Assembly: GCA_002356635.1 (NCBI GenBank)
Contig: CP023454.1
Coordinates: 620,001-684,000 of the forward strand
From: Rhodobacteraceae bacterium QY30
GTDB lineage: Bacteria; Pseudomonadota; Alphaproteobacteria; Rhodobacterales; Rhodobacteraceae
Direction: 5' to 3'
Length of the DNA stretch: 64,000 nt
The notes under the pieces were generated by a model that searched no databases, was not told the origin of the DNA, and saw only the letters and a list, made by a program, of their open reading frames with translations. The position numbers and the translations under genes are program-made. Positions 1 to 64,000 of this stretch are shown here, piece by piece. The number at the start of each line of letters is the position of its first letter. Positions within the stretch are counted from its first letter, which is position 1.

Positions 1-58
1 GGATTTCATCCCCGATGATCAGGATGGCGGCGGTCGGGTTCGGGGCGGGGTTCGGCAT
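1..58 (-). CDS. CinA/MoaB-like molybdopterin-binding domain protein (5' end only)
   Basis: Only the first 19 codons lie in the window. The gene starts at an ATG on the minus strand and runs off the left edge. The peptide is a short polar lead followed by a hydrophobic strand ending in a GDEI motif, which is how competence/damage-inducible CinA-type and MoaB-fold molybdopterin-binding domains begin. A GAAGGAG ribosome site (complement of about 65-71) precedes the ATG at good spacing. It is divergent from map. The family call rests on a very short segment; the existence of the gene is much surer than its function. Confidence 0.6.
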   Translation of the reverse strand, partial: MPNPAPNPTAAILIIGDEI

Positions 59-155
59 GGCGGGCTCCTTCGTCACATCTATAGGCAGGCCGCGGCCTCT
101 GGCCAAGCGGGAACAACCGCATTATCTAACGTCCATGCGACACAAGGAGACAGCC

Positions 156-965
156 GTGGAAGAACCGCGGGGCCGTCAGACGAAGGACGGCATCAGGATA
201 TACGAGCCCGCGGATTTTGCCGGGATGCACCGGGCCGGGCGTCTGGCCGCCGACATCCTGGACCGGGTGGCGGCGCTGGTCGAGCCGGGCGTGACGACCG
301 AGGCGCTGGACGACTTCATCCGCGCGGCGGTCGAGGCGGCGGGGGCGGTTTCGGCCACGATCGGGTATCGGGGGTACCAGCACGCGTCCTGCATCAGCGT
401 CAATCACGTCGTCTGTCACGGAATCCCGGGTCCGAAGATCCTGAAGGACGGCGATATCCTGAACATCGATGTCACTGTCATCGTCGACGGCTGGTATGGC
501 GACACCAGCCGCATGTATGTGGCGGGGACGCTGGGCCGCAAGGCGGAGCGGTTGATCCAGGTGACGCATGACGCGCTGATGCTGGGGATCGAGGCGGTGC
601 GGCCGGGGAATACCTTCGGCGACATCGGCCATGCGATCCAGACCTATGTCGAGGCGCAACGGATGAGCGTGGTGCGCGACTTCTGCGGTCACGGTCTGGG
701 CCGGGTGTTCCACGCGCCGCCGAACGTCCTGCATTACGGGCGTCCGGGCAGCAAGGAAGTGCTGGAAGAGGGCATGTTCTTCACCATCGAGCCGATGGTG
801 AACCTGGGCCGGCCGGAAACCAAGGTCCTGGCCGACGACTGGACGGCGGTGACCCGCGACAAGTCGCTGTCGGCGCAGTTTGAACATTCGATCGGCGTGA
901 CGGCGGATGGCTGCGAGATCTTCACGCTCTCGCCCGCGGGGAAGTTCCACCCGACCTGGGGCTAG
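156..965 (+). CDS. map: Methionine aminopeptidase, type I
   Basis: This enzyme removes the initiator methionine from nascent cytosolic proteins. The 269-residue product has the full type I fold. The metal ligands are visible as the Asp of IDVTV, the Asp of GDTSR, the His of GHGLGR, the Glu of IEPM and the Glu of FEHS; the substrate-side His sits in CHGIPG. I chose the GTG at 156 because AAGGAG lies six bases upstream, and the reading frame continuing upstream (to 15) does not resemble the family. It is divergent from the CinA-like gene. A hairpin with a repeat element follows the stop codon. Confidence 0.95.
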   Translation: MEEPRGRQTKDGIRIYEPADFAGMHRAGRLAADILDRVAALVEPGVTTEALDDFIRAAVEAAGAVSATIGYRGYQHASCISVNHVVCHGIPGPKILKDGDILNIDVTVIVDGWYGDTSRMYVAGTLGRKAERLIQVTHDALMLGIEAVRPGNTFGDIGHAIQTYVEAQRMSVVRDFCGHGLGRVFHAPPNVLHYGRPGSKEVLEEGMFFTIEPMVNLGRPETKVLADDWTAVTRDKSLSAQFEHSIGVTADGCEIFTLSPAGKFHPTWG

Positions 966-976
966 GCGGTGAGCGA

Positions 977-1030
977 CCGGGGGTTTCACACCCCCGGACC
1001 CCCGTGAGATATTTCGGCCAAGATGAAAGA
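977..1030 (+). repeat. Hairpin plus rhodobacteral intergenic repeat
   Basis: CCGGGGGT (977-984) and ACCCCCGG (990-997) form a perfect 8-bp stem with a five-base loop. A second CCCCCG and a GATATTT...CCAAGATGAAAG tail follow, up to about 1030. I recall this C-rich/GATATTT/AAGATGAA layout as a recurrent intergenic element in Rhodobacteraceae genomes. Here it sits between the convergent map and rsmD genes and could end transcription from either side, although no U-run follows the stem. Only one copy was noticed in the window. Confidence 0.55.
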
Positions 1031-1033
1031 GCG

Positions 1034-1600
1034 TCAGCTTTGGGGCGCGCGGAGGATGGTGACGATCGTGTCGCCGTATTTGCGCTGGTCGAGACGTTCG
1101 AACCCCGGAGGCGGGGTGGGGCTTGCGCTTTCTTCCCAGACGATCAGCGCCCCGGGGGCGAGCCAGCCGCCTTCGACGGCCGAGGCGAGGGCGGCTTCGC
1201 CGAGGCCCGCGCCATAGGGCGGGTCGAGGAACACGAGGTTGTAGCCGGGGCCGCGGTTCGGGCCGAGGCGGGTGGCATCGCGGCGCCAGACATCCGTGGT
1301 GCCCATGGCGCGCATGAGGTCGATATTGCGGCGCAGAAGGGCGCGGGCCGCTGTGCCGTCATCGACGAAAGCCACGCGGGCGGCGCCGCGGGACAGGGCT
1401 TCGAGCCCAAGGGCGCCGGTTCCGGCAAAAAGGTCAAGCACCCGTGCGCCCGCGACCGGGTTTCCGTAGCCGCCGTTCAGGATCAGGTTGAAGATCGATT
1501 CGCGCACGCGGTCCGTGGTCGGACGCAGATGCGCGGCCGGATCGCCCGCGCCCACATCGGCCAGTTTGAGGCCGCGCCGTTCGCCGCCGATGATGCGCAT
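1034..1600 (-). CDS. rsmD: 16S rRNA (guanine-N2)-methyltransferase RsmD
   Basis: Predicted to methylate G966 of 16S rRNA during 30S assembly, using S-adenosylmethionine. The 188-residue product opens with MRIIGGERRG, typical of RsmD. It has the SAM-binding motif VLDLFAGTGALGLEALSRGA near residue 55, and the catalytic motif DPPYG near residue 130. The ATG at 1600 overlaps the upstream flavoprotein's TGA by one base; a GTG one codon earlier (1603) is the alternative start. The length matches the family. It is probably translated by coupling from the preceding reductase gene. Confidence 0.92.
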   Translation of the reverse strand: MRIIGGERRGLKLADVGAGDPAAHLRPTTDRVRESIFNLILNGGYGNPVAGARVLDLFAGTGALGLEALSRGAARVAFVDDGTAARALLRRNIDLMRAMGTTDVWRRDATRLGPNRGPGYNLVFLDPPYGAGLGEAALASAVEGGWLAPGALIVWEESASPTPPPGFERLDQRKYGDTIVTILRAPQS

Positions 1601-2802
1601 CACTTCATCAGGGCCTTGAGGTCGGTTGCCGGATCGGCGACGAGCGCGGGGTCGGGACTGCGGCCCGCCTCGATCAGGCGTTTTCCGATCATGTAGGCGC
1701 GCGGGTCGTTCATCGCATCGACGGCGAGCAAGGTCGTGCCGGCATAATACCAGAACGAGATGCCCATGGCATCGGGCCGGGTGATGACGCGGTCGTAGCC
1801 GCTGTTCAGGCCGGCAATCTGCAACTTGACGTCATACTGGTCGGACCAGAACCAGGGCCTGGCGACATAGTCGGTTTCGGCTCCGAGGATGTTTTCCGCG
1901 ACCCGTTCGGCCTGGTCGATGGCGTTGCCCACGCTTTCCAGCCGTATCCGCCCGCCCTTGTACGGAAAGGAGGCACAGTCGCCGGCGGCCCAGATCTGCG
2001 GGTTCGACGTGCGGCCCCGGGCATCGGTGCGGATGCCGTTTTCGACGGAAAGGCCCGCCGCTTCGGCCAAAGCGGTGTTCGGGGTGATGCCGACCCCTGC
2101 GATCACGAAATCGACCGGCAGTTCCCGTCCGTCCGAGAGCCGGGCCGCGGTGACACGGGAGTCGCCCAACAGGCGATCGATGCCGGTGCCTTCCAGGATC
2201 GTGACACCGTGGTCCTGGTGAAGCTTGCGGAAATAGTCCGACGTTTCAGGTGCGGCGACCCGTTGCAGGATGCGGGGTGCCATTTCCACAAGCGTCACCT
2301 GAAGCCCCAGCCGCGATGCGACGGCGGCCGCCTCCAGCCCGATGTAGCCGCCGCCGATAACCAGAAGCCGCGCGCCGGGACGGAATTCCGGCGCCATGGC
2401 ATCGACATCGGCCAGCGTGCGGACGGTGTAGACCCCGGCCAGATTGCCGCCGATCGCGGCCGGCAGCCGGCGCGGGGCAGAACCCGTGGCCAGCACCAGC
2501 GTGTCGTAAGGCAATGGCACTTGGTTCAGGGTCACGCTTTGGCGTTCGGTGTCTATGGCCGTAACGGGCGCACCCAGACGCAGCGTCACGTTCTGGTCCG
2601 CCCAGAAGGACGGGGCACGCAGGTAAAGCCGGTCAAGCTCCATCTCGCGCAGGAGATAGCCTTTGGACAAGGGCGGGCGCTGGTAGGGGGGCGCGGGTTC
2701 GTCCCCGATCAGGGTGATCGGGCCGCCATGACCCAGCGCCCGGAGCCGGGCCGCGACAGAGGCACCGGCCTGGCCTGCGCCGATGATCACGATTTCCGTC
2801 AT
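1600..2802 (-). CDS. FAD-dependent NAD(P)H reductase of the ferredoxin/rubredoxin reductase type
   Basis: A 400-residue flavoprotein of the pyridine nucleotide-disulfide oxidoreductase fold. The N-terminal FAD-binding loop reads GAGQAGAS (about residues 8-15). The NAD(P)H-binding GGGYIGLEAA lies near residue 150 and the second FAD contact AAGDCA near residue 268. There is no CxxxxC redox pair, so it is the ferredoxin-reductase class that feeds electrons to a [2Fe-2S] ferredoxin for a P450 or a ring-hydroxylating dioxygenase. No such partner is adjacent. A GGAGGG site seven bases before the ATG supports the start. It is divergent from a peroxiredoxin gene and overlaps rsmD by one base. Confidence 0.85.
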   Translation of the reverse strand: MTEIVIIGAGQAGASVAARLRALGHGGPITLIGDEPAPPYQRPPLSKGYLLREMELDRLYLRAPSFWADQNVTLRLGAPVTAIDTERQSVTLNQVPLPYDTLVLATGSAPRRLPAAIGGNLAGVYTVRTLADVDAMAPEFRPGARLLVIGGGYIGLEAAAVASRLGLQVTLVEMAPRILQRVAAPETSDYFRKLHQDHGVTILEGTGIDRLLGDSRVTAARLSDGRELPVDFVIAGVGITPNTALAEAAGLSVENGIRTDARGRTSNPQIWAAGDCASFPYKGGRIRLESVGNAIDQAERVAENILGAETDYVARPWFWSDQYDVKLQIAGLNSGYDRVITRPDAMGISFWYYAGTTLLAVDAMNDPRAYMIGKRLIEAGRSPDPALVADPATDLKALMK

Positions 2803-2885
2803 GGGCGGTCCCTCCGGTCTGGTCTTGTCGGAGCGGGAGACTATATCCTTGGCCGACCTATTGGCAACGCACGAGGATTTTTGCG

Positions 2886-3374
2886 ATGACGATTTCCGTG
2901 GGGGCTTCGCTGCCCGACGCTTCCTTGCTGACGCTGGGCGAAAAGGGGCCGGAGCGGGTGGACCTTGCCAGCCGGGTGAAAGGCCGCAAGGTCGTGATCT
3001 TCGGTCTGCCGGGCGCCTATACCAGCACCTGTTCGACGGCCCATGTCCCGAGCTTCATCCGCACCCGCGACCGCTTTGCCGCCAAGGGCGTGGACGAAAT
3101 CATTTGCGTTTCCGTGAACGACCCCTTCGTGATGGGCGCCTGGGGCAGGGACACCGGCGCTGCGCAGGCGGGCATCACCATGATGGGCGATGCGGATGCG
3201 TCCTTCACCAAGAAGCTGGGGCTGGATTTCTCGATCCCCGCCATCGGGCTGAACGACCGGTCCAAACGCTATGCGCTTTATGCCGATGACGGGGTGGTCA
3301 AGGTTCTGCATGTCGAGGACAATGCGGGCGTCTGCGACACATCGGGCGGCGAGGCGCTTCTGGAAGCGATCTGA
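2886..3374 (+). CDS. Peroxiredoxin, Prx5/redoxin family
   Basis: A 162-residue atypical peroxiredoxin that reduces hydrogen peroxide or organic hydroperoxides in the cytosol. The active-site signature is PGAYTSTC, with the peroxidatic cysteine at residue 49 and the conserved Pro and Thr at 42 and 46. Two further cysteines occur (in IICVSV and GVCDTSGG), either of which could resolve the sulfenic acid. The start is supported by GAGGA eight bases upstream. It is divergent from the flavoprotein across about 80 bases and convergent with the GST gene 26 bases away. Confidence 0.92.
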   Translation: MTISVGASLPDASLLTLGEKGPERVDLASRVKGRKVVIFGLPGAYTSTCSTAHVPSFIRTRDRFAAKGVDEIICVSVNDPFVMGAWGRDTGAAQAGITMMGDADASFTKKLGLDFSIPAIGLNDRSKRYALYADDGVVKVLHVEDNAGVCDTSGGEALLEAI

Positions 3375-3400
3375 GGTCGGGGAAGGCGGGGGCCTGCCGC

Positions 3401-4024
3401 TCAGTTCGCCGTCGTGGCTTCGGCTGCGGCGGCGTCGTCCAGCGCCTTGGCGCGCTGGTAGGCGGGCCGGGCGGTCAGCCGGTCGCGATAGGCTTCCAAC
3501 GCGGGGGTGGCCGGGATCGACTGGAAGCCCAAACCCCAGACGACCTGCGATCCGACATAGACATCGGCGGCGCTGAAGCTGTCGCCGGTGATATGCGTCC
3601 GGCCGTTCAGCATGGTTTCAAGCGCCTGCATGGTCCGGTCGTAAGTGCCGTAGCCAACCATGCCGCGGCGGTCTTCGGGCACGTCCACTCCAAGGGATTT
3701 GTTGGTCACCGCATGTTCCAGCGGGCCTGCGGCGAAGAACAGCCACCGGTAGTAATCGGCCCTGTCCTGCGGGTCGGGCGCCAGTCCCGCGTCGGGGAAG
3801 GCATCGGCCATGTAGGCACAGATGGCGGCGCATTCTGTGACGATGCGGCCGTCATGGACCAGCACCGGCACCTTGGCCATTGGGTTCAGACCCCGGTAGC
3901 TGTCGGAGTGCATGGTCGCGCCAAAAGGCAGCATCTGGATGTCATAAGGTGCGCCGACCTCTTCCATCATCCAGCGGGCGATGCGACCGCGCGACATCGG
4001 GTTTGAATACAACGTCAGGGACAT
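3401..4024 (-). CDS. Glutathione S-transferase family protein
   Basis: A 207-residue cytosolic GST. The N-terminal thioredoxin-like domain begins SLTLYSNPMSRGRIARWMM; serines or tyrosines near residues 7-11 would contact glutathione. The cis-Pro of KVPVLVHDG follows near residue 52, then the helical C-terminal domain from about residue 85. Substrate cannot be told from sequence; the Ser-rich N-terminus suggests a bacterial beta/zeta-like branch. It is convergent with the peroxiredoxin, so the pair may share a detoxification role without sharing a promoter. Confidence 0.85.
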   Translation of the reverse strand: MSLTLYSNPMSRGRIARWMMEEVGAPYDIQMLPFGATMHSDSYRGLNPMAKVPVLVHDGRIVTECAAICAYMADAFPDAGLAPDPQDRADYYRWLFFAAGPLEHAVTNKSLGVDVPEDRRGMVGYGTYDRTMQALETMLNGRTHITGDSFSAADVYVGSQVVWGLGFQSIPATPALEAYRDRLTARPAYQRAKALDDAAAAEATTAN

Positions 4025-4084
4025 GGGCGCTCCGGGGGTCTGGGATTCGGAAAACAGGATAGCATGTGCGAGGAGGGTAGAGCG

Positions 4085-5287
4085 TCAGTCCTGCGGATCC
4101 TGCGCCGTATCGGCGGGGCCGCGCCGGAAGGGACCATAGGCTGTCAGGATCTCGATGTCCTCGTCCGTCGCGGCGCGCTCGGCCTCAAGAAAGCGGGCGA
4201 CGGCGGCGCGCAGGCCCTTGTCGGCGATCCAGTGCAGCGAATGGATCGGGCTGGGCAGGTAGCCGCGCGCCAGCTTGTGTTCACCCTGCGCCCCCGCTTC
4301 GACGCGGGAAAGGCCTTGGGCAATGGCATGGTCGATGGCCTGGTAGTAGCAGCATTCGAAATGCAGGAAAGGGTGGTCCTCGGTCGCACCCCAGTAGCGG
4401 CCGAACAGCGTGTCGCGCCCCAGAAGGTTCAGCGCACCGGCCACCGGTTCGCCGTTCCGTTCGGCCAGCACCAGGACCACATCGCCGCGCATCGTGGCGT
4501 GCAGTTCGTCGAAGAAGGCCCGGGTCAGGTAGGGGCGGCCCCATTTTCGGCTGCCGGTGTCCTGGTAGAACCGCCAGAAAGCGTCCCAGTGCCGGGCCTC
4601 GATCTGGTTGCCGGACAGGCGGCGGATCGTGCCGCCAAAGGCTTGCGCACGCTCGCGCTCCTTGCGGATGGCCTTGCGCTTGCGCGAGCTGAGGTCGGTG
4701 AGGAACTGATCAAAGCTCGAATACCCGCGGTTTTCCCAGTGGAACTGCTGGGTGATGCGGTGAAGGTAATCCCCGCCGCCCAGCGCATCTGCTTCCGCAT
4801 CGGTGCAGAAGGTCACATGCACCGACGACAACCGGTTCTGGGCGGCGATCCGGCTGGCCGCTTCCGCCAGCGCGGCCCGGCCTGCATCGTCCCAACCGGG
4901 CCGCGTCAGGAAGCGGCGGCCGGTGACGGGGGTGAAGGGCACCGCGATCTGAAGCTTGGGGTAGTAGCGGCCGCCGGCGCGTTCCCAGGCATCGGCCCAA
5001 CCGTGGTCGAAGATGTATTCGCCCTGGCTGTGGGTTTTCACATACATCGGCGCCACGGCGACGACCTCGCCCGCGACGCGCGCCACCAGCGGGCGCGGGA
5101 TCCAGCCCGTGCCGTCACCGACCGAACCGGAGCGTTCCAGCGCCGACAGGAAGCGATGCGTGGTGAACGGATCCCGTGGCGCGCCGCCGTCCACCGTTTC
5201 GGGGCAGGCGCAGGCATCCCAAACCGCGGCGTCGATCGCGGCGACGCCGGATTCGCTGCTGATCTCGATGGTGTCGGGGTCGCGCAT
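4085..5287 (-). CDS. GNAT/FemAB-like N-acyltransferase (COG3146-type)
   Basis: About 400 residues, with the acyltransferase core typical of large GNAT-fold proteins resembling peptidoglycan or lipid-linked aminoacyl transferases. Recognisable segments are FDHGWADAWERAGG...YYPKLQIAVPFTP and, towards the C-terminus, HFECCYYQAIDHAI followed by EAGAQGEHKLARGY. The frame is open about 230 bases further upstream, into the GDPD gene. I start at 5287 because the protein then begins at a plausible N-terminus, 49 bases after the GDPD stop. It is the last gene of a RidA-GDPD-GNAT run. The molecular substrate is unknown. Confidence 0.8.
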   Translation of the reverse strand: MRDPDTIEISSESGVAAIDAAVWDACACPETVDGGAPRDPFTTHRFLSALERSGSVGDGTGWIPRPLVARVAGEVVAVAPMYVKTHSQGEYIFDHGWADAWERAGGRYYPKLQIAVPFTPVTGRRFLTRPGWDDAGRAALAEAASRIAAQNRLSSVHVTFCTDAEADALGGGDYLHRITQQFHWENRGYSSFDQFLTDLSSRKRKAIRKERERAQAFGGTIRRLSGNQIEARHWDAFWRFYQDTGSRKWGRPYLTRAFFDELHATMRGDVVLVLAERNGEPVAGALNLLGRDTLFGRYWGATEDHPFLHFECCYYQAIDHAIAQGLSRVEAGAQGEHKLARGYLPSPIHSLHWIADKGLRAAVARFLEAERAATDEDIEILTAYGPFRRGPADTAQDPQD

Positions 5288-5336
5288 GGGTCGCGCCTTC
5301 CTCGCAGGTCCAGGATCCGGCGCAGGCTGCGGCCCG

Positions 5337-6113
5337 TCAGTTCCCCGGGGGCGAGGCATAGCCCTCGAAGGTGACGTTGTCCGCCCGCTTGCGCGCCAGC
5401 ACTTCGTCCTGAATCGAACGGATTGTCCAGCAGAGGATCTTGCCGCGCTGGCTGCGGATTTCGGCCAGCCGGGGGTTTTCCAGGTCCGACGCCTCATGCG
5501 AGACGAAGCTGGCATGGACGCGGTCGTAATCGGGGATGGCGCGAAGCCGGTCGCAGATCCGGGGCAGCAGCAGCGGCCAGTCGTCGTGTCGATAGGCGCT
5601 GGTCGTCAGGCCCCGGGCGATGCCGGGGGCCGCCTTGGCCATGACAGCGACGGAATGGGGGTTGAAGGACATGACCGCCACCGGCCCGCGATAGGCCATC
5701 AGCATGATCGCCACCGCTTCCTCCATCGCGCCGACGTTCGGGCCCATCGCGCCGTCCTGATCCTTGATCTCGATCAGCAGCGGCACCTGGCCCGCGACCA
5801 GGCGCAGGACTTCGGCCAGCGTCGGGATGGTCTCGTCGCTGTCGATCAGCCGCAGGCGTTCCAGATCCGCGGCGGCTTGCCCGCGGATGCGCCCCGGCTG
5901 GCCGGTCAGGCGGCGCAGGTCGTAGTCGTGGAACACCATCGGCACGTTGTCGGCCGATGGCTGGATGTCCAGTTCGATCCCATACCCTGCCTCGATCGCG
6001 GCGCGGAAGGCTGCGCGCGAATTCTCGGGCCGTCGCTGGTCGCGGTCATGATAGCCGCGATGCGCGATGGGCGTCTGGAGGAAGGCGTAAGGCAGGGTGA
6101 TGGGCGAGGGCAT
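5337..6113 (-). CDS. Glycerophosphodiester phosphodiesterase family protein
   Basis: A 258-residue TIM-barrel enzyme predicted to hydrolyse glycerophosphodiesters to glycerol 3-phosphate and an alcohol. The signature IAHRGYHDRDQRRPENS (about residues 16-32) supplies the catalytic His and Arg. The metal-binding ELDIQPS is near residue 47 and VFHDYDLRRLTG near residue 59, then IEIKDQ near residue 116. No signal peptide is seen, so it is probably cytoplasmic. Its ATG shares its A with the TGA of ridA. It forms a co-oriented unit with ridA and the GNAT gene. Confidence 0.9.
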   Translation of the reverse strand: MPSPITLPYAFLQTPIAHRGYHDRDQRRPENSRAAFRAAIEAGYGIELDIQPSADNVPMVFHDYDLRRLTGQPGRIRGQAAADLERLRLIDSDETIPTLAEVLRLVAGQVPLLIEIKDQDGAMGPNVGAMEEAVAIMLMAYRGPVAVMSFNPHSVAVMAKAAPGIARGLTTSAYRHDDWPLLLPRICDRLRAIPDYDRVHASFVSHEASDLENPRLAEIRSQRGKILCWTIRSIQDEVLARKRADNVTFEGYASPPGN

Positions 6114-6577
6114 CAGGATACCTGGAAGATCGCCTCGATCTCGACCGCGACGCCCAGGGGCAGCGAGGGAGCCGATACGGCGGAACGGGAATGGCGGCCG
6201 GCGTCGCCCAGGACCTCGACCAGAAGGTCCGAGCAGCCGTTGATGACCTTCGGCTGGTCGGTGAAATCGGGGGTGGAGTTGACGAAGCCGGTCAGCTTGA
6301 CCGCACCCTGCACCCGGTCCAGATCCCCGCCCAGTGCGGCGCGCAGCTGCGCCAGGATGCTCAGCCCGCAGCGGCGCGCGGCGGCCGCGCCGGCCGTCAC
6401 GTCCAGCGTTTCGCCCAGCTTGCCGGTGATAAGGCCGTTCTCGTCCTGGCTGATCTGGCCCGAGATGAAGACCAGATCGCCGACCTGCACGAAGGGCACG
6501 TAATTCGCCGCGGGGGCAGGCGCGGCGGGGAGGGTCAGCCCCAGCTGCGCAAGGCGGGCTTCGATTCGGCCGGTCAT
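6113..6577 (-). CDS. RidA family protein (YjgF/YER057c/UK114)
   Basis: A 154-residue RidA-fold protein. RidA enzymes deaminate reactive enamine/imine intermediates such as 2-aminoacrylate released by PLP enzymes. Visible family features are LGLTLPAAPAPAANYVPFVQVGDLVFISGQ and the KLTGFVNSTPDF strand. This is the longer subfamily, common in alphaproteobacteria, and it may lack the catalytic Arg of true RidA. AAGGAG lies five bases before the ATG. It is the first gene of a three-gene run with GDPD and GNAT genes. Confidence 0.9.
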   Translation of the reverse strand: MTGRIEARLAQLGLTLPAAPAPAANYVPFVQVGDLVFISGQISQDENGLITGKLGETLDVTAGAAAARRCGLSILAQLRAALGGDLDRVQGAVKLTGFVNSTPDFTDQPKVINGCSDLLVEVLGDAGRHSRSAVSAPSLPLGVAVEIEAIFQVS

Positions 6578-6712
6578 GGGAACTCCTTGAAATAGCTTGA
6601 CGGGTGTGGCGGAAAATATCGCCCAGAATGCGGCAAGGAAAGGTCTGCCGCCCGGCGTTGGTGACGCGTTGGCATCAATCTGTCGCCGTGCGCGGATAAT
6701 TGCCCCGGCCGA

Positions 6713-8014
6713 TCAGCTTTCGCGGAAGGCGCGGGCGAAATAGGCGGTGAAGGGTTCCAGCAGATAGGCCAGCGGCGTGCGGTCGCCGGTGCGCACGAAC
6801 ACCTCGACCGGCATCCCCGGCACCAGCTTCAACGCCCCCAGCCGCGCCGCCTGGTCGGCGGAAAGTTCGATCTCGGCGCGGTAGTAGGCGGCGTGCGTCG
6901 CTTCGTCGGTCAGGGCGTCGGCCGAAACGCGGCGCACCTGTCCGGTCAGCTCGGGGGTCCTGCGACGGTCGAAGGCATCCAGCCGCAGGGTCACGGGCTG
7001 GCCGGGATGGACCTCGTCGATGTTCAGGGGCGAGATGCGCGCGGCGATGACCAGCGGCCGGTCCTGCGGCACAAGGTAAAGCACCGGTTCCGCCGCCCGG
7101 ATGACCGAGCGCGGCGTCGTCACCTGCATGGCGTGGATCAGGCCGGACACCGGGGCGGTAATGTCCAGCCGCGCGATCCGTTCCGCCAGCGAACGCCGCC
7201 GTTCGGCCAGTTCCAGTTCACGGTAGCCCAGGTCGCGCAGCTGGCTGATGGCATCTTCGCGCCGCTGGCTGCGCAGCTTCAGCGCCTCGATGTCCACCTC
7301 GGTGATGCGGGCTTCGGTTTCGGCCTTTTCGGCGTCCAGTTCCCCCGCGCGGCCCAGAAGCGCGGAGTGTTCGCGCCGCAGCGTCAGAACGCGGCTGGAC
7401 TGCGCAAGGCCCTTGTCCAGAAGCGTCTGCTGATCGGCCAGATCGCGAGAGATCAGGGCGATCTGGTCCCCAAGCGCCGCACGCTGGGCCGCGATGCCTT
7501 CGGCCTGCGCGGCAATCTGGCCGCGGCGGCGCTGCAACTGTTCCAGTTCGTTCTGCAAGGTCTCCAGCCGCGCCGCGAACAGCCGCTTCTGGCCGTCGAT
7601 CTGGTCCTCGACCTCGGGCCGGGTCTGCGACAGCGCGACCAGTTCCGCCGGAAAGGTGATCGTCGCAGCATCGTCGCGCTCGGCCGTCAGGCGGCCGCGC
7701 CGGGCAAGGTGTTCGAAAAGCTGCCCCTCGACGATCGCCAGTTCCGATTGCAGCAACGTCCCGTCCAGCCGGATCAGGATCTGGCCGGCCACCACCGGAT
7801 CGCCATTCTTGACAAGGATTTCCGCGACGACTCCGCCATCGGGGTGCTGGACGACCTGCCGGTCCTGCTCCACTTCGACGCGGCCGGGTGCGACGACCGC
7901 GCCAGAAATCTGCGTGAGCGTCGACCAAAGCCCTACGCCCACCAGCAGAAGCGCCAGCGCCAGCCCGCCCAACAGCAGCGGCCCCCGCGCCGAAAGATCG
8001 TTCCGGCCGGTCAT
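6713..8014 (-). CDS. Type I secretion periplasmic adaptor (HlyD/PrtE family)
   Basis: A 433-residue membrane fusion protein that would link an inner-membrane ABC exporter to a TolC-type channel. It has a short cytoplasmic N-terminus, one membrane segment (about residues 14-34), a lipoyl-like half (VVQHPDGGVVAEILVKNGDPV), a long coiled coil (about 100-290) and the returning lipoyl/beta-barrel half with ITAPVSGLIHAMQVTTP. The ATG at 8014 overlaps the ABC gene stop as ATGA. No outer-membrane component or RTX substrate lies next to it, so the cargo is unknown. Confidence 0.9.
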   Translation of the reverse strand: MTGRNDLSARGPLLLGGLALALLLVGVGLWSTLTQISGAVVAPGRVEVEQDRQVVQHPDGGVVAEILVKNGDPVVAGQILIRLDGTLLQSELAIVEGQLFEHLARRGRLTAERDDAATITFPAELVALSQTRPEVEDQIDGQKRLFAARLETLQNELEQLQRRRGQIAAQAEGIAAQRAALGDQIALISRDLADQQTLLDKGLAQSSRVLTLRREHSALLGRAGELDAEKAETEARITEVDIEALKLRSQRREDAISQLRDLGYRELELAERRRSLAERIARLDITAPVSGLIHAMQVTTPRSVIRAAEPVLYLVPQDRPLVIAARISPLNIDEVHPGQPVTLRLDAFDRRRTPELTGQVRRVSADALTDEATHAAYYRAEIELSADQAARLGALKLVPGMPVEVFVRTGDRTPLAYLLEPFTAYFARAFRES

Positions 8015-9759
8015 GCGATGCCTCCCTGTCCGGTGGACCGGGCGATGTCGGTCGCGTTGCGGACCATGCCGCGCAGGATTTCGTCGCGCGGCCCGAAGGC
8101 GCGCCGCGCGCCGCCGTCCAGCACCAGCAGAAGGTCGCATTCCTGGATCGCCGCCGGGCGATGCGCCATGATCAGGACCGAGCAGCCCTCGGCCTTGGCG
8201 GCCCGGACCGCGGCGTTCAGGGCCAGGCTGCCGTCATTGTCCAAGGATGCGTTCGGTTCGTCCAGGATCAGCAGCACCGGATCGCCGTAAAGGGCCCGCG
8301 CCAGACCGATCCTCTGGACCTGCCCGCCCGACAGTTGCCCGCCATTCTGCGTCACCCGGGTGTCATAACCCTGTGGCAGCGCCAGGATCATCTCGTGTGC
8401 GGCGGCGGCGCGGGCGGCGGACACCACCTTCGCCGGATCGGGCCTTGGAGACAGCCGGGCGATGTTTTCTGCGATGGTCCCGTCGAACAGCGTGACGCGT
8501 TGCGGCAGATAGCCGATCAGCCACCCCAGCACGTCCGGGTCGTATTGGTCCAGTGTCGCGCCATCCAGCCGGATCTGCCCGGCCGCCAGCGGCCAGACCC
8601 CGGTCAGCGCCCGCGCCAGGGTCGACTTCCCGGCGCCCGAGGGGCCGATGACGCCCACCGCCTGGCCGGGGGAAAGCTGGAAGCTGAGACCGCGAAGCAC
8701 GGGTTGCGTCTGGCCCGGCGGCACGACCGACGCCTGCCGGACCTCCAAAGCGGCGCGGGGACGGGGAAGGGCGGTCCGCGCTTCGGGGGCGCGCTCGACC
8801 GTCAGAAGGGCGCCCAGCCGGACCCAGCCTTCGCGCGCCCGCTGGATCAGCGGCCATCCGGCGATCACCTGTTCAACGGGCGCCAGCGCGCGGCCCATCA
8901 TGATCGAACTGGCGATCATGGCGCCGCCCGTGACGTCGCCCTTCAGCACCAGAAGCGCACCCACCGCCAGCAGCGCCGATTGCAGGAACAGTCGGAAGGT
9001 CCGCGACAGGGTCGAGAACAGCCCGTTGCGGTCGGCCGCCCGCGCGGCGCTGGTCAGGGCCTTTTGCCGGGTGGCATCCCATCGGGCAAAGCCATGGGCG
9101 CGCATCCCCAGCGCGTGGATCACCTCGGCCTCGTCGCGAAGCTGGTCGGCCAGCCGTTCGGCGCGATGCGCGGCTTCGGCGGCGGCCAGGGCGTTGCGCC
9201 GGGTCGTCGTCTGGTTCAGCAGCGTCAGAACGACCAGGACCACGCCCCCCGCCAGCGCCGCAAGGCCCAGCCAGGGATGCAGCAGGAAGACAAGGAACAG
9301 GTAGAAGGGCACCCAAGGCAGGTCCAGAAGCGCGATCAGCGCAGGGGCGGCCAGGGCTTTTTGCACGGAGTCCAGATCGCGCAGCGCGGCGGCGGCGGCC
9401 GGATCCCCGGGAGCGCGGCTGCTGCGGGCCAGCATGGCGGGGAAAACCCGGGCCTGCGCGCGGCTGTGGAAGCGCAGCGCCAGCCGCGCCATCAGCCGTC
9501 CGCGCGCCAGGTCCAGCATCCCGAGGATCGCAAACAGCAGCACCACCAGCGCGAACAGCGCCGCCAGGGTTTCCTGCGACCGGCTGCCCAGCACACGGTC
9601 ATAGACCTGTAGCATGAAGACTGAGCCGGTCAGCCCCAGAAGGTTGACGAAGGCCGAGAACACGAAAACGGCCGCCAGCAGGCCGCCGTTGCCCGCAAGG
9701 CTTGCGCGCAAGTCCGCCCGACCCGCAGAATGCGATTCCCGTTTCGTGCTGATCGTCAT
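8011..9759 (-). CDS. Type I secretion ABC transporter permease/ATPase (PrtD family)
   Basis: About 582 residues. The N-terminal half has six predicted membrane segments (from about residue 26), with the family motif VFMLQVYDRVLGSRS near residues 47-61. The C-terminal ATPase has Walker A GPSGAGKST (372-380), signature LSGGQVQR and Walker B LLILDEPNASLD. There is no N-terminal C39 peptidase domain, which fits export of proteins with C-terminal secretion signals. The frame stays open about 300 bases further upstream without family similarity, so the ATG at 9759 is preferred. It overlaps the adaptor gene by four bases. Confidence 0.9.
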   Translation of the reverse strand: MTISTKRESHSAGRADLRASLAGNGGLLAAVFVFSAFVNLLGLTGSVFMLQVYDRVLGSRSQETLAALFALVVLLFAILGMLDLARGRLMARLALRFHSRAQARVFPAMLARSSRAPGDPAAAAALRDLDSVQKALAAPALIALLDLPWVPFYLFLVFLLHPWLGLAALAGGVVLVVLTLLNQTTTRRNALAAAEAAHRAERLADQLRDEAEVIHALGMRAHGFARWDATRQKALTSAARAADRNGLFSTLSRTFRLFLQSALLAVGALLVLKGDVTGGAMIASSIMMGRALAPVEQVIAGWPLIQRAREGWVRLGALLTVERAPEARTALPRPRAALEVRQASVVPPGQTQPVLRGLSFQLSPGQAVGVIGPSGAGKSTLARALTGVWPLAAGQIRLDGATLDQYDPDVLGWLIGYLPQRVTLFDGTIAENIARLSPRPDPAKVVSAARAAAAHEMILALPQGYDTRVTQNGGQLSGGQVQRIGLARALYGDPVLLILDEPNASLDNDGSLALNAAVRAAKAEGCSVLIMAHRPAAIQECDLLLVLDGGARRAFGPRDEILRGMVRNATDIARSTGQGGIA

Positions 9760-9802
9760 ATCCTGCCCCTGGACCGATCCTTCGCGATGCCGCCACGGCA
9801 CA

Positions 9803-9903
9803 CCACGGCCGTGGCCTGTCCGTTGACCTTGCATCCCTGGCGTGCCGAAACTAAGCCTTTCGCGGACGTCGTCCGTACAAGACCCGGATCCTTTGGCCAA
9901 AGG
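9803..9903. promoter_or_regulatory. Divergent control region with two perfect palindromes
   Basis: Between the type I secretion operon and mlaA are two exact palindromes: CCACGGCCGTGG (9803-9814) and CCTTTGGCCAAAGG (9890-9903). A TTGACC hexamer (9823-9828) between them could be the -35 of a plus-strand promoter. Perfect 12- and 14-bp palindromes suit dimeric repressor sites, but no binding protein can be named and the second may instead act as an RNA hairpin. Inference only. Confidence 0.35.
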
Positions 9904-9943
9904 CATGACAATGACACCGCAGACCTCATCCTTATCGGACGGC

Positions 9944-10693
9944 ATGATGTCCATGTCATGGACAGCTTGTGGCAAGTTTGCGTCCAATATCGCCTTGATC
10001 GCGGGATTGTCCCTTCTGGCCGGTTGCGGAGCCCGGACGACCGGCGGGGAAGTCAACGATCCCTATGAACCGGCAAATCGCCAGGTCCACAGCTTCAACG
10101 TCGCGCTGGACCGGGCGATCTTCGGGCCGGATGCCGGGCCCAGTCCGCTGCCGAAGCCGGTGTCGCGGGGGCTTTCGAACCTTGTCGACAACCTCGGAAC
10201 CCCGTCCTACGCCGTCAACAACCTGCTTCAGGGCCGCCCAGAACCCCTGGTCAAGAACACCTTCCGTTTTGTCATCAACTCGACGGTCGGGATCGGCGGG
10301 ATCTTCGATCCCGCCGGCAAGCTGGGGCTGACGCGTGATCCGACCGACTTCGGCGAAACGCTTGCCGTCTGGGGGGCGCCGGAAGGCCCCTTCGTCATGC
10401 TGCCCGTCAAGGGGCCGTCGACGGGCCGCGACGTGGTGGGTCTGGTCGTCGATACCGCGCTGGATCCGGTGGGCATGGCCGTCGGCTGGCCCGAGGCGGG
10501 ATACCTGACCGCGGTGCGCCTTGGTAACAAGATCGACAACCGGCTGATCTATTCCGACACGATTTCGTCCGTCCTGTATGAAAGTGCCGACAGCTATTCC
10601 CAGCTGCGCCTGCTTTACCTGCAGAACCGCCGGTTCGAGCTGGGACAGGAAGCCGATGTGACAGACCCCTACGAGGATCCCTATGCGCAATGA
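9944..10693 (+). CDS. mlaA: MlaA/VacJ family outer-membrane lipoprotein
   Basis: MlaA extracts mislocalised phospholipid from the outer leaflet of the outer membrane and passes it to MlaC. The protein carries a lipoprotein signal with lipobox LLAGC about 25 residues in, then the family hallmark NDPYEPANRQVHSFN. Further conserved blocks are FRFVINSTVGIGGIFDPA and FGETLAVWG. Start choice is uncertain: ATGs at 9905, 9944, 9947 and 9953 are all in frame and none has a strong ribosome site; 9944 gives a normal-length signal. It overlaps mlaC by 11 bases. Confidence 0.9.
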   Translation: MMSMSWTACGKFASNIALIAGLSLLAGCGARTTGGEVNDPYEPANRQVHSFNVALDRAIFGPDAGPSPLPKPVSRGLSNLVDNLGTPSYAVNNLLQGRPEPLVKNTFRFVINSTVGIGGIFDPAGKLGLTRDPTDFGETLAVWGAPEGPFVMLPVKGPSTGRDVVGLVVDTALDPVGMAVGWPEAGYLTAVRLGNKIDNRLIYSDTISSVLYESADSYSQLRLLYLQNRRFELGQEADVTDPYEDPYAQ

Positions 10694-11303
10694 CATCTTC
10701 ACCCGGATCCAGCTTGGCCGACGCGGCGCGCTGGGCATACTGGCCGCATCCGCCGCGGCGCTGGCGCTGCCCCGCGCGGCCCAGGCCCTGACGGTGGCCG
10801 AGGCGCGCAGCCTGATCGACCGGGCCGTGGCCGATGTGAACGCCGTGATCGATTCGGGCGCCAGCGAGGCGTCGATGCTGGCATCGTTCGAGAAGATCTT
10901 CGTGAAATACGCCGACGTGCCGACGATCGCGCGCAGCTCGCTTGGGCCGGCGGCGCGCGGGGCCAATCCGGCAGAGCTGGCGGCCTACAGCAAGGCGTTC
11001 CAGGGATACATCTCGCGCAAGTATGGCCGCCGGTTCCGCGAATTCATCGGTGGCCGGATCGAGGTGGTCGATGCCCGCCCCCTGAAGACCTATTTCGAGG
11101 TCGTCTCGGTCGCGCATCTGCAGGGCGAGGCGCCTTTCGACCTGCGCTGGTATGTGTCGGACCGGTCGGGACGCAACCTGTTCTTCAACATCATCATCGA
11201 GGGCGTCAACATGCTGTCGTCCGAACGGGCCGAGATCGGCGCGATGCTGGACGCGAACAAGGGCAGCATTCCGGCCCTGACCGCGGCGCTGCAAAAGATC
11301 TGA
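10683..11303 (+). CDS. mlaC: MlaC/Ttg2D family periplasmic phospholipid-binding protein
   Basis: A 206-residue periplasmic shuttle that carries phospholipid between MlaA and the inner-membrane MlaFEDB complex. The N-terminus has a Tat-like RRG followed by a hydrophobic stretch ending in AAQA, so export is expected, through Sec or Tat. The mature part shows the family pattern: FEKIFVKYADVPTIARSSLG, YISRKYGRRFREF and a LRWYVSDRSGRNLFFNIIIEG strand pair. It overlaps mlaA by 11 bases, so the two are co-translated. The mlaFED genes are not in this window. Confidence 0.9.
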   Translation: MRNDIFTRIQLGRRGALGILAASAAALALPRAAQALTVAEARSLIDRAVADVNAVIDSGASEASMLASFEKIFVKYADVPTIARSSLGPAARGANPAELAAYSKAFQGYISRKYGRRFREFIGGRIEVVDARPLKTYFEVVSVAHLQGEAPFDLRWYVSDRSGRNLFFNIIIEGVNMLSSERAEIGAMLDANKGSIPALTAALQKI

Positions 11304-11331
11304 TCGCCCCATCACGCGCCGGGCATCGAAA

Positions 11332-11366
11332 GGGCCGCCGTCCAGGGGACGGGCGGCCCTTTTTTC
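11332..11366. terminator. Rho-independent terminator after mlaC
   Basis: A GC-rich stem formed by GGGCCGCCGTCC (11332-11343) and the facing GGACGGGCGGCCC (11347-11359, with one extra G bulged) is followed by six T residues on the plus strand. It lies 28 bases after the mlaC stop and just beyond the 3' end of the convergent penicillin-binding protein gene. It should end mlaAC transcription. Confidence 0.85.
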
Positions 11367-11373
11367 TGCCGGG

Positions 11374-13809
11374 TCAATTGGACCGCAGGACTTCGTTCAG
11401 GATCATGTCGATGATCTGCCCCTCGGGCGAACGCGCCTTGCGGGCGGGTTGTTCGGGGGCGGGCGCCGTTTCCGGTGTCGGCGCATAGGCGTCATCGGGG
11501 AAGGGCGCGCCGCTGTTCGGGTCGTAGGGCTGTCCGTAGGAATCCAGCGGCAGGCCGGTTTCGGCGTCATACTGCTGTTCCGGCGTGTCTTGCGGCGGGA
11601 CCGGCTGGCCATTCGCGTCAAACACCTGTCCGGGATAGCTGGGTGTCAGTGGCGCGTCATTCGGGCGCGCCATCGGCAGGGGCTTCGGCTCCAGTCCCTT
11701 TTGCACCCGCGTCATCACCGCCTGCCAGATCTGCGCCGGAAGGCCGCCGCCCGTCACGCCGGTCAGCGGGCGGTTGTCGTCATAGCCCATCCAGACCCCC
11801 GCGACGTAATCGGCGGTGAAGCCGATGAACCAGGCGTCCCGCGCCGCCGAGGTGGTGCCGGTCTTGCCCGCCGCTTCATAGCCGTCCAGCTTGGCGCGAC
11901 GTCCGGTGCCGCGTTCGATGACCTGGTTCATCATGTAGATCAGCTGCTTGTCGGCCTCTTCCGAGATCACACGCTCGCCGATGCCGCCTTCCTGGCCGGC
12001 CAGCGGCGTGTCGTCGCCCTGAAGCTTCAACTCGACAATGCCATAGGGTTCGACCGAACTGCCGCCGTTCAGGATGCCGGCATAGGCGCCGGTCATGTCG
12101 ATCAGCGTCGATTCCGACACCCCCAGCGCCAGCGCCGGACCTTCGGCGTCGATCTTGGCAAAGCCGAAATCCGTGGCGACCTTCTTCACCGGCTCGCGTC
12201 CCACGGCTTCGGATACGCGGACGGCGGCGGTGTTCAGCGACCGCGCCAGCGCCTCGATCAGGGGAACCTGGCCTGCGTAGGTCTTTTCGTAGTTCTTCGG
12301 CGACCAGGGGCCCGAGCCGGGGACGTTGATCGTCAGCGGCGCATCCTCGACCATCGAGTACATGTTGTAACCCATGTCGAGCGCCGCGGCATAGACGAAG
12401 GGCTTGAACGTCGACCCGACCTGGCGCAGCGCCTGCGTGGCGCGGTTGAAGGACCCGGCCGACTGGATGTGGCGCCCGCCGACCATGGCCCGCACCGCAC
12501 CGTCCGAGGACATGACGATGACCGCCGCTTCGGCCTTCGATCCTTCCTTGACCTTGGTGGCGAACACCTCGGCCAAGGCTTCTTCCGCGGCCTTTTGCAG
12601 CTTCTGGTCCAGGGTGGTGCGGATCACCACGTCCTCGGTCGTGTCCTTGGTCAGGAAGGCGGGGCCGCTTTCCATGACCCAGTCGGCGAAATAGCCGCCC
12701 GCGCGGGCCTGGGCCGCCTGGCTGAGTTGCGCGGGATTGGCCTTCGCCTGTTCGTATTCGGCGTCGGTCAGGTAACGCTGGTCGTGCATCAAGCCCAGGA
12801 TGACCGCCGCCCGGCCCTGGGACCGTTCAAGGTTCGAGGTCGGGGCGTATTTCGTCGGGGCCTTCAGAAGCCCGGCCAGCATCGCCGCCTCGGCCGGGTT
12901 CACGTTCGCGGCCGACTTGCCGAAATAGCGTTGCGCCGCCGCTTCGAAACCGCGGGTGCCGGCGCCCAGGTAGGCGCGGTTGAAGTAGATGGTCAGGACG
13001 TTTTCCTTGCCGTACTTCGCCTCCAGCGCCAGGGCATAGGGAATTTCCTTCAGCTTGCGCCACAGGCTGCCCTTGCGGCAGTCTGCTTCGTAGTCGGATT
13101 CCGATTTCCACTGCTTGGGGTCATAGGGCGTGCCCAGGCACAGAAGCTTGGCCGTCTGCTGGGTGATGGTCGAGCCGCCGTTCCCTTCGAACGGTCCCCG
13201 GCCTTCGGACATGTTGATGCGGATGGCGCCGATGATGCCGCGCGGGCTGATGCCGATGTGGCGGTAGAACCGCTTGTCCTCGGTCGCGATGATGGCGTTC
13301 TTCAGATAGGGCGACACGGTTTCCGAGGTGATCTGGCCGCCGAAGGTCTCGCCCCGCCACGCGAAGACCTTGCCCTCGCGGTCCAGAAGCGTGACTGAAC
13401 CCTTCGCGCGGGCATCGATCAGTTGTTCCAGCGGCGGCAGCTGGCTGTAGAAATACCAGACCGTGACGGCCAGCGCGCCGATGACCATCGCCGCGACGCG
13501 CCAGCCGATGCCCCAGATGATCCGCCAGATCGCGTTGACCACGCGCGCAAGGAACCCCCCGCGCGGCCGCCGGCCGTTGCCACCCGTGCGTCGTCCGCGG
13601 CCGCCGCCGTTCGACCCGCCGCTGTTCGACCCGCCGCCACCCGATCCGCCGGACCGTGCGCCGCCGCGCTGACCGCTGGCGGCCTTGGGGGCCGCGGCGC
13701 GGCGCGCCCGCGTGCCGCTGTCCGGCCGTCCCGGGCTGGACAGTTCGTCGGGCGCGTAGCGCCGGTCCGCAACCAATGGCGGGGTGTGGCGTCCACCCAG
13801 ATCGTCCAT
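11374..13809 (-). CDS. Class A penicillin-binding protein (PBP1A/1C-like bifunctional peptidoglycan synthase)
   Basis: About 811 residues. A Gly/Ser/Arg-rich cytoplasmic tail (about 30-85) precedes one membrane anchor (about 103-120). The glycosyltransferase domain has catalytic Glu177 in ATEDKRFYRHIG and the GGSTITQQTAK motif. The transpeptidase domain has the nucleophile in SxxK (Ser466-TF-Lys469), SLN (524-526) and KTGTT (from Lys649). A Pro/Asp-rich C-terminal tail follows. The frame is open to 13941; the ATG at 13809 is preferred as the natural N-terminus. The very low-complexity N-terminal tail is unusual compared with E. coli PBPs. Confidence 0.92.
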   Translation of the reverse strand: MDDLGGRHTPPLVADRRYAPDELSSPGRPDSGTRARRAAAPKAASGQRGGARSGGSGGGGSNSGGSNGGGRGRRTGGNGRRPRGGFLARVVNAIWRIIWGIGWRVAAMVIGALAVTVWYFYSQLPPLEQLIDARAKGSVTLLDREGKVFAWRGETFGGQITSETVSPYLKNAIIATEDKRFYRHIGISPRGIIGAIRINMSEGRGPFEGNGGSTITQQTAKLLCLGTPYDPKQWKSESDYEADCRKGSLWRKLKEIPYALALEAKYGKENVLTIYFNRAYLGAGTRGFEAAAQRYFGKSAANVNPAEAAMLAGLLKAPTKYAPTSNLERSQGRAAVILGLMHDQRYLTDAEYEQAKANPAQLSQAAQARAGGYFADWVMESGPAFLTKDTTEDVVIRTTLDQKLQKAAEEALAEVFATKVKEGSKAEAAVIVMSSDGAVRAMVGGRHIQSAGSFNRATQALRQVGSTFKPFVYAAALDMGYNMYSMVEDAPLTINVPGSGPWSPKNYEKTYAGQVPLIEALARSLNTAAVRVSEAVGREPVKKVATDFGFAKIDAEGPALALGVSESTLIDMTGAYAGILNGGSSVEPYGIVELKLQGDDTPLAGQEGGIGERVISEEADKQLIYMMNQVIERGTGRRAKLDGYEAAGKTGTTSAARDAWFIGFTADYVAGVWMGYDDNRPLTGVTGGGLPAQIWQAVMTRVQKGLEPKPLPMARPNDAPLTPSYPGQVFDANGQPVPPQDTPEQQYDAETGLPLDSYGQPYDPNSGAPFPDDAYAPTPETAPAPEQPARKARSPEGQIIDMILNEVLRSN

Positions 13810-14003
13810 GCTGAAATCCGTCTGCCTGCTCTTTTGCGGGGCACCATACAGCGCCCCGCCGCCGATGTGGAGAGACGAGGGAAACGATTCGCATTCGTGA
13901 CCTGCCGTGACGGCGCGCATCCGCCCGCCGCGCTGCCGCATTATCGTGCAGTTCCCGCACCGGCCCCCTGTCGAACGGTCGGTGCCTTGTCGCCCGGCGG
14001 TGA

Positions 14004-14402
<399 letters not shown>

Positions 14403-14458
14403 ACATTTCGCGACAGGCGGTCGGCCTGCACTTATCCAGATCGGGGAAGACACAGACG

Positions 14459-15814
14459 ATGGAACGACAGACGAAACTGATGGGGCCTGCGGGCCTGGGG
14501 CTGGTCGCCGCGCTTGCCGCCGGGGTGGCGCTTCCGGCACTGGCGCAAGAGGCGACGACAACGGCCCAGACCGCCGCGCCGGTCATGGACAAGGGCGACG
14601 TGGCCTGGATGATGACCTCGACGCTGCTGGTGCTGTTCATGCTGGTGCCGGGGCTTGGGCTGTTCTATGGCGGGCTGGTACGGGCCAAGAACATGCTTTC
14701 CGTGCTGATGCAGTGCACGGTCGTCGGCGCGATGATGATGGTGATCTGGGTCGTCTACGGCTACTCGATGGCTTTTGGCGGGGGGACGAGCGCGTTCTGG
14801 GGCGGCTTTGGCAAGCTGTTCCTGAAGGGCGTCACGCCCGACAGCATGTCGGCCACCTTTTCGGCTGGCTACGTCATCCCGGAATACGTATTCAGCGCCT
14901 TCCAGATGACCTTTGCCGCTATCACGCCCGCGCTGATCGTCGGGGCCTTCGCCGAACGGATCCGGTTTTCGGCGGTGCTTCTGTTCTGTGCGCTTTGGGG
15001 AACGCTGGTTTATTTCCCGGTGGCGCACATGGTCTGGGATGCCTCGGGCCTGATCTTCAACTGGGGCGCGCTGGATTTCGCGGGCGGCACGGTTGTCCAC
15101 ATCAACGCAGGGGTCGCGGCGCTGGTCGGTGCGCTGGTCCTGGGGCCGCGGATCGGCTACGGACGCGACATGATGGCCCCGCATTCGATGACGCTGACGC
15201 TGGTCGGTGCGGGGATGCTCTGGGTCGGCTGGTTCGGCTTCAACGTCGGATCGAACCTTGAGGCGAACGGCGGCGCTGCGCTGGCGATGATCAACACCTT
15301 CACGGCGACGGCGGGCGCGATCCTGGCCTGGTGCGCGCTGGAGGCGGTGTTGCGGGGGAAGGCGTCGATGCTGGGTGCGGCCTCGGGGATGATCGCGGGG
15401 CTGGTGGCGATCACACCGGCCTGCGGCACGGTGGGTCCGGTGGGTGCCATCGTCCTGGGCGCGATCACGGCGGCGGTTTGCTATTTCTTCGTGGCGGTGG
15501 TCAAGAACCGCTTCGGCTATGACGACAGCCTGGATGTCTTTGGCATCCACGGCGTGGGCGGCATCATTGGTGCCATCGGCACCGCCGTCTTTTCGGCCGC
15601 GGCGCTGGGCGGGATGAAAGGCGGCGATTATTCGATGGCCGCGCAGACCGTTATCCAGATCAAGGCGGTGCTGGTGACGGTCGCTTGGTCGGGACTTGTG
15701 TCCTGGGCGCTTTACAAGCTGGTCGACCTGACTATCGGCCTGCGGGTCAGCGCCGACGACGAACGCCAGGGACTTGACCTGTCGGCGCACGGCGAAAGCG
15801 CCTACCACATGTAA
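14459..15814 (+). CDS. amtB: Ammonium transporter
   Basis: A 451-residue Amt/MEP/Rh channel for ammonium uptake across the inner membrane. A cleavable signal of about 30 residues (ending ALA-QEA) is followed by eleven predicted membrane segments. Family marks are GLFYGGLVRAKN, FQMTFAAITPALI and AFAERIRFSA; the pore twin-histidine pair is visible in VVHINAGVAAL and GIHGVGGIIGA. It lies 56 bases after glnK in the usual glnK-amtB pair, and is expected to be induced under nitrogen limitation. Confidence 0.95.
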   Translation: MERQTKLMGPAGLGLVAALAAGVALPALAQEATTTAQTAAPVMDKGDVAWMMTSTLLVLFMLVPGLGLFYGGLVRAKNMLSVLMQCTVVGAMMMVIWVVYGYSMAFGGGTSAFWGGFGKLFLKGVTPDSMSATFSAGYVIPEYVFSAFQMTFAAITPALIVGAFAERIRFSAVLLFCALWGTLVYFPVAHMVWDASGLIFNWGALDFAGGTVVHINAGVAALVGALVLGPRIGYGRDMMAPHSMTLTLVGAGMLWVGWFGFNVGSNLEANGGAALAMINTFTATAGAILAWCALEAVLRGKASMLGAASGMIAGLVAITPACGTVGPVGAIVLGAITAAVCYFFVAVVKNRFGYDDSLDVFGIHGVGGIIGAIGTAVFSAAALGGMKGGDYSMAAQTVIQIKAVLVTVAWSGLVSWALYKLVDLTIGLRVSADDERQGLDLSAHGESAYHM

Positions 15815-15834
15815 GGTTCGGGGTCGGCGGGACA

Positions 15835-15861
15835 GGGCCGCGCGTCACGCGCGGCCCTTTC
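15835..15861. terminator. Bidirectional terminator between amtB and emrB
   Basis: GGGCCGCGCG (15835-15844) and CGCGCGGCCC (15848-15857) form a perfect 10-bp stem around a TCA loop, followed by TTTCT on the plus strand. It sits between convergent genes, 20 bases after amtB and 15 bases beyond the end of emrB. Confidence 0.8.
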
Positions 15862-15875
15862 TCCGTATCCGGCGA

Positions 15876-17408
15876 TCAATCCGCGTGCACGGCCACGGGT
15901 GCCGTGGCGGCGCCCGGCTTGCGCAGCAGAAGCGCGAGCGGGATCGCGGCCAGGGTGATCAGCATCATGATGTGGAAATCGTTGATGTAGGAAATCATCA
16001 GCGCCTGAATGTTTGCGATCCCGTCCAGCTGCGCCAGCACGGCGGCCGTGGGGGAGGTGCCGGGCGGGATCAGGGGTGCAAGGTTCGGGTTGAACGGTGT
16101 CAGGCCGGCTCCGATCTCGGCATGGTTGATCTGGACGTTGCGCGTCAGCAGCACCGACACGATCGAGATGCCGATCGAGGAACCGATGTTGCGCGTCAGG
16201 CTGAAAAGGCTGGTGGCATCGGCGCGGAAGCGCGGCTCAAGCGTGGCGAAGGCCAGCGTCGACAGCGGCACGAAGACCAGCCCCAGCCCAAGCCCCTGCA
16301 CCACGCCCGAAACGATCAGCAGCATGGCATCCATCTGGGGACTGAACCCTGTCATGATCCAGAGCGACAGCACCGTCAGAAGCAGCCCCGAGACGACCAG
16401 ATTGCGCGCATCGATGACGCGGACAAGCTTCCCCGCAAGGATCATGGTGATCATCGTTCCCACCCCGCGCGGCGCCATGACCATGCCGGTGGTGATCACC
16501 GGATAGCCGAAGATCGTCGACAGCATCGGCGGCAAGAGCGCAAGGCTTGCCAAGAGGATGATCCCCACGACGAAGATGAAAATGATGCCGGTGGCAAAGT
16601 TCCGGTCGGCCAGCATCCGCGGATCCAGGAAGGGCTTGTCGCTCAGGGTGATGTGCATGGCAAAGACCCAGAAGCCGCACAGCGCCAGCGCCAGCTCGAT
16701 CCAGATCTCGGTGGCGGCGAACCAGTCCACCTCGGCGCCGCGGTCCAGCATCAGTTGCAGCGCGCCCACGCCCAGCGCCAGCATGGCAAAGCCGAAGAAA
16801 TCGAAGCGACGTGCCAGGCGGGGCAGGCTGGGCAGGTAGGCCGAGCAGCCAAGGAAGGCCAGAACGCCCACCGGCAGGTTGATGAAGAACACCCAGCGCC
16901 AGTTCATCGTCTCGGTCAGCCAGCCGCCCAGGGTAGGGCCGATGATCGGGCCGACCATGATCCCCGCGCCCCAGATGGCCATCGCCTGTCCGTGGCGCTC
17001 GCGCGGGTTGATGTCCAGAAGGAAGGTCTGCGACAGCGGCACGATGGCCGCGCCGAACACTCCCTGCGCCAGCCGGAACGCCACCATGGACGGCAGGCTC
17101 CAAGACAGTCCGCAAAGGATCGAGGTCAGGACGAAACCCGCAACCGAGACCAGGAAGATCTGCTTGCGTCCGTAGCGTTCGGAAAACCATCCCGACAGCG
17201 GCGTCACGATGGCCGCCGCCACGATGTAGGAGGTCAGCACCCAGTTGATCGTGTCCTGAGAAGCGCCCAGGTCGGCCCGCATTGATGGCAGGGCGACGTT
17301 GGCAATGGTCGTGTCCAGCACCTGCATGATCGTCGCCAGCATCAGCGACAGGGTGATCAGCCCGCGATGCGGAACCTCATGGTGCGAGGCAGGGGGGGCG
17401 TCGCTCAT
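15876..17408 (-). CDS. emrB: DHA2-family multidrug efflux MFS transporter (EmrB-like)
   Basis: A 510-residue drug:proton antiporter with 14 predicted membrane segments. DHA2 motif C-like and motif A features are visible: LDTTIANVALPSM in segment 1, GWFSERYGRKQ in the segment 2-3 loop, and GPIIGPTLGGWL near residue 160. The ATG at 17408 overlaps the emrA stop as ATGA. It works with EmrA and an outer-membrane channel, exporting hydrophobic compounds across both membranes. The substrate is unknown. Confidence 0.92.
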   Translation of the reverse strand: MSDAPPASHHEVPHRGLITLSLMLATIMQVLDTTIANVALPSMRADLGASQDTINWVLTSYIVAAAIVTPLSGWFSERYGRKQIFLVSVAGFVLTSILCGLSWSLPSMVAFRLAQGVFGAAIVPLSQTFLLDINPRERHGQAMAIWGAGIMVGPIIGPTLGGWLTETMNWRWVFFINLPVGVLAFLGCSAYLPSLPRLARRFDFFGFAMLALGVGALQLMLDRGAEVDWFAATEIWIELALALCGFWVFAMHITLSDKPFLDPRMLADRNFATGIIFIFVVGIILLASLALLPPMLSTIFGYPVITTGMVMAPRGVGTMITMILAGKLVRVIDARNLVVSGLLLTVLSLWIMTGFSPQMDAMLLIVSGVVQGLGLGLVFVPLSTLAFATLEPRFRADATSLFSLTRNIGSSIGISIVSVLLTRNVQINHAEIGAGLTPFNPNLAPLIPPGTSPTAAVLAQLDGIANIQALMISYINDFHIMMLITLAAIPLALLLRKPGAATAPVAVHAD

Positions 17409-18475
17409 TTGGCCGAGCGGAGCTCCCGCGCCTCGGCCACCAGGCCCGACAGAGCGGATTGCCGGCCCGTGTCTACCGTGACGGCGGCGGAAACACCCGA
17501 TTGCAGGTCGGCGGCGGCGGTGGCGTCGGCCAGACGGATGCGGACCGGCACGCGCTGCGTGACCTTGACCCAGTTGCCGGTCGCGTTCTGCGCCGGGATG
17601 ATCGAGAATTCGGACCCGGTTCCCGCGCCGATGGCCTCGACCTGGCCTTCGTAGCGCTGGCCGGGGCGGGTATCGAAGACCACCTCGGCCTTCTGGCCGG
17701 GATGGATGCCCTCCAGCTGCGTTTCCTTGAAGTTGGCGTCGACCCACAGATCACCGGTTTCGACCAGCGCGAACAGCGGCGCACCGGCGGCCACGAATTG
17801 CCCGGGCCGGAAGGTGGACGCCTGATAGACCACGCCGGCGGCCGGGGCCTTCACCGTTGTCTGCGTCAGGTTGTAGGCCGCGGTGTCGCGCGCCGCGATG
17901 GCGGCCAGAACGGACGGATGGGCGTCGACCTCGATCGCCGCATCACCGCCCAGCGCCGCAAGGGCAGCGTTGACGCCCTGATGCGCGGTCGCCAGCGCCT
18001 CTTCGGCCTGGGTGGCGGCGTAGCGGGCCTTGTCCAGAGACGAATCCGTGGACACTCCCTTGCCGGTCAGCGATTCCGCCCGGCGCAGTTCGGAACGCTG
18101 GTAGTCCGCCTGATCCGCCGCAAGCTTCTCCTGGGCCACCGCCACGCCATAGGCTGCCTTCAGTTGCTGGACGCCCAGCCGCGCCTGCGCCAGCGCCGCT
18201 TCGGCCTGCGCCAGCGCCAGCGCATAGGGCTGCGGATCGACCTGGAACATGGCGTCGCCCGCCTTCACCCGGCCGTTTTCGCGGACACTGACGGAAACGA
18301 TCCGCCCCGGCAGGCTGGACGCAATCGCAACGCGCGCCTGATGCAGCGCGGCGTTGTCGGTTTCCTCATACCGGCCCCCGGACAGCCAGACGTAGCCGCC
18401 GACGACCGCCAGTGCGAGCGGCACGGCATACATCAGGGTGCGGCGGGTCTTCGGGTTGGAAAGCGGGGATGCCAT
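17405..18475 (-). CDS. emrA: HlyD-family membrane fusion protein (EmrA-like)
   Basis: A 356-residue periplasmic adaptor. One N-terminal membrane segment (about residues 12-30) is followed by a lipoyl-like domain split by an alpha-hairpin of about 100 residues, then a beta barrel (DNAALHQARVAIASSLPGRI; VKAPAAGVVYQASTFRPGQ). Its start overlaps the marR stop by one base (TGATG), and its own stop overlaps the emrB start. marR-emrA-emrB is therefore one transcript controlled by the palindrome upstream of marR. Confidence 0.92.
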   Translation of the reverse strand: MASPLSNPKTRRTLMYAVPLALAVVGGYVWLSGGRYEETDNAALHQARVAIASSLPGRIVSVSVRENGRVKAGDAMFQVDPQPYALALAQAEAALAQARLGVQQLKAAYGVAVAQEKLAADQADYQRSELRRAESLTGKGVSTDSSLDKARYAATQAEEALATAHQGVNAALAALGGDAAIEVDAHPSVLAAIAARDTAAYNLTQTTVKAPAAGVVYQASTFRPGQFVAAGAPLFALVETGDLWVDANFKETQLEGIHPGQKAEVVFDTRPGQRYEGQVEAIGAGTGSEFSIIPAQNATGNWVKVTQRVPVRIRLADATAAADLQSGVSAAVTVDTGRQSALSGLVAEARELRSAK

Positions 18476-18996
18476 CAGGAGGTCTCGAATTTCGGGGTGG
18501 GGCGCTGGTCGGCAGGGCGGGCGTCGGAGGGGCGTTTCGGCGGGGCGCAGGCGCTGTCGTCCTCGGCGCTGTCGGAAAGGTTGGCGATGACGTGCCGCAG
18601 GCTTTCGATCATCGCATGGCGTTCGTCTTCGGTCAGGCCGCGCAGGGCTTCTTCATAGACTCCATCCGCCAGGATCAGGCCGCGGGCGTAGGCATCGCGG
18701 GCCTTCTGGGTGGGGACGACGATCCGGCTGCGGCGATCGGTCGGATCGGGTTCGCGCAGAACCCAGCCTTGTTCCGTCATCCGGTCGATCAGGCGCGAGA
18801 CGCTGATCGGCTCGATCTCCAGCCGTTCGGCCAGCCGGGCCTGCGTGATGCGGCCGCAGCGGAACAGATGCACCAGAAGCCGCCATTGGGCCGTCGACAG
18901 GCCCAGTTCGGTGGCGCGCAGGTCGAACCGGCGGCGCAACGCGCGCGCGGCATCATGCAGCAAAAGCCCCAAGGGCCATTTTTCCCGTGTTTCCAT
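18475..18996 (-). CDS. MarR-family transcriptional regulator of the emrAB-type operon
   Basis: A 173-residue winged-helix dimeric repressor. The DNA-binding core reads STAQWRLLVHLFRCGRITQARLAERLEIEPISVSRLIDRMTEQGWVLR, then the basic wing DPTDRRSRIVVPT. It is the first gene of the efflux operon, so it probably autoregulates and is released by a transported compound. The ATG lies only a few bases after a strong AT-rich -10 and lacks a Shine-Dalgarno, so the message may be leaderless. A longer acidic C-terminal tail than usual is present. Confidence 0.92.
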   Translation of the reverse strand: METREKWPLGLLLHDAARALRRRFDLRATELGLSTAQWRLLVHLFRCGRITQARLAERLEIEPISVSRLIDRMTEQGWVLREPDPTDRRSRIVVPTQKARDAYARGLILADGVYEEALRGLTEDERHAMIESLRHVIANLSDSAEDDSACAPPKRPSDARPADQRPTPKFETS

Positions 18997-19005
18997 GAGC
19001 GGGAT

Positions 19006-19033
19006 ATAATATAAGCATGCTTAGATATTCAAG
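19006..19033 (-). promoter_or_regulatory. marR-emrAB promoter with embedded MarR operator
   Basis: Reading the minus strand: CTTGAA/TTGAAT (-35, 19033-19027), the perfect palindrome TAAGCATGCTTA (19023-19012), then TATTAT (-10, 19011-19006), about 10 bases before the marR ATG. A 12-bp palindrome filling the spacer is classic repressor placement. The palindrome and -10 form an AT-rich island in very GC-rich DNA. Spacing (15-16) is slightly short. Binding by the adjacent MarR protein is inferred. Confidence 0.65.
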
Positions 19034-19228
19034 GGCAAACGCGAACCTTACTTGCGTCGCATTCCGGAATGGATCCGAAGCAGGCCTATTCCCCTGACCC
19101 GCAGGGGAAGCCAGCGCCGAACGCTCCGACAGAGGCGATTTTGATGCGGGGCGCAGGGGCTTCGCGGTCGGGCGGGTTCCCGGCAGACCATGCTGCCGGC
19201 TCGCGCGCCGGGTCGGACTGGACCTGGC
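19024..19228. other. Intergenic region between marR promoter and tyrB 3' end
   Basis: About 200 bases without a convincing gene. It holds a CCGGCAG/CTGCCGG hairpin (19180-19186 with 19193-19199) downstream of the tyrB stop; no U-run follows, so it is at best a weak terminator. Confidence 0.4.
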
Positions 19229-20413
19229 CTAGACCCCCACGGCGATCATCGCCCGGGCCAGCAACCGGACGGTGCGGGCATTCAGGCCGGCGATGTTGAT
19301 GCGGCTGTCGCCCACCATGTAGATGCCGTGTTCGGCGCGCATCCGCTCGACCTGATCGGGGGTCGCCCCCAGGCGCGAGAACATGCCGCGATGTTCGGCC
19401 ACGAAACCGAAGCGGTTCGACTGCGACAACGCGGCCAGTTCGGCGGCAAGGGCCTCGCGCAGGGCGATCATGCCGTTGCGAACGGCTTCCAGTTCGGCCT
19501 CCCAGTCGGCGCGAAGGTCGGGCGTGGTCAGGATTGTCGTCACCAGTCGCGCGCCGTGGTCGGGCGGGAAGGAATAGGCCAGCCGGTTCAGGGTGGTCAG
19601 GTTGGCCTGCACCAGATCGCGCCGGGTGGTGTCCTGCGCCAGGGTCAGAAGGATGCCGGTGCGTTCGCGGTAGATGCCGAAGTTCTTCGAACAGGACGCG
19701 GCAATCAGCACCTCGGGCAGGCGCCGGGCCAGAAGCCGGGTGGCCGCAGCGTCGGCATCCAGCCCGTCGCCGAAGCCCTGATAGGCGAGGTCGATCAGCG
19801 GCAGCGCACCGGTCCGCTCCAGCAGGTCGCCCACCGCCTGCCATTCGGGCAGGGTCAGGTTCGCGCCAGTCGGGTTGTGACAGCAGCCGTGCAGCAGGAC
19901 GACATCGCCGGCCTGAACCCCGCCCAGATCGGCCATCATCGCGCCGAAGTCGACACCTTTACTGTCGGCATCGAAATAGCGGTAGGCCCGCGCCTCGATC
20001 CCCATTTCCGCCAGGATCGAAAGATGGTTGGGCCAGGTCGGGTCGCTGACCCAGACGCGAAAGCCGGGCCGCGCGCGCTTCAGAAGCTCAAGCCCCTGGC
20101 GCACCGCCCCGGTGCCGCCGACCGTCGCCACAGCTGCCAGCCGGTCGGCCGGACAGTCCGCGCCCAGCACCAGCCCGGCCATCGCCGCGTGGAAAGCCGG
20201 ATCGCCCGCCAGTGCCGTGTAGGTCTTGGTCGTCTCGGTGTCCAGAAGCCGCCGCCCGGCCGCGCGCACCGCGCGCATGACCGGAGTGTGGCCCGCTGCG
20301 TCCTTGTAGACCCCCACGCCCAGGTCGACCTTGTCCGCGCGCGGATCGGTGCGGAACTGGTCCATCAGGGCGATGATCTTGTCGGCGGGCTGCGGCTTCA
20401 GGGCTTCGAACAT
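19229..20413 (-). CDS. tyrB: Aromatic amino acid / aspartate aminotransferase (class I)
   Basis: A 394-residue PLP enzyme predicted to transaminate aromatic amino acids and aspartate with 2-oxoglutarate. Key features are the Asn and Pro of CCHNPTGAN (about 178-184), the Asp of PLIDLAYQGF, the PLP Lys243 in SCSKNFGIYRERTG, and the substrate-carboxylate Arg in DSRINIAGLN near the C-terminus. It starts MFEALKPQPADKI, typical of the TyrB/AspC group. It lies three bases after the sulfurtransferase stop, so the two are co-transcribed. Aspartate versus aromatic preference cannot be decided from sequence. Confidence 0.9.
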   Translation of the reverse strand: MFEALKPQPADKIIALMDQFRTDPRADKVDLGVGVYKDAAGHTPVMRAVRAAGRRLLDTETTKTYTALAGDPAFHAAMAGLVLGADCPADRLAAVATVGGTGAVRQGLELLKRARPGFRVWVSDPTWPNHLSILAEMGIEARAYRYFDADSKGVDFGAMMADLGGVQAGDVVLLHGCCHNPTGANLTLPEWQAVGDLLERTGALPLIDLAYQGFGDGLDADAAATRLLARRLPEVLIAASCSKNFGIYRERTGILLTLAQDTTRRDLVQANLTTLNRLAYSFPPDHGARLVTTILTTPDLRADWEAELEAVRNGMIALREALAAELAALSQSNRFGFVAEHRGMFSRLGATPDQVERMRAEHGIYMVGDSRINIAGLNARTVRLLARAMIAVGV

Positions 20414-20416
20414 GGC

Positions 20417-21271
20417 TCAGCCTTTTTCGACCTTCAGGTCGTCATACATGCCCCATTCGGCCCAGGAACCATCGTAGAGCGAATGGTCGTGCTTGCCGAT
20501 CCGTTCGAGCGCCAGGCTGATGACGGCGGCGGTGACGCCCGAGCCGCAGGTGGTGATCGCCGGTTTCGAAAGATCGACACCTGCCCATTGGAAGACGCCG
20601 CGCAGATCGTCGGGCGATTTCATCGTGCCGTCCTCGTTCAGCAGCGATTTCATCGGCACGTTGCGCGCGCCGGGAATGTGTCCCGAACGCAGGCCGGGGC
20701 GCGGCTCGGGTTCCTCGCCACGGAAGCGGGCGGCGGGGCGGGCGTCGATGATTTCGTGATCGCCGAGCTTCGCGGCGGCGGCCACCTGCGTCACGTCGCG
20801 CACCAGATGCGCCTGGCGCTGCACGGTGATGTGCCGGTCGCGCAGGATCGGCGGCATGTCCTCGATCGGGCGGCCCTCGGCCTGCCACTTCGGGAAACCG
20901 CCGTCCAGAACCGCCACGTCCATCTTGCCCATCAGCCGGAAGGTCCACCAGACCCGCGCCGCCGAGAACAGCCCGTGCGTGTCATAGACCACGACCTGAT
21001 GGCCGTCACCGATGCCCATCGCGCGCATCCGGCTGATGAACTTTTCGGGCGGCGGGGCCATGTGCGGCAAGGCCGAACGGGTATCGGAGATCTCATCAAG
21101 ATCGAAGAAACGCGCGCCCGGAATATGCGCGGCGTTGTATTCGGCCCGCGCATCGCGGCCTGAACCCGGCATGTGCCAGGAAGCATCGATGATCCGCAGG
21201 TCGGGATCTTTCAGATGGTCTGCCAGCCAGTTCGTGGAAACCAGCGTGCGCGGATCGTCTTTCTCGGCCAT
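20417..21271 (-). CDS. sseA: 3-mercaptopyruvate sulfurtransferase
   Basis: A 284-residue two-domain rhodanese-fold enzyme moving sulfur from 3-mercaptopyruvate to an acceptor such as thioredoxin or cyanide. The active-site loop is CGSGVTA (Cys242), the form found in mercaptopyruvate sulfurtransferases rather than thiosulfate sulfurtransferases. The inactive N-terminal rhodanese domain has IIDASWHMPGSGRDA and HIPGARFFDLDEISD. It sits directly upstream of tyrB. That fits a cysteine route in which an aminotransferase makes mercaptopyruvate from cysteine and this enzyme uses it. Confidence 0.93.
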   Translation of the reverse strand: MAEKDDPRTLVSTNWLADHLKDPDLRIIDASWHMPGSGRDARAEYNAAHIPGARFFDLDEISDTRSALPHMAPPPEKFISRMRAMGIGDGHQVVVYDTHGLFSAARVWWTFRLMGKMDVAVLDGGFPKWQAEGRPIEDMPPILRDRHITVQRQAHLVRDVTQVAAAAKLGDHEIIDARPAARFRGEEPEPRPGLRSGHIPGARNVPMKSLLNEDGTMKSPDDLRGVFQWAGVDLSKPAITTCGSGVTAAVISLALERIGKHDHSLYDGSWAEWGMYDDLKVEKG

Positions 21272-21346
21272 GTCGTCGCCCTTTGCTGCCTTGCCCCAAA
21301 GCTATAGGCGGGCAGCGGAAACGTGGCAAGCGCGCGGCGGGGCGGG

Positions 21347-21817
21347 TCAGCCCTGCTTCAGCAGGCGTTCCTTCTGGCGGTTCCAGTCCCGCTTGGCCTC
21401 GGTGTCGCGCTTGTCGGCCAGTTTCTTGCCCTTGGCGATGCCGATCTTGATCTTCACCCGCCCGCGATGGTTGAAATACATCACCAGCGGCACCAGCGTC
21501 ATGCCTTCGCGCCCGACGGCGTTCCACATGCGCGACAGTTCCTTTTTCGACACCAGAAGCTTCCGGCGCCGCCGTTCTTCATGCCCGAAGACACCGGCCT
21601 GCATGTAGGTGGCGATGTAGCCGTTGATCAGCCAAAGCTCCCCCCCTTCGACCGAGGCATAGCTTTCCGCGATGTTCGACTGCCCGGTCCGCAGCGACTT
21701 GACTTCCGATCCCGTCAGGACGATGCCGCATTCCACATCGCTTTCGATGAAATAGTCGAACCGCGCGCGGCGGTTTTCGGCAATGATCTTGTAATTCGGG
21801 TCGGATTTTTCGGCCAT
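21347..21817 (-). CDS. smpB: SsrA-binding protein SmpB
   Basis: A 156-residue partner of tmRNA in ribosome rescue. It starts [22 protein letters not shown], has the OB-fold RNA-binding segment [18 protein letters not shown], and ends with a basic tail ([20 protein letters not shown]) that mimics mRNA in the A site. The frame is open upstream to 22072, but that part is antisense to the K+ channel gene. No clear Shine-Dalgarno precedes the ATG. The tmRNA gene itself is not in the window. Confidence 0.95.
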
Positions 21818-21899
21818 GATCGACAGGAAATAGGCGAGGGCGGGGCGCAAGTCCAGTGCCGCGGTCACCGGTCGGACGAAGCGGGGCAAAGGGGGCGCG

Positions 21900-22340
21900 A
21901 TGCTCAGGGAAATCTCGGTCGGGACGGGGCTGATTCTGGCCAGCATCGCGATTGCGGGATTCAGCCTCTGGATCGTCGAGACCTGGCTGCGCCGCGCGCA
22001 TGGCTGGCTGACGACCGAGCCGCATGCGCCCAAGCTTTTCGTGCTGCTGTGCGCGGCGGCGGTCTGGATCATCTCGATCGTGACGGTCGGGGTCTGGCTC
22101 TGGGCGCTGACCTTCTGGGCGCTGGGTCTTTTCCAGACCCTCGAGGAAAGCGTCTACTTCTCGCTCGCGTCCTTCACCACGCTTGGCTACGGCGACGTGA
22201 TCCTGCCCAAGGGCTGGCGGCTGCTGGGGGGCATGGCGGCGGCGAACGGCTTCCTGACCTTCGGCATCCTGATCGCCATGATGGTCGAGGCGCTGCGCCA
22301 CATCCGCATCGGTCAGGTGGAGCGCAGCAGGAAGCCCTGA
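21900..22340 (+). CDS. Small potassium channel family protein
   Basis: A 146-residue inner-membrane protein with an N-terminal hydrophobic helix (about 8-26) and a classic two-helix pore unit. The helix at about 48-76 is followed by a pore helix and the K+ selectivity filter TLGYGD (94-99), then an inner helix (about 108-130). There is no cytoplasmic RCK or cyclic-nucleotide domain, so gating is unexplained. It lies head-to-head with smpB and ends eight bases from the convergent amidohydrolase. Confidence 0.88.
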
Positions 22341-22348
22341 GGGGCGCA

Positions 22349-24007
22349 TCAGGCGCGATAGGTGATCCGACCCCCCGCCACCGTCAGCGCGATGGACAGG
22401 CCCGAAATCGCGTCAGGCGCGGTTGCCTCGATGTCGCCGGACAGCACCACGACATCGGCCGCCATGCCGGGCCGCAACGTCCCGGTCACATGATCCCAAT
22501 GCGCGGCCCAGGCGCCGCCTGCCGTATAGGCATGAAGGGTCCGGGCCAGCCCGACGCGTTCGTCACGGCAGCCCGGGGCGTCGAAGGGTTTGCGGGTCAT
22601 GGCCGCCTGAATCCCGCGCAGCAGCGAAATGTCGGTGACGGGCCAGTCCGAGGCAAAGGCCAGCGGCGCACCGGCCTCGACCAGCGTCCGCCACAGGTAG
22701 GCGTCCTTCAGCCGGTCCAGCCCGATGGTGTGGATCGTGGGTTCCAGCGCGAAGTCCATAGCGCCCGGCGGGTGCGGAGGTTGCAGTGACGCGGTGATCC
22801 CCAGTTCGCCCAGCCGCGCGATGTCCGCCGAGTCGATCAGTTCGATATGTTCGATCCGGTGACGGCTGTCGCGCTTGCCGTTGGCCTTCTGCGCGGCTTC
22901 ATAGCCGTCGATGGTGGTGCGCACCGCGCCGTCGCCGATGGCATGGACGGCGATCTGCAGCCCGCGGCGGTCGATTTCGGTGGCGATTTCGTTGAAGCGC
23001 GGGCCGGGGAACAGCGGTTCCGAACGGTGGCCGGGATGGCCCGGATAATCGTTCAGCATGTATGCGGTGCGGCTGTCGATCACCCCGTCCATGAACATTT
23101 TCACAAAGCCTGACGAAAGCCAGTCGTCGTTGAAATCCCGCGTCATGGCATCGGCGCGGTCCAGCTCCGACAGCTCCATATGCGGCTTCAAATGGAAGGG
23201 GACCTTCACCCGCGCCAGAAGCTTGCCGTCGCGTTGCAGGCCGCGAAGCGCCTCCAGCGTGAAGCGGTTGCCGTCCATGTTCACCATGGTGGTGATGCCG
23301 TGGCGGGCGCAATATTGCAGGCCCAGGTGAAATTTCGCCCGGTCGATGGCCATTTCCGCGTCGGTCGGCCAGGGCGAAGGCTCGCCGCCGGTGGCGATGC
23401 CAAGGTTCATCCGCGCTTCGCCGCCGATGGCGATGACCGGGGCGAAGGCCTCGAATTCACGCAATTCGCCCGTGGCCAGGCCGTCGGGGCCCATCACCAC
23501 CTCGTGCCCGTGGGGCATGTCGGCACCGCTAAGGATGCCGGCCTGTTTCAGCGCCGCCGTATTGGCCCAGACGGTGTGGTGGTCGTGCGAGGTGATGGCG
23601 ATGGGCCGGTCCGCGATGATCGCATCCAGATCATGGCGCGACAGCGGATGGTCAAGGATCGCGTAATGCCCGCCCTGGGCCATCAGGATCGGGCGGTCGG
23701 GGTGTTCGGCTGCAAAGGCGCGGAAGACGCGCGCCAAGGCTTCGGCGCCTTCGACATGGGTCAGTTGCAGATGCGTCAGTTCGGAGCCGCCCAGCCCCAG
23801 ATGCAGGTGGCTTTCAACAAAGCCGGGCAGCAGCGTCGCGCCGCCGCAGTCGATCACCTCGGTCGTGCTGCCGGCCAGCGCCTCGATCTCGGTCCGGCTT
23901 CCCAGCGCGGCGATCCGGTCGCCCGAAAGCGCGATGGCCTCGGCGCGGGGGCGGGCGGGGTCCATCGTCTGGATGCGGGCATTCGTCAGGATCAGCGTCG
24001 GTGTCAT
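22349..24007 (-). CDS. Amidohydrolase family protein (YtcJ-like)
   Basis: About 552 residues of the metal-dependent amidohydrolase superfamily, subtype YtcJ/exoenzyme-regulatory-like. The N-terminal beta domain starts with LILTNARIQTMD. The first metal-binding motif is ESHLHLGLGG, with more His in ITSHDHHT, IAVHAIGDGA and HRIEHIE, and an Asp in FASDWPV. No signal peptide is seen. Substrates of this group are poorly known, with imides, formamides and N-acyl compounds as examples. The ATG at 24007 is chosen as the natural N-terminus; the frame opens further without similarity. Confidence 0.85.
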   Translation of the reverse strand: MTPTLILTNARIQTMDPARPRAEAIALSGDRIAALGSRTEIEALAGSTTEVIDCGGATLLPGFVESHLHLGLGGSELTHLQLTHVEGAEALARVFRAFAAEHPDRPILMAQGGHYAILDHPLSRHDLDAIIADRPIAITSHDHHTVWANTAALKQAGILSGADMPHGHEVVMGPDGLATGELREFEAFAPVIAIGGEARMNLGIATGGEPSPWPTDAEMAIDRAKFHLGLQYCARHGITTMVNMDGNRFTLEALRGLQRDGKLLARVKVPFHLKPHMELSELDRADAMTRDFNDDWLSSGFVKMFMDGVIDSRTAYMLNDYPGHPGHRSEPLFPGPRFNEIATEIDRRGLQIAVHAIGDGAVRTTIDGYEAAQKANGKRDSRHRIEHIELIDSADIARLGELGITASLQPPHPPGAMDFALEPTIHTIGLDRLKDAYLWRTLVEAGAPLAFASDWPVTDISLLRGIQAAMTRKPFDAPGCRDERVGLARTLHAYTAGGAWAAHWDHVTGTLRPGMAADVVVLSGDIEATAPDAISGLSIALTVAGGRITYRA

Positions 24008-24122
24008 GGTCGGGCCTTTGGCAGGGTCGCGTCGCGGCTCAGGCTGGGCGATCGGCGGGCACAGGGCAAGCCCCTTCGCGGCACCGGAGATGTCGCGGTT
24101 GGAACAGCGCCAAGGGGGTGGA

Positions 24123-25121
24123 TCAGTTCGTGCTGGCGGCTTCCGGATTGCGCAGTCGGGCGTCCAGCCAGATCCGCCCGGCGTCGACCGAGGCGACGTA
24201 ACGATCCAGCGCCGGGGCAAGCGCCGGCAGGCTGTGCGACAGGCGCGGCGCCGAGATGTAGAGCAGCAGCAGCGCCAGCGCGATCAGCAGCGAGATCGAG
24301 AATCCGGCGCGAAAGCCGCTGCGGTTGCGGCGGCGGTCGATGTCATCCAGGTGCGCCGGCAGGTCGCGCCGCTCGGACGAGGCGGTCAGGGTCGAGTTGA
24401 TTTCCTCGATGTCCGGCAGCAGGGCCTTGCGGTTCACCGGCTGGGGCACCTCGGGTTCGTCGTCCTCGGCTTCGGCCAGCGCCTCGTCACGGCGACGCAG
24501 GGCGCGAACGGTGGCGGCACCCACATCCTCGATGGTCGGATGGGGCGGCTCGACCTCCGGCAGGCCCAGCTCGGGCTGGATCTCGATGGCGCTGCCCTCC
24601 GCGCGACGGGCCTCGGCCTCGCGCGCGGCTTCTTCGCGCAGGACGCTCAGCATGTCGTCGTCCAGCGCGCGGCGCGGCGGCAGTGGTGCCTGGGCCGCTT
24701 CGTCGGTCCCTTCCTCGTCGCGAAGATCGGGCTGCGGTATCGGGGCGGGTGCGGCCATCGCCGTGTCCTCGGCGGGCAGCAGGTCCGCGACGGCGGCGGC
24801 CGCCACCGCTTCCTCGGCGGCCATGCGGGTCGCTGCGGCGGTTGCTGCGGCGGCTTCGGCCGCGCGGTCGGCCTGAGATACAGCGACGTGGCGGGGTTCT
24901 TCGGGCGGTGCGACGGCGACGGCGGGTGCGGGTTCCGCGGTTGCAGCCTGTTCCGCCGACCGTTCGTCCTGTTCGTCGGCAGACTCTGCCGCCAGTTGGC
25001 GTTCGCTCAGCTGAAACCAGGCATGGCCGCAGTTCGAGCACAGGACATCGCGTCCTTCCTCGGGAATGACAGCCGCATCCACTTCGTATTGCGCGCTGCA
25101 ATTCGGACATACGAGCCGCAT
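24123..25121 (-). CDS. MJ0042-type zinc-ribbon, single-pass membrane protein
   Basis: A 332-residue protein. The first 37 residues form a CPNC...CSNC zinc ribbon (MJ0042 type). A very Ala/Glu-rich, low-complexity linker (about 45-230) follows, then a basic patch and one membrane helix (about 270-290) with a short C-terminal domain. Proteins of this plan are common in alphaproteobacteria and lie beside ftsEX, as here; their function is not established. The ribosome site GGAG precedes the ATG. The acidic linker and membrane anchor suggest a cytoplasmic zinc domain tethered to the inner membrane. Confidence 0.8.
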   Translation of the reverse strand: MRLVCPNCSAQYEVDAAVIPEEGRDVLCSNCGHAWFQLSERQLAAESADEQDERSAEQAATAEPAPAVAVAPPEEPRHVAVSQADRAAEAAAATAAATRMAAEEAVAAAAVADLLPAEDTAMAAPAPIPQPDLRDEEGTDEAAQAPLPPRRALDDDMLSVLREEAAREAEARRAEGSAIEIQPELGLPEVEPPHPTIEDVGAATVRALRRRDEALAEAEDDEPEVPQPVNRKALLPDIEEINSTLTASSERRDLPAHLDDIDRRRNRSGFRAGFSISLLIALALLLLYISAPRLSHSLPALAPALDRYVASVDAGRIWLDARLRNPEAASTN

Positions 25122-25311
25122 GTCGTCTCCAGTCTGTTGGGCCGCCTTGCCGCCGGCCCGTGTGAATGTCGGGCAGCGGGTTCTGGCCTTTGGCGTTGTC
25201 CTGTTGTAGCAACCTCGACGCCGCGGTCAAAGCGTTTGGTCCAAGTCTTTGTGCCGGATGCCAGAAAATCTCGACCCACGGCGGCAGGAATGCAACGCAG
25301 GAGCAGCGCGC

Positions 25312-25983
25312 GTGATCGAGCTTGAAGGTGTCTCGCAAAGTTACGGGGGCGGCGAACTTCTCAGCGGCATCTCCCTCAGGCTGGCACCGGGATCCTTCCA
25401 CTTCCTGACCGGGCCGTCGGGCGCGGGAAAGACCACGATGCTGAAGCTGTGCTACGCCGACCTTCTGCCCACGTCGGGCCGGGTGACGCTGTTCGGGCAG
25501 GACGTGCGCGACCTGTCCCGCGACGGCGTCGCCGAGGCGCGGCGGCGGATAGGCGTCGTCCACCAGGATTGCCAGTTTCTGGATCACCTGTCGCTGGCGG
25601 AAAACATCGGCCTGCCGCTGACCGTCGCGGGGCGCGAGGCCGGAGTGGCCGACCTGAAGGACTTGCTGGGCTGGGTCGGGCTTGCGGCGCAGGCGCGGTC
25701 GCTGCCGCCGTCGCTGTCGGGCGGCGAACGCCAACGGGCGGCCCTGGCGCGGGCGATCATCACGTCGCCCGACGTCATCCTTGCGGATGAGCCGACCGGC
25801 AACCTGGACTGGGACATGTCGCTGAAGCTTCTGACGCTGCTGGCCGAATTGAACCGGATGGGCAAGACGATCCTGATCGCCACTCATGACCTGAACCTGA
25901 TCCGCGCGGCGAAAAGCCAGGTGCAGGCGCGGGTGCTGCGGATCAAGGACCGGCGGCTGCAACTGGCGGGGGCGGACCTGTGA
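25312..25983 (+). CDS. ftsE: Cell division ATP-binding protein FtsE
   Basis: A 223-residue ABC ATPase that with FtsX activates periplasmic peptidoglycan hydrolases at the septum. Walker A is GPSGAGKTT (34-42), the signature LSGGERQR and Walker B VILADEPTGNLD. The GTG at 25312 is chosen because AGGAG (25299-25303) lies at the right spacing and it yields the normal length; an ATG at 25258 is possible. Its stop overlaps the GTG start of ftsX (GTGA), so the two are tightly coupled. Confidence 0.94.
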   Translation: MIELEGVSQSYGGGELLSGISLRLAPGSFHFLTGPSGAGKTTMLKLCYADLLPTSGRVTLFGQDVRDLSRDGVAEARRRIGVVHQDCQFLDHLSLAENIGLPLTVAGREAGVADLKDLLGWVGLAAQARSLPPSLSGGERQRAALARAIITSPDVILADEPTGNLDWDMSLKLLTLLAELNRMGKTILIATHDLNLIRAAKSQVQARVLRIKDRRLQLAGADL

Positions 25984-26894
25984 GACGACTGATCTTCGCG
26001 CAAGACCTGCTGATGCGGTTCGTTCCGGCTACCGCCGCCGACAGGGTGGTGCCGCCGACCGGCTACACCGCGATGCTGACCACGGCGACGGCGGCGGCGA
26101 TGGCCTTCCTGGCCGTCTTCGCGCTGGCGCTTTCGTTGGCCGCCGGGCGGGTGGCGGACCGCTGGTCCGATGCGCTGACGCGCGGCGCGACGATCCGCAT
26201 CTCGGCCCCCGCCGAACAGGTGGCCGCGCAGACGCAGGCGGTAATGGCGATCCTGAAAAGCACGCCCGGCGTCCTGGACGCGCGGGCCTTCAGCGTGGAC
26301 GAGACGAAGGCGCTGCTTCAGCCCTGGTTCGGGCCGGACCTGCCGGTCGACAGCCTGCCTTTGCCGCAGCTGATCGAGATCCGCGAGTCCGACGGCGGTG
26401 GGTTCGACCCCGAGGCGCTGCGCCTGCGCCTGACGGCCGAGGCGCCCGGTGCGGTGCTGGACGATCACCTGCGCTGGCGCCGGCCGCTGGCGCAGGCGGC
26501 AGAGCGACTGCGGTTGCTGGGGCTGATGTCGCTCGCCCTGATCGGCGCAGTGACGGCCGCGATGATCACCCTGGCTGCGCAAGCGGCGCTGGCGGCCAAC
26601 GGTCAGGTGCTGCGCGTGCTTCGGCTGATCGGCGCGCGCGACAGTTACATCGCCCGGGCTTTCGTGCGCCGTTACACGCTGCGCGCACTGGGAGGCGCGG
26701 CGGCGGGAACGGTGCTGGGCATGATCGCCCTCGCATTCCTTCCGGCCGCAAGCGAGGAGGGCGGATTTCTCTCCGGCGTGGGCTTCACCGGTCTAGACTG
26801 GCTGTGGCCGCTGGCGATTCCGCCGCTGGCGGCGCTGGTCGGCTTCGGGGCGACGCGACGGGCGGCATTGCGAGTCTTGCGGGACGGTGCGTAG
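25980..26894 (+). CDS. ftsX: Cell division protein FtsX (permease subunit)
   Basis: A 304-residue inner-membrane partner of FtsE. It has a cytoplasmic N-terminus, membrane helix 1 (about 31-50), a periplasmic domain of about 130 residues that would contact a hydrolase activator, then three C-terminal helices (about 180-205, 230-255, 275-295). This FtsX-like topology plus the overlap with ftsE secures the call despite low sequence conservation. The start is GTG. plsC follows 32 bases later. Confidence 0.88.
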   Translation: MRRLIFAQDLLMRFVPATAADRVVPPTGYTAMLTTATAAAMAFLAVFALALSLAAGRVADRWSDALTRGATIRISAPAEQVAAQTQAVMAILKSTPGVLDARAFSVDETKALLQPWFGPDLPVDSLPLPQLIEIRESDGGGFDPEALRLRLTAEAPGAVLDDHLRWRRPLAQAAERLRLLGLMSLALIGAVTAAMITLAAQAALAANGQVLRVLRLIGARDSYIARAFVRRYTLRALGGAAAGTVLGMIALAFLPAASEEGGFLSGVGFTGLDWLWPLAIPPLAALVGFGATRRAALRVLRDGA

Positions 26895-26926
26895 GGCGGA
26901 ACGGCAACGGGAATGGAACGGACGAC

Positions 26927-27721
26927 ATGAGACTGGCACTGCAATACATCCTGTCGGCCATCTTCATCGTTCAGATGTATCTGGCGATGTTCGTGCTGGC
27001 GGTGATCTTCACGCCCATTGCGCTGTTCCACCGTGACACGACCTTCACCGCCGTCCACGCCTTCTGCGGCTGGGTGCGGATTTCGGCGCGCTGGCTGTGC
27101 GGGCTGCGATCGGAAATCCGCGGCGAGGTGCCGGTGGACGAGGTTCTGATCGCATCCAAACACCAGAGCTTCTTCGACATCATCCTGATCTGTTCCGCCG
27201 TGCCACGGCCGAAGTTCGTGATGAAGAAGCAGCTGGTCTGGACCCCCATCGTGGGCTGGTATGCCAAGCGCATGGGCTGCGTGCCCGTCGATCGCGGCAA
27301 GCGCGGGCAGGCGATCAAGGACATGCTGGCGCGGGTGAAAAGCGGTCAGGACCTTCCGGGGCAGCTGATCATCTTCCCGCAGGGCACGCGGGTCGCGGCG
27401 GGGGCCTATCTGCCCTACAAGGTAGGCGTGGGCGCGATTTACGACGGGCTGGGGCAGGTGTGCGTTCCGGCGGCCACCAATGTCGGCGTCTTCTGGCCGC
27501 GCCACGGTATCCTTCGCAAACCCGGTCTGGCGGTGGTGGAGTTCCTGCCGCGCATCACTCCGGGCAAGACCGTTTCCGAATTCATGGCCCAGGTCGAGGC
27601 CGAAGTCGAAGGCGCCTCGAACCGGCTGATGGCCGAGGCGGGGATGGATGTGTCCGGCGCCGAGAGCGCGGCCCGGAAAAACCGGCGCGCGGGCGTGTCG
27701 GGCCGGGCGGGCCGCGCCTGA
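26927..27721 (+). CDS. plsC: 1-acyl-sn-glycerol-3-phosphate acyltransferase family protein
   Basis: A 264-residue membrane-bound lysophosphatidic acid acyltransferase that makes phosphatidic acid. An N-terminal hydrophobic helix (about 5-33) precedes the catalytic HQSFFD motif (HX4D, His79/Asp84). The glycerol-phosphate-binding FPQGTR is near residue 148, with VPAATNVGVFW later. The ATG at 26927 is chosen because the open frame upstream lies inside ftsX. As the third gene after ftsEX it links envelope division to phospholipid synthesis in one likely transcript. Confidence 0.88.
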   Translation: MRLALQYILSAIFIVQMYLAMFVLAVIFTPIALFHRDTTFTAVHAFCGWVRISARWLCGLRSEIRGEVPVDEVLIASKHQSFFDIILICSAVPRPKFVMKKQLVWTPIVGWYAKRMGCVPVDRGKRGQAIKDMLARVKSGQDLPGQLIIFPQGTRVAAGAYLPYKVGVGAIYDGLGQVCVPAATNVGVFWPRHGILRKPGLAVVEFLPRITPGKTVSEFMAQVEAEVEGASNRLMAEAGMDVSGAESAARKNRRAGVSGRAGRA

Positions 27722-27860
27722 GACGGCGTGGGGACTGGGCAGAAAACGATCGGGTGAAAACATGCGTCCCCCCGCCCGCGACGCTTGACGCTGCATCGGG
27801 TTTTGCCCAAAGCGGAAACCGTCGATCCTGATGGGATCATTCCGCCTGAAAGGAACAGCC

Positions 27861-28736
27861 ATGTCCGCCGCCACCCCCCGCATCGTCTATCTGAATGGCG
27901 ACTACCTGCCCGAAACCGAGGCCCGCGTTTCGATCTTCGACCGGGGCTTTCTGATGGCCGATGGCGTCTATGAAGTGACGAGCGTTCTGGGCGGCAAGCT
28001 TCTGGATTTCGCCGGGCATTTCGCGCGACTGAACCGGTCGCTTTCGGAACTGGACATGCCGCCCCTGCCGATGACCGAGGCCGAGCTTCTGGCGATCCAC
28101 CGCGCGCTGGTGGAAAAGAACGCCATTACCGACGGCATGGTCTATCTTCAGGTCACGCGCGGCAATCCGGGCGACCGCAGCTTTGAATTCCCCGATCCGG
28201 CCACGCCGCTGACGGTGGTGCTGTTCACCCAGTCGAAACCGGGCCTTGCCGACAATCCGCAGGCGAAAACCGGGCTTCGCGTCATCTCGATCCCGGATAT
28301 CCGCTGGCACCGCCGCGACATCAAGACGGTGCAGCTGCTGTATCCGTCGATGGGCAAGATGATGGCCAAGAAGGCCGGCGTGGATGACGCCTGGTTCGTC
28401 GAGGATGGGTTCGTCACCGAAGGCACATCGAACAACGCCTATATCGTCAAGGGTGGCAAGATCATCACCCGCCACCTGACGAACGACATCCTGCACGGCA
28501 TCACCCGCGCCGCCGTGCTGCGCTTTGCCCGCGAGGCGCAGATGGAAATTGAGGAACGGGCCTTCACCCTGGATGAGGCCAAGGCGGCGGATGAAGCCTT
28601 CATCACCTCGGCTTCGGCCTTTGTCCTGCCGGTGGTGGAAATCGACGGCGCGGCGATCGGCACGGGCGAACCGGGGCGCGTCGTGCCGCGCCTGCGCGAG
28701 ATCTATCTTGAGGAAAGCCGCAAGTCGGCGGTCTGA
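27861..28736 (+). CDS. D-amino-acid transaminase-like fold-type IV aminotransferase
   Basis: A 291-residue class IV PLP aminotransferase. Visible features are GDYLPETEARVSIFDRGF at the N-terminus, the PLP lysine Lys155 in RRDIKTVQLL, and Glu187 in VTEGTSNNAY that contacts the cofactor nitrogen. The DIK-x-LL context resembles D-amino-acid transaminase more than branched-chain aminotransferases, although 4-amino-4-deoxychorismate lyase relatives share it. AAAGGAA precedes the ATG at about nine bases. It may supply D-Ala/D-Glu for peptidoglycan. A strong terminator follows. Confidence 0.82.
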   Translation: MSAATPRIVYLNGDYLPETEARVSIFDRGFLMADGVYEVTSVLGGKLLDFAGHFARLNRSLSELDMPPLPMTEAELLAIHRALVEKNAITDGMVYLQVTRGNPGDRSFEFPDPATPLTVVLFTQSKPGLADNPQAKTGLRVISIPDIRWHRRDIKTVQLLYPSMGKMMAKKAGVDDAWFVEDGFVTEGTSNNAYIVKGGKIITRHLTNDILHGITRAAVLRFAREAQMEIEERAFTLDEAKAADEAFITSASAFVLPVVEIDGAAIGTGEPGRVVPRLREIYLEESRKSAV

Positions 28737-28759
28737 TCCGCGCCACGTCTGAAAAAGAA

Positions 28760-28786
28760 GGGGAGCCCGCGGGCTCCCCTTTTTTG
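28760..28786. terminator. Bidirectional terminator between dat-like gene and leuA
   Basis: GGGGAGCCC-GC-GGGCTCCCC (28760-28779) is a perfect 20-base palindrome. It is followed by six T on the plus strand and preceded by an A/G-rich run (AAAAAGAA), which reads as U-rich on the minus strand. It separates two convergent genes and should stop transcription from both. Confidence 0.85.
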
Positions 28787-28790
28787 TTTC

Positions 28791-30380
28791 TCAGGGCGAT
28801 GTGGTGTAGCTCACGCCCTTTACATCGGCATCGGGGGCGGTCTTTTCGCGCCGCACCCGCAGGCGGTTCAGCGCGCCGATATAGGCGCGGACGGACGCCA
28901 CGACAGTATCGGTGTCCGCCGACTGGCCCGTGGCGATGCGGCCCTGTTCCTCGACCCTGACCGATACGGTCGCCTGCGCGTCGGTCCCTTCGGTCACGGC
29001 ATGGACCTGATACAGCTGCAGGGTCGCTTCATGCGGGAACAGCGCGTTCACCGCGTTGAAGGCCGCATCGACGGGGCCATCGCCGGTGGTGTTGACCGAT
29101 TTCTCCTCGGCGCCCACCACCATCGTCATCTCGGCGCTGGAGGGTCCAGTGCCGCAGACCACGCGCAGCGATTTCAGTTGCAGGTAATCGCTGTCGGTAT
29201 TGGCCGCCGAATCCTGCAAAAGCGCCAGGATATCGTCATCGTGGACTTCCTTCTTGCGGTCGGCCAGCGCCTTGAACCGCACGAACAGGTCGTTGAGCTG
29301 GTTTTCCGCCATCTCGAAGCCCAGTTCATCCAGCTTTGCCCGCAACGCGGCGCGGCCCGAATGCTTGCCCATCGCGATGTTCTTGGCATGCAGCCCGATG
29401 TGTTCGGGGCGCATGATTTCAAACGTCTCGACGTTCTTCAGCACACCATCCTGATGAATGCCGGATTCGTGCAGGAAGGCGTTCTTGCCGACGATGGCCT
29501 TGTTGAACTGCACCGGGAAGCCCGAGACGGTGGACACGCGCCGCGACAGGTTCATGATCTTGGTCGTGTCGATGCCGGTGCGGTAGGGCATGATGTCGTT
29601 GCGGACCTTCAGCGCCATCACCACTTCTTCCAGCGCCGCGTTGCCCGCCCGTTCGCCCAGACCGTTGATCGTGCATTCGATCTGGCGCGCGCCTGCTTCC
29701 GCCGCTGCCAGGCTGTTGGCCGTCGCCATGCCCAGGTCGTTGTGGCAGTGGGTCGAGAAGATGACCGTATCGGCGCCCGGAACCCGTTCCAGCAGCATGC
29801 GGATCAGGTCCGCGCTTTCGCGCGGTGCCGTGTAGCCGACGGTATCGGGGATGTTGATGGTCGTGGCCCCCGCCTTGATGGCGATTTCCACGACGCGGCA
29901 CAGGTAGTCATGTTCGGTGCGCGTCGCATCCATCGCCGACCACTGCACGTTGTCGCACAGGTTGCGGGCATGGGTCACGGTATCGTGGATCAGCGCGGCC
30001 ATCTGGTCCATGTCCAGATTGGGGATCGCGCGATGCAGCGGCGAGGTGCCGATGAAGGTGTGGATGCGCGGGCTTCTGGCATGCCGCACGGCTTCCCAGC
30101 AGCGGTCGATATCCTTGAAGTTGGCGCGGCTCAGCCCGCAGATGGTCGAGTTGACCGAGCGTTTGGCGATTTCGCTGACGGCGTTGAAATCCCCTTCCGA
30201 GGCGATGGGGAAGCCCGCCTCGATGATGTCGACGCCCATTTCGTCCAGGAGGCCGGCGATTTCCAGCTTTTCGTCATGGGTCATCGTCGCGCCGGGCGAC
30301 TGTTCACCATCGCGCAGCGTGGTGTCGAAGATCAGGACGCGCGGCTGGTCTGCCTGCGCAATTTTCTGTTGGGTCGTCAT
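28791..30380 (-). CDS. leuA: 2-isopropylmalate synthase
   Basis: A 529-residue enzyme condensing acetyl-CoA with 2-oxoisovalerate, the first committed step of leucine synthesis. The catalytic TIM barrel starts with FDTTLRDGEQSPG (about 18-30). The metal-binding HCHNDLG lies near residue 210, GLGERAGNAALEE near 245 and FLHESGIHQDG near 310. A C-terminal leucine-feedback (LeuA dimer) domain covers about 400-520. GGTGAG lies about nine bases before the ATG. Expression is probably attenuated through the leader peptide just upstream. Confidence 0.95.
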   Translation of the reverse strand: MTTQQKIAQADQPRVLIFDTTLRDGEQSPGATMTHDEKLEIAGLLDEMGVDIIEAGFPIASEGDFNAVSEIAKRSVNSTICGLSRANFKDIDRCWEAVRHARSPRIHTFIGTSPLHRAIPNLDMDQMAALIHDTVTHARNLCDNVQWSAMDATRTEHDYLCRVVEIAIKAGATTINIPDTVGYTAPRESADLIRMLLERVPGADTVIFSTHCHNDLGMATANSLAAAEAGARQIECTINGLGERAGNAALEEVVMALKVRNDIMPYRTGIDTTKIMNLSRRVSTVSGFPVQFNKAIVGKNAFLHESGIHQDGVLKNVETFEIMRPEHIGLHAKNIAMGKHSGRAALRAKLDELGFEMAENQLNDLFVRFKALADRKKEVHDDDILALLQDSAANTDSDYLQLKSLRVVCGTGPSSAEMTMVVGAEEKSVNTTGDGPVDAAFNAVNALFPHEATLQLYQVHAVTEGTDAQATVSVRVEEQGRIATGQSADTDTVVASVRAYIGALNRLRVRREKTAPDADVKGVSYTTSP

Positions 30381-30429
30381 GCTATGTCTCTCACCATGTC
30401 CTTGAGCCTTGTCAGTTCGGCGCTGATCA

Positions 30430-30465
30430 CCTCTGAGCGGTCGCGCCGGAAGGCACGCTCAGAGG
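30430..30465 (-). promoter_or_regulatory. Attenuator-type hairpin overlapping the leuL stop codon
   Basis: On the transcript strand CCTCTGAGCG (30465-30456) and CGCTCAGAGG (30439-30430) form a perfect 10-bp stem with a 16-base loop; the 5' arm contains the TGA of the leader peptide. CGGCGC in the loop (30448-30443) is complementary to GCGCCG just downstream (30423-30418), giving a mutually exclusive helix. There is no U-run, so control may act on leuA translation or through Rho rather than an intrinsic terminator. Confidence 0.65.
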
Positions 30466-30551
30466 CGGCTAAGGAGAAGAAGCAGACCACGGGCGACCGC
30501 GCCGCGAAAATTCGCAGCGACTGCAGCAGGAATGGGCCGGGTCCGGGTCAT
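30459..30551 (-). CDS. leuL: leu leader peptide (attenuation)
   Basis: A 30-codon reading frame begins 171 bases before leuA on the same strand. Its codons 23-27 are CTG CTT CTT CTC CTT, five leucines in a row, then Ser-Arg-Leu-stop. Such a run just before a stable hairpin is the hallmark of leucine-sensing attenuation. The use of CTT, uncommon in GC-rich genomes, would sharpen stalling. There is no Shine-Dalgarno. An in-frame TAG lies 12 bases upstream, and a TATAGT -10 lies nine bases before the ATG, so the leader mRNA may begin at the ATG itself. Confidence 0.82.
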   Translation of the reverse strand: MTRTRPIPAAVAANFRGAVARGLLLLLSRL

Positions 30552-30559
30552 GGGCCGCG

Positions 30560-30588
30560 ACTATAGGCAGCGGCGCGGAAAGGAAAAG
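30560..30588 (-). promoter_or_regulatory. Probable leuL-leuA promoter
   Basis: On the minus strand TATAGT (30565-30560) is a good -10 hexamer, with a weak CTTTTC at 17-bp spacing (30588-30583) as -35. Transcription would start at or within two bases of the leuL ATG (30551). Confidence 0.45.
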
Positions 30589-30725
30589 CGGAAAAAGCGG
30601 CCGCAAGGCCGTTTTGCGGCAATTCGGCCATAGGTCGGCGCGGAAGCCGCGGACCGTTTTGACGCGACCGGGCGAGGGATTTATCCTGCCCCAGGATTGG
30701 CGGTCAGGCAGCAAGGGGCAGGCGG

Positions 30726-31805
30726 GTGGCGAACGGACCAGATCCCTATTCCGGCCTGCCACCGGCGGCGCTGTGGCGAACGGCCGTGGCGGGGACGGGG
30801 ATCTTCGGTCTGTCGGATCTTTGGCGGTCGCGCTGGGCGCTGCCCGGGGATGCGCGCTTCGCCACCTTCGGTTCCTGCTTTGCGCAGCACATCAGCCGGG
30901 CCCTCACGGCGCGCGGGCTGACTTGGGTCGATGCCGAACCGGCGCCGGGGCGCTGCCCGCCCGATCTGGCGCGGCGCTTCGGCTATGGTGTCTTTTCGGC
31001 CCGGACCGGCAATATCTACACCGCCGCGCAGCTTCTGTGTCATGCGCGGCTGGCGGCAGGTCTGGCTGACCCCGACGTTATCGAGACCTGGGACGACCGA
31101 GACCGCCACTACGATTCGCTGCGTCCCGCGATCGAGCCGGAGGGCTTCGCCACAGCGGAGGAAGCGCGGCTGTCGCGGCGTTCGGCGGTGCGGGCCTTTG
31201 CGCGGGCAGTGCGGCTGGCGGATGTCCTGGTCTTCACGCTGGGCCTGACCGAGGGCTGGCATTCGGCCGCGACGGGCCAACCCTACGCGATGTGTCCGGG
31301 GACCGTGGCGGGCCGGTTCGATCCCGACCGCCATCACTTCCGGAATGCGGGCTATCAGCAGGTGCGTGCGGCGTTGGAAGAGGCAATCGGCCTGTTGCGC
31401 GGCCTGAATCCGGGCCTGCGGGTGATCCTCACGGTGTCGCCGGTGCCGCTGACGGCGACGGCATCGGGACAGCATGTTCTGGTGGCGACCGGCTGGTCCA
31501 AGGCCACGCTACGCGCGGTCGCGGGGGATCTGGCAGCCAGCGATCCGGGCATCGACTATTTCCCGTCGTACGAGATCATCACGGGCGCACCGGCGCGGTC
31601 GATGTTCTTTGATCCGAACCTGCGGACCGTGGCCGAGCCGGGGGTCGATCTGGTGATGCGGCATTTCTTCGCCGGTCTCGACCTGTCGGCCCCGGCCGCG
31701 CATGGCGGGGCCGCAACCCGCCCCGACAGCGCGCTGGAGGCAGCGATGGCCGCCGAGGATCTGGTCTGCGAGGAAGAGGTTCTGGGAGGGATGGCGGGTG
31801 GCTGA
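30726..31805 (+). CDS. GSCFA-domain protein
   Basis: About 359 residues of the GSCFA family, named for its conserved motif seen here as FGSCFAQHI near residue 48. Other family blocks are GNIYTAAQL, FTLGLTEGW near residue 178, LTVSPVPLTAT and YFPSYEII. GSCFA proteins resemble SGNH/GDSL esterases, and their Ser/His pair is plausibly here, but the substrate is undefined. The GTG start follows a GGGCAGGCGG purine-rich stretch. It overlaps the next gene, an SGNH-like protein, by eight bases, so the two probably act together. No signal peptide is evident. Confidence 0.82.
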   Translation: MANGPDPYSGLPPAALWRTAVAGTGIFGLSDLWRSRWALPGDARFATFGSCFAQHISRALTARGLTWVDAEPAPGRCPPDLARRFGYGVFSARTGNIYTAAQLLCHARLAAGLADPDVIETWDDRDRHYDSLRPAIEPEGFATAEEARLSRRSAVRAFARAVRLADVLVFTLGLTEGWHSAATGQPYAMCPGTVAGRFDPDRHHFRNAGYQQVRAALEEAIGLLRGLNPGLRVILTVSPVPLTATASGQHVLVATGWSKATLRAVAGDLAASDPGIDYFPSYEIITGAPARSMFFDPNLRTVAEPGVDLVMRHFFAGLDLSAPAAHGGAATRPDSALEAAMAAEDLVCEEEVLGGMAGG

Positions 31806-32526
31806 CGGCGCGCCGGAGCTTGTGCCGGAACTGGTCCCGGACCTGATGATCCTGGGCGACAGCCACGCGGTGGCCTTGCAGGTGGGCTGCGTGGCGCATG
31901 GGATCGTGCCCGCGGTCTTGTCGTTTTCGGGAAACCTCTGGCATCATGGCCATGTCGCGCTGCATCGGCGGACGGGCATCCATGTGCGGGGGCGGGCCTG
32001 GCACGCCCGCGTCACCGATCTGGGGCGCGCCCTCGGACGGGCGAATGTGCTGTCTGCCGAGGTGCCGGTGCTGGCCTGTTTCGGTTTTCACCTGGGCCGC
32101 ATTGTGCCGGCCTTCGGCTACAACGGCCATCAGTCGGACCCGGCGCTGTTTCTGGCCGACCCCGAGTCAGGTTTCGCATCGTCCGCGCTGGTGCGGGCCT
32201 ACGCCGAGGCCATGCGCGCCGGACAGTTGCGGCTGCTGGCGCAACTGTCGCGCCGGGTGCCCACGCTGGCCGTCGTGCCGCCCGCGATCTACCCGGCCGG
32301 GAATTACCCGGCCTTTGTCGCGGCGATCAAGGAACGGATCCGCGCCCTCGGGGTGCCGCTGGTGGATCCTTCAGCCGAGCTGTTTCCCGGTGCGGCGATG
32401 TTGCCTCAGGCCCTGCGGTCCGATGACGGGGTGCATGGCAACGCGGCCTATGGCCAGGCGGCCATCGGCATGATGATCGAGCGCGGGCTGATCCGTCGCC
32501 GGACCGGGGCCGAGCCTCGCGCCTAG
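31798..32526 (+). CDS. SGNH-hydrolase-like protein paired with GSCFA
   Basis: A 242-residue protein with an N-terminal LMILGDSHAVAL motif matching block I of SGNH/GDSL hydrolases (nucleophile Ser). Near the C-terminus, DDGVHGNAAYGQAA matches block V, with catalytic Asp and His. The GTG at 31798 is preferred because GGGAGGG lies at 31785-31791 and the overlap with the GSCFA stop is then eight bases. Its own stop codon shares a CTAG tetranucleotide with the convergent MORN gene. A role in acyl-group removal from a glycan is a guess from the fold. Confidence 0.72.
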   Translation: MADGAPELVPELVPDLMILGDSHAVALQVGCVAHGIVPAVLSFSGNLWHHGHVALHRRTGIHVRGRAWHARVTDLGRALGRANVLSAEVPVLACFGFHLGRIVPAFGYNGHQSDPALFLADPESGFASSALVRAYAEAMRAGQLRLLAQLSRRVPTLAVVPPAIYPAGNYPAFVAAIKERIRALGVPLVDPSAELFPGAAMLPQALRSDDGVHGNAAYGQAAIGMMIERGLIRRRTGAEPRA

Positions 32527-34025
32527 TTGCCGGTGTTGGTCGGGGTGGCGGTGGTGGCCGGCTGGCCCGCTCCGGTGGATGCGCCGGCGCCGGTTCCAGC
32601 CTCGGGTGCGGGGGCGGGCGGGTTTGCCGTCAGCGTGCCATCGGCCCAGTTGCCTTCCGCGACCTCTCCGGTGGCGTAGCGCATCGTGCCTTGGCCCTGG
32701 CGCTTGCCCGCGACGAAGTTGCCTTCGTAGACATCGCCGTTCGGATAGGTCGCCACCCCCGCGCCGTCGATCTCGCCCTTCTTCCAGCCGCCCTTGTAGC
32801 GGAAGCCGTCCGGCATGACGATTTCGCCGGTGCCTTCGCGCAGGCCGTTGACGAATCCGCCGGTGTAGACGGTGCCATCGGCATAGACGGCGCGGCCCTG
32901 GCCCTCGCGCACGCCGCGCTTCCAGTCCCCTTCGTAGACGTAGCCATCGGGGTAGGTCATCTTGCCCTTGCCCTCCAGCTTGCCGCCGACGAATTCCCCG
33001 TCATAGATCAGCCCCGAGGCATAGCGGGCGATGCCCTTGCCCTCGATCACGCCGGCCTTCCACGGTCCTTCGTAGGTCGAGCCGTCCTTGTAGGTGATCT
33101 TGCCCTGGCCCTCGGCCAGGTTGTTGACGAAGCTACCCACATAGACCGAGCCGTCGGGATAGGTGACGGTGCCCTTGCCCTCGATCCGGCCGGCCTTCCA
33201 GTCACCTTCGTAGCGATAGCCGTCCTTGCCGGTGAACAGGCCCTTGCCGTCGCGCAAATCGGCCTTGAAGCTGCCGTCGTAGACGTCGCCATTGGCGTAG
33301 CGGGCGATGCCCTGACCTTCGCGCTTGCCGTTCACGAAGCTGCCTTCGTAGACATCGCCGTTGGCCTGGGTCAGCTTGCCCTGGCCGTTGATCTCGCCTT
33401 CCTTCCACTGGCCGATGTAGGTCAGGCCATCGGGCAGGGTCAGCGTACCCGTCCCGGCGCGCAGGCCATGAACCATGCTGCCGTCATAGGTGGATCCGTC
33501 GGGGTAGGTGATCTTGCCTTTCCCCTCCTTGACGCCCATCACCCAGTCGCCTTCGTAGCGGTAGCCATCGGGGCTGGTCATCACGCCTTTGCCGTTGTGC
33601 AGCGCCTTGGTGAAGTGTCCGGCATAGACCGTGCCGTTGGCGTATCGAGCCGTTCCCTCGCCCTCGATCTCGCCGTTCTTCCAGTCGCCCTCATAGGTCG
33701 AGCCATCGGCATAGGTGATCTTGCCCTTGCCGTCGGGCTTGCCCTTGACGAAGCTGCCTTCGTAGACCGACCCGTTCGGGAACCGCGCCTTCCCCTGTCC
33801 CAGGATTTCCCCCGCGACCCAGTCGCCGGTGTATTCATATCCGTTGGGCAGGCGATAGGTGCCGCGGCCGTGCTGGCGTCCGTCCTTGAAGGTGCCCTCG
33901 TAGACGCCGCCATCGGCGTAGTCCTTCTTGATGACCTCCTGCGCGGCCGCGCTGCCCGCCGTGACCGCCAGCACCAGAAGCGCCGCCGCCGCGCGCCGCG
34001 TTGCCTTGCCACCGTAACCGCTCAT
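32523..34025 (-). CDS. Exported MORN-repeat protein, 18 full repeats
   Basis: 500 residues. A Sec signal peptide (cleavage after about residue 28, SAAA) is followed by 18 complete 23-residue MORN repeats and a partial one (about residues 40-465), then a Pro/Ala/Thr/Gly-rich tail. Each repeat follows Y-x-G-x-[FW]-x4-G-x-G-x6-[DN]-G without a single length change. MORN arrays form elongated beta hairpins that bind lipids or proteins; in bacteria the role is mostly unknown. Phe and Trp alternate at the fifth position, betraying growth by a two-repeat unit. Convergent with the SGNH gene. Confidence 0.9.
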   Translation of the reverse strand: MSGYGGKATRRAAAALLVLAVTAGSAAAQEVIKKDYADGGVYEGTFKDGRQHGRGTYRLPNGYEYTGDWVAGEILGQGKARFPNGSVYEGSFVKGKPDGKGKITYADGSTYEGDWKNGEIEGEGTARYANGTVYAGHFTKALHNGKGVMTSPDGYRYEGDWVMGVKEGKGKITYPDGSTYDGSMVHGLRAGTGTLTLPDGLTYIGQWKEGEINGQGKLTQANGDVYEGSFVNGKREGQGIARYANGDVYDGSFKADLRDGKGLFTGKDGYRYEGDWKAGRIEGKGTVTYPDGSVYVGSFVNNLAEGQGKITYKDGSTYEGPWKAGVIEGKGIARYASGLIYDGEFVGGKLEGKGKMTYPDGYVYEGDWKRGVREGQGRAVYADGTVYTGGFVNGLREGTGEIVMPDGFRYKGGWKKGEIDGAGVATYPNGDVYEGNFVAGKRQGQGTMRYATGEVAEGNWADGTLTANPPAPAPEAGTGAGASTGAGQPATTATPTNTGN

Positions 34026-34253
34026 GCCCGCACCCGATTCCTGTCACCCGCCGCCCGGCCGCCACGCTGCGTGGCATCGCTTCGGGGGCGGAATATCCGC
34101 GACGGAGCCTAAAGGGCAGGCGCTTCGGTGACAAGCGCCCGGACCGGAAGCGCCCCTCAACTCCGGGCGAGGCTTCGGGTGACGTCGGCGCTTTTCCCGG
34201 GCGGGCAAGCCGTCTACACAAAGGGGGACGCCTGCCACATCAAGGATTGCCCG
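34026..34253. other. Divergent intergenic region between MORN gene and nadE
   Basis: No gene seen in these 228 bases. It contains a GGCGCTT/AAGCGCC hairpin (34119-34125 with 34133-34139) and the nadE ribosome site AAGGA (34242-34246). No confident -35/-10 pair was found for either gene. Confidence 0.4.
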
Positions 34254-35915
34254 ATGTCCGCCGACCGCTTCCGCCTGACTCTTGCCCAGACCAATCCCAC
34301 GGTGGGCGCGCTGGCCGAAAACGCAGCGAAAGTTCGCGCGGTTTGGGAACAGGCCAAGGCCGCCGGCGCCGATATGGTGGCCTTCCCCGAGATGTTCATC
34401 ACCGGCTACCAGACGCTGGACCTGATCCTGAAGCCCGCCTTCCATCGGGACGCCATGCGCGTTCTCGAGCAACTGGCGATCGACTGTGCCGATGGTCCGG
34501 CGCTGGGCGTCGGCGGCCCCTGGGCGGATGACAGCGGCCTTTACAACGCCTACTGGATCCTTTGCGGCGGGCAGGTCGTGGCGCGGGTGTTGAAGCATCA
34601 CCTGCCCAATGACACGGTCTTCGACGAACCGCGTGTGTTCCGCTCGGCCCCGGTCAGCGGCCCCTACCGGATCGGGCCCATCCGCATCGGCACCCCGGTC
34701 TGCGAAGATGCCTGGCACGACGATGTGACCGAGACCTTGGCCGAAACGGGGGCCGAGATCCTGCTGGTTCCCAACGGTTCGCCCTATGCGCGCGGCAAGC
34801 ATGACGTGCGCCTGAACCTGATGGTGTCGCGGGTGATCGAGACGAAGTTGCCGCTGGTGTATCTGAACATGGTGGGCGGGCAGGACGATCAGGTCTTCGA
34901 CGGGGGGAGCTTCGCTCTCAATCCCGGGGGGGCCTTGGCGATGCAGATGCCGGTTTTTGAAGAGGCAATTGCGCATCTGGATTTTAGCCGCGGGCCGAAG
35001 GGTTGGCAGGCCGAACGGACCGATCTGGAGCCGCTGCCCGATGTGTGGGAACAGGATTATCACGCGATGGTCCTGTCCCTGCGCGACTACCTGCGCAAGA
35101 GCGGAATCGGCAAGGTGCTGCTGGGCCTGTCGGGCGGGATCGATTCCGCGCTGGTGGCGGCGATCGCGACGGACGCCGTCGGGGCGGCGAATGTGCGCTG
35201 CGTGATGCTGCCTTCGGATTATACCTCGACGACCTCGACCGAGGATGCTTCGGCAGTTGCGCAGGCGCTGGGCTGCCGTCTGGACACGGTGCCCATCGAA
35301 GGCCCGCGCGATGCCGTCGGCGCGGCGCTGGCGCCGTTGTTTGCGGGCCTTGCGCCGGGGCTGGCCGAGGAAAACATCCAGAGCCGCCTGCGTGGCCTGC
35401 TGCTGATGGCGCTGTCGAACAAGTTCGGGGAAATGCTGCTGACCACGGGCAACAAGTCCGAGGTGGCCGTTGGCTACGCCACGATCTACGGCGACATGGC
35501 GGGCGGCTACAACCCGCTGAAGGATATGTACAAGACCCGGGTCTTCGAAACCTGCCGCTGGCGGAACCTGAACCACCGCCCGTGGATGCAGGGCCCGGCG
35601 GGCGAGGTCATCCCCCCGCGCGTCATCGACAAGCCCCCCAGTGCGGAACTGCGCCCCGACCAGAAGGACGAAGATAGCCTGCCGCCCTATCCGGTACTGG
35701 ACGCGATCCTGGAGCGGCTGGTCGACCGCGACCAATCCGTGACCGAAGTGGTCGCCGCGGGCTTCGACCGTGCCGTCGTCAAGAAGGTCGAGGCGCTGGT
35801 CTACGGGGCGGAATGGAAGCGGTATCAGTCCGCGCCCGGCACACGGCTGACGGAAAGCGCCTTCTGGCTGGACCGCCGCTATCCGATCGTCAATCGCTGG
35901 CGCGATCCGGGCTGA
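34254..35915 (+). CDS. nadE: Glutamine-dependent NAD+ synthetase
   Basis: A 553-residue two-domain enzyme for the last step of NAD synthesis, using glutamine nitrogen. The N-terminal nitrilase-type glutaminase has the catalytic triad Glu46 (FPEMF), Lys114 (KHHLPND) and Cys150 (PVCEDAW). The C-terminal synthetase has the PP-loop LSGGIDSAL near residue 292, TTGNKSEVAVGYAT and YGDMAGGYNPLKD. The ATG at 34254 is preceded by AAGGA at good spacing. The length is normal for the bacterial two-domain type. Confidence 0.95.
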   Translation: MSADRFRLTLAQTNPTVGALAENAAKVRAVWEQAKAAGADMVAFPEMFITGYQTLDLILKPAFHRDAMRVLEQLAIDCADGPALGVGGPWADDSGLYNAYWILCGGQVVARVLKHHLPNDTVFDEPRVFRSAPVSGPYRIGPIRIGTPVCEDAWHDDVTETLAETGAEILLVPNGSPYARGKHDVRLNLMVSRVIETKLPLVYLNMVGGQDDQVFDGGSFALNPGGALAMQMPVFEEAIAHLDFSRGPKGWQAERTDLEPLPDVWEQDYHAMVLSLRDYLRKSGIGKVLLGLSGGIDSALVAAIATDAVGAANVRCVMLPSDYTSTTSTEDASAVAQALGCRLDTVPIEGPRDAVGAALAPLFAGLAPGLAEENIQSRLRGLLLMALSNKFGEMLLTTGNKSEVAVGYATIYGDMAGGYNPLKDMYKTRVFETCRWRNLNHRPWMQGPAGEVIPPRVIDKPPSAELRPDQKDEDSLPPYPVLDAILERLVDRDQSVTEVVAAGFDRAVVKKVEALVYGAEWKRYQSAPGTRLTESAFWLDRRYPIVNRWRDPG

Positions 35916-35983
35916 GGGGCGAAGGACGGGCCGCTGCACGGATCCTGCACAGTCTCTGCGGTGGTGCCGGAAATTGCGGAATC

Positions 35984-36448
35984 CTAAGCAGCCGCCATCA
36001 TGTCACGGATTTCCCGTTCAAGATACCTGGGTGACGCCGCGCAGGCCAGCCAGACGGGGTGTTGGCCGGGCCGATTGAGGATCAGCACGAACGGCGCCCC
36101 TTGGCGCGGCGCGATGCTGACCCGACGCTTGATGACGGTCCAGTCCACGTTGTCCCGGTCCAGGTCGACCACGATCTCGGGTGTGACGGAGAAACCCAGA
36201 AAGCGCACCGGGAGAAGCCGGAGGGTCCGGCCCTCCAGGTTGGCCTTCCGGTAGGGAAGGCGTCGGACCAGGGGTAAGGCCACCAGGTTTGCGATGGCCA
36301 GAAGCAGCAAGGCGCCAGCACCCGTCAGGAAACCGGAGAGAAAAAGGATCAGGGACCACGCCGGCAAGGCATGGAGGATGAGCTCGGTCGGTGTCGACCG
36401 CAGACCGCGGGGCTGTCGCAGTGTCGTCTTCTTGTCGACGAAGAGCAT
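35984..36448 (-). CDS. Hypothetical membrane protein
   Basis: About 154 residues from the ATG at 36448; the frame is open to 36658, and the start is uncertain because no clear ribosome site is seen. A short basic N-terminus precedes a hydrophobic region (about residues 22-58) that could hold two membrane helices, then a soluble beta-rich part ([27 protein letters not shown]) ending with a helical tail. That layout resembles bacterial PH-like membrane proteins, but I cannot assign a family. It is convergent with nadE and divergent from wrbA. Confidence 0.55.
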
Positions 36449-36738
36449 CGACGGAGTTTTCCTGTTGCCGGAAACGAGGGAACAGCGGTGACTGGCCCTT
36501 TGCAGGAAGTCCATGCCAGAGAAGTCTGTCAAGAATTGGGCCTTTGCTGCGACGGGTGTCTCATTCCCGCAGTCTTGGCCCGAATGGACGGACGCGGCAG
36601 AAGGGGCGCAGGCGGAGCTTCTGCGACCGCGACGCGGGTTCCGGGCCATTCCGCACAATGGCCTTGCGGTTGTGCGCCTTTGCGGCGTCCCTTCCCGGGG
36701 GTAACGTCACCCCGGAAACAGCGCCCAAGGAGGGATTC
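36449..36738. other. Intergenic region before wrbA
   Basis: About 290 bases. A plus-strand frame of 63 codons (36513-36704) has no recognisable content and I do not call it. Near the end GGGGT (36698-36702) and ACCCC (36709-36713) make a small inverted repeat about 25 bases before the wrbA ATG, and TTGCGG (36664-36669) could be a -35. Confidence 0.35.
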
Positions 36739-37332
36739 ATGTCCAAACCCAAGATCGCCGTCCTGTTCTATTCCACCTATGGCACCAACCACGCCATGGC
36801 CGAAGCCGCCGCTGCCGCCGCGACGGCGGCCGGGGCCGAGGTGAAGCTGCTGCGCGTTGCGGAAACCGCGCCGCAATCCGTGATCGACACCCAGGACGCC
36901 TGGAAGGCCGAGGCCGCCACGCAGTCGAACATCCCGGTTGCAACGCCCGACGACATGGCCTGGGCGGACGGATACATCGTCTCCTGTCCGACCCGCTTCG
37001 GTCAGGCGCCGTCGCAGATGCGGGCCTTCATCGACACCTTGGGCGGTGTCTGGTCGCAGGGCAAGCTGGCCAACAAGCCGGTGACGGCGATGACCTCGGC
37101 CCAGAACCCTCATGGCGGGCAGGAGGCGACGATCCTGGGCCTTTACACCACCTTCATGCACTGGGGCGCGATCATCGTGGCGCCGGGATATACCGACCCG
37201 AAGTTCAGCGATGCCGGCGGCAACCCCTATGGCACCTCGGTCACTCAGGGGAAACTGGACGAGGCGAAGAAGGCCGCCATCGCAGCGCAGGCCGGACGCC
37301 TGGTGCAGTTCGCCACGAAACTGCTGGGCTGA
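36739..37332 (+). CDS. wrbA: NAD(P)H:quinone oxidoreductase WrbA (flavodoxin-like)
   Basis: A 197-residue FMN enzyme that reduces quinones by two electrons, avoiding semiquinone radicals. The FMN phosphate loop is [13 protein letters not shown] (about 10-22). The WrbA-specific segments are [16 protein letters not shown] and [26 protein letters not shown] lies five bases before the ATG, a very strong ribosome site. It is convergent with the Tat-exported MBL-fold gene, with a GC hairpin between them. Confidence 0.95.
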
Positions 37333-37350
37333 CCGATCCGCGTCGGTGCT

Positions 37351-37373
37351 GGCGGCCCCGGGCCGGGGCCGCC
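37351..37373. terminator. GC-rich hairpin between wrbA and MBL-fold gene
   Basis: GGCGGCCCC (37351-37359) and GGGGCCGCC (37365-37373) form a perfect 9-bp stem with a five-base loop between convergent stop codons. It lacks a U-run on either side, so it is either a pausing/Rho-linked terminator or a 3' stabilising stem. Confidence 0.55.
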
Positions 37374-37382
37374 GGTCGTGCA

Positions 37383-38315
37383 TCAGCCTTCCAGCATCAG
37401 CTGGTAGGAAAGCGGGACGAAACGGAAGCCGTCGCCCGCCGCTTCGACGAAGCCTTGCGCGGGGAAGGGCATGTGATAGCCGGCGAAGGGAATCCGGTCG
37501 GCGGCGATCATGCCGAAGATCTTTTTTCGCGCCTTTGCCGCCTCGGCCTTGTCGGCGTCGAAGCGCACTTCCCAGTCGGGGCGTTGCAGCGACCAGACAT
37601 AATGGTTGGCGGTATCGGCGGTAACCATCATCCGCCGCCCGTCGCTTTCCAGATGCCAGACCATGTGGCCCGGCGTGTGGCCGGCGGCTGCCATCGCGGT
37701 GATTCCGGAAACGACCGTGCCGCCGTCGTCCAGCATTGTCATCTTGTCGCTCAGGGGTTTGACCTTGGTGTCGAACCCTTCGTTCCCGGCCTTGGACCAG
37801 TGGTTGTGTTCGGCGCTTCCGGTGACATAGCGCGCCTTGGCGAAGGTCGGCCCGCCGTCGCCCATCAGCCCGCCGATGTGATCGCCGTGCATGTGGGTCA
37901 GCACCACGATGTCGATCTGGTCGGGCGCGATGCCGGCCGAGGCGAGCGCAGCGGTGATCCCCTTGGGTTCAAGCCCGGTGTCGAACAGCACCAGTTCCTT
38001 GCCGGTGTTCACCAGGACGGGCGTGAAGAAATTCAGCGACGCGTCGGCGGGCACGAAGTTCGCTTGTGACAGCGCGGCGAATTCCTCGGGCGGGGCGTTT
38101 GTGCCGAAGGTTTCCTGCGGTTTCTCCATCGGCCGGGTTCCGGCCAGAAGGGTTGTCACCTCGAACCCGCCCAGGCGCGAACGGGTGAATGCCGGCAAGG
38201 CGGTGCCCTGCAACGGCGTTGCGGCGGCGGCCGGGGTCAGCGGCAGCGCCGCGGCCAGGGGCAGGGATGCCGCCGCCACCAGGGCGGAACGTCGGGTCAG
38301 TCGCGGATCGTTCAT
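37383..38315 (-). CDS. Tat-exported metallo-beta-lactamase-fold hydrolase
   Basis: A 310-residue periplasmic MBL-fold protein. A Tat-type signal with RLTRRSALVAAAS at about residues 5-17 is followed by a hydrophobic stretch ending near residue 32. The zinc site is THMHGDHIGG (HxHxDH) near residue 135, with later ligands in GHTPGHMVWH and an Asp in MMVTADTANHY. This resembles quinoprotein-relay and lactonase-like MBL proteins; true beta-lactamase activity is not implied. The ATG at 38315 has GAGGA at good spacing; an in-frame ATG at 38327 is an alternative. Confidence 0.85.
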   Translation of the reverse strand: MNDPRLTRRSALVAAASLPLAAALPLTPAAAATPLQGTALPAFTRSRLGGFEVTTLLAGTRPMEKPQETFGTNAPPEEFAALSQANFVPADASLNFFTPVLVNTGKELVLFDTGLEPKGITAALASAGIAPDQIDIVVLTHMHGDHIGGLMGDGGPTFAKARYVTGSAEHNHWSKAGNEGFDTKVKPLSDKMTMLDDGGTVVSGITAMAAAGHTPGHMVWHLESDGRRMMVTADTANHYVWSLQRPDWEVRFDADKAEAAKARKKIFGMIAADRIPFAGYHMPFPAQGFVEAAGDGFRFVPLSYQLMLEG

Positions 38316-38407
38316 GGTCGTCCTCATCCTGTTGGCGCAATGCAGGACCGAGGTGGCGTGACGGGGACCGATCATCAAGACTTGACTTGCCGCCGGTTTT
38401 TCAATCG

Positions 38408-39400
38408 TCACATCGCGGTTACCGGGCACAGAGGCGTCAGCCGCGCGACGTCCTCGGGTCGGCAAAGTCGCGTGGCTTCGGTCGATACGGCCGAGGCCGC
38501 CGCGGCGACCCCGGATTGCAGCGCTGTCGCGGGGCCGGCGCCCCGCGACAGCGCCAGCACATAGGCGCCGGTAAAGCTGTCGCCCGCTCCTACCTTGCTG
38601 ACCACCTGGACCCGCGGCGGCAGGCCGTGCAGGCGAAGACCCTCCGCCGCCAGGACCGAACCATCCGCGCCGCGCGCAATGATGACCGTCCGCGCAACGC
38701 CCCGCGCGACAAGCGCGGCGGCGAAGTCGGCGGTTTCATGGCGGTGTCGCAGGCGGCCCCCGGCAAGCTCGGCCGCCTCGGTCTCATCCATGCGCAGGGT
38801 GGCGATGGGGGGCGCGCCGGGGGTTTCCACGATGTGCCGCAGCGCCGCACCCGAGGTGTCCAGCACCAGATCCGCGCCCCGCGCCGCCAGCCGCATGGCC
38901 AGCCGATGTGGGAAATCGACAGGAACGCCTGGGGGCTGACTGCCCGACAATACCAGAAGGTCGCCGGGTTGCGCGACAAGGGACGCCGTGGTCAGGACGA
39001 CTTCGACATCGGACCCGGCCCAGGGCGGGCCAGGCATCACGAAGCGGAACTGCGCGCCGGACGACCGGTCGGTGACGGACAGGCTTTCCCGGGTCGGACC
39101 CGGCGCAGGCAGCACCAGCGGCTGGATGCCTTCGCCGCGCAGCAGATCCTCGACCATCGCACCGGCATGTCCGGCCGCCACGATGATCGCAAGGCTTTCG
39201 CCGCCCAGGATGCGGATCGCGCGCGAAACGTTGACGCCGCCGCCGCCCGGATCGATCCGGGGCGCGTCGCAGCGCAGTTTCGGGCCGGGAACGACATGGT
39301 CGGCCGAAGTTGCAAGGTCGAGCGTGGGGCTGAGCGTCAGGGTCAGAACCCGCCGCCGCCCGTCCGGGGCAAGGGGCGTGGGCAGCCCTATTCCCACCAT
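38408..39400 (-). CDS. PfkB-family hexose-phosphate kinase (1-phosphofructokinase-like)
   Basis: About 330 residues of the ribokinase/PfkB superfamily. The N-terminal GGGGVNVSRAIRILGG (about 52-67) matches phosphofructokinase/tagatose-6-phosphate kinase types. The C-terminal signature VGAGDSFTGAYVLALSRG carries the catalytic Asp. Several 1-phosphofructokinases share this pattern, but no PTS or fructose genes lie nearby, so the sugar is unsure. The ATG at 39400 overlaps the upstream zincin gene by 13 bases; a GTG about 17 codons later is another candidate start. Confidence 0.82.
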   Translation of the reverse strand: MVGIGLPTPLAPDGRRRVLTLTLSPTLDLATSADHVVPGPKLRCDAPRIDPGGGGVNVSRAIRILGGESLAIIVAAGHAGAMVEDLLRGEGIQPLVLPAPGPTRESLSVTDRSSGAQFRFVMPGPPWAGSDVEVVLTTASLVAQPGDLLVLSGSQPPGVPVDFPHRLAMRLAARGADLVLDTSGAALRHIVETPGAPPIATLRMDETEAAELAGGRLRHRHETADFAAALVARGVARTVIIARGADGSVLAAEGLRLHGLPPRVQVVSKVGAGDSFTGAYVLALSRGAGPATALQSGVAAAASAVSTEATRLCRPEDVARLTPLCPVTAM

Positions 39401-39795
39401 CGGTCGATCTCGGCGATCTGTTCGTCCGTCCAGCCGAAGTGGTGGGCAAGTTCATGGATCAGCACATGCGCGACCAGCTGGCCCAGCGTCACGTCGCCGC
39501 GTTCGGCCCATTCGTCCAGGATCGCCCGCCGGAACAGCCAGATCGTGTCGGGTCGGTCTACGGTATCCATCACCGACTTTTCCGTCAGCGGCGTACCTTC
39601 GTAAAGGCCCGTCAGTTCGAACGGGTTGTCGATGTCCAGGTCTTCCAGCATCTCGTCGCTGGGGAAGTCCGCCACCCGCAGAACGACGCCCTGCGCCGGT
39701 CCCGCGAAGGGACCCGGCAGTTCCGCCAGCGTGGTGCGCGCCAGCCGGTCGATCGCCTCGAGGTCGGGCGCGGCGCGCCCCAGCCAGTCATCCAT
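39388..39795 (-). CDS. Small zincin metallopeptidase family protein
   Basis: A 135-residue cytoplasmic protein with the zinc motif HELAHH (His114, Glu115, His118) near its C-terminus. The rest, including LEDLDIDNPFELTGLYEGTPL, is characteristic of the short 'possibly metalloprotease' family (PF06262-type). Substrates are unknown. The ATG at 39795 has AGGAG at good spacing. Its end overlaps the PfkB gene by 13 bases, so the two are co-translated, although no functional link is obvious. Confidence 0.88.
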   Translation of the reverse strand: MDDWLGRAAPDLEAIDRLARTTLAELPGPFAGPAQGVVLRVADFPSDEMLEDLDIDNPFELTGLYEGTPLTEKSVMDTVDRPDTIWLFRRAILDEWAERGDVTLGQLVAHVLIHELAHHFGWTDEQIAEIDRWWE

Positions 39796-39871
39796 CGCGT
39801 TTCTCCTGTTCAGGCCCAGATATGGACAAAACCGCCGCCTTGTGAAAGAGGGGCAGCAACAGGAGACCGCC

Positions 39872-41197
39872 ATGACCGTGACCCGTTTCGCGCCTTCGCC
39901 CACCGGCTACATCCATGTGGGCAACCTCCGCACCGCGCTGATGAACTACCTGATCGCCCGAAAGACCGGCGGAACCTTCATCCTGCGGCTGGATGACACC
40001 GACCGCGAGCGTTCGAAACAGGAATATGCCGACGCGCTGATGCAGGACCTGGAATGGCTGGGCCTGACCTGGGACCGGCTGGAACGCCAGTCCGACCGGC
40101 TGGGTCGCTATGCGGAAGTGGCGGGTGAGATGCGCGCCTCGGGGCGGTTCTACGAATGTTTCGAAAGCCCGACCGAGCTGGACCTGAAGCGGAAAAAGCA
40201 GCTGAACATGGGCCGCCCGCCCGTCTATGATCGGTCGAGCCTGAAGCTGACGGCCGAGGAAAAGGACAAGCTGCGGGCCGAGGGGCGCGACGGCTACTGG
40301 CGCTTCCTGCTGGATCAGGAACGGATCGAGTGGAACGACGGCATCATCGGGCCGGTGTCCATCGATGCGGCCAGTGTCAGCGATCCGGTGCTGATCCGCG
40401 CCGACGGGCAGGTGCTTTATACCTTCGCATCGTCGGTCGATGACGTGGACATGGGGGTGACGCATATCGTGCGCGGCGCGGATCATGTGACCAACACCGC
40501 GACCCAGATCCAGATCATGAAGGCGATGGGCGGCACCCCGCCCGAATTTGCCCATCACAGCCTGCTGACCGGCGCGCAGGGCGAGGAGTTGTCGAAACGC
40601 CTGGGCACGCTGAGCCTTCGGGACCTGCGCGCGCAAGGCATCGCCCCCGAGGCGCTGCTGAGCCTGATGGCGCGTCTTGGGTCCAGCCAGCCAGTCGAGT
40701 TGCGCGTGACGCTGGACGAACTGGCGGAAGGGTTCGACGTGTCGCAGTTCGGCACCGCGCCCACCAAGTTCAACGCCGACGACCTGCTGCCGCTGACGAG
40801 GGAACGCAACCAGGCGCTGCCGTTCGCGTCGGTTCGTGACCGGATTGCGGCCCTGGGCGTGCCGGATGCGATGGCCGAGGATTTCTGGCGCGTCATGTCG
40901 GCCAATATCACGTTTCTGGACGACCTTGGGCCGTGGTGGGCGCTTTGCCGGGACGGGGCCGAGCCGTTGATCGAGCCGGGCGATGAAGATTTCGTCGCGC
41001 AGGCGATGACGCTGCTGCCCGAGCCGCCCTTCACCGAGGCGACCTGGTCAGCCTGGACCGACGCGGTGAAACAGGCGACGGGCCGGAAGGGCAAGGCGCT
41101 GTTCATGCCGCTTCGCAAGGCAGTGACGGGCATGGCAAGCGGGCCCGAGATGATGGAACTGATGCCGCTATTGCAGAAGGTCCGCGCCAAGGGGTGA
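39872..41197 (+). CDS. gltX: Glutamate--tRNA ligase
   Basis: A 441-residue class I synthetase charging tRNA-Glu (and perhaps tRNA-Gln, as is usual in alphaproteobacteria). The HIGH-type motif is FAPSPTGYIHVGN at about residues 5-17. The KMSKS-type loop appears as EELSKRLGTL near residue 240, with Glu in place of the usual first Lys. The length fits the shorter of the two GluRS types often present together in Rhodobacteraceae. CAGGAG lies at good distance from the ATG. Confidence 0.92.
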   Translation: MTVTRFAPSPTGYIHVGNLRTALMNYLIARKTGGTFILRLDDTDRERSKQEYADALMQDLEWLGLTWDRLERQSDRLGRYAEVAGEMRASGRFYECFESPTELDLKRKKQLNMGRPPVYDRSSLKLTAEEKDKLRAEGRDGYWRFLLDQERIEWNDGIIGPVSIDAASVSDPVLIRADGQVLYTFASSVDDVDMGVTHIVRGADHVTNTATQIQIMKAMGGTPPEFAHHSLLTGAQGEELSKRLGTLSLRDLRAQGIAPEALLSLMARLGSSQPVELRVTLDELAEGFDVSQFGTAPTKFNADDLLPLTRERNQALPFASVRDRIAALGVPDAMAEDFWRVMSANITFLDDLGPWWALCRDGAEPLIEPGDEDFVAQAMTLLPEPPFTEATWSAWTDAVKQATGRKGKALFMPLRKAVTGMASGPEMMELMPLLQKVRAKG

Positions 41198-41389
41198 CGC
41201 TGCACCCATCGCGGCTTTGGTTCTTGCGGTGCCCGCGGGCGCCCGAAATGCCGGGCCGCGTCAGATCCCGGACGGGTCGCAGCCGCGGTCGTGGGGGCGA
41301 AGGTGAACCGCTGCCTGCAGTGAAAGAGCGTATTCCATTGTATACTCTCTGGACAGCCGGGGGCGTGTCGCGCTAACCAGATGGCGTCA
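41198..41389 (+). promoter_or_regulatory. gcv promoter region
   Basis: The stretch between gltX and the riboswitch. TATACT (41341-41346) is a near-consensus -10 in otherwise GC-rich DNA; the hexamer 17 bases upstream is poor, so the -35 is not assigned. Transcription would start about 41353 and read directly into the glycine aptamers. Nothing else identifiable in the remainder. Confidence 0.5.
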
Positions 41390-41545
41390 GGATCGGGAGA
41401 ACTGGCGGGGCAAATCCCCGGCCGGTGCCGAAGGAGCAACCGCCCCGGTAAACTCTCAGGCGCAAGGACCGTCCTGGCGACGAAGCTCTGGAGAGTGGCC
41501 GCACGGCCCGCCGAAGGGATAACGATCTCAGGCGCCCGCTGGCCG
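41390..41545 (+). ncRNA. Tandem glycine riboswitch
   Basis: Two glycine aptamers in series precede gcvT. Aptamer 1 shows CGGGAGA (41394), GCCGAAGGAGCAA (about 41427) and AAACTCTCAGGCGCAAGGACC (about 41450). The linker leads to aptamer 2 with CTCTGGAGAG (41486-41495), CGCCGAAGGGATAA and GATCTCAGGCGC (about 41509-41535). These are the diagnostic conserved bases of the family. Glycine binding normally turns on the glycine cleavage operon, so glycine is degraded only in excess. Confidence 0.93.
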
Positions 41546-41592
41546 GGCAGGGACAGAGGGGGCATCGGAAAGGACGGGCATGGGGCCCGGCC
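41541..41592 (+). promoter_or_regulatory. Riboswitch expression platform helix
   Basis: GGCCGGGC (41541-41548), at the 3' edge of aptamer 2, is perfectly complementary to GCCCGGCC (41585-41592), about 50 bases before the gcvT ATG. Pairing would compete with the aptamer's 3' side or hold the leader in one of two states. No U-run follows, so control at translation or by Rho is more likely than an intrinsic terminator. Confidence 0.45.
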
Positions 41593-41641
41593 GGAATCGG
41601 TGCCGGGATCTTGCAAGACCGGCGTGAACCAGGGGGGCGGG

Positions 41642-42769
41642 ATGACCGACCTGAAACGAACGGGTCTTTACGATCTGCATTTGCGGCTGGGCGCGAAGAT
41701 GGTGCCCTTCGCCGGGTACGACATGCCGGTGCAATACCCGATGGGCGTGATGAAGGAGCACCTGCACACGCGCAGTGCGGCGGGGCTGTTCGACGTTGGG
41801 CACATGGGGCAGGTGATCCTGCGGGCAAAATCGGGGCAGGTCGAGGATGCCGCGTTGGCGCTGGAACGGCTGGTGCCCGTGGATGTGCTGGGGTTGGGCG
41901 TGAACCGCCAGCGGTATGCGATGTTCACCAATGACGCGGGCGGAATCCTCGACGACCTGATGGTCGCCAACCGGGGGGACCACCTGTTCCTGGTGGTCAA
42001 TGCCGCCTGCAAACAGGCGGACGTTGCCCATCTGAAGGCGCATCTGTCGGATGATTGCGAGGTGACGGAAATCACGGATCGCGGGCTTCTGGCCCTGCAA
42101 GGGCCGACGGCCGAGGCGGCGCTTTCGGCGCTGGTTCCGGGCGCGGCCGCGATGCGCTTCATGGACGTGGGGAGTTTCGACTGGCAGGGTATCCCGCTCT
42201 GGATCTCGCGCTCCGGTTACACGGGGGAAGACGGTTACGAGATTTCCGTTCCCGACACTCATGTCACGGCTTTGGCCGAGGCGCTTCTGGCCCGGACGGG
42301 CGTGGCGCCGATCGGCCTTGGCGCGCGCGACAGCCTGCGCCTGGAGGCCGGGATGTGCCTTTACGGCCATGACATCGACACAACGACAACCCCGGTCGAG
42401 GCGAACCTGACCTGGGCGATCCAGAAGGCCCGTCGCACGGGCGGCGCCCGCGAAGGCGGCTTCCCCGGCGCCAGCCGCATCCTGCGCGAACTGGCGGAAG
42501 GTCCGTCCCGCCGCCGTGTCGGTCTGCGCCCAGAGGGACGGGCGCCGTTGCGCGAGGGCGTCGCGATCCTCGATGCCGCTGAAGGGGGCGCACAGATCGG
42601 CACGATCTGTTCGGGCGGCTTCGGGCCGTCGATCGAGGGGCCGATGGCGATGGCCTACCTGCCGTCTTCCCTGAAAGAGGGCGACACGGTCTGGGGCGAC
42701 CTGCGCGGCAAGCGCGTGCCGGTTGTCATCAGCCCGATGCCGTTTCATCCGACAAACTACAAACGTTGA
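41642..42769 (+). CDS. gcvT: Glycine cleavage system T-protein (aminomethyltransferase)
   Basis: A 375-residue enzyme that passes the methylene group from the aminomethyl-lipoyl H-protein to tetrahydrofolate and releases ammonia. Family features are [37 protein letters not shown] at the N-terminus, [26 protein letters not shown] and the folate-site Asp in [20 protein letters not shown]. The start at 41642 lies just after a G-rich stretch (GGGGGGCGGG). First gene of the riboswitch-controlled gcvTHP operon. Confidence 0.95.
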
Positions 42770-42789
42770 TCCAGCAAGGAATCGAAATC

Positions 42790-43149
42790 ATGAAATTCAC
42801 CGAAGAACACGAATGGCTGAAGGTCGAGGGCGATCTGGTCGTGGTGGGGATCACCGAACATGCCGCCGAGGCGCTGGGCGATGTGGTGTTCGTCGATCTG
42901 AAGGACGCGGGCCTGACCGTTGCAAAGGGCGATGAGGTTGCGGTGATCGAATCGGTCAAGGCCGCCTCGGACATCCTGGCGCCGCTGGACGGCGAAGTTG
43001 TCGAGGTGAACCCGGCGCTGGGTGACAATCCGGCCCTGGTGAACGAAGACCCGATGGGCAAGGCCTGGTTCTTCAAGATGAAGGTCGCCGATCTTTCGGC
43101 GCTGGACGGTTTCATGGACGAGGACGCCTACAAGGCAATGATCGGTTAA
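42790..43149 (+). CDS. gcvH: Glycine cleavage system H-protein
   Basis: A 119-residue lipoyl carrier that shuttles the aminomethyl group between the P, T and L proteins. The lipoylated residue is Lys57 in IESVKAAS, at the tip of the beta hairpin. The chain starts [15 protein letters not shown], as in all H-proteins. AAGGA lies about nine bases before the ATG. It sits 20 bases after gcvT and four before gcvP. Confidence 0.97.
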
Positions 43150-43153
43150 GGCC

Positions 43154-45994
<2,841 letters not shown>

Positions 45995-45999
45995 TCGAG

Positions 46000-46030
46000 C
46001 GGGGCCCTCCAAGGGCCCCGTTTTCCTTTT
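46000..46030 (+). terminator. Rho-independent terminator after gcvP
   Basis: CGGGGCCCT (46000-46008) and AGGGCCCCG (46012-46020) form a perfect 9-bp stem around CCA, followed by TTTTCCTTTT. It begins six bases after the gcvP stop codon. Confidence 0.9.
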
Positions 46031-46081
46031 GGGGGGATGCCCTTGCGGCGGCCCCCGTCGCCGTGGCAAACCGCCCGCATC

Positions 46082-46837
46082 ATGACCCCTGCACAACGAT
46101 CGCCTTTCCTGCGCGGCCTGGCCGCATCCCTGCCCATCGCGCTGGGATATGCGCCGATTGCCTTTTCCTTCGGCATAGCAGCGACTCATGTCGGCCTCAG
46201 CCTGACGCAGACGGCCGGACTTTCGGTGATCGTCTACTCCGGCGCGGCGCAGTTCATGGCGCTGGCGATCATCGCGGCGGGGGCATCGCTGCCGGTGGCG
46301 GTGCTGACGCTGGTGCTGATCAACTTGCGCCACCTGATCTACGGCCCCACCCTGCTGCGGGCGGCGCGCCCCGAGACGCCGCTGAAGATGGGCTGGCTCT
46401 GGTCCTTCAGCCTGACGGATGAGGTCTTTGCCGCCGCTCTGGCCGCTTTCAGCCGCGGGGGCGAGCGGTTTTCGGAAAGCTACATGCTGGGCCTTGGTAT
46501 TGGTGCCTATTCGTCCTGGGTGGGCGGCACGATCCTGGGGGCCATGGCCGGGGCAGGGGCGCTGGACGGGTTTCCGGCGCTGGCCGCGGGACTGGGCTTC
46601 ATGCTGACGGCGCTTTTCCTCGCGCTGCTGTTGGCGATCCTGGCGCCGCGCCAGATCCCGGTCATCGCGGTGGCCGGCGTGGTGACCGTGATCCTGATGC
46701 TGACCGTTTCGACCGCCGCGGGGATCGTCGGCGGGATGCTGGCGGGGGCGCTGGCCGGGGTGCTGCTGCCGGATCCAGCCGGCGCCGCGCCCGGCGATGC
46801 AGACGCAGCGGAAGGGGAGCATGCCGATGCGGCCTGA
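46082..46837 (+). CDS. azlC: AzlC-family branched-chain amino acid exporter, large subunit
   Basis: About 251 residues with six to seven predicted membrane helices. The N-terminus has the family GLAASLPIALGYAPIAFSFGIAA and YSGAAQFMAL; NLRHLIYGPTLL and SLTDEVFAAAL follow. AzlC with AzlD exports leucine/isoleucine/valine analogues or related amino acids. The start is unsure: ATG at 46082 is preferred for topology, ATG at 46037 is possible behind a G run. It overlaps azlD by 17 bases. Confidence 0.88.
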   Translation: MTPAQRSPFLRGLAASLPIALGYAPIAFSFGIAATHVGLSLTQTAGLSVIVYSGAAQFMALAIIAAGASLPVAVLTLVLINLRHLIYGPTLLRAARPETPLKMGWLWSFSLTDEVFAAALAAFSRGGERFSESYMLGLGIGAYSSWVGGTILGAMAGAGALDGFPALAAGLGFMLTALFLALLLAILAPRQIPVIAVAGVVTVILMLTVSTAAGIVGGMLAGALAGVLLPDPAGAAPGDADAAEGEHADAA

Positions 46838-47180
46838 CCATGTGCTGTGGCTGACATTGGCGGTGGGCGCCGTGACTTGGGCCTTCCGTTACCTGCCCCT
46901 CAGGATCAACCTGCGGCGGATGCGGACCGACGGGCCCCTTGCCCGCTTTCTGGCCGCCACCGGACCTGCGGCGATTGCAACGCTGTTCGTCGCCGCCATC
47001 CTGGCCGATGTGCAGGGCGGGGTGACCCCTCGCACGGCCTTCGGGGGTGCAAGCCTGCCCCTGCCGCTGATTGCCGGAGCGCTGGCGACGGGCGGGCTGT
47101 GGTTCGTCCGGCATTCGGTCGTCCTGGCGACGCTGGGCGGCGCGCTGGCCTACGGCCTGGTGTTTGCGCTGGTGTCCTGA
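46821..47180 (+). CDS. azlD: AzlD-family branched-chain amino acid exporter, small subunit
   Basis: A 119-residue, four-helix membrane protein that pairs with AzlC. It shows the family GAVTWAFRYLPLRI near the N-terminus and ends with a hydrophobic helix. The ATG at 46821 is placed just after GAAGGGGAGC inside the azlC gene, so the subunits are translationally linked; an ATG two codons later (46827) is an alternative. Confidence 0.87.
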   Translation: MPMRPDHVLWLTLAVGAVTWAFRYLPLRINLRRMRTDGPLARFLAATGPAAIATLFVAAILADVQGGVTPRTAFGGASLPLPLIAGALATGGLWFVRHSVVLATLGGALAYGLVFALVS

Positions 47181-47239
47181 CCCTTGCGGACTTGCAGGCC
47201 GCACCTACATTCATCATCGTGAATGTGAAAGGGCCCGTC

Positions 47240-47695
47240 ATGAGCAACGCGCATCGTCTGACCTGTCTGGACTGCGGCCAACTGAACCGCGTGGCCACGG
47301 ACCGGCCCGCGCTGGGGGCCAAATGCGGCACCTGCGGAGCGGCGCTTCTGTCGCCCAAGGTGGCGACGCTGGACCCGGCCATCCACGACAAGGCCAGCCG
47401 CAATGACGAACTGCCGCTGCTGGTCGACTACTGGGCGCCCTGGTGCGGTCCCTGCCGGATGATGGCGCCGGAATTTGCCAAAGCCGCGGCGCAGCTTGCC
47501 GGCAAGGCCCGGTTCGCCAAGATCAACACCGAGGACCACCCCGCCCTTTCCCAGCGGCTGGGCATCCGGGGCATCCCGCTTCTGATCCTGTGGCAGAACG
47601 GGCGCGAGGTCGCCCGGCTGCCGGGCGCCCGACCGGCCGATCAGATCGCGGGGTTCGTCCTTCAGAACACCCAACCCGCCGCCGCCCGCGGCTAA
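47240..47695 (+). CDS. trxC: Thioredoxin with N-terminal zinc ribbon (TrxC/thioredoxin-2 type)
   Basis: A 151-residue cytosolic disulfide reductase. The N-terminal zinc ribbon uses Cys9, Cys12, Cys29 and Cys32 (CLDC...CGTC). The thioredoxin fold has the active site WCGPC (Cys69/Cys72) and the cis-Pro in GIRGIPLLIL. Zinc-ribbon thioredoxins of this type respond to oxidative stress in E. coli; regulation here is not visible. AAAGGG lies shortly before the ATG. Confidence 0.93.
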   Translation: MSNAHRLTCLDCGQLNRVATDRPALGAKCGTCGAALLSPKVATLDPAIHDKASRNDELPLLVDYWAPWCGPCRMMAPEFAKAAAQLAGKARFAKINTEDHPALSQRLGIRGIPLLILWQNGREVARLPGARPADQIAGFVLQNTQPAAARG

Positions 47696-47760
47696 ATCCC
47701 GCGGCCCGCGGCGAACCGCGCGACTGTGACGATTTTCTGTCACAGAAGGGGGGAGGCTTC

Positions 47761-47790
47761 TTGACAATGCTTCGCCCTTCGGCCAAATCC
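47761..47790 (+). promoter_or_regulatory. Probable tRNA-Ala promoter
   Basis: A perfect -35 hexamer TTGACA (47761-47766) is followed at 17-bp spacing by an imperfect AT-richer segment (CCAAAT region, 47783-47788), about 14 bases before the tRNA. A strong -35 with a weak -10 is common for alphaproteobacterial stable RNA genes. Confidence 0.5.
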
Positions 47791-47801
47791 ACCCTCGGTG
47801 C

Positions 47802-47877
<76 letters not shown>

Positions 47878-47917
47878 AATTCTTCCACCAAATCCCCATT
47901 GCAGGCGGGTCCGGCGT

Positions 47918-49606
47918 CTAGCTGATCCTGGATCGGTCCAGCATGGCAGCAGTGGCAATCGGCCGTGGACCGCCGCCGAACGCCTGACCGCGGTCCGGGC
48001 CCAGCCGCAGCAGGCAGAACGCCTCGGCCACCTCGGGCGGGGCGAAGCGCAGGAGAAGGCTGGCCTCCAGCGCCAGGGCCATTTTCTCGACCAGATGACG
48101 GGCCAGACGTTCGGCTACGTCGGGTTGCCGGATCATCGGCTCCAGCTCCCGGATGCAGGCGTCAAACGTGGCATGGACGCCCTGGGCCAAGGCGACTTCG
48201 GCCAGGAAAGCCCGGGCGGTGGCCGGATCGCGCTGCATGGCGCGCAGCACATCCAGGCAGATCACGTTGCCGGACCCTTCCCAGATGCCGTTCAACGGCG
48301 CCTCACGATACAGTCTCTCCAGCGGGTGATCGGCGACATAGCCGTTGCCGCCGTGGCATTCCAGCGCCTCGGCCACCAAGGCCGGTGTCCGCTTGCAGGA
48401 CCAGTACTTCGCCACCGGGGTGGCGATGCGGAAGAAAAGCGCCTCGGCGGCATCGTGGGCAGAGCGGTCCAGCGCCTGGGCCAGGCGCAACGCCATCCAC
48501 ATCGTCGCCTCGGCCTCCAGGGCCAGGTCGGCTATGACATTTTCCATCAGCGGCAGGTCCAGAAGCCGGCGCTGGAAGGCGCGGCGGTGGGTGGTGTGGT
48601 GAAGCACCTGGCTTACCGCCTGGCGCATCAGGCCCGCCGATGCCGCGACGATGTCAAAGCGCGTCGCCTGGGCCATCTCCAGAAGGGTGCGGATGCCGCG
48701 GCCTTCTTCCCCCAGCATCACGGCGTGCAGGTCGTGGAATTCGACCTCGCTGCTGGCGTTCGCGCGGTTGCCGCATTTGTCCTTCAGCCGTTGCAGGCGC
48801 AGGCCGTTGCGGCGGCCGTCAGCAAGCCAGCCGGTCGCCAGGAAGCAGGAGAGGCCGCCGTCCGACTGGGCGACCGTCAGGACCAGATCGCTCATCGGGG
48901 CGGAGAAGAACCACTTGTGCCCCGTCAACAGGTAGGGCGCACCCGAGCCCCGCCGCGCGCCGGCGGGACGCGCCATCGTCATGACCGCGCGCAGGTCCGA
49001 CCCACCCTGGCGCTCGGTCAGGGCCATGCCGGCGGTCAGGCCTGCCTTCGCCCCCGGCGCGACGGGCCGCGGGTCGTAGGTGGGGCGCGTGATCCGAGGC
49101 ATCCATTCCGCCAGAAGGACGGGGTCATGGCGCAGCGCCGGGATGGCTGCGAAGGTCATGCTGGTCGGACAGCAGATGCCGTTCTCGGCCTGGTTCCAGA
49201 GGTAACTCAGGGCCGCGCGCGCCACATGGGCGCCGGGGCGGGCGCGGGTCCAGGCGAAGGAATGCGTCTCGGACCCGAGGATCAGCCCCATCAGTTCATG
49301 GTAGGCGGGGTGGTATTCCACCTCGTCCCGCCGGTTGCCAAAGCGGTCATGGCTTTGCAGTTCCGGCGGATGGCGGTTTGCCAGCCGTGCAAGGCCCTGG
49401 ACGCGCGCGCTGCCCACCAGAGCCCCGGTCCGCGCCAGATGTTCCGCGGCCCAGTCGGCCCCGAAGGTCCGCACCGCCTGGACCAACGCCCGGTCGCCGG
49501 AATACAGGTCATGGTCCTCGAACGGGCCGGACTGGTTCAGCACGTCCTGTGCATTTCCGGCGGGGGTCCGTTCGATGAGTGGTTCCTTCGGCTTCGCCAT
49601 CGCCAT
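47918..49606 (-). CDS. AidB-like acyl-CoA dehydrogenase family protein
   Basis: A 562-residue flavoprotein related to acyl-CoA dehydrogenases, of the longer AidB subgroup linked to alkylation protection. AidB-type features are an N-terminal extension before the fold, QAENGICCPTSMTFAAIPAL, TERQGGSDLRAV for FAD contact, and ECHGGNGYVADHPLERLYREAPLNGIWEGSGNV near the C-terminus. Whether it binds DNA or acts on acyl-CoA cannot be told. An in-frame ATG two codons on (49600) is an alternative start. It follows the tRNA gene on the opposite strand. Confidence 0.85.
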   Translation of the reverse strand: MAMAKPKEPLIERTPAGNAQDVLNQSGPFEDHDLYSGDRALVQAVRTFGADWAAEHLARTGALVGSARVQGLARLANRHPPELQSHDRFGNRRDEVEYHPAYHELMGLILGSETHSFAWTRARPGAHVARAALSYLWNQAENGICCPTSMTFAAIPALRHDPVLLAEWMPRITRPTYDPRPVAPGAKAGLTAGMALTERQGGSDLRAVMTMARPAGARRGSGAPYLLTGHKWFFSAPMSDLVLTVAQSDGGLSCFLATGWLADGRRNGLRLQRLKDKCGNRANASSEVEFHDLHAVMLGEEGRGIRTLLEMAQATRFDIVAASAGLMRQAVSQVLHHTTHRRAFQRRLLDLPLMENVIADLALEAEATMWMALRLAQALDRSAHDAAEALFFRIATPVAKYWSCKRTPALVAEALECHGGNGYVADHPLERLYREAPLNGIWEGSGNVICLDVLRAMQRDPATARAFLAEVALAQGVHATFDACIRELEPMIRQPDVAERLARHLVEKMALALEASLLLRFAPPEVAEAFCLLRLGPDRGQAFGGGPRPIATAAMLDRSRIS

Positions 49607-49678
49607 CTCCCTTCGGCGGGGATGTCCGGGTCCCAGACTACCACAGGTTCCAGGCGGGATGGGCGGTCTTGCGAAGGC

Positions 49679-49993
49679 TCAGCGCCGCGCCGCCGCCGGC
49701 GGTTGGGACGCCCGTGTCGCAAGGCGTTGCAGGCGACCGATCAGCAGCACGCCCAGTCCGGCATGATAGGGAATCGTGAACAGCAGAACCCAGCCCAGCA
49801 TGGCCCAGCCACCAAGGAAGCCGGCCAGAATGGCGACGACCAGCGATCCCGCAAAGGACACGACCAGCGCGGCCAGGATCGGAAGGCCGTTCGCGCCGTT
49901 GACCCTGGCCTTCACGGCCGACCGATCAACCAGATATCCGGTCAGGATCACGACAAGCGACAGCAGAAGCGCCGCGCCAAGGAAAAAGGGCAT
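49679..49993 (-). CDS. Hypothetical membrane protein at the tail of the nor operon
   Basis: A 104-residue protein with three predicted membrane helices (about 2-20, 36-60, 66-88) and a basic, proline-rich C-terminus. No known family is recognised. It is 92 bases downstream of norF on the same strand, with no evident terminator between, so read-through from the nor operon is possible. The next gene, aidB-like, is also on this strand. Confidence 0.6.
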   Translation of the reverse strand: MPFFLGAALLLSLVVILTGYLVDRSAVKARVNGANGLPILAALVVSFAGSLVVAILAGFLGGWAMLGWVLLFTIPYHAGLGVLLIGRLQRLATRASQPPAAARR

Positions 49994-50085
49994 GGGATTG
50001 CATCTTTCGAAGCCGGAAAAGCGATCGCTGGAAAACCCGATCCGGGGGCCGGGTCAACCCCCATCCACAGCCAGGCGCCCGCGGC

Positions 50086-50322
50086 CTAGATCAGGCGCAG
50101 CGCCGCAACGGCGGCCAGCCACAGCCCCAACGGCAGGGTGAAGGCCCCCAGCCAGCCAGGTGCCCCCTTCAGGTGCAGGAAACCGCCGAGGATGCTGCGC
50201 GCCTTCAGCCAGGCCAGTACCATCAGGCCCGGCACCGCCAGACGACCGTCCCAGGCCGCCAAGGCGACGGTGGAAAGGGTGAGGCCGATCAGCAGGGCCC
50301 ACGTCTTGTTCAGAGAATCCAT
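50086..50322 (-). CDS. norF: Nitric oxide reductase accessory protein NorF
   Basis: A 78-residue, two-to-three-helix membrane protein at the norF position of the norCBQDEF operon; its size matches NorF of Paracoccus. Helices run at about 6-26, 28-45 and 55-77, a layout close to small cytochrome oxidase subunit IV-like proteins. It begins four bases after norE. NorE and NorF are needed for full NO reductase activity in Paracoccus, but their mechanism is not settled. Confidence 0.8.
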   Translation of the reverse strand: MDSLNKTWALLIGLTLSTVALAAWDGRLAVPGLMVLAWLKARSILGGFLHLKGAPGWLGAFTLPLGLWLAAVAALRLI

Positions 50323-50326
50323 TGCA

Positions 50327-50863
50327 TTACCACATCAGGTAGATGGCTGGCAGGATCAGCACCCAGACCAGATCCACCATGTGCCAGAACATAGCCCCGG
50401 CCTGCACGCCCTCGGGGCGTGCGCGGACGGCGACCAGGCCCAGGACGCCTACACCGGCCAGGACATGGGCCGCGTGGAAGGCGGTCAAGAGGTAGTAGAA
50501 TGTGAAGAACGGGTGGCTCTCGATGCCAATGCCGGCGCCCATGTCATGAGCATATTCCAACGCCTTGATGCCCAGGAAGGCCAGCCCGCCCAAGGCGGCA
50601 AAGGCCAGCGCCACGCGGGCCCCCCGTACGTTGCCCGCTTTCGCATGGCGTTCCGCGCGCGCGGCGAACAGGCCCGAGGTGACCAGAACCACGGTATTCA
50701 GCGCCGCAAGCCATCCGTTCAACCGCGCCTGCGCCGCTGCAAAACCGTGCGGGTCCATCACTCCGTTGATTACCAGCGCCGAAACGCCAGCCATGAAGAC
50801 CATGATCTCGGACACGATCAGGATCCACAGGATCAGTTCGCCGGGCAGGTCATCCAGACGCAT
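50327..50863 (-). CDS. norE: NorE, cytochrome c oxidase subunit III-like protein
   Basis: A 178-residue protein with five predicted membrane helices. The family is heme-copper oxidase subunit III; LPGELILWILIVSEIMVF and AFHAAHVLAGVGVLGLV are typical. It supports assembly or activity of the NorCB complex. The ATG at 50863 overlaps the norD stop by one base (TGATG); a GTG one codon earlier (50866) is an alternative. Confidence 0.9.
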   Translation of the reverse strand: MRLDDLPGELILWILIVSEIMVFMAGVSALVINGVMDPHGFAAAQARLNGWLAALNTVVLVTSGLFAARAERHAKAGNVRGARVALAFAALGGLAFLGIKALEYAHDMGAGIGIESHPFFTFYYLLTAFHAAHVLAGVGVLGLVAVRARPEGVQAGAMFWHMVDLVWVLILPAIYLMW

Positions 50864-52785
50864 CACAGCACCAGTTGCCGGTAGATTTCGGGCAGGGCTG
50901 TGGTCAGCCGGTCGGGATCGCGGATGACCTGGAAGCCGCCTTGTCCGAAGATGCGCGGGAACCAGGCCTGCGCATCGCGGTCGATGGTGATGCCAAAGAC
51001 CGCATGTCCGGCACGGCGGGCCTGACGTACGGCCATCGCGCTGTCCTCGATCCCGTGGCGGCCTTCGTAATGGTCAAGGTCGTTGGGCTTGCCATCGGTA
51101 ATGACGATCAGCAACCGACGCGAGCGGCCTTCCTTCGCCAGACCATCCGAGGCATGGCGGATCGCCGCGCCCAGCCGGGTGTAGAAACCGGGGCGCAGAT
51201 TGTGGATTCGCGCCTCGATCCGTTGGCCCATCGGTTCGTCGAAGGTCTTGCAGTCGTGGATCCAGACCCGATCCCGCTTCAGCGAGGAAAATCCCTGGAT
51301 GGCAAAGCGGTCGCCGCAGGCATCCAGCCCCCAGGCCAGCGCCGTCAGCGCCTCGCGCGCGATGTCGATGACGGGGCGACCAGTGACCGCGCTTTCGGTA
51401 GACCGGGACACGTCCAGCAGGATCGACACCGCCAGATCACGCTTCTCGGGCCGGGCCTGCTGCCAGATCCGGTCCGATCCGCGGCCCGTGGCGCGCAGGT
51501 CGGCCACCGATCGCAACGCGGCGTCCAGGTCGATCTCTTCGCCATCGGGCTGGGCGTGGCGGATCAGTTTCGCGGGTCGCAGCGCCTCGAACTGGCGCTT
51601 CACGGCGCGGATGCGGCGGCGCGCGGCATCATCGGTGATCCCGGCATAATCCGGGGCCGGTTCGACCGGCGCGGCGAGCACCCGGCAATGGTCGGGCATC
51701 CAGACCCCGCCGCGCGCATCCCATTCGGGATAGGTGAACCGCCCGGCGATCCGTTCGCGGTCCACGTCTTCGGGGGCAAGGTCGAGGTGCAGTTTCAGCT
51801 TGGTCGCGGGCGCCTTGGAAATCTGGCCAAGGACGATCTCTTCATGGTCCTCGGCGGCCTTCTTGGCATTGTCCAAGTCGTCATCCTCGACCCGGCGGTT
51901 GATGTTCATCATCTCGGCCCAGGTCAGCATCGCCTCGAACTTGTAAAGGATGATGCTGTCCTTGCGTTCCGCCTGATCAGCCTTCATGCGGCGGGTCTTG
52001 CGCGCGGTGCCATTGCTGGCTTCCTCGGGCGTGCCCGATGTGGGAAGGCTGGCGACCTCGGTCGGGTTGCCGGTCGCAAGGCCGCGCAGATCGGGCCACA
52101 GAGGCACCGGCAGCATGGGCCGGTAGCCTTTCGGCGCACGCCAATGGGCGGGCGGAGCTTTGTATTGCGCCAGAAGGGCGGCTTCGGGCGGGGTCGGATC
52201 ACCCAGCAGATGGCGCACCAGCCCTTCCACGCGCGCCTCGGTTCCGCGCAGCATGGGGCGCTGGCGCAGGGCCAGGTGCGCCTGGCACAGGCGGTGCCAC
52301 AGCGGGCGCAGGCCGGGGGCCGCTTCCAGGGTGGCGTCCGTCATGGCCACCCCTGCCGCGATATGGGCAAGGTCGGCGCGCAGCGGATCGGTTTCACGCT
52401 CCGCCGGGCGCACATGCGCTACGATGGCCGCAAGCCACAGGTAAAGCGACTGGTTGTCATCCCGGCTGGGAAAGATCGCCAGTTCTGCCGGCAGGCGCAG
52501 GCTTTCTCCATCGAAGCTGGCGCGTGCAACCTGTTCCGTGTCGAAGGCCAGCCGCCGACGCCACGAAATTCGGTGGCGGCTGGATTGATCTGCCACCGGT
52601 TTCATCTCGACATCCTGCCCGCCGCCAAGGCCCCGGAACAGCACGGCGATACGGCCGCGCATGTCTTCGAACCGCGCCGCTTCGTCCGGGAACCGCTGTG
52701 GCGGGTCCATCCGCGACGCCAGCTGGTGCCAAAGCTTGCCGATGGTTTCTTCCGGTTCCCACGGCGCGATATCGAGATGTGCCAT
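50863..52785 (-). CDS. norD: NorD, von Willebrand factor A-domain activation protein
   Basis: A 640-residue cytoplasmic protein that with NorQ activates NO reductase, probably by inserting the non-heme iron. The VWA domain occupies the C-terminal third, with the MIDAS motif LLDVSRSTES near residue 450 and later DGKPNDLDHYEGRHGIEDSA. The N-terminal two thirds, including an acidic central stretch, are NorD-specific. It starts three bases after the norQ stop. Length is normal. Confidence 0.93.
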   Translation of the reverse strand: MAHLDIAPWEPEETIGKLWHQLASRMDPPQRFPDEAARFEDMRGRIAVLFRGLGGGQDVEMKPVADQSSRHRISWRRRLAFDTEQVARASFDGESLRLPAELAIFPSRDDNQSLYLWLAAIVAHVRPAERETDPLRADLAHIAAGVAMTDATLEAAPGLRPLWHRLCQAHLALRQRPMLRGTEARVEGLVRHLLGDPTPPEAALLAQYKAPPAHWRAPKGYRPMLPVPLWPDLRGLATGNPTEVASLPTSGTPEEASNGTARKTRRMKADQAERKDSIILYKFEAMLTWAEMMNINRRVEDDDLDNAKKAAEDHEEIVLGQISKAPATKLKLHLDLAPEDVDRERIAGRFTYPEWDARGGVWMPDHCRVLAAPVEPAPDYAGITDDAARRRIRAVKRQFEALRPAKLIRHAQPDGEEIDLDAALRSVADLRATGRGSDRIWQQARPEKRDLAVSILLDVSRSTESAVTGRPVIDIAREALTALAWGLDACGDRFAIQGFSSLKRDRVWIHDCKTFDEPMGQRIEARIHNLRPGFYTRLGAAIRHASDGLAKEGRSRRLLIVITDGKPNDLDHYEGRHGIEDSAMAVRQARRAGHAVFGITIDRDAQAWFPRIFGQGGFQVIRDPDRLTTALPEIYRQLVL

Positions 52786-52788
52786 CGC

Positions 52789-53589
52789 TCAGCCCGCCAC
52801 TGCCACGACCAGATCCATCAGGCCCTTGCGGGTGTCGGCGTCATCCGTCAACGGCTCGATCATCGCGGCGCGGATGGCCCGGTTCAGGTCCATTCCCCCC
52901 GCGATCAGCGTGGCGGCATAGACCACCAGACGGGTGGACACGCCTTCCTCCAGATCCTGGCCCTTCAACCCGCGCAGCTTGTTCGCCAGCCGAACCAGAA
53001 GCGAGACGCGATCGGCGTCCAGCCCGCTTTCGCGCGCCACCACGGGGATTTCGTGTTCGGGCTTGGGGAAGTTGAATTCGACCGACAGGAAGCGCTGCCG
53101 TGTCGACGGCTTCAGTGTTTTCAGGATGTTCTGGTAGCCGGGGTTGTAGGAAGCGACCAGCATGAAGCCATCGCCCGCGTGCAGTTCTTCGCCGGTGCGG
53201 TCGATGGGCAGGATGCGCCGGTCGTCGGTCAGCGGGTGCAGCACCACGGCGACGTCCTTGCGGGCCTCGACCACCTCGTCCAGGTAGCAGATCGCCCCTT
53301 CACGCACCGCGCGGGTCAGCGGTCCATCGACCCAGACGGTTTCGCCGCCCTTCAGCAGATAGCGCCCGATCAGGTCGGCGGCCGACAGGTCGTCATGGCA
53401 GGCAACCGTATAAAGCGGCCGGCCAAGCTTTGCCGCCATATGGGCGACGAAGCGGGTCTTGCCGCAGCCCGTGGGGCCTTTCAGCAGAAGCGGCAGGCGG
53501 TTTTCATAGGCGGCCGCGAAGATGTCGCGTTCATCGCCCTGCGGGAGGTAGAAGGGGGCATCTGCCCCCCTCAGTTGGGTTCCGTCCAT
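52789..53589 (-). CDS. norQ: NorQ, MoxR-type AAA+ ATPase
   Basis: A 266-residue ATPase that works with NorD to mature nitric oxide reductase. Walker A is LKGPTGCGKTRF near residue 41, Walker B CYLDEVVEARKD, and a sensor-1-like Asn lies in VASYNPGYQN. The ATG at 53589 has GGAG about nine bases upstream inside the norB end; the frame is open six codons further. Four bases separate it from norB. Confidence 0.94.
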   Translation of the reverse strand: MDGTQLRGADAPFYLPQGDERDIFAAAYENRLPLLLKGPTGCGKTRFVAHMAAKLGRPLYTVACHDDLSAADLIGRYLLKGGETVWVDGPLTRAVREGAICYLDEVVEARKDVAVVLHPLTDDRRILPIDRTGEELHAGDGFMLVASYNPGYQNILKTLKPSTRQRFLSVEFNFPKPEHEIPVVARESGLDADRVSLLVRLANKLRGLKGQDLEEGVSTRLVVYAATLIAGGMDLNRAIRAAMIEPLTDDADTRKGLMDLVVAVAG

Positions 53590-53593
53590 GATT

Positions 53594-54964
53594 TCACTCC
53601 GCAGCATGTTGGATGACAGGGCCGGGTTCGATGACTTCGCGACGCGGCATCAGCAGCGAGTAGATCAGGAGGTAAGCCCCCAGAACCACCACCACACCGG
53701 CGCCAAGACGCATCCAGTAGAAGAGCGCCAGCTGGTCCTGCACTTCCATGTAGAACATGCCCAAGACGCGTTGCAGGTGCGTTTGCACGGTGCCTGCGAA
53801 GGTCAGCACGAAGGTCATGAACACCATGCCCGAGGACATCAGCCAGAAGCCGGCCATGTTCAGCACCTGGTTGTAGGGATCACGCTTGCGCAGGATCGGC
53901 AGCGCATAGGTGAAGAGCGCAAGGTTGACGCAGACATAGGCACCGTAGAAGGCCAGGTGTCCGTGGGCAGCGGTGACCTGCGTGCCGTGGGTGTAGTAGT
54001 TCACCCCGTGCAGCGTGTGCAGGAAGCCCCAGACCCCCGCCCCGAAGAAGGCCAGAACCGAACAGCCCAGCGACCACAGCAGCGCCGCCTTGTTCGGATG
54101 GTCGCGCCGGCCTTTCCAGACCATGACGAAAGCGAAGGCCATCATCGCGAAGAAGGGCACGATCTCGAAGCTCGAGAAGATCGAACCGATCCACTGCCAG
54201 TAGCCCGGCATGCCGATCCAGTAGTAGTGGTGCCCGGTGCCGAGGATGCCCGAGAACAGGGCGGTGGCGACGATGACATACAGCCATTTTTCGACCACTT
54301 CACGGTCCACGCCCGTCAGCTTCAGCATCAGGAAGCCCAGGATCGAGGCCATAATCAGTTCCCACACGCCTTCAACCCACAGGTGGACGACGTTCCACCA
54401 GTATTGCTTGTCCAGCGCCAGGTTCGACGGGTTGTAGAACGAGAAGAGGAACAGCAGCGCCAGCCCCCAGAGGCCGATCAGCATGATCGAGGAAATCACC
54501 GTCTTGCGGCCCTTGGCCACGGTCATGGTGACGTTCCACAGGAAGATCAGCGCCGCGACGACGATCCCGACCTTCACCCAGCGCGGCTGTTCCAGAAACT
54601 CGCGCCCTTCGCGGCCCAGCAGGAAGTTGCCTTCGAACAGGTTGAACAGGTAGGTGACGACCACGCCCGCCGTGCCCAGCACCAGGATGGCAAGCTGGAT
54701 GTAGGCGGCTTTCACCGAATGGATCTCCCGTTCGGCTTCCTCCGGGATCAGGAAGTAGGCGGCGCCGAAGAAGCCGGTCAGCAGCCAGACGATGAGCGAG
54801 TTGGTGTGCAGCATGCGCCCGACGTTGAAGGGCAGGATTTCCGACAGGAAGTTCGGCTCGACATAGATGTAGCCGATAAGGACACCCATGCTGACCTGGA
54901 CGGCGAACAGGGCGAGCGCGACCAGAATATAGGCCAGCGCGATCTTTTGTGTCTGGTATTTCAT
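53594..54964 (-). CDS. norB: Nitric oxide reductase subunit B (cytochrome b, catalytic)
   Basis: A 456-residue integral membrane subunit with twelve predicted helices that reduces NO to N2O. Heme and FeB ligands are visible: His in MLHTNSLIVW, His in WNVVHLWVEGVWE (with the Glu specific to NorB), the His pair in GTGHHYYWIG, and HGHLAFYGAY for the heme b/b3 histidines. Catalysis uses heme b3 and non-heme iron. It takes electrons from NorC; the two genes are ten bases apart. Confidence 0.97.
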   Translation of the reverse strand: MKYQTQKIALAYILVALALFAVQVSMGVLIGYIYVEPNFLSEILPFNVGRMLHTNSLIVWLLTGFFGAAYFLIPEEAEREIHSVKAAYIQLAILVLGTAGVVVTYLFNLFEGNFLLGREGREFLEQPRWVKVGIVVAALIFLWNVTMTVAKGRKTVISSIMLIGLWGLALLFLFSFYNPSNLALDKQYWWNVVHLWVEGVWELIMASILGFLMLKLTGVDREVVEKWLYVIVATALFSGILGTGHHYYWIGMPGYWQWIGSIFSSFEIVPFFAMMAFAFVMVWKGRRDHPNKAALLWSLGCSVLAFFGAGVWGFLHTLHGVNYYTHGTQVTAAHGHLAFYGAYVCVNLALFTYALPILRKRDPYNQVLNMAGFWLMSSGMVFMTFVLTFAGTVQTHLQRVLGMFYMEVQDQLALFYWMRLGAGVVVVLGAYLLIYSLLMPRREVIEPGPVIQHAAE

Positions 54965-54974
54965 GATGTCTCTC

Positions 54975-55427
54975 TCAACCGGCGTCGTTGGGCGGCCAGC
55001 TTTGGGTGTTGATCTTGCCGGTCCACAGCAGGAAGTCGGACAGCGCCCGGATTTCCTGATCGGTCAGGTGGAACTGCGGCATCTGCCGGCGGCCGGGGAT
55101 TCCGGTCGGCTGCGCCTCCATCCAGCCTTTCAGCGATACGAAGGCGGCCTCCGGGTCGTCCTGGACGCCCCAGCGTTTCATGACGTTGCCGACCTCGGGC
55201 GCGAAGTAGGCGCCTTCGCCCAGGATCGAATGGCAGTTCACGCAGGCCTTGCGTTCCCAGACGTGCTTGCCCTCGGCCACGCTCGCGGTCAGGGTCGCCT
55301 GATCGGTCGAGACGTTGACGATGTAGCGGTGGCCATGAATGAAAAGGCCGATGAAGATGAGGATGAAGAAGAGTGACCCGCCGTAGAAGATGTTCCGGGC
55401 CATGCTCTTCGTCAGGACTTCGCGCAT
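54975..55427 (-). CDS. norC: Nitric oxide reductase subunit C (membrane-anchored cytochrome c)
   Basis: A 150-residue subunit with an N-terminal membrane anchor (about 15-31) and a periplasmic cytochrome c domain. The heme motif is Cys62-VN-Cys65-His66, with Met116 in GRRQMPQF as the distal ligand. The chain closely follows Paracoccus NorC, including NVMKRWGVQDDP and TQSWPPNDAG. GGGAG about eight bases before the ATG at 55427 sets the start. First gene of norCBQDEF. Confidence 0.96.
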   Translation of the reverse strand: MREVLTKSMARNIFYGGSLFFILIFIGLFIHGHRYIVNVSTDQATLTASVAEGKHVWERKACVNCHSILGEGAYFAPEVGNVMKRWGVQDDPEAAFVSLKGWMEAQPTGIPGRRQMPQFHLTDQEIRALSDFLLWTGKINTQSWPPNDAG

Positions 55428-55489
55428 GGCGAGGATCTCCCGAAGCTGTTGCGACGGCTCTGGAATGCCCGCCCCATCCGGCTTCCGCC

Positions 55490-55503
55490 TTAACAAATGT
55501 CAA
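55490..55503. promoter_or_regulatory. NNR/FNR-family box for the nor operon
   Basis: TTAAC-AAAT-GTCAA is an exact match to TTAAC-N4-GTCAA, the site known for the NO-responsive regulator NNR of Paracoccus (Crp/FNR family). Its centre is 69.5 bases from the norC ATG. A start site 41.5 bases away would leave a leader of about 28 bases, as expected for class II activation. The box is also 60 bases from the ATG of the divergent small membrane protein. Confidence 0.88.
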
Positions 55504-55556
55504 GGATGCCTGATTTCTTTTGTCGCAGGATGCCGATCAGTCAAGGAGGGAACGGC

Positions 55557-55781
55557 ATGGGAAACCGCTGGCCGGTGTGGAAACTGGCGCTGCTGCTTTA
55601 CGTCTTCGCGACGGGGGCCGTGGCGATCAACCTGTTCATGCTGGGCCTGCTGATGCAGGCGGTCGGCATGACGGCGCTATCCCCCGAGATGACGGTGCTG
55701 GTCTCGATCCCGTTGGGCATTCCCGCGGCCTGGGCGTCGGGCGCCTGGGTCTACCGGCTGATTTCGGAAGCCGAAGGCTGA
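55557..55781 (+). CDS. Small membrane protein divergent from norC
   Basis: A 74-residue protein with two predicted helices (about 8-31 and 44-66) joined by a short loop. No known family is recognised. The start is firm: AAGGAGGG lies seven bases before the ATG at 55557. It faces norC across about 130 bases that hold a single NNR-type box, so it may be co-induced with nor. An accessory role in NO reduction or denitrification electron transfer is only inferred. Confidence 0.75.
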   Translation: MGNRWPVWKLALLLYVFATGAVAINLFMLGLLMQAVGMTALSPEMTVLVSIPLGIPAAWASGAWVYRLISEAEG

Positions 55782-55797
55782 TCGTCCGGCCCCGCCG

Positions 55798-56685
55798 TCA
55801 GGTAGCGGCGCGGACATCGGACGGGCCGGCGCGGAAGGGGCCCAGTTCACGCAGAAGAAAGTCCTGCAACTGCGCGGCCATCCGGTCGGGGGCGCCAGGG
55901 CCGGTCACCAGGCTCAGTTCGAACATCGGCAGGCGGGGCAGGCCCTCCTCTTCGCCCAGATGCACCAGTCCGGGCGGAACGCTTGATTCGGCCAGGCCGA
56001 TGACCGCCAGCCCCGCCTGCGCCACCGCGATCAGGCCGTGCAGGCTGCGGCTGGAGCAGACCAGCCGGTAAGGACGTTCGGCGCGCTCCAGCGCCTCGAC
56101 GGCATAGCGCCGCGCGATGTCTCCGGCCTCGAACAGGGCCACGGGCAGCGGGTCACGCAACCACGCCTGATGCTCGGGGGTCGCCGCCCAGACGAAGCGT
56201 TCGTTGCGCAGCACCGGAAGGCGCTGCTGCGGATAGCGGGTGACCAGCGCCAGATCGATCCGGCCGGCATCCAGCTTTTGCAGAAGCGAGGACGAGGGTT
56301 CGCAGGTCAGTTCGATCTCGGCGCGGGGATAGTCCAAGGCGAAACGCGAAAGGACCGGCAAAAGCAGATAGGCGGCGTAGTCCTCTGGCACGCCCAGGCG
56401 CACCAATCCAGCATCGTCGGGACGGCGCAGGCTGGCCAGTGCCTCGTCCGACAGCCGAAGCAGGCGGCGGGCGTGCAGCAGCAGTTCCTCGCCCGTCGAA
56501 TTCGGCCGAAGCGTGCGACCGGAGCGGTTGAACAGGGGCCGGCCCACCTCGGCCTCCAGCCGCTGGATCTGCATGGACACCGCCGACTGGCTGCGCCCAA
56601 CGCGCGCCGCCGCATTCAACACGCTGCCGCTTTCGACAACCGCCACGAAGCTGCGCAGCAGGGCAAGGTCGAGCGGCTCGGGCAT
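55798..56685 (-). CDS. LysR-family transcriptional regulator (DMT exporter-linked)
   Basis: A 295-residue LysR protein. The winged helix reads LDLALLRSFVAVVESGSVLNAAARVGRSQSAVSMQIQRLE (about 5-44), followed by a two-lobed effector-binding domain. It is divergent from the EamA exporter and probably controls it from the shared upstream region. The inducer is unknown. Confidence 0.9.
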   Translation of the reverse strand: MPEPLDLALLRSFVAVVESGSVLNAAARVGRSQSAVSMQIQRLEAEVGRPLFNRSGRTLRPNSTGEELLLHARRLLRLSDEALASLRRPDDAGLVRLGVPEDYAAYLLLPVLSRFALDYPRAEIELTCEPSSSLLQKLDAGRIDLALVTRYPQQRLPVLRNERFVWAATPEHQAWLRDPLPVALFEAGDIARRYAVEALERAERPYRLVCSSRSLHGLIAVAQAGLAVIGLAESSVPPGLVHLGEEEGLPRLPMFELSLVTGPGAPDRMAAQLQDFLLRELGPFRAGPSDVRAAT

Positions 56686-56710
56686 CTATCTGTTTTCCTG
56701 AAGTTTCGTT

Positions 56711-56728
56711 TCAAATATATTCGTTTGA
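56711..56728. promoter_or_regulatory. Candidate LysR site in lysR-eamA intergenic region
   Basis: TCAAA-N8-TTTGA (56711-56728) is an inverted repeat in an AT-rich pocket between divergent lysR and eamA genes. A TTCGTTT element is also directly repeated (56705 and 56720). LysR regulators often bind T-N11-A sites in such positions. Assignment to the adjacent LysR is inferred. Confidence 0.4.
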
Positions 56729-56777
56729 TTGAGGTTGTTGGCAAGGCGTAAAAGCGGGGAAAACGCGCAGGTGCAGG

Positions 56778-57650
56778 ATGAAATACGGAACGGGAATGGT
56801 GCTGGTGCTGACGGCCGGGGTGCTTTGGTCATTCCAGGCGTTGATCATCCGCCAGCTTGAGGCGACGGGATCCTGGGCGCTGCTGTTCTGGCGGTCGCTG
56901 GTGATGTTCCCGGTGATTCTGCTGTTCCTGGCCTGGCGGTCGGGCGGTGCGCCCTTCCTGGCCATCCGGCGAACGGGCATGGCCGGCGTGCTGGGGGGAA
57001 TGGCGCTGGTCGCCGCGATGGGCGGGGCGATCGTCGCCTTCCAGACGACGACCGTCGCGAACGCGGCCTTCCTGTTTGCGGCCTCGCCGTTCCTGGCTGC
57101 GATTCTCGGCCGCGTGATCCTGGGCGAGGCGGTCGCACCCCGGACATGGGCGGCCATCGGCGTGGCTCTGGTCGGCATCTTCATCATGGTGCGGGAAGGC
57201 CTGGACGCCGGCGCCTGGCTGGGAAACGTCGCCGCGCTGACCTCGGCGCTGGGGTTTGCGACCTTCACGGTCACGCTGCGCTGGCACCGGGTCGACGATA
57301 CGCTGCCAGCTTCGGTCCTGGGTGGATTGTTCGCGGTGATCGTGGGGGCCCTTGTCGCGGTGCAGACCGGCCAGCCCCTGGTCATCCCGCCGACCGATCT
57401 TGCCTGGTGCGTGCTGATGGGGGTCGTCACCATGACGGGTGGCATGATCCTGTACACCCTGGGCAGCAAGATCGTGCCGTCGGCGGAACTGGCGCTTTTG
57501 TCCAACACCGAGGTGATGCTGGCGCCGTTCTGGGTCTGGCTGCTGATGGGCGAGACCGCCAGCACCGGAACCTTCGTGGGGGGCGGCGTGCTGCTGGTGG
57601 CGATCCTTTACAACGCCCTTTCAGGGGTCCGGCGCCTGGTGGCGGCCTGA
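56778..57650 (+). CDS. EamA-family (DMT) transporter
   Basis: A 290-residue inner-membrane transporter with ten predicted helices arranged as two EamA repeats (about 1-140 and 150-285). RhaT/EamA-type segments such as FWRSLVMFPVILLFLAWRS and, at the end of the second repeat, LLMGETASTGTFVGGGVLL are present. Members export amino acids, metabolites or toxic compounds; the substrate is not predictable. It is divergent from and probably regulated by the preceding LysR protein. Confidence 0.87.
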   Translation: MKYGTGMVLVLTAGVLWSFQALIIRQLEATGSWALLFWRSLVMFPVILLFLAWRSGGAPFLAIRRTGMAGVLGGMALVAAMGGAIVAFQTTTVANAAFLFAASPFLAAILGRVILGEAVAPRTWAAIGVALVGIFIMVREGLDAGAWLGNVAALTSALGFATFTVTLRWHRVDDTLPASVLGGLFAVIVGALVAVQTGQPLVIPPTDLAWCVLMGVVTMTGGMILYTLGSKIVPSAELALLSNTEVMLAPFWVWLLMGETASTGTFVGGGVLLVAILYNALSGVRRLVAA

Positions 57651-57675
57651 TACCGGGTGTGCGCGCGGCCCGGCG

Positions 57676-58587
57676 TCAGACCACGCCGCGCTGTGCGACC
57701 AGCCAGTCCCGGACGGCCAGCGCCTGCGGCGACAGGGTGCCATCCCGCGGCCAGATCAGGTGGAAGTCCATGCCAGTGGTCAGCGTGTGGTCCGTCAGCC
57801 GGATCAGCACGCCTTTTTCCACCAGGCCTTCGACCAGGTGCCGCCAGCCCAGGGCCACGCCCTGGCCCGCGATCACCGACTGGACGACCAGCACGTAATC
57901 GTTGATCTGTAACCCTTTCGGAACCTGGCGCGTGCCAATCCCGACCGAGGCGAACCAGTCCGTCCAGGTTGCCGCGGTGCGGAAGGGTTCCTCCAGGTGG
58001 ATCAGCTGATGGGCCAGCAGGTCGGCGGCGTGGTGTGGAACCTCCCGCCCGGCCAGGTAGCCTGCGCCGCAGACGGGAAAGATCTCTTCGCGTTCCAGGG
58101 GTTCGGCCTGATACTGCGGCCAGTCCTCGGGGACGCCGGCGCGCACCGCCAGGGGAATGCCTTCCCCCACCAGGTCCAGGTCACGTTCGGAGGTCTGGAT
58201 GCGCAGGTCGATGTGCGGCAGGTCCGCCCGCAACTGGTCCATGCGCGGGACCATCCAGAAGGCGGCAAAGGCGGTCGAGCAGGACAGTGTCACATGACCG
58301 CCCATCGTCACCGACCGCAAGGCCTGGGCCGAGCGCTGGATATGCGCCAAGCCGATCGAGACATCGGCATGGAACCGCTGGCCCGCCTCGCTCAGCCGGA
58401 CACGGCGATGTTCGCGCAGGAAAAGCGCGGTGCCCAGGTCATCCTCCAGCCGGCTGATCGCATAGGACACCGCCGCCTGGGTCATCCGCAATTCGCGTGC
58501 CGCCGAAGTGAAACTGGACAATCGTCCTGCCGCTTCGAAGACGACAAGGCTGTTGATCGACGGCAAAAGGCTGCGCAAGTTTTGCAT
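57676..58587 (-). CDS. LysR-family transcriptional regulator (GcvA-like)
   Basis: A 303-residue LysR regulator. The N-terminal winged helix reads LPSINSLVVFEAAGRLSSFTSAARELRMTQAAVSYAISRLE (about 8-48), closest in style to GcvA. A periplasmic-binding-like effector domain follows. It is divergent from the MttB-family gene across about 90 bases, so it most likely controls that gene and the downstream oxygenase. Confidence 0.9.
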   Translation of the reverse strand: MQNLRSLLPSINSLVVFEAAGRLSSFTSAARELRMTQAAVSYAISRLEDDLGTALFLREHRRVRLSEAGQRFHADVSIGLAHIQRSAQALRSVTMGGHVTLSCSTAFAAFWMVPRMDQLRADLPHIDLRIQTSERDLDLVGEGIPLAVRAGVPEDWPQYQAEPLEREEIFPVCGAGYLAGREVPHHAADLLAHQLIHLEEPFRTAATWTDWFASVGIGTRQVPKGLQINDYVLVVQSVIAGQGVALGWRHLVEGLVEKGVLIRLTDHTLTTGMDFHLIWPRDGTLSPQALAVRDWLVAQRGVV

Positions 58588-58678
58588 AATTCCAGTTTAT
58601 CAAGTCGATGAAAGTTTTCCAGCGTTACAGCAAAAACTGTCAAGCGTAGCCTGCATGAGGCTTATGGAGGGGATCATC

Positions 58679-60250
58679 ATGGCAGACGGCGGCGACTCGG
58701 GGAACGATGCACGGCGGCAGCGCGGCGGGCGTTCGCAGCGGCGCGAAGCGCGGTTGTCCACCGACCAGGGCGTGCGGCGGCCCTATATCGTGCGGGGCAT
58801 CCCGACCTATGACATCCTGTCTGACGAAAGCCTGACCCGGATCGAGGAAACCGCTGACCGCATCCTGGCCGAGATCGGGATCGAGCTGCGCGAGGACGCC
58901 GAGGCGATGCGGCTTTACCGCGAAGCCGGCGCCCAGGTCACGGAGACCGCCCCGGATGTCTGGCGGCTGAAGTTCGAGCCGGGAATGCTGCGCGAGATCC
59001 TGAAGACCGCGCCCGCCGAATTCACGCAGCACGCCCGCAACCCGGCCAACAACGTGCGGATCGGCGGCAACAACGTGGTCTTCGCGCCGTCTTACGGCAG
59101 CCCCTTCGTGATGGACCTCGATCGCGGCCGCCGCTACGGCACGATCGAGGATTTCCGCAATTTCGTGAAGCTTGCCCAGTCCTCCCCCTGGTTGCACCAT
59201 TCGGGCGGCACGGTGTGCGAACCGACCGACGTGCCGGTGAACAAGCGCCACCTGGACATGGTTTATTCCCATATCCGCTATTCGGACCGCGCCTTCCTGG
59301 GTTCGATCACCGCCGCCGACCGGGCAGCCGACAGCGTCGAGATGTCGCGCATCCTGTTCGGGGCCGATTTCACGGACCGGAACTGCGTGGTGATGGGCAA
59401 TTTCAACACCACCTCGCCTCTGGTCATAGATGGGGTGACGGCGGCAGGCATCCGCACCTATGCGGCGGCAAACCAGGGCTCGATCCACCTGCCGTTCCTT
59501 CTGGGCGGCGCGGTCGCACCTCTGACCATCGCGGGAATGGTGGCGCAGGGCTTTGCCGAATCGATGGCCTCCTGCGCGCTGACGCAACTGGTGCGCCCCG
59601 GATCGCCGGCGATCCTGGCGTCGTTCTTCTCGTCGATGTCGCTGCGGACAGGCTCGCCCACCTTCGGCACGCCGGAACCGGCGATCGGCTCGCTGGCGAT
59701 GGGCCAGCTGGCGCGGCGGATCAACCTGCCGCTGCGCTGTGCGGGCAACTTCTCGACCTCGAAGCTGCCGGACGGGCAGGCGATGTGGCAAAGCATGATG
59801 TCGATGATGTCGGCGGTGCAGGGCGGCGCGAACTATGTCCTGCACTCGGCCGGGTTCCTCGACGGCCTGCTGTCGATGTCCTACGAAAAGCTGGTGATGG
59901 ACACCGACATCTGCGGCGCGCTGCATGCCTACCTGGATGGCATGCCGGTGAACGAGGACACGCTGGCCTTCGAGGCGCTGAACGAACTGGGGCCGGGCCA
60001 GCACCTGTTCTCGACCCAGCACACGCTGCGGCACTATGAAACCGCCTACTGGGACAGCGCGCTGGACGACAACCAGCCGTGGGAAACCTGGGACGAGCAG
60101 GGCGGCATCGATTATGCCCAGCGGGCCAACACGCGGTGGAAGAAGCTGCTGGCCGAATACCAGGCCCCGGCACTGGATGAGGGCATCGATGAGGCGCTTC
60201 GGGATTTCATGGCCCGCCGCAAGGCCGACATGGCGGACATGTGGTACTGA
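58679..60250 (+). CDS. MttB-family (trimethylamine methyltransferase-like) protein, non-pyrrolysine
   Basis: About 523 residues of the MttB superfamily, whose known members demethylate trimethylamine or quaternary amines (glycine betaine, proline betaine, carnitine) by transferring a methyl group to a corrinoid protein. The barrel region shows LSDESLTRIEETADRILAEIGIELREDAEA and HSAGFLDGLLSMSYEKLVMD. No in-frame amber codon occurs, so it is a non-pyrrolysine member. GGAGGGG precedes the ATG. No corrinoid protein or cobamide methyltransferase is adjacent. The Arg-rich N-terminal tail is a common alphaproteobacterial trait. Confidence 0.85.
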   Translation: MADGGDSGNDARRQRGGRSQRREARLSTDQGVRRPYIVRGIPTYDILSDESLTRIEETADRILAEIGIELREDAEAMRLYREAGAQVTETAPDVWRLKFEPGMLREILKTAPAEFTQHARNPANNVRIGGNNVVFAPSYGSPFVMDLDRGRRYGTIEDFRNFVKLAQSSPWLHHSGGTVCEPTDVPVNKRHLDMVYSHIRYSDRAFLGSITAADRAADSVEMSRILFGADFTDRNCVVMGNFNTTSPLVIDGVTAAGIRTYAAANQGSIHLPFLLGGAVAPLTIAGMVAQGFAESMASCALTQLVRPGSPAILASFFSSMSLRTGSPTFGTPEPAIGSLAMGQLARRINLPLRCAGNFSTSKLPDGQAMWQSMMSMMSAVQGGANYVLHSAGFLDGLLSMSYEKLVMDTDICGALHAYLDGMPVNEDTLAFEALNELGPGQHLFSTQHTLRHYETAYWDSALDDNQPWETWDEQGGIDYAQRANTRWKKLLAEYQAPALDEGIDEALRDFMARRKADMADMWY

Positions 60251-60288
60251 CCACCTGACCTGATCGCATTGCAAGAACACATCAACGT

Positions 60289-60302
60289 CCCCCGATTGGG
60301 GG
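60289..60302 (+). other. Small hairpin between mttB-like and oxygenase genes
   Basis: CCCCC (60289-60293) and GGGGG (60298-60302) make a 5-bp stem with a GATT loop in the 100-base gap. No U-run follows; it may attenuate or process the message. Nothing else is seen in the gap apart from the oxygenase ribosome site (GGAGAG). Confidence 0.35.
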
Positions 60303-60350
60303 GCGGCGATTTCGCACATCTGCCATCACGCCAAAACGGAGAGCACTGGC

Positions 60351-61352
60351 ATGAGCAAAGACCTGATCGCCCGCCTTGATGACAAGCTGCGCGACACCCG
60401 CGAAAGCTTCGACGCCATTCCGGTGATCGACGTGGCCCCGCTGCTGGACGGCAGCGACAAGCAGGGTGTCGCGAAACAGATCCGCTGGGCGCTGTCGAAT
60501 GCGGGCTTCATGTATGTGAAGAACCACGGCATCGACCAGGGCTTCGTCGACGACGTGTTTTCTGTCACGCGCCGTTTCTTCGACCTGTCGATGGCCGAGA
60601 AGATGGCCCTGCATGTCAGCAGGTCCGACGTTGCCCTGCGCGGCTATATCGAGCCCTTCGGCGAAAACACCGATCCCGGCAAGACCCGCGACCTGAAAGA
60701 ATGTTTCGACATCGGACCCGAGCGCAAGGCGCTGGAAGGCCCGTTCTTCGGCCCCAACCAGTGGCCGACCGCCTTGCCCGAATTCCGGACCCTGGTTTAC
60801 GGCTACCATGAAAAGATGGTCACGCTGTCCAGACAGCTTCTGCGCGGGATCGCCCTCAGCCTGGACCTGGCCGAGGATTTCTTCGACGGCATCATGAAAG
60901 ATCCGATCTCGATCCAGCGCCTGCTGCACTACCCGCCGCAGAACGGCCACGCCGACAAGGACATCATCGGCATCGGCGCGCATACCGACTACGGCAACCT
61001 GACGATCCTGGCGCAGGATGACGTCGGCGGGCTTCAGGTGATGAACCGTGACGGCAACTGGGTCGATGGCACGCCAATCCGCGGGGCCTTCGTGATCAAC
61101 ATCGGCGACCTGATCCAGAAGCTGACGAACGACATCTACCTGGCCAACATGCACCGGGTCATCAACACCTCGGGACGTGAACGCTATTCGATTCCCTTCT
61201 TCATCGACGCGGCCTTCGACGCGGTGATCGCGCCGCTGCCGTCCTGCGTGACCGAGGCCAACCCGCAACGCTATCAGCCCGTCACCTGCGGCGCGCACAA
61301 GTTCGGCCGGTTCAAGGCCAGCTACGCCCACCTGCAACGCCCTGCCGCCTGA
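60351..61352 (+). CDS. Isopenicillin N synthase-like 2-oxoglutarate/Fe(II) oxygenase
   Basis: A 333-residue non-heme iron oxygenase. The iron triad is His211 and Asp213 (GAHTDYGN) and His268 (NMHRV); Arg278 with Ser280 (RYS) would bind the 2-oxoglutarate carboxylate. The N-terminal DIOX_N domain starts IPVIDVAPLLDG. Homologues hydroxylate or oxidatively demethylate small molecules. It follows the MttB-like gene by 100 bases on the same strand, suggesting the two handle one substrate, perhaps a methylated amine. A nested hairpin terminator follows. Confidence 0.88.
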   Translation: MSKDLIARLDDKLRDTRESFDAIPVIDVAPLLDGSDKQGVAKQIRWALSNAGFMYVKNHGIDQGFVDDVFSVTRRFFDLSMAEKMALHVSRSDVALRGYIEPFGENTDPGKTRDLKECFDIGPERKALEGPFFGPNQWPTALPEFRTLVYGYHEKMVTLSRQLLRGIALSLDLAEDFFDGIMKDPISIQRLLHYPPQNGHADKDIIGIGAHTDYGNLTILAQDDVGGLQVMNRDGNWVDGTPIRGAFVINIGDLIQKLTNDIYLANMHRVINTSGRERYSIPFFIDAAFDAVIAPLPSCVTEANPQRYQPVTCGAHKFGRFKASYAHLQRPAA

Positions 61353-61394
61353 GCACCGCCGGGGGTTTCTGGGCCCCCGGCCTTTCACGGTGCT
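61352..61394 (+). terminator. Nested hairpin terminator after the oxygenase
   Basis: An inner stem GCCGGGGG (61358-61365)/CCCCCGGC (61374-61381) followed by CTTTC is enclosed by an outer inverted repeat AGCACCG (61352-61358)/CGGTGCT (61388-61394). It begins at the stop codon and separates the oxygenase unit from the arsR unit. Confidence 0.7.
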
Positions 61395-61422
61395 GAAACT
61401 TAGCAGGTTGGCGAAGTTTTTC

Positions 61423-61458
61423 TTGCTTCGGCGGCGGATCCGGCTATGGTTAGATGCA
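61423..61458 (+). promoter_or_regulatory. arsR-SRPBCC promoter with possible operator
   Basis: TTGCTT (-35, 61423-61428) and TATGGT (-10, 61445-61450) with 16-bp spacing place transcription start at about the ATG at 61458, so the message is probably leaderless. A TTAG-N8-CTAA element around ATGCAT covers the start region and could be the site of an autoregulating ArsR protein. Confidence 0.5.
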
Positions 61459-61799
61459 TGGCTAAGCATGATGCCGACCTTTCTCTTGTCTTTCACGCCC
61501 TCGCAGATCCGACGCGGCGGCGGATCCTGACGCGGCTGGCCGAGGGCGCCGCGCCAGTGACGGAACTGGCCCAGCCGACGGGACTGCGCCTGCCCACCGT
61601 CATGCGCCACCTTTCCGTGCTGGAGGAGGCGGGGCTGATCGTCACGTCGAAGGACGGCCGGGTGCGCACCTGCGCCATCGTCCCCAGCGCGCTGGCGCCC
61701 GTCCGAGGCTGGCTTGAGGAGCAGAAGGCGATCTGGGAATCCCGGCTGGACCGGCTGGACGACTACGCATCGAAACTCTGGGAGGAACGCAAGACATGA
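61458..61799 (+). CDS. ArsR-family winged-helix regulator (SRPBCC-linked)
   Basis: A 113-residue helix-turn-helix protein: ALADPTRRRILTRLAEGAAPVTELAQPTGLRLPTVMRHLSVLEEAGLI (about 12-60) and wing KDGRVRTCAI. The metal-binding cysteines of ArsR/SmtB metal sensors are absent, so it is the non-metal subgroup found fused or linked to AHSA1/SRPBCC proteins. An ATG four codons earlier (61446) is less likely because of the -10 element. Its stop overlaps the next ATG as ATGA. Confidence 0.88.
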   Translation: MAKHDADLSLVFHALADPTRRRILTRLAEGAAPVTELAQPTGLRLPTVMRHLSVLEEAGLIVTSKDGRVRTCAIVPSALAPVRGWLEEQKAIWESRLDRLDDYASKLWEERKT

Positions 61800-62272
61800 C
61801 ACCCGCGCTGGATCCGAACACCGACCTGAGCTTTACCCGCATCCTTGCCGTCCCGCGCCAGCTGGTCTGGGAATGCTGGACCGAACCCCGGCATATCCCG
61901 CATTTCTTCATTCCGGCCCCGCACAAGGTGACGGCGGTGGACCTGGACCTGCGCGTGGGCGGGCGGTTCAACACCACCTTCGACGTCGAGGGCAACGTGA
62001 TGGACAACAAGGGCGTCTATCTTGAGGTGGTGCCCGGTGAAAAGCTGGTGTTCACCGATGCCTATAGCGAAGGCTGGAAGCCGGCGCCCGACCCCTTCAT
62101 GACCGCGATCCTATTGCTGGCGGATGCGCCCGGCGGCGGTACATCCTATACCGCCATTGCCCGGCACCGGACGCCCGAAGCCCGCAAAAGCCATGAGGAC
62201 ATGGGCTTTTTCGATGGCTGGGGCACGGTGGTCACGCAGCTGGAAACCTATGCCAAGGGGTTGGGGCGATGA
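61796..62272 (+). CDS. SRPBCC/AHSA1-domain protein 1
   Basis: A 158-residue START-like protein of the AHSA1 (activator of Hsp90 ATPase homologue 1-like) family, a fold with a deep hydrophobic ligand pocket. It begins LSFTRILAVPRQLVWECWTEP and has the typical LRVGGRFNTTFDVEG and GWGTVVTQLETYAKGLG ends. Ligand unknown. It overlaps arsR and the next gene by four bases each, giving strict three-gene coupling. Confidence 0.88.
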   Translation: MTPALDPNTDLSFTRILAVPRQLVWECWTEPRHIPHFFIPAPHKVTAVDLDLRVGGRFNTTFDVEGNVMDNKGVYLEVVPGEKLVFTDAYSEGWKPAPDPFMTAILLLADAPGGGTSYTAIARHRTPEARKSHEDMGFFDGWGTVVTQLETYAKGLGR

Positions 62273-63144
62273 CCGCGCGCTTTGAAACGCTGAGTTTCGC
62301 GCGGGACGTGGCCGCCCCGGTTGCGACCCTGTGGCAGGCCTGGACAGCGCCGGCCGCGCGTCGGGTCTGGGCCGCGCCGTCGCCTGCCACCACGGTCGAA
62401 TTCCTCGACTCTGACCCGCGCGTCGGCGGGCGCGAGGTTTCGCTTTGCCGGGTGGCGGGGCAACCTGACGTGCTGTGCGAAGGCGGCTGGCTGGACCTGC
62501 AACCGCAACAGCGCAGCGTCAACCATGAGGTCGTTTCGATCGAGGGCGAACGGCAGTCCGCGGCGCTGGTGACGGCCGAGTTTTCCGCCGCCGGCGCGGG
62601 CAGCCGCCTGAACGTCACGGTGCAGTTGTCCTCGCTCCTGCGGGACATGGGGCCGGGCTACGCCGCAGGCTTTGGCGCGGGGCTGGACAACCTGGCCGGC
62701 GTGGCCGAACGGACCATGGTGCTGGAACGGATCATCAAGGTGCCCCGCAGTCTGGTCTGGGGCGCATGGATGAACGCCGAAACGCTGCCCCGCTGGTGGG
62801 GGCCCGACGGATTTTCCTGCCGGACAAAGCGGATCGACCTTCGCGCCGGCGGTGAGTGGGTCTTTGACATGATCGGTCCCGATGGCGTGGTCTATCCGAA
62901 CCACCATCGCTACGGCGAGGTCCGCCCCGAGGACCGGATCAGCTACACGCTGCTTTGGGGCGAGAACGGACCGAAGCACGCCGATGCCTGGGCTTCGTTC
63001 GAGGAGGACGAAGGGCAAACTCGGGTGACGCTGGGCATGATCTTTGCGACAGCCAACGAGTTCCAGACAGCCCGGGGCTTTGGCGCCGAGGCGCTGGGGC
63101 TGCAAACCCTGGGGAAGCTTGCCCGGGCAGTGGGTGCGGACTGA
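62269..63144 (+). CDS. Tandem SRPBCC/AHSA1 protein (two fused domains)
   Basis: A 291-residue protein with two SRPBCC copies. Domain 1 (about 1-145) starts SFARDVAAPVATLWQAWTAP; domain 2 (about 150-285) starts LERIIKVPRSLVWGAWMNAETLPRWWGPDGF and has the usual DLRAGGEWVFDMIGPDG. Domain 1 diverges more from the consensus. With the preceding gene this makes three SRPBCC domains under one ArsR regulator. Fusion of two domains is unusual, but no frameshift is needed to explain it. No signal peptide. Confidence 0.82.
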   Translation: MTARFETLSFARDVAAPVATLWQAWTAPAARRVWAAPSPATTVEFLDSDPRVGGREVSLCRVAGQPDVLCEGGWLDLQPQQRSVNHEVVSIEGERQSAALVTAEFSAAGAGSRLNVTVQLSSLLRDMGPGYAAGFGAGLDNLAGVAERTMVLERIIKVPRSLVWGAWMNAETLPRWWGPDGFSCRTKRIDLRAGGEWVFDMIGPDGVVYPNHHRYGEVRPEDRISYTLLWGENGPKHADAWASFEEDEGQTRVTLGMIFATANEFQTARGFGAEALGLQTLGKLARAVGAD

Positions 63145-63301
63145 ACCGTCGGGCCGGACGGTGCGGTCCGGTGTCGGGTCCACGGTTTCAGGACCGGCTG
63201 GCTGAAACCTGCCTTTCCCGACCGCGGCGCGGAACAATCCTTTCCCCGACCGGTTCGGGTCCAAACGCCGCCCCCGGACGGGCCAGGGAAAGGATGCAAG
63301 G

Positions 63302-63556
63302 ATGAGCCAGCCAGAAGAAGACCTGACGCGGCAGGTGCGCCGCCATCGCGGTCCCATCCTTGGGTTTGGCATCGTCGTTCTGATCGTGCTGGGGTTCTTC
63401 CTGTGGTGGGTCGGGTATGAGGTCGACCAGTCCGCGCCCGACAACACCCCGGACCAGGCCGGCGAGACAGCCGCCCCGCCCGCATCCGCCGCCCCGCCCG
63501 CCCAGGCGCCGGACCAGCCCGGCGGCGCCCCGGCGCCGGGATCCAAGGTGCCGTGA
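63302..63556 (+). CDS. Small single-pass membrane protein with Pro/Ala tail
   Basis: An 84-residue protein with a short charged N-terminus, one membrane helix (about 17-40) and a low-complexity Pro/Ala/Gly-rich tail. No family is recognised. The composition suits a Rhodobacteraceae small envelope protein. It is 157 bases after the SRPBCC gene and 25 before the hydrolase gene. The start is plausible but only AAGG immediately precedes it. Confidence 0.6.
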   Translation: MSQPEEDLTRQVRRHRGPILGFGIVVLIVLGFFLWWVGYEVDQSAPDNTPDQAGETAAPPASAAPPAQAPDQPGGAPAPGSKVP

Positions 63557-63581
63557 TGGACGATTCCGGGAAGGGCGCGCC

Positions 63582-64000
63582 GTGACCGAAGGCATCGTGC
63601 ATGGCCCCGTCGGACCGGCGACACGGCACATCTGCGTGGACATGCAGCGCATGTTCGCGCAAGGGTCCTGGAAGATTCAATGGATGGCGGCGGTCCTTCC
63701 CCGGATCGCCCGCATCTGCGAACGCCACGCCCCGGCCACGATCTTTACTCGCTTCATCCCGCCCGACAGCCCGGCCGACGCGCAGGGCACCTGGCGGGAC
63801 TATTATGAACGCTGGCCCGAAAAGACCCGCGGCCGGCTGGACCCAGGCCAGTTGGAGCTGGTCGAGGTGCTTGCGGCCTTTGCCCCGCCCGCCCGGCTTT
63901 TCGACAAGGCGGTCTACTCCCCCTGGCTGGACGGCCGGCTGGACCTGTGGCTGACGACGGCGGGCGCGGATTGTGTCGTCATCACCGGCGGCGAGACGGA
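63582..64000 (+). CDS. Isochorismatase-fold cysteine hydrolase (3' end beyond window)
   Basis: The first 139 codons of a gene cut by the right edge. After a GTG start (AAGGGCGCGCC upstream) comes HICVDMQRMFA, with the family's catalytic Asp, then ATIFTRFIPPDSPAD and a Lys in FDKAVYSPW that completes the Asp-Lys pair. The sequence ends in VVITGGET, just before the expected catalytic Cys. Typical substrates are amides such as nicotinamide or ureides; this cannot be refined here. Confidence 0.82.
   Translation, partial: MTEGIVHGPVGPATRHICVDMQRMFAQGSWKIQWMAAVLPRIARICERHAPATIFTRFIPPDSPADAQGTWRDYYERWPEKTRGRLDPGQLELVEVLAAFAPPARLFDKAVYSPWLDGRLDLWLTTAGADCVVITGGET

Follow-up and report, generated by a model that had tools for sequence, protein, structure and literature searches.

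In the gammaproteobacterial leu operon, a leader peptide with Leu codons precedes leuA, and the leader RNA can adopt mutually exclusive helices. This attenuator is collected in Rfam as Leu_leader (RF00512). For the leaders of the leu, his and trp operons, control at the level of transcription is established. In actinobacteria, leuA is preceded by the LEU element (Seliverstov et al. 2005, PMC1262725), which is described as a leader ORF with a run of Leu codons, a base stem between these codons and the leuA Shine-Dalgarno sequence, and an inner pseudoknot or alternative hairpin. According to its section 9, the authors favoured a protein binder, because mutations of the Leu codons in Streptomyces were reportedly ineffective. 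Two leaders from alphaproteobacteria are also relevant here. The trpL leader of Sinorhizobium meliloti (peTrpL/rnTrpL) resembles the element reported below in that its mRNA starts with the AUG of a leader ORF, but it belongs to trpE and acts as a tryptophan attenuator; that text does not mention leuA (PMC10117765). The Caulobacter ilvIH leader likewise provides a leader CDS in front of a branched-chain amino acid operon, but that is another operon and it is termed transcription attenuation, and again leuA is absent from the text (PMC4117421, Fig. 6 legend).

We analysed a stretch of 64,000 nucleotides from Rhodobacteraceae bacterium QY30, called the window in the following, in which leuA is preceded by a Leu-rich leader ORF and three putative helices, P1 (the base stem of the element), P2 and P3 (Table 1). 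The leader peptide with Leu codons before leuA and the alternative RNA helices are shared with the gammaproteobacterial Leu_leader, but a U-run terminator is lacking. With the LEU element, the alphaproteobacterial element has in common the leader ORF with a Leu-codon run and the gene, leuA. A counterpart of the base stem that joins the Leu codons to the Shine-Dalgarno sequence of leuA is clear in a minority of relatives, and P3, which is supported in Rhodobacteraceae and near relatives only, may correspond to the inner pseudoknot or alternative hairpin. Unlike the LEU element, the alphaproteobacterial leader carries its stop codon inside a conserved 10-bp hairpin and has a leaderless-type promoter, and the base stem in the window and most Rhodobacteraceae is set back by 15-24 nt from the leuA start. 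In Rfam, Leu_leader included, neither the window nor 22 other loci gave a match to the element at the gathering score, and relaxed cut-offs returned an unrelated sub-threshold match only, or none.

Table 1. Features of the leuA leader region, given in window positions
Feature	Position	Strand	Basis or remark
Leader promoter, -35-like element TTTTCC	30582-30587	-	read directly; T's conserved in aligned promoters
-10 element TATAGT	30560-30565	-	read directly; 8 nt 5' of leader ATG
Leader ORF, 30 codons, probably leaderless	30459-30551	-	translation MTRTRPIPAAVAANFRGAVARGLLLLLSRL, then stop; C-terminal end GLLLLLSRL, then stop
Five consecutive Leu codons, CTG CTT CTT CTC CTT	30471-30485	-	read directly
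P1, 5' strand CCTTAGCC	30467-30474	-	over last Leu codons; minimum-energy fold, covariation
P2, 5' arm CCTCTGAGCG	30456-30465	-	holds leader stop codon
P3, 5' strand CGGCGC	30443-30448	-	tip of P2 hairpin
P2, 3' arm CGCTCAGAGG	30430-30439	-	exact complement of 5' arm, 10 bp
P3, 3' strand GCGCCG	30418-30423	-	exact complement of CGGCGC
P1, 3' strand GGCTcAAGG	30400-30408	-	read directly; minimum-energy fold
Purine-rich GGTGAGAG, likely leuA ribosome-binding site	30388-30395	-	read directly, 7 nt to ATG; role inferred
leuA, 2-isopropylmalate synthase, regulated gene	28791-30380	-	HMGL-like and LeuA_dimer domains above cut-off

A preliminary description of this DNA had pointed to a frame of 30 codons upstream of leuA with five consecutive Leu codons and one more, and this frame is indeed present; the sixth Leu codon (CTC) directly precedes the TGA stop codon of the leader. 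The TATAGT element that had been noted before the leader ATG is present as well, but its spacing is eight bases and not nine. As had also been stated, no Shine-Dalgarno-like stretch is seen in the window 5' of the leader ATG, and a terminator search on the minus strand of the window found no T-run 3' of the leader helices. Two terminator-like GC hairpins with a T-run are located at 30620-30598 (-), just 5' of the leader promoter. A second open frame, 30490-30377 (-), crosses the hairpins, and its stop codon overlaps the leuA start as ATGA, an arrangement that could permit translational coupling. Three leader peptides compared with NCBIfam reached the cut-off of no family, with one sub-threshold match to PsbL (E 0.079), and one leader compared with Pfam gave no match. 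Elsewhere in the window, at 41384-41480 (+), a glycine riboswitch aptamer was detected with 52.6 bits.

The three pairings of the preliminary description can be retraced in the window sequence. The arms of P2, a strong and GC-rich hairpin overlapping the leader stop codon, and the two strands of P3 are exact complements, while P1 pairs CCTTAGCC with GGCTcAAGG, leaving one bulged base. P1 and P2 are both present in the minimum-energy fold, and P3 either competes with the tip of the P2 hairpin or makes a pseudoknot. The alternative helices that characterize attenuators in general are predicted here: P1 involves the Leu codons, P2 spans the stop codon, and P3 is an alternative to the P2 tip. The AAGGA at the P1 3' strand ends 18 nt 5' of the leuA ATG. 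A CRISPR-DR12 match at 30447-30419, which scored 23.3 bits against a gathering score of 37 bits, was rejected and attributed to the hairpin. By its fold energy the window element does not stand out, as 19/200 and 9/200 shuffles were as good, and this uninformative measure was replaced by a comparative analysis.

For this comparison, 80 leuA loci were gathered by protein similarity, and in most of them a Leu-rich leader is visible 5' of leuA, with the same anatomy readable in many. A covariance model, R1, was built from 55 elements (that of the window and those of 54 loci). It matches 70 of the 80 leuA loci, including 60 of the 61 best-matching ones (L004-L064); 54 of these 61 had trained the model, six of the other seven are independent matches, and L060 is the sole miss. 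In a whole-genome search, R1 matched 193 of 198 Rhodobacteraceae genomes, each representing another genus, with two matches in two of the 193 and one in the rest. The five misses comprise two genomes with only a distant LeuA homolog (33% identity), one in which a contig end truncates leuA, and another two that have leuA but no recognisable element. In the source genome itself, the sole other match at E<=1 was weak (0.71) and located at a locus without leuA homolog (L085), and it was rejected as a second copy. In three loci, the element is found about 400 nt 5' of leuA (L023:2026-2097, L025:1991-2061 and L047:1990-2064), and in the first two of these an ORF that resembles the cupin type by eye lies between element and leuA, which suggests an operon or an insertion. 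On a 17.9-kb plasmid of Phaeobacter inhibens, leuA is likewise present, and the element precedes it by about 50 nt (L261:2991-3046); the incomplete gene table of this plasmid holds no leader entry.

A new sample of 80 elements was then taken from other Rhodobacteraceae genomes among the matches listed, all of them strong, and 75 remained when five duplicates were dropped. Together with 57 earlier elements, a few of which come from near relatives outside Rhodobacteraceae (e.g. Neomegalonema), these form a set of 132. All 75 new leaders contain three to six Leu within the last eight codons (four to six in 74, three in one), and 74 of them start with ATG, whereas L151 offers only TTG. Many leader N-termini read M(T/I/N)xxxHI, a loose pattern that fits 55 of the 75 new leaders, though not the leader of the window. 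The first ATG that follows the best -10-like box shares its frame with the Leu run in 127/130 elements, and two further elements have none. The gap between -10 element and ATG measures 6-9 nt in 121/132 elements when at least four matches to TATAAT are demanded and the search is limited to 5-9 nt, and a freer search (3-12 nt) still placed it at 6-8 nt in 61 of the 74 new leaders with ATG start. In the 121 aligned promoters, T is conserved to 100% at -22 and to 96% at -21 relative to the start of the -10 element. Any AGG, GGA or GAG within 20 nt 5' of the leader ATG was present in 10/56 earlier leaders. Because of the promoter spacing, the leader mRNA likely starts at or next to the AUG, and the leaderless leader proposed in the preliminary description gains support from this narrow distance across relatives.

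The covariation counts are inflated by shared ancestry, and they have to be read in this light when P2 is found to be 97.3% paired in the family alignment of 45 sequences. When P2 and P3 were taken together in that alignment, 0/500 shuffles matched the percentage paired, the cells changed on both sides or the covariation score, and 9/500 reached the pair types, but pairs with changes in both partners, five in all, did not stand out, since 115/500 shuffles reached this number. Across the class Alphaproteobacteria, with 49 sequences aligned, 96.5% of the P2 cells are paired, both-side changes occur in 7/10 pairs, and on none of five measures did any of 500 shuffles reach these values. TAG takes the place of the TGA stop codon in four rows (L079, L102, L107 and L112), and the P2 partner bases change along with it. 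Judged from these alignments, P2 covaries class-wide.

As a plain MAFFT alignment left the P1 3' strand unaligned, this helix was tested by motif classes, by permutation and by swapped arms. Elements with CTTA in the 5' strand carry TAAG rather than TTAG in the 3' strand at a ratio of 42:0, and those with CTAA at a ratio of 1:22, which accounts for the 65 classifiable elements of 132; among these, one is mispaired. The unclassifiable elements show neither 3' motif (54), another 5' arm (12) or both motifs (one). In the 114 of 132 elements that have 30-75 nt between P2 and the leuA start, the own strands pair with a P1 score of 16.07 against a permuted mean of 12.47 and a maximum of 13.39, and in 51 class elements the values are 15.21 against 13.10, with a maximum of 14.38. 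For P3, the own pairing in the same 114 elements scored 20.15, above every one of 5000 permutations (mean 18.19, maximum 19.20), and one P3 pair changes from C-G to U-A in 5/45 sequences. P3 failed as a class-wide feature, as 32 elements outside Rhodobacteraceae gave 14.68 for the own and 14.57 for the permuted pairing; it is supported only in Rhodobacteraceae and near relatives and stands outside the class-wide core. With this qualification for P3, the expectation that the helices are conserved across relatives holds. Loss of the Leu run and the helices in close relatives had been named beforehand as the observation that would count against the reading, and such a loss is not observed. A chance ORF with chance hairpins before leuA, for which only the shuffle range of the window fold energy taken alone could be cited, is refuted by the conservation in 193/198 genomes together with the covariation and retains next to no probability. 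As the element is conserved and shows compensatory changes in P2 and P1, it is, on this comparative evidence, real and beyond chance.

P1 is of fair strength in 84 of the 129 elements with a located leuA start and weaker in 45. The distance from its 3' strand to the leuA start is 15-24 nt in 62 of the 84, at most 11 nt in 11, 12-14 nt in three, and larger in eight. In L006 (13 bp), L035, L057 and L182, a P1 of at least seven pairs takes in an AAGGA that is located 6-9 nt before the leuA ATG. Reading of the rows showed AAGGA likewise paired in such a P1 at this distance in 11/51 class elements, inside and outside Rhodobacteraceae; in L099, for example, TCCTTCGACT pairs with AGTCGAAGGA at 8 nt from the leuA ATG. 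P1 hence shuts the leuA Shine-Dalgarno sequence itself in a minority of elements and the stretch just 5' of it in most, the window included.

At the level of the class, R1 matched 44/385 genomes of Alphaproteobacteria, and a broader covariance model, R2, built from 49 elements, matched 118/387. In a search of 299 Pseudomonadota genomes, for which the number of genomes from outside the class was not printed, all 70 with a match are Alphaproteobacteria. Of the 75 loci fetched from the class and phylum searches, some of which represent one place twice, 74 contain leuA; these loci yielded 51 usable distinct elements, and six gave no anchor. P2 begins with CCCC in most elements outside Rhodobacteraceae and with CCTC within the family. 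By manual count, 36 of 38 Pro-ending leaders outside Rhodobacteraceae end in L[LR]Lx[RCGS]P-stop (the exceptions are L069 and L082), and in 15 of these 38 Leu-Arg-Leu replaces the Leu run, although the way in which these leaders were picked, by a motif admitting Pro, Leu or His and by the models, partly fixes the last codon. A CGA Arg codon is often seen between two Leu codons (L090-L114 and other class loci), and the leader C-terminus outside Rhodobacteraceae is nearly invariant, which seems to exceed the needs of leucine sensing alone.

We think that the element is probably a leucine-responsive, ribosome-mediated attenuator of leuA translation. This agrees with the leucine attenuator of the preliminary description, which is supported by the Leu-rich end of every new leader and by the covariation of P2 and P1. 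In the model, for which we infer the 5' end, the stalling and the level of control, transcription would start at or next to the leader AUG, as the promoter spacing suggests, and ribosomes would enter at the 5' end with no need for a Shine-Dalgarno sequence. When leucine is ample, the ribosome would clear the Leu run and terminate at the stop codon inside P2; after its release, P2 and P1 would reform, P1 would shut the leuA ribosome-binding region or the stretch next to it, and translation of leuA would be weak. A shortage of charged Leu-tRNA would make the ribosome stall on the Leu codons and cover the P1 5' strand and part of P2. P1 could then not form, the freed strand of the P2 tip could pair downstream as P3, and the accessible leuA start would be translated.

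Computed folds are in line with such a course. Averaged over 52 elements, opening the leuA start costs 8.1 kcal/mol if the RNA is free from the Leu run on, 5.2 once the ribosome front has advanced to 12 nt from the stop codon, and 3.8-4.6 further on. For the window, a cost of 8.9 was computed, followed by values of 4.3-7.5 in a non-monotone course; P3 appears in the folds once the P2 5' arm is covered. A ribosome that has reached the stop codon still keeps the cost in the window low, so that closing would depend on release. When the 5' arms were exchanged for those from other species, the opening cost was 5.99 compared with 8.11 for the own arms, with the own value higher in 40/52 elements, which indicates that the seal is specific to the matching 5' arm. 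CTT and CTC make up 32% and 34% of 651 Leu codons in the Leu runs; leuA of the window uses CTG for 35 of its 40 Leu codons and CTT once. Since CUU and CUC are complementary to a purine-rich ribosome-binding sequence, coding and pairing would fit together in these codons.

At which level the leader acts is less certain than its presence. T-rich tails were found after P2 in 1/132 elements and after P1 in 0/84, in agreement with the U-run absence noted in the preliminary description, and owing to this lack of T-runs we judge intrinsic termination unlikely. The translational output that had been suggested appears the likelier one for lack of a terminator, but P1 reaches a well-placed Shine-Dalgarno sequence only in the minority described above. 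This slightly lowers the probability of translation attenuation and raises that of transcription attenuation. In the latter case, the same leader and helices would decide whether RNA polymerase stops before leuA, either in a Rho-dependent manner or at an intrinsic terminator without the classic U-run, and we regard this as unlikely. Leaders with Leu runs classically act on transcription, P2 is of the strong, GC-rich kind, and the approximately 80 untranslated nt between leader stop codon and leuA could load Rho. While the usual position of P1 in Rhodobacteraceae, off the Shine-Dalgarno sequence, fits this explanation too, it leaves the near absence of T-rich tails unaccounted for, and the base stem with the leuA Shine-Dalgarno sequence in a minority of elements would be needless for a terminator.

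Peptide and RNA could also contribute in other ways than by translation attenuation through stalling on Leu codons. A proline codon before a stop codon slows termination, and the Pro-ending motif of the 36 leaders mentioned above would be in keeping with a nascent peptide that arrests the ribosome at the stop codon in a TnaC-like manner, where the leucine state would be sensed. We hold this to be very improbable, because a change of the final residue from Pro to Leu or back goes together with a change of the paired base (CCC/GGG to CTC/GAG), which points to a constraint on the RNA rather than on the peptide. A protein or metabolite that binds the RNA, with the Leu codons serving as pairing strand only, has been proposed for the actinobacterial LEU element and would explain the strong RNA conservation; the Streptomyces mutations that reportedly left regulation intact (PMC1262725, section 9) are the main caution for an attenuation reading of the alphaproteobacterial leader. 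Nevertheless, we consider such a binder quite improbable here, as the reading frame (127/130), the start codon and the promoter spacing are kept, all needless for a pure binding site, and as the run varies among CTC, CTT, CTG and CTA yet stays Leu.

Going beyond the translation attenuator as such, the element could be a class-wide alphaproteobacterial switch, in which the Leu codons are a built-in anti-Shine-Dalgarno sequence, the stop codon lies inside the switching hairpin, and stalling and termination are both read out; in the lineages with L-R-L-x-R-P-stop and few Leu codons, Pro-stop arrest and not Leu-tRNA starvation would be the main sensor. This extension is speculative, and we think it unlikely to apply as a whole.

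Regarding novelty, PMC4833913 and PMC7566282 gave no result for leuA, and no description of the alphaproteobacterial form was found in the literature searched, though older comparative papers on attenuators may contain one. The kind is already known from its LEU-type layout, and the alphaproteobacterial leuA form appears to be new, with a prior description being possible. The element adds a leader site that has no Rfam match (window and 22 loci) and no NCBIfam leader family (three leaders). It gives an entry to the question how leaderless leader ORFs feed attenuation, and to the question whether Leu codons as anti-Shine-Dalgarno sequence have one or two origins, given the same layout in actinobacteria. 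For Rhodobacteraceae, a translated small ORF is predicted in 193/198 sampled genomes, and for the family and parts of the Alphaproteobacteria the element may provide one conserved RNA explanation for the regulation of leuA.
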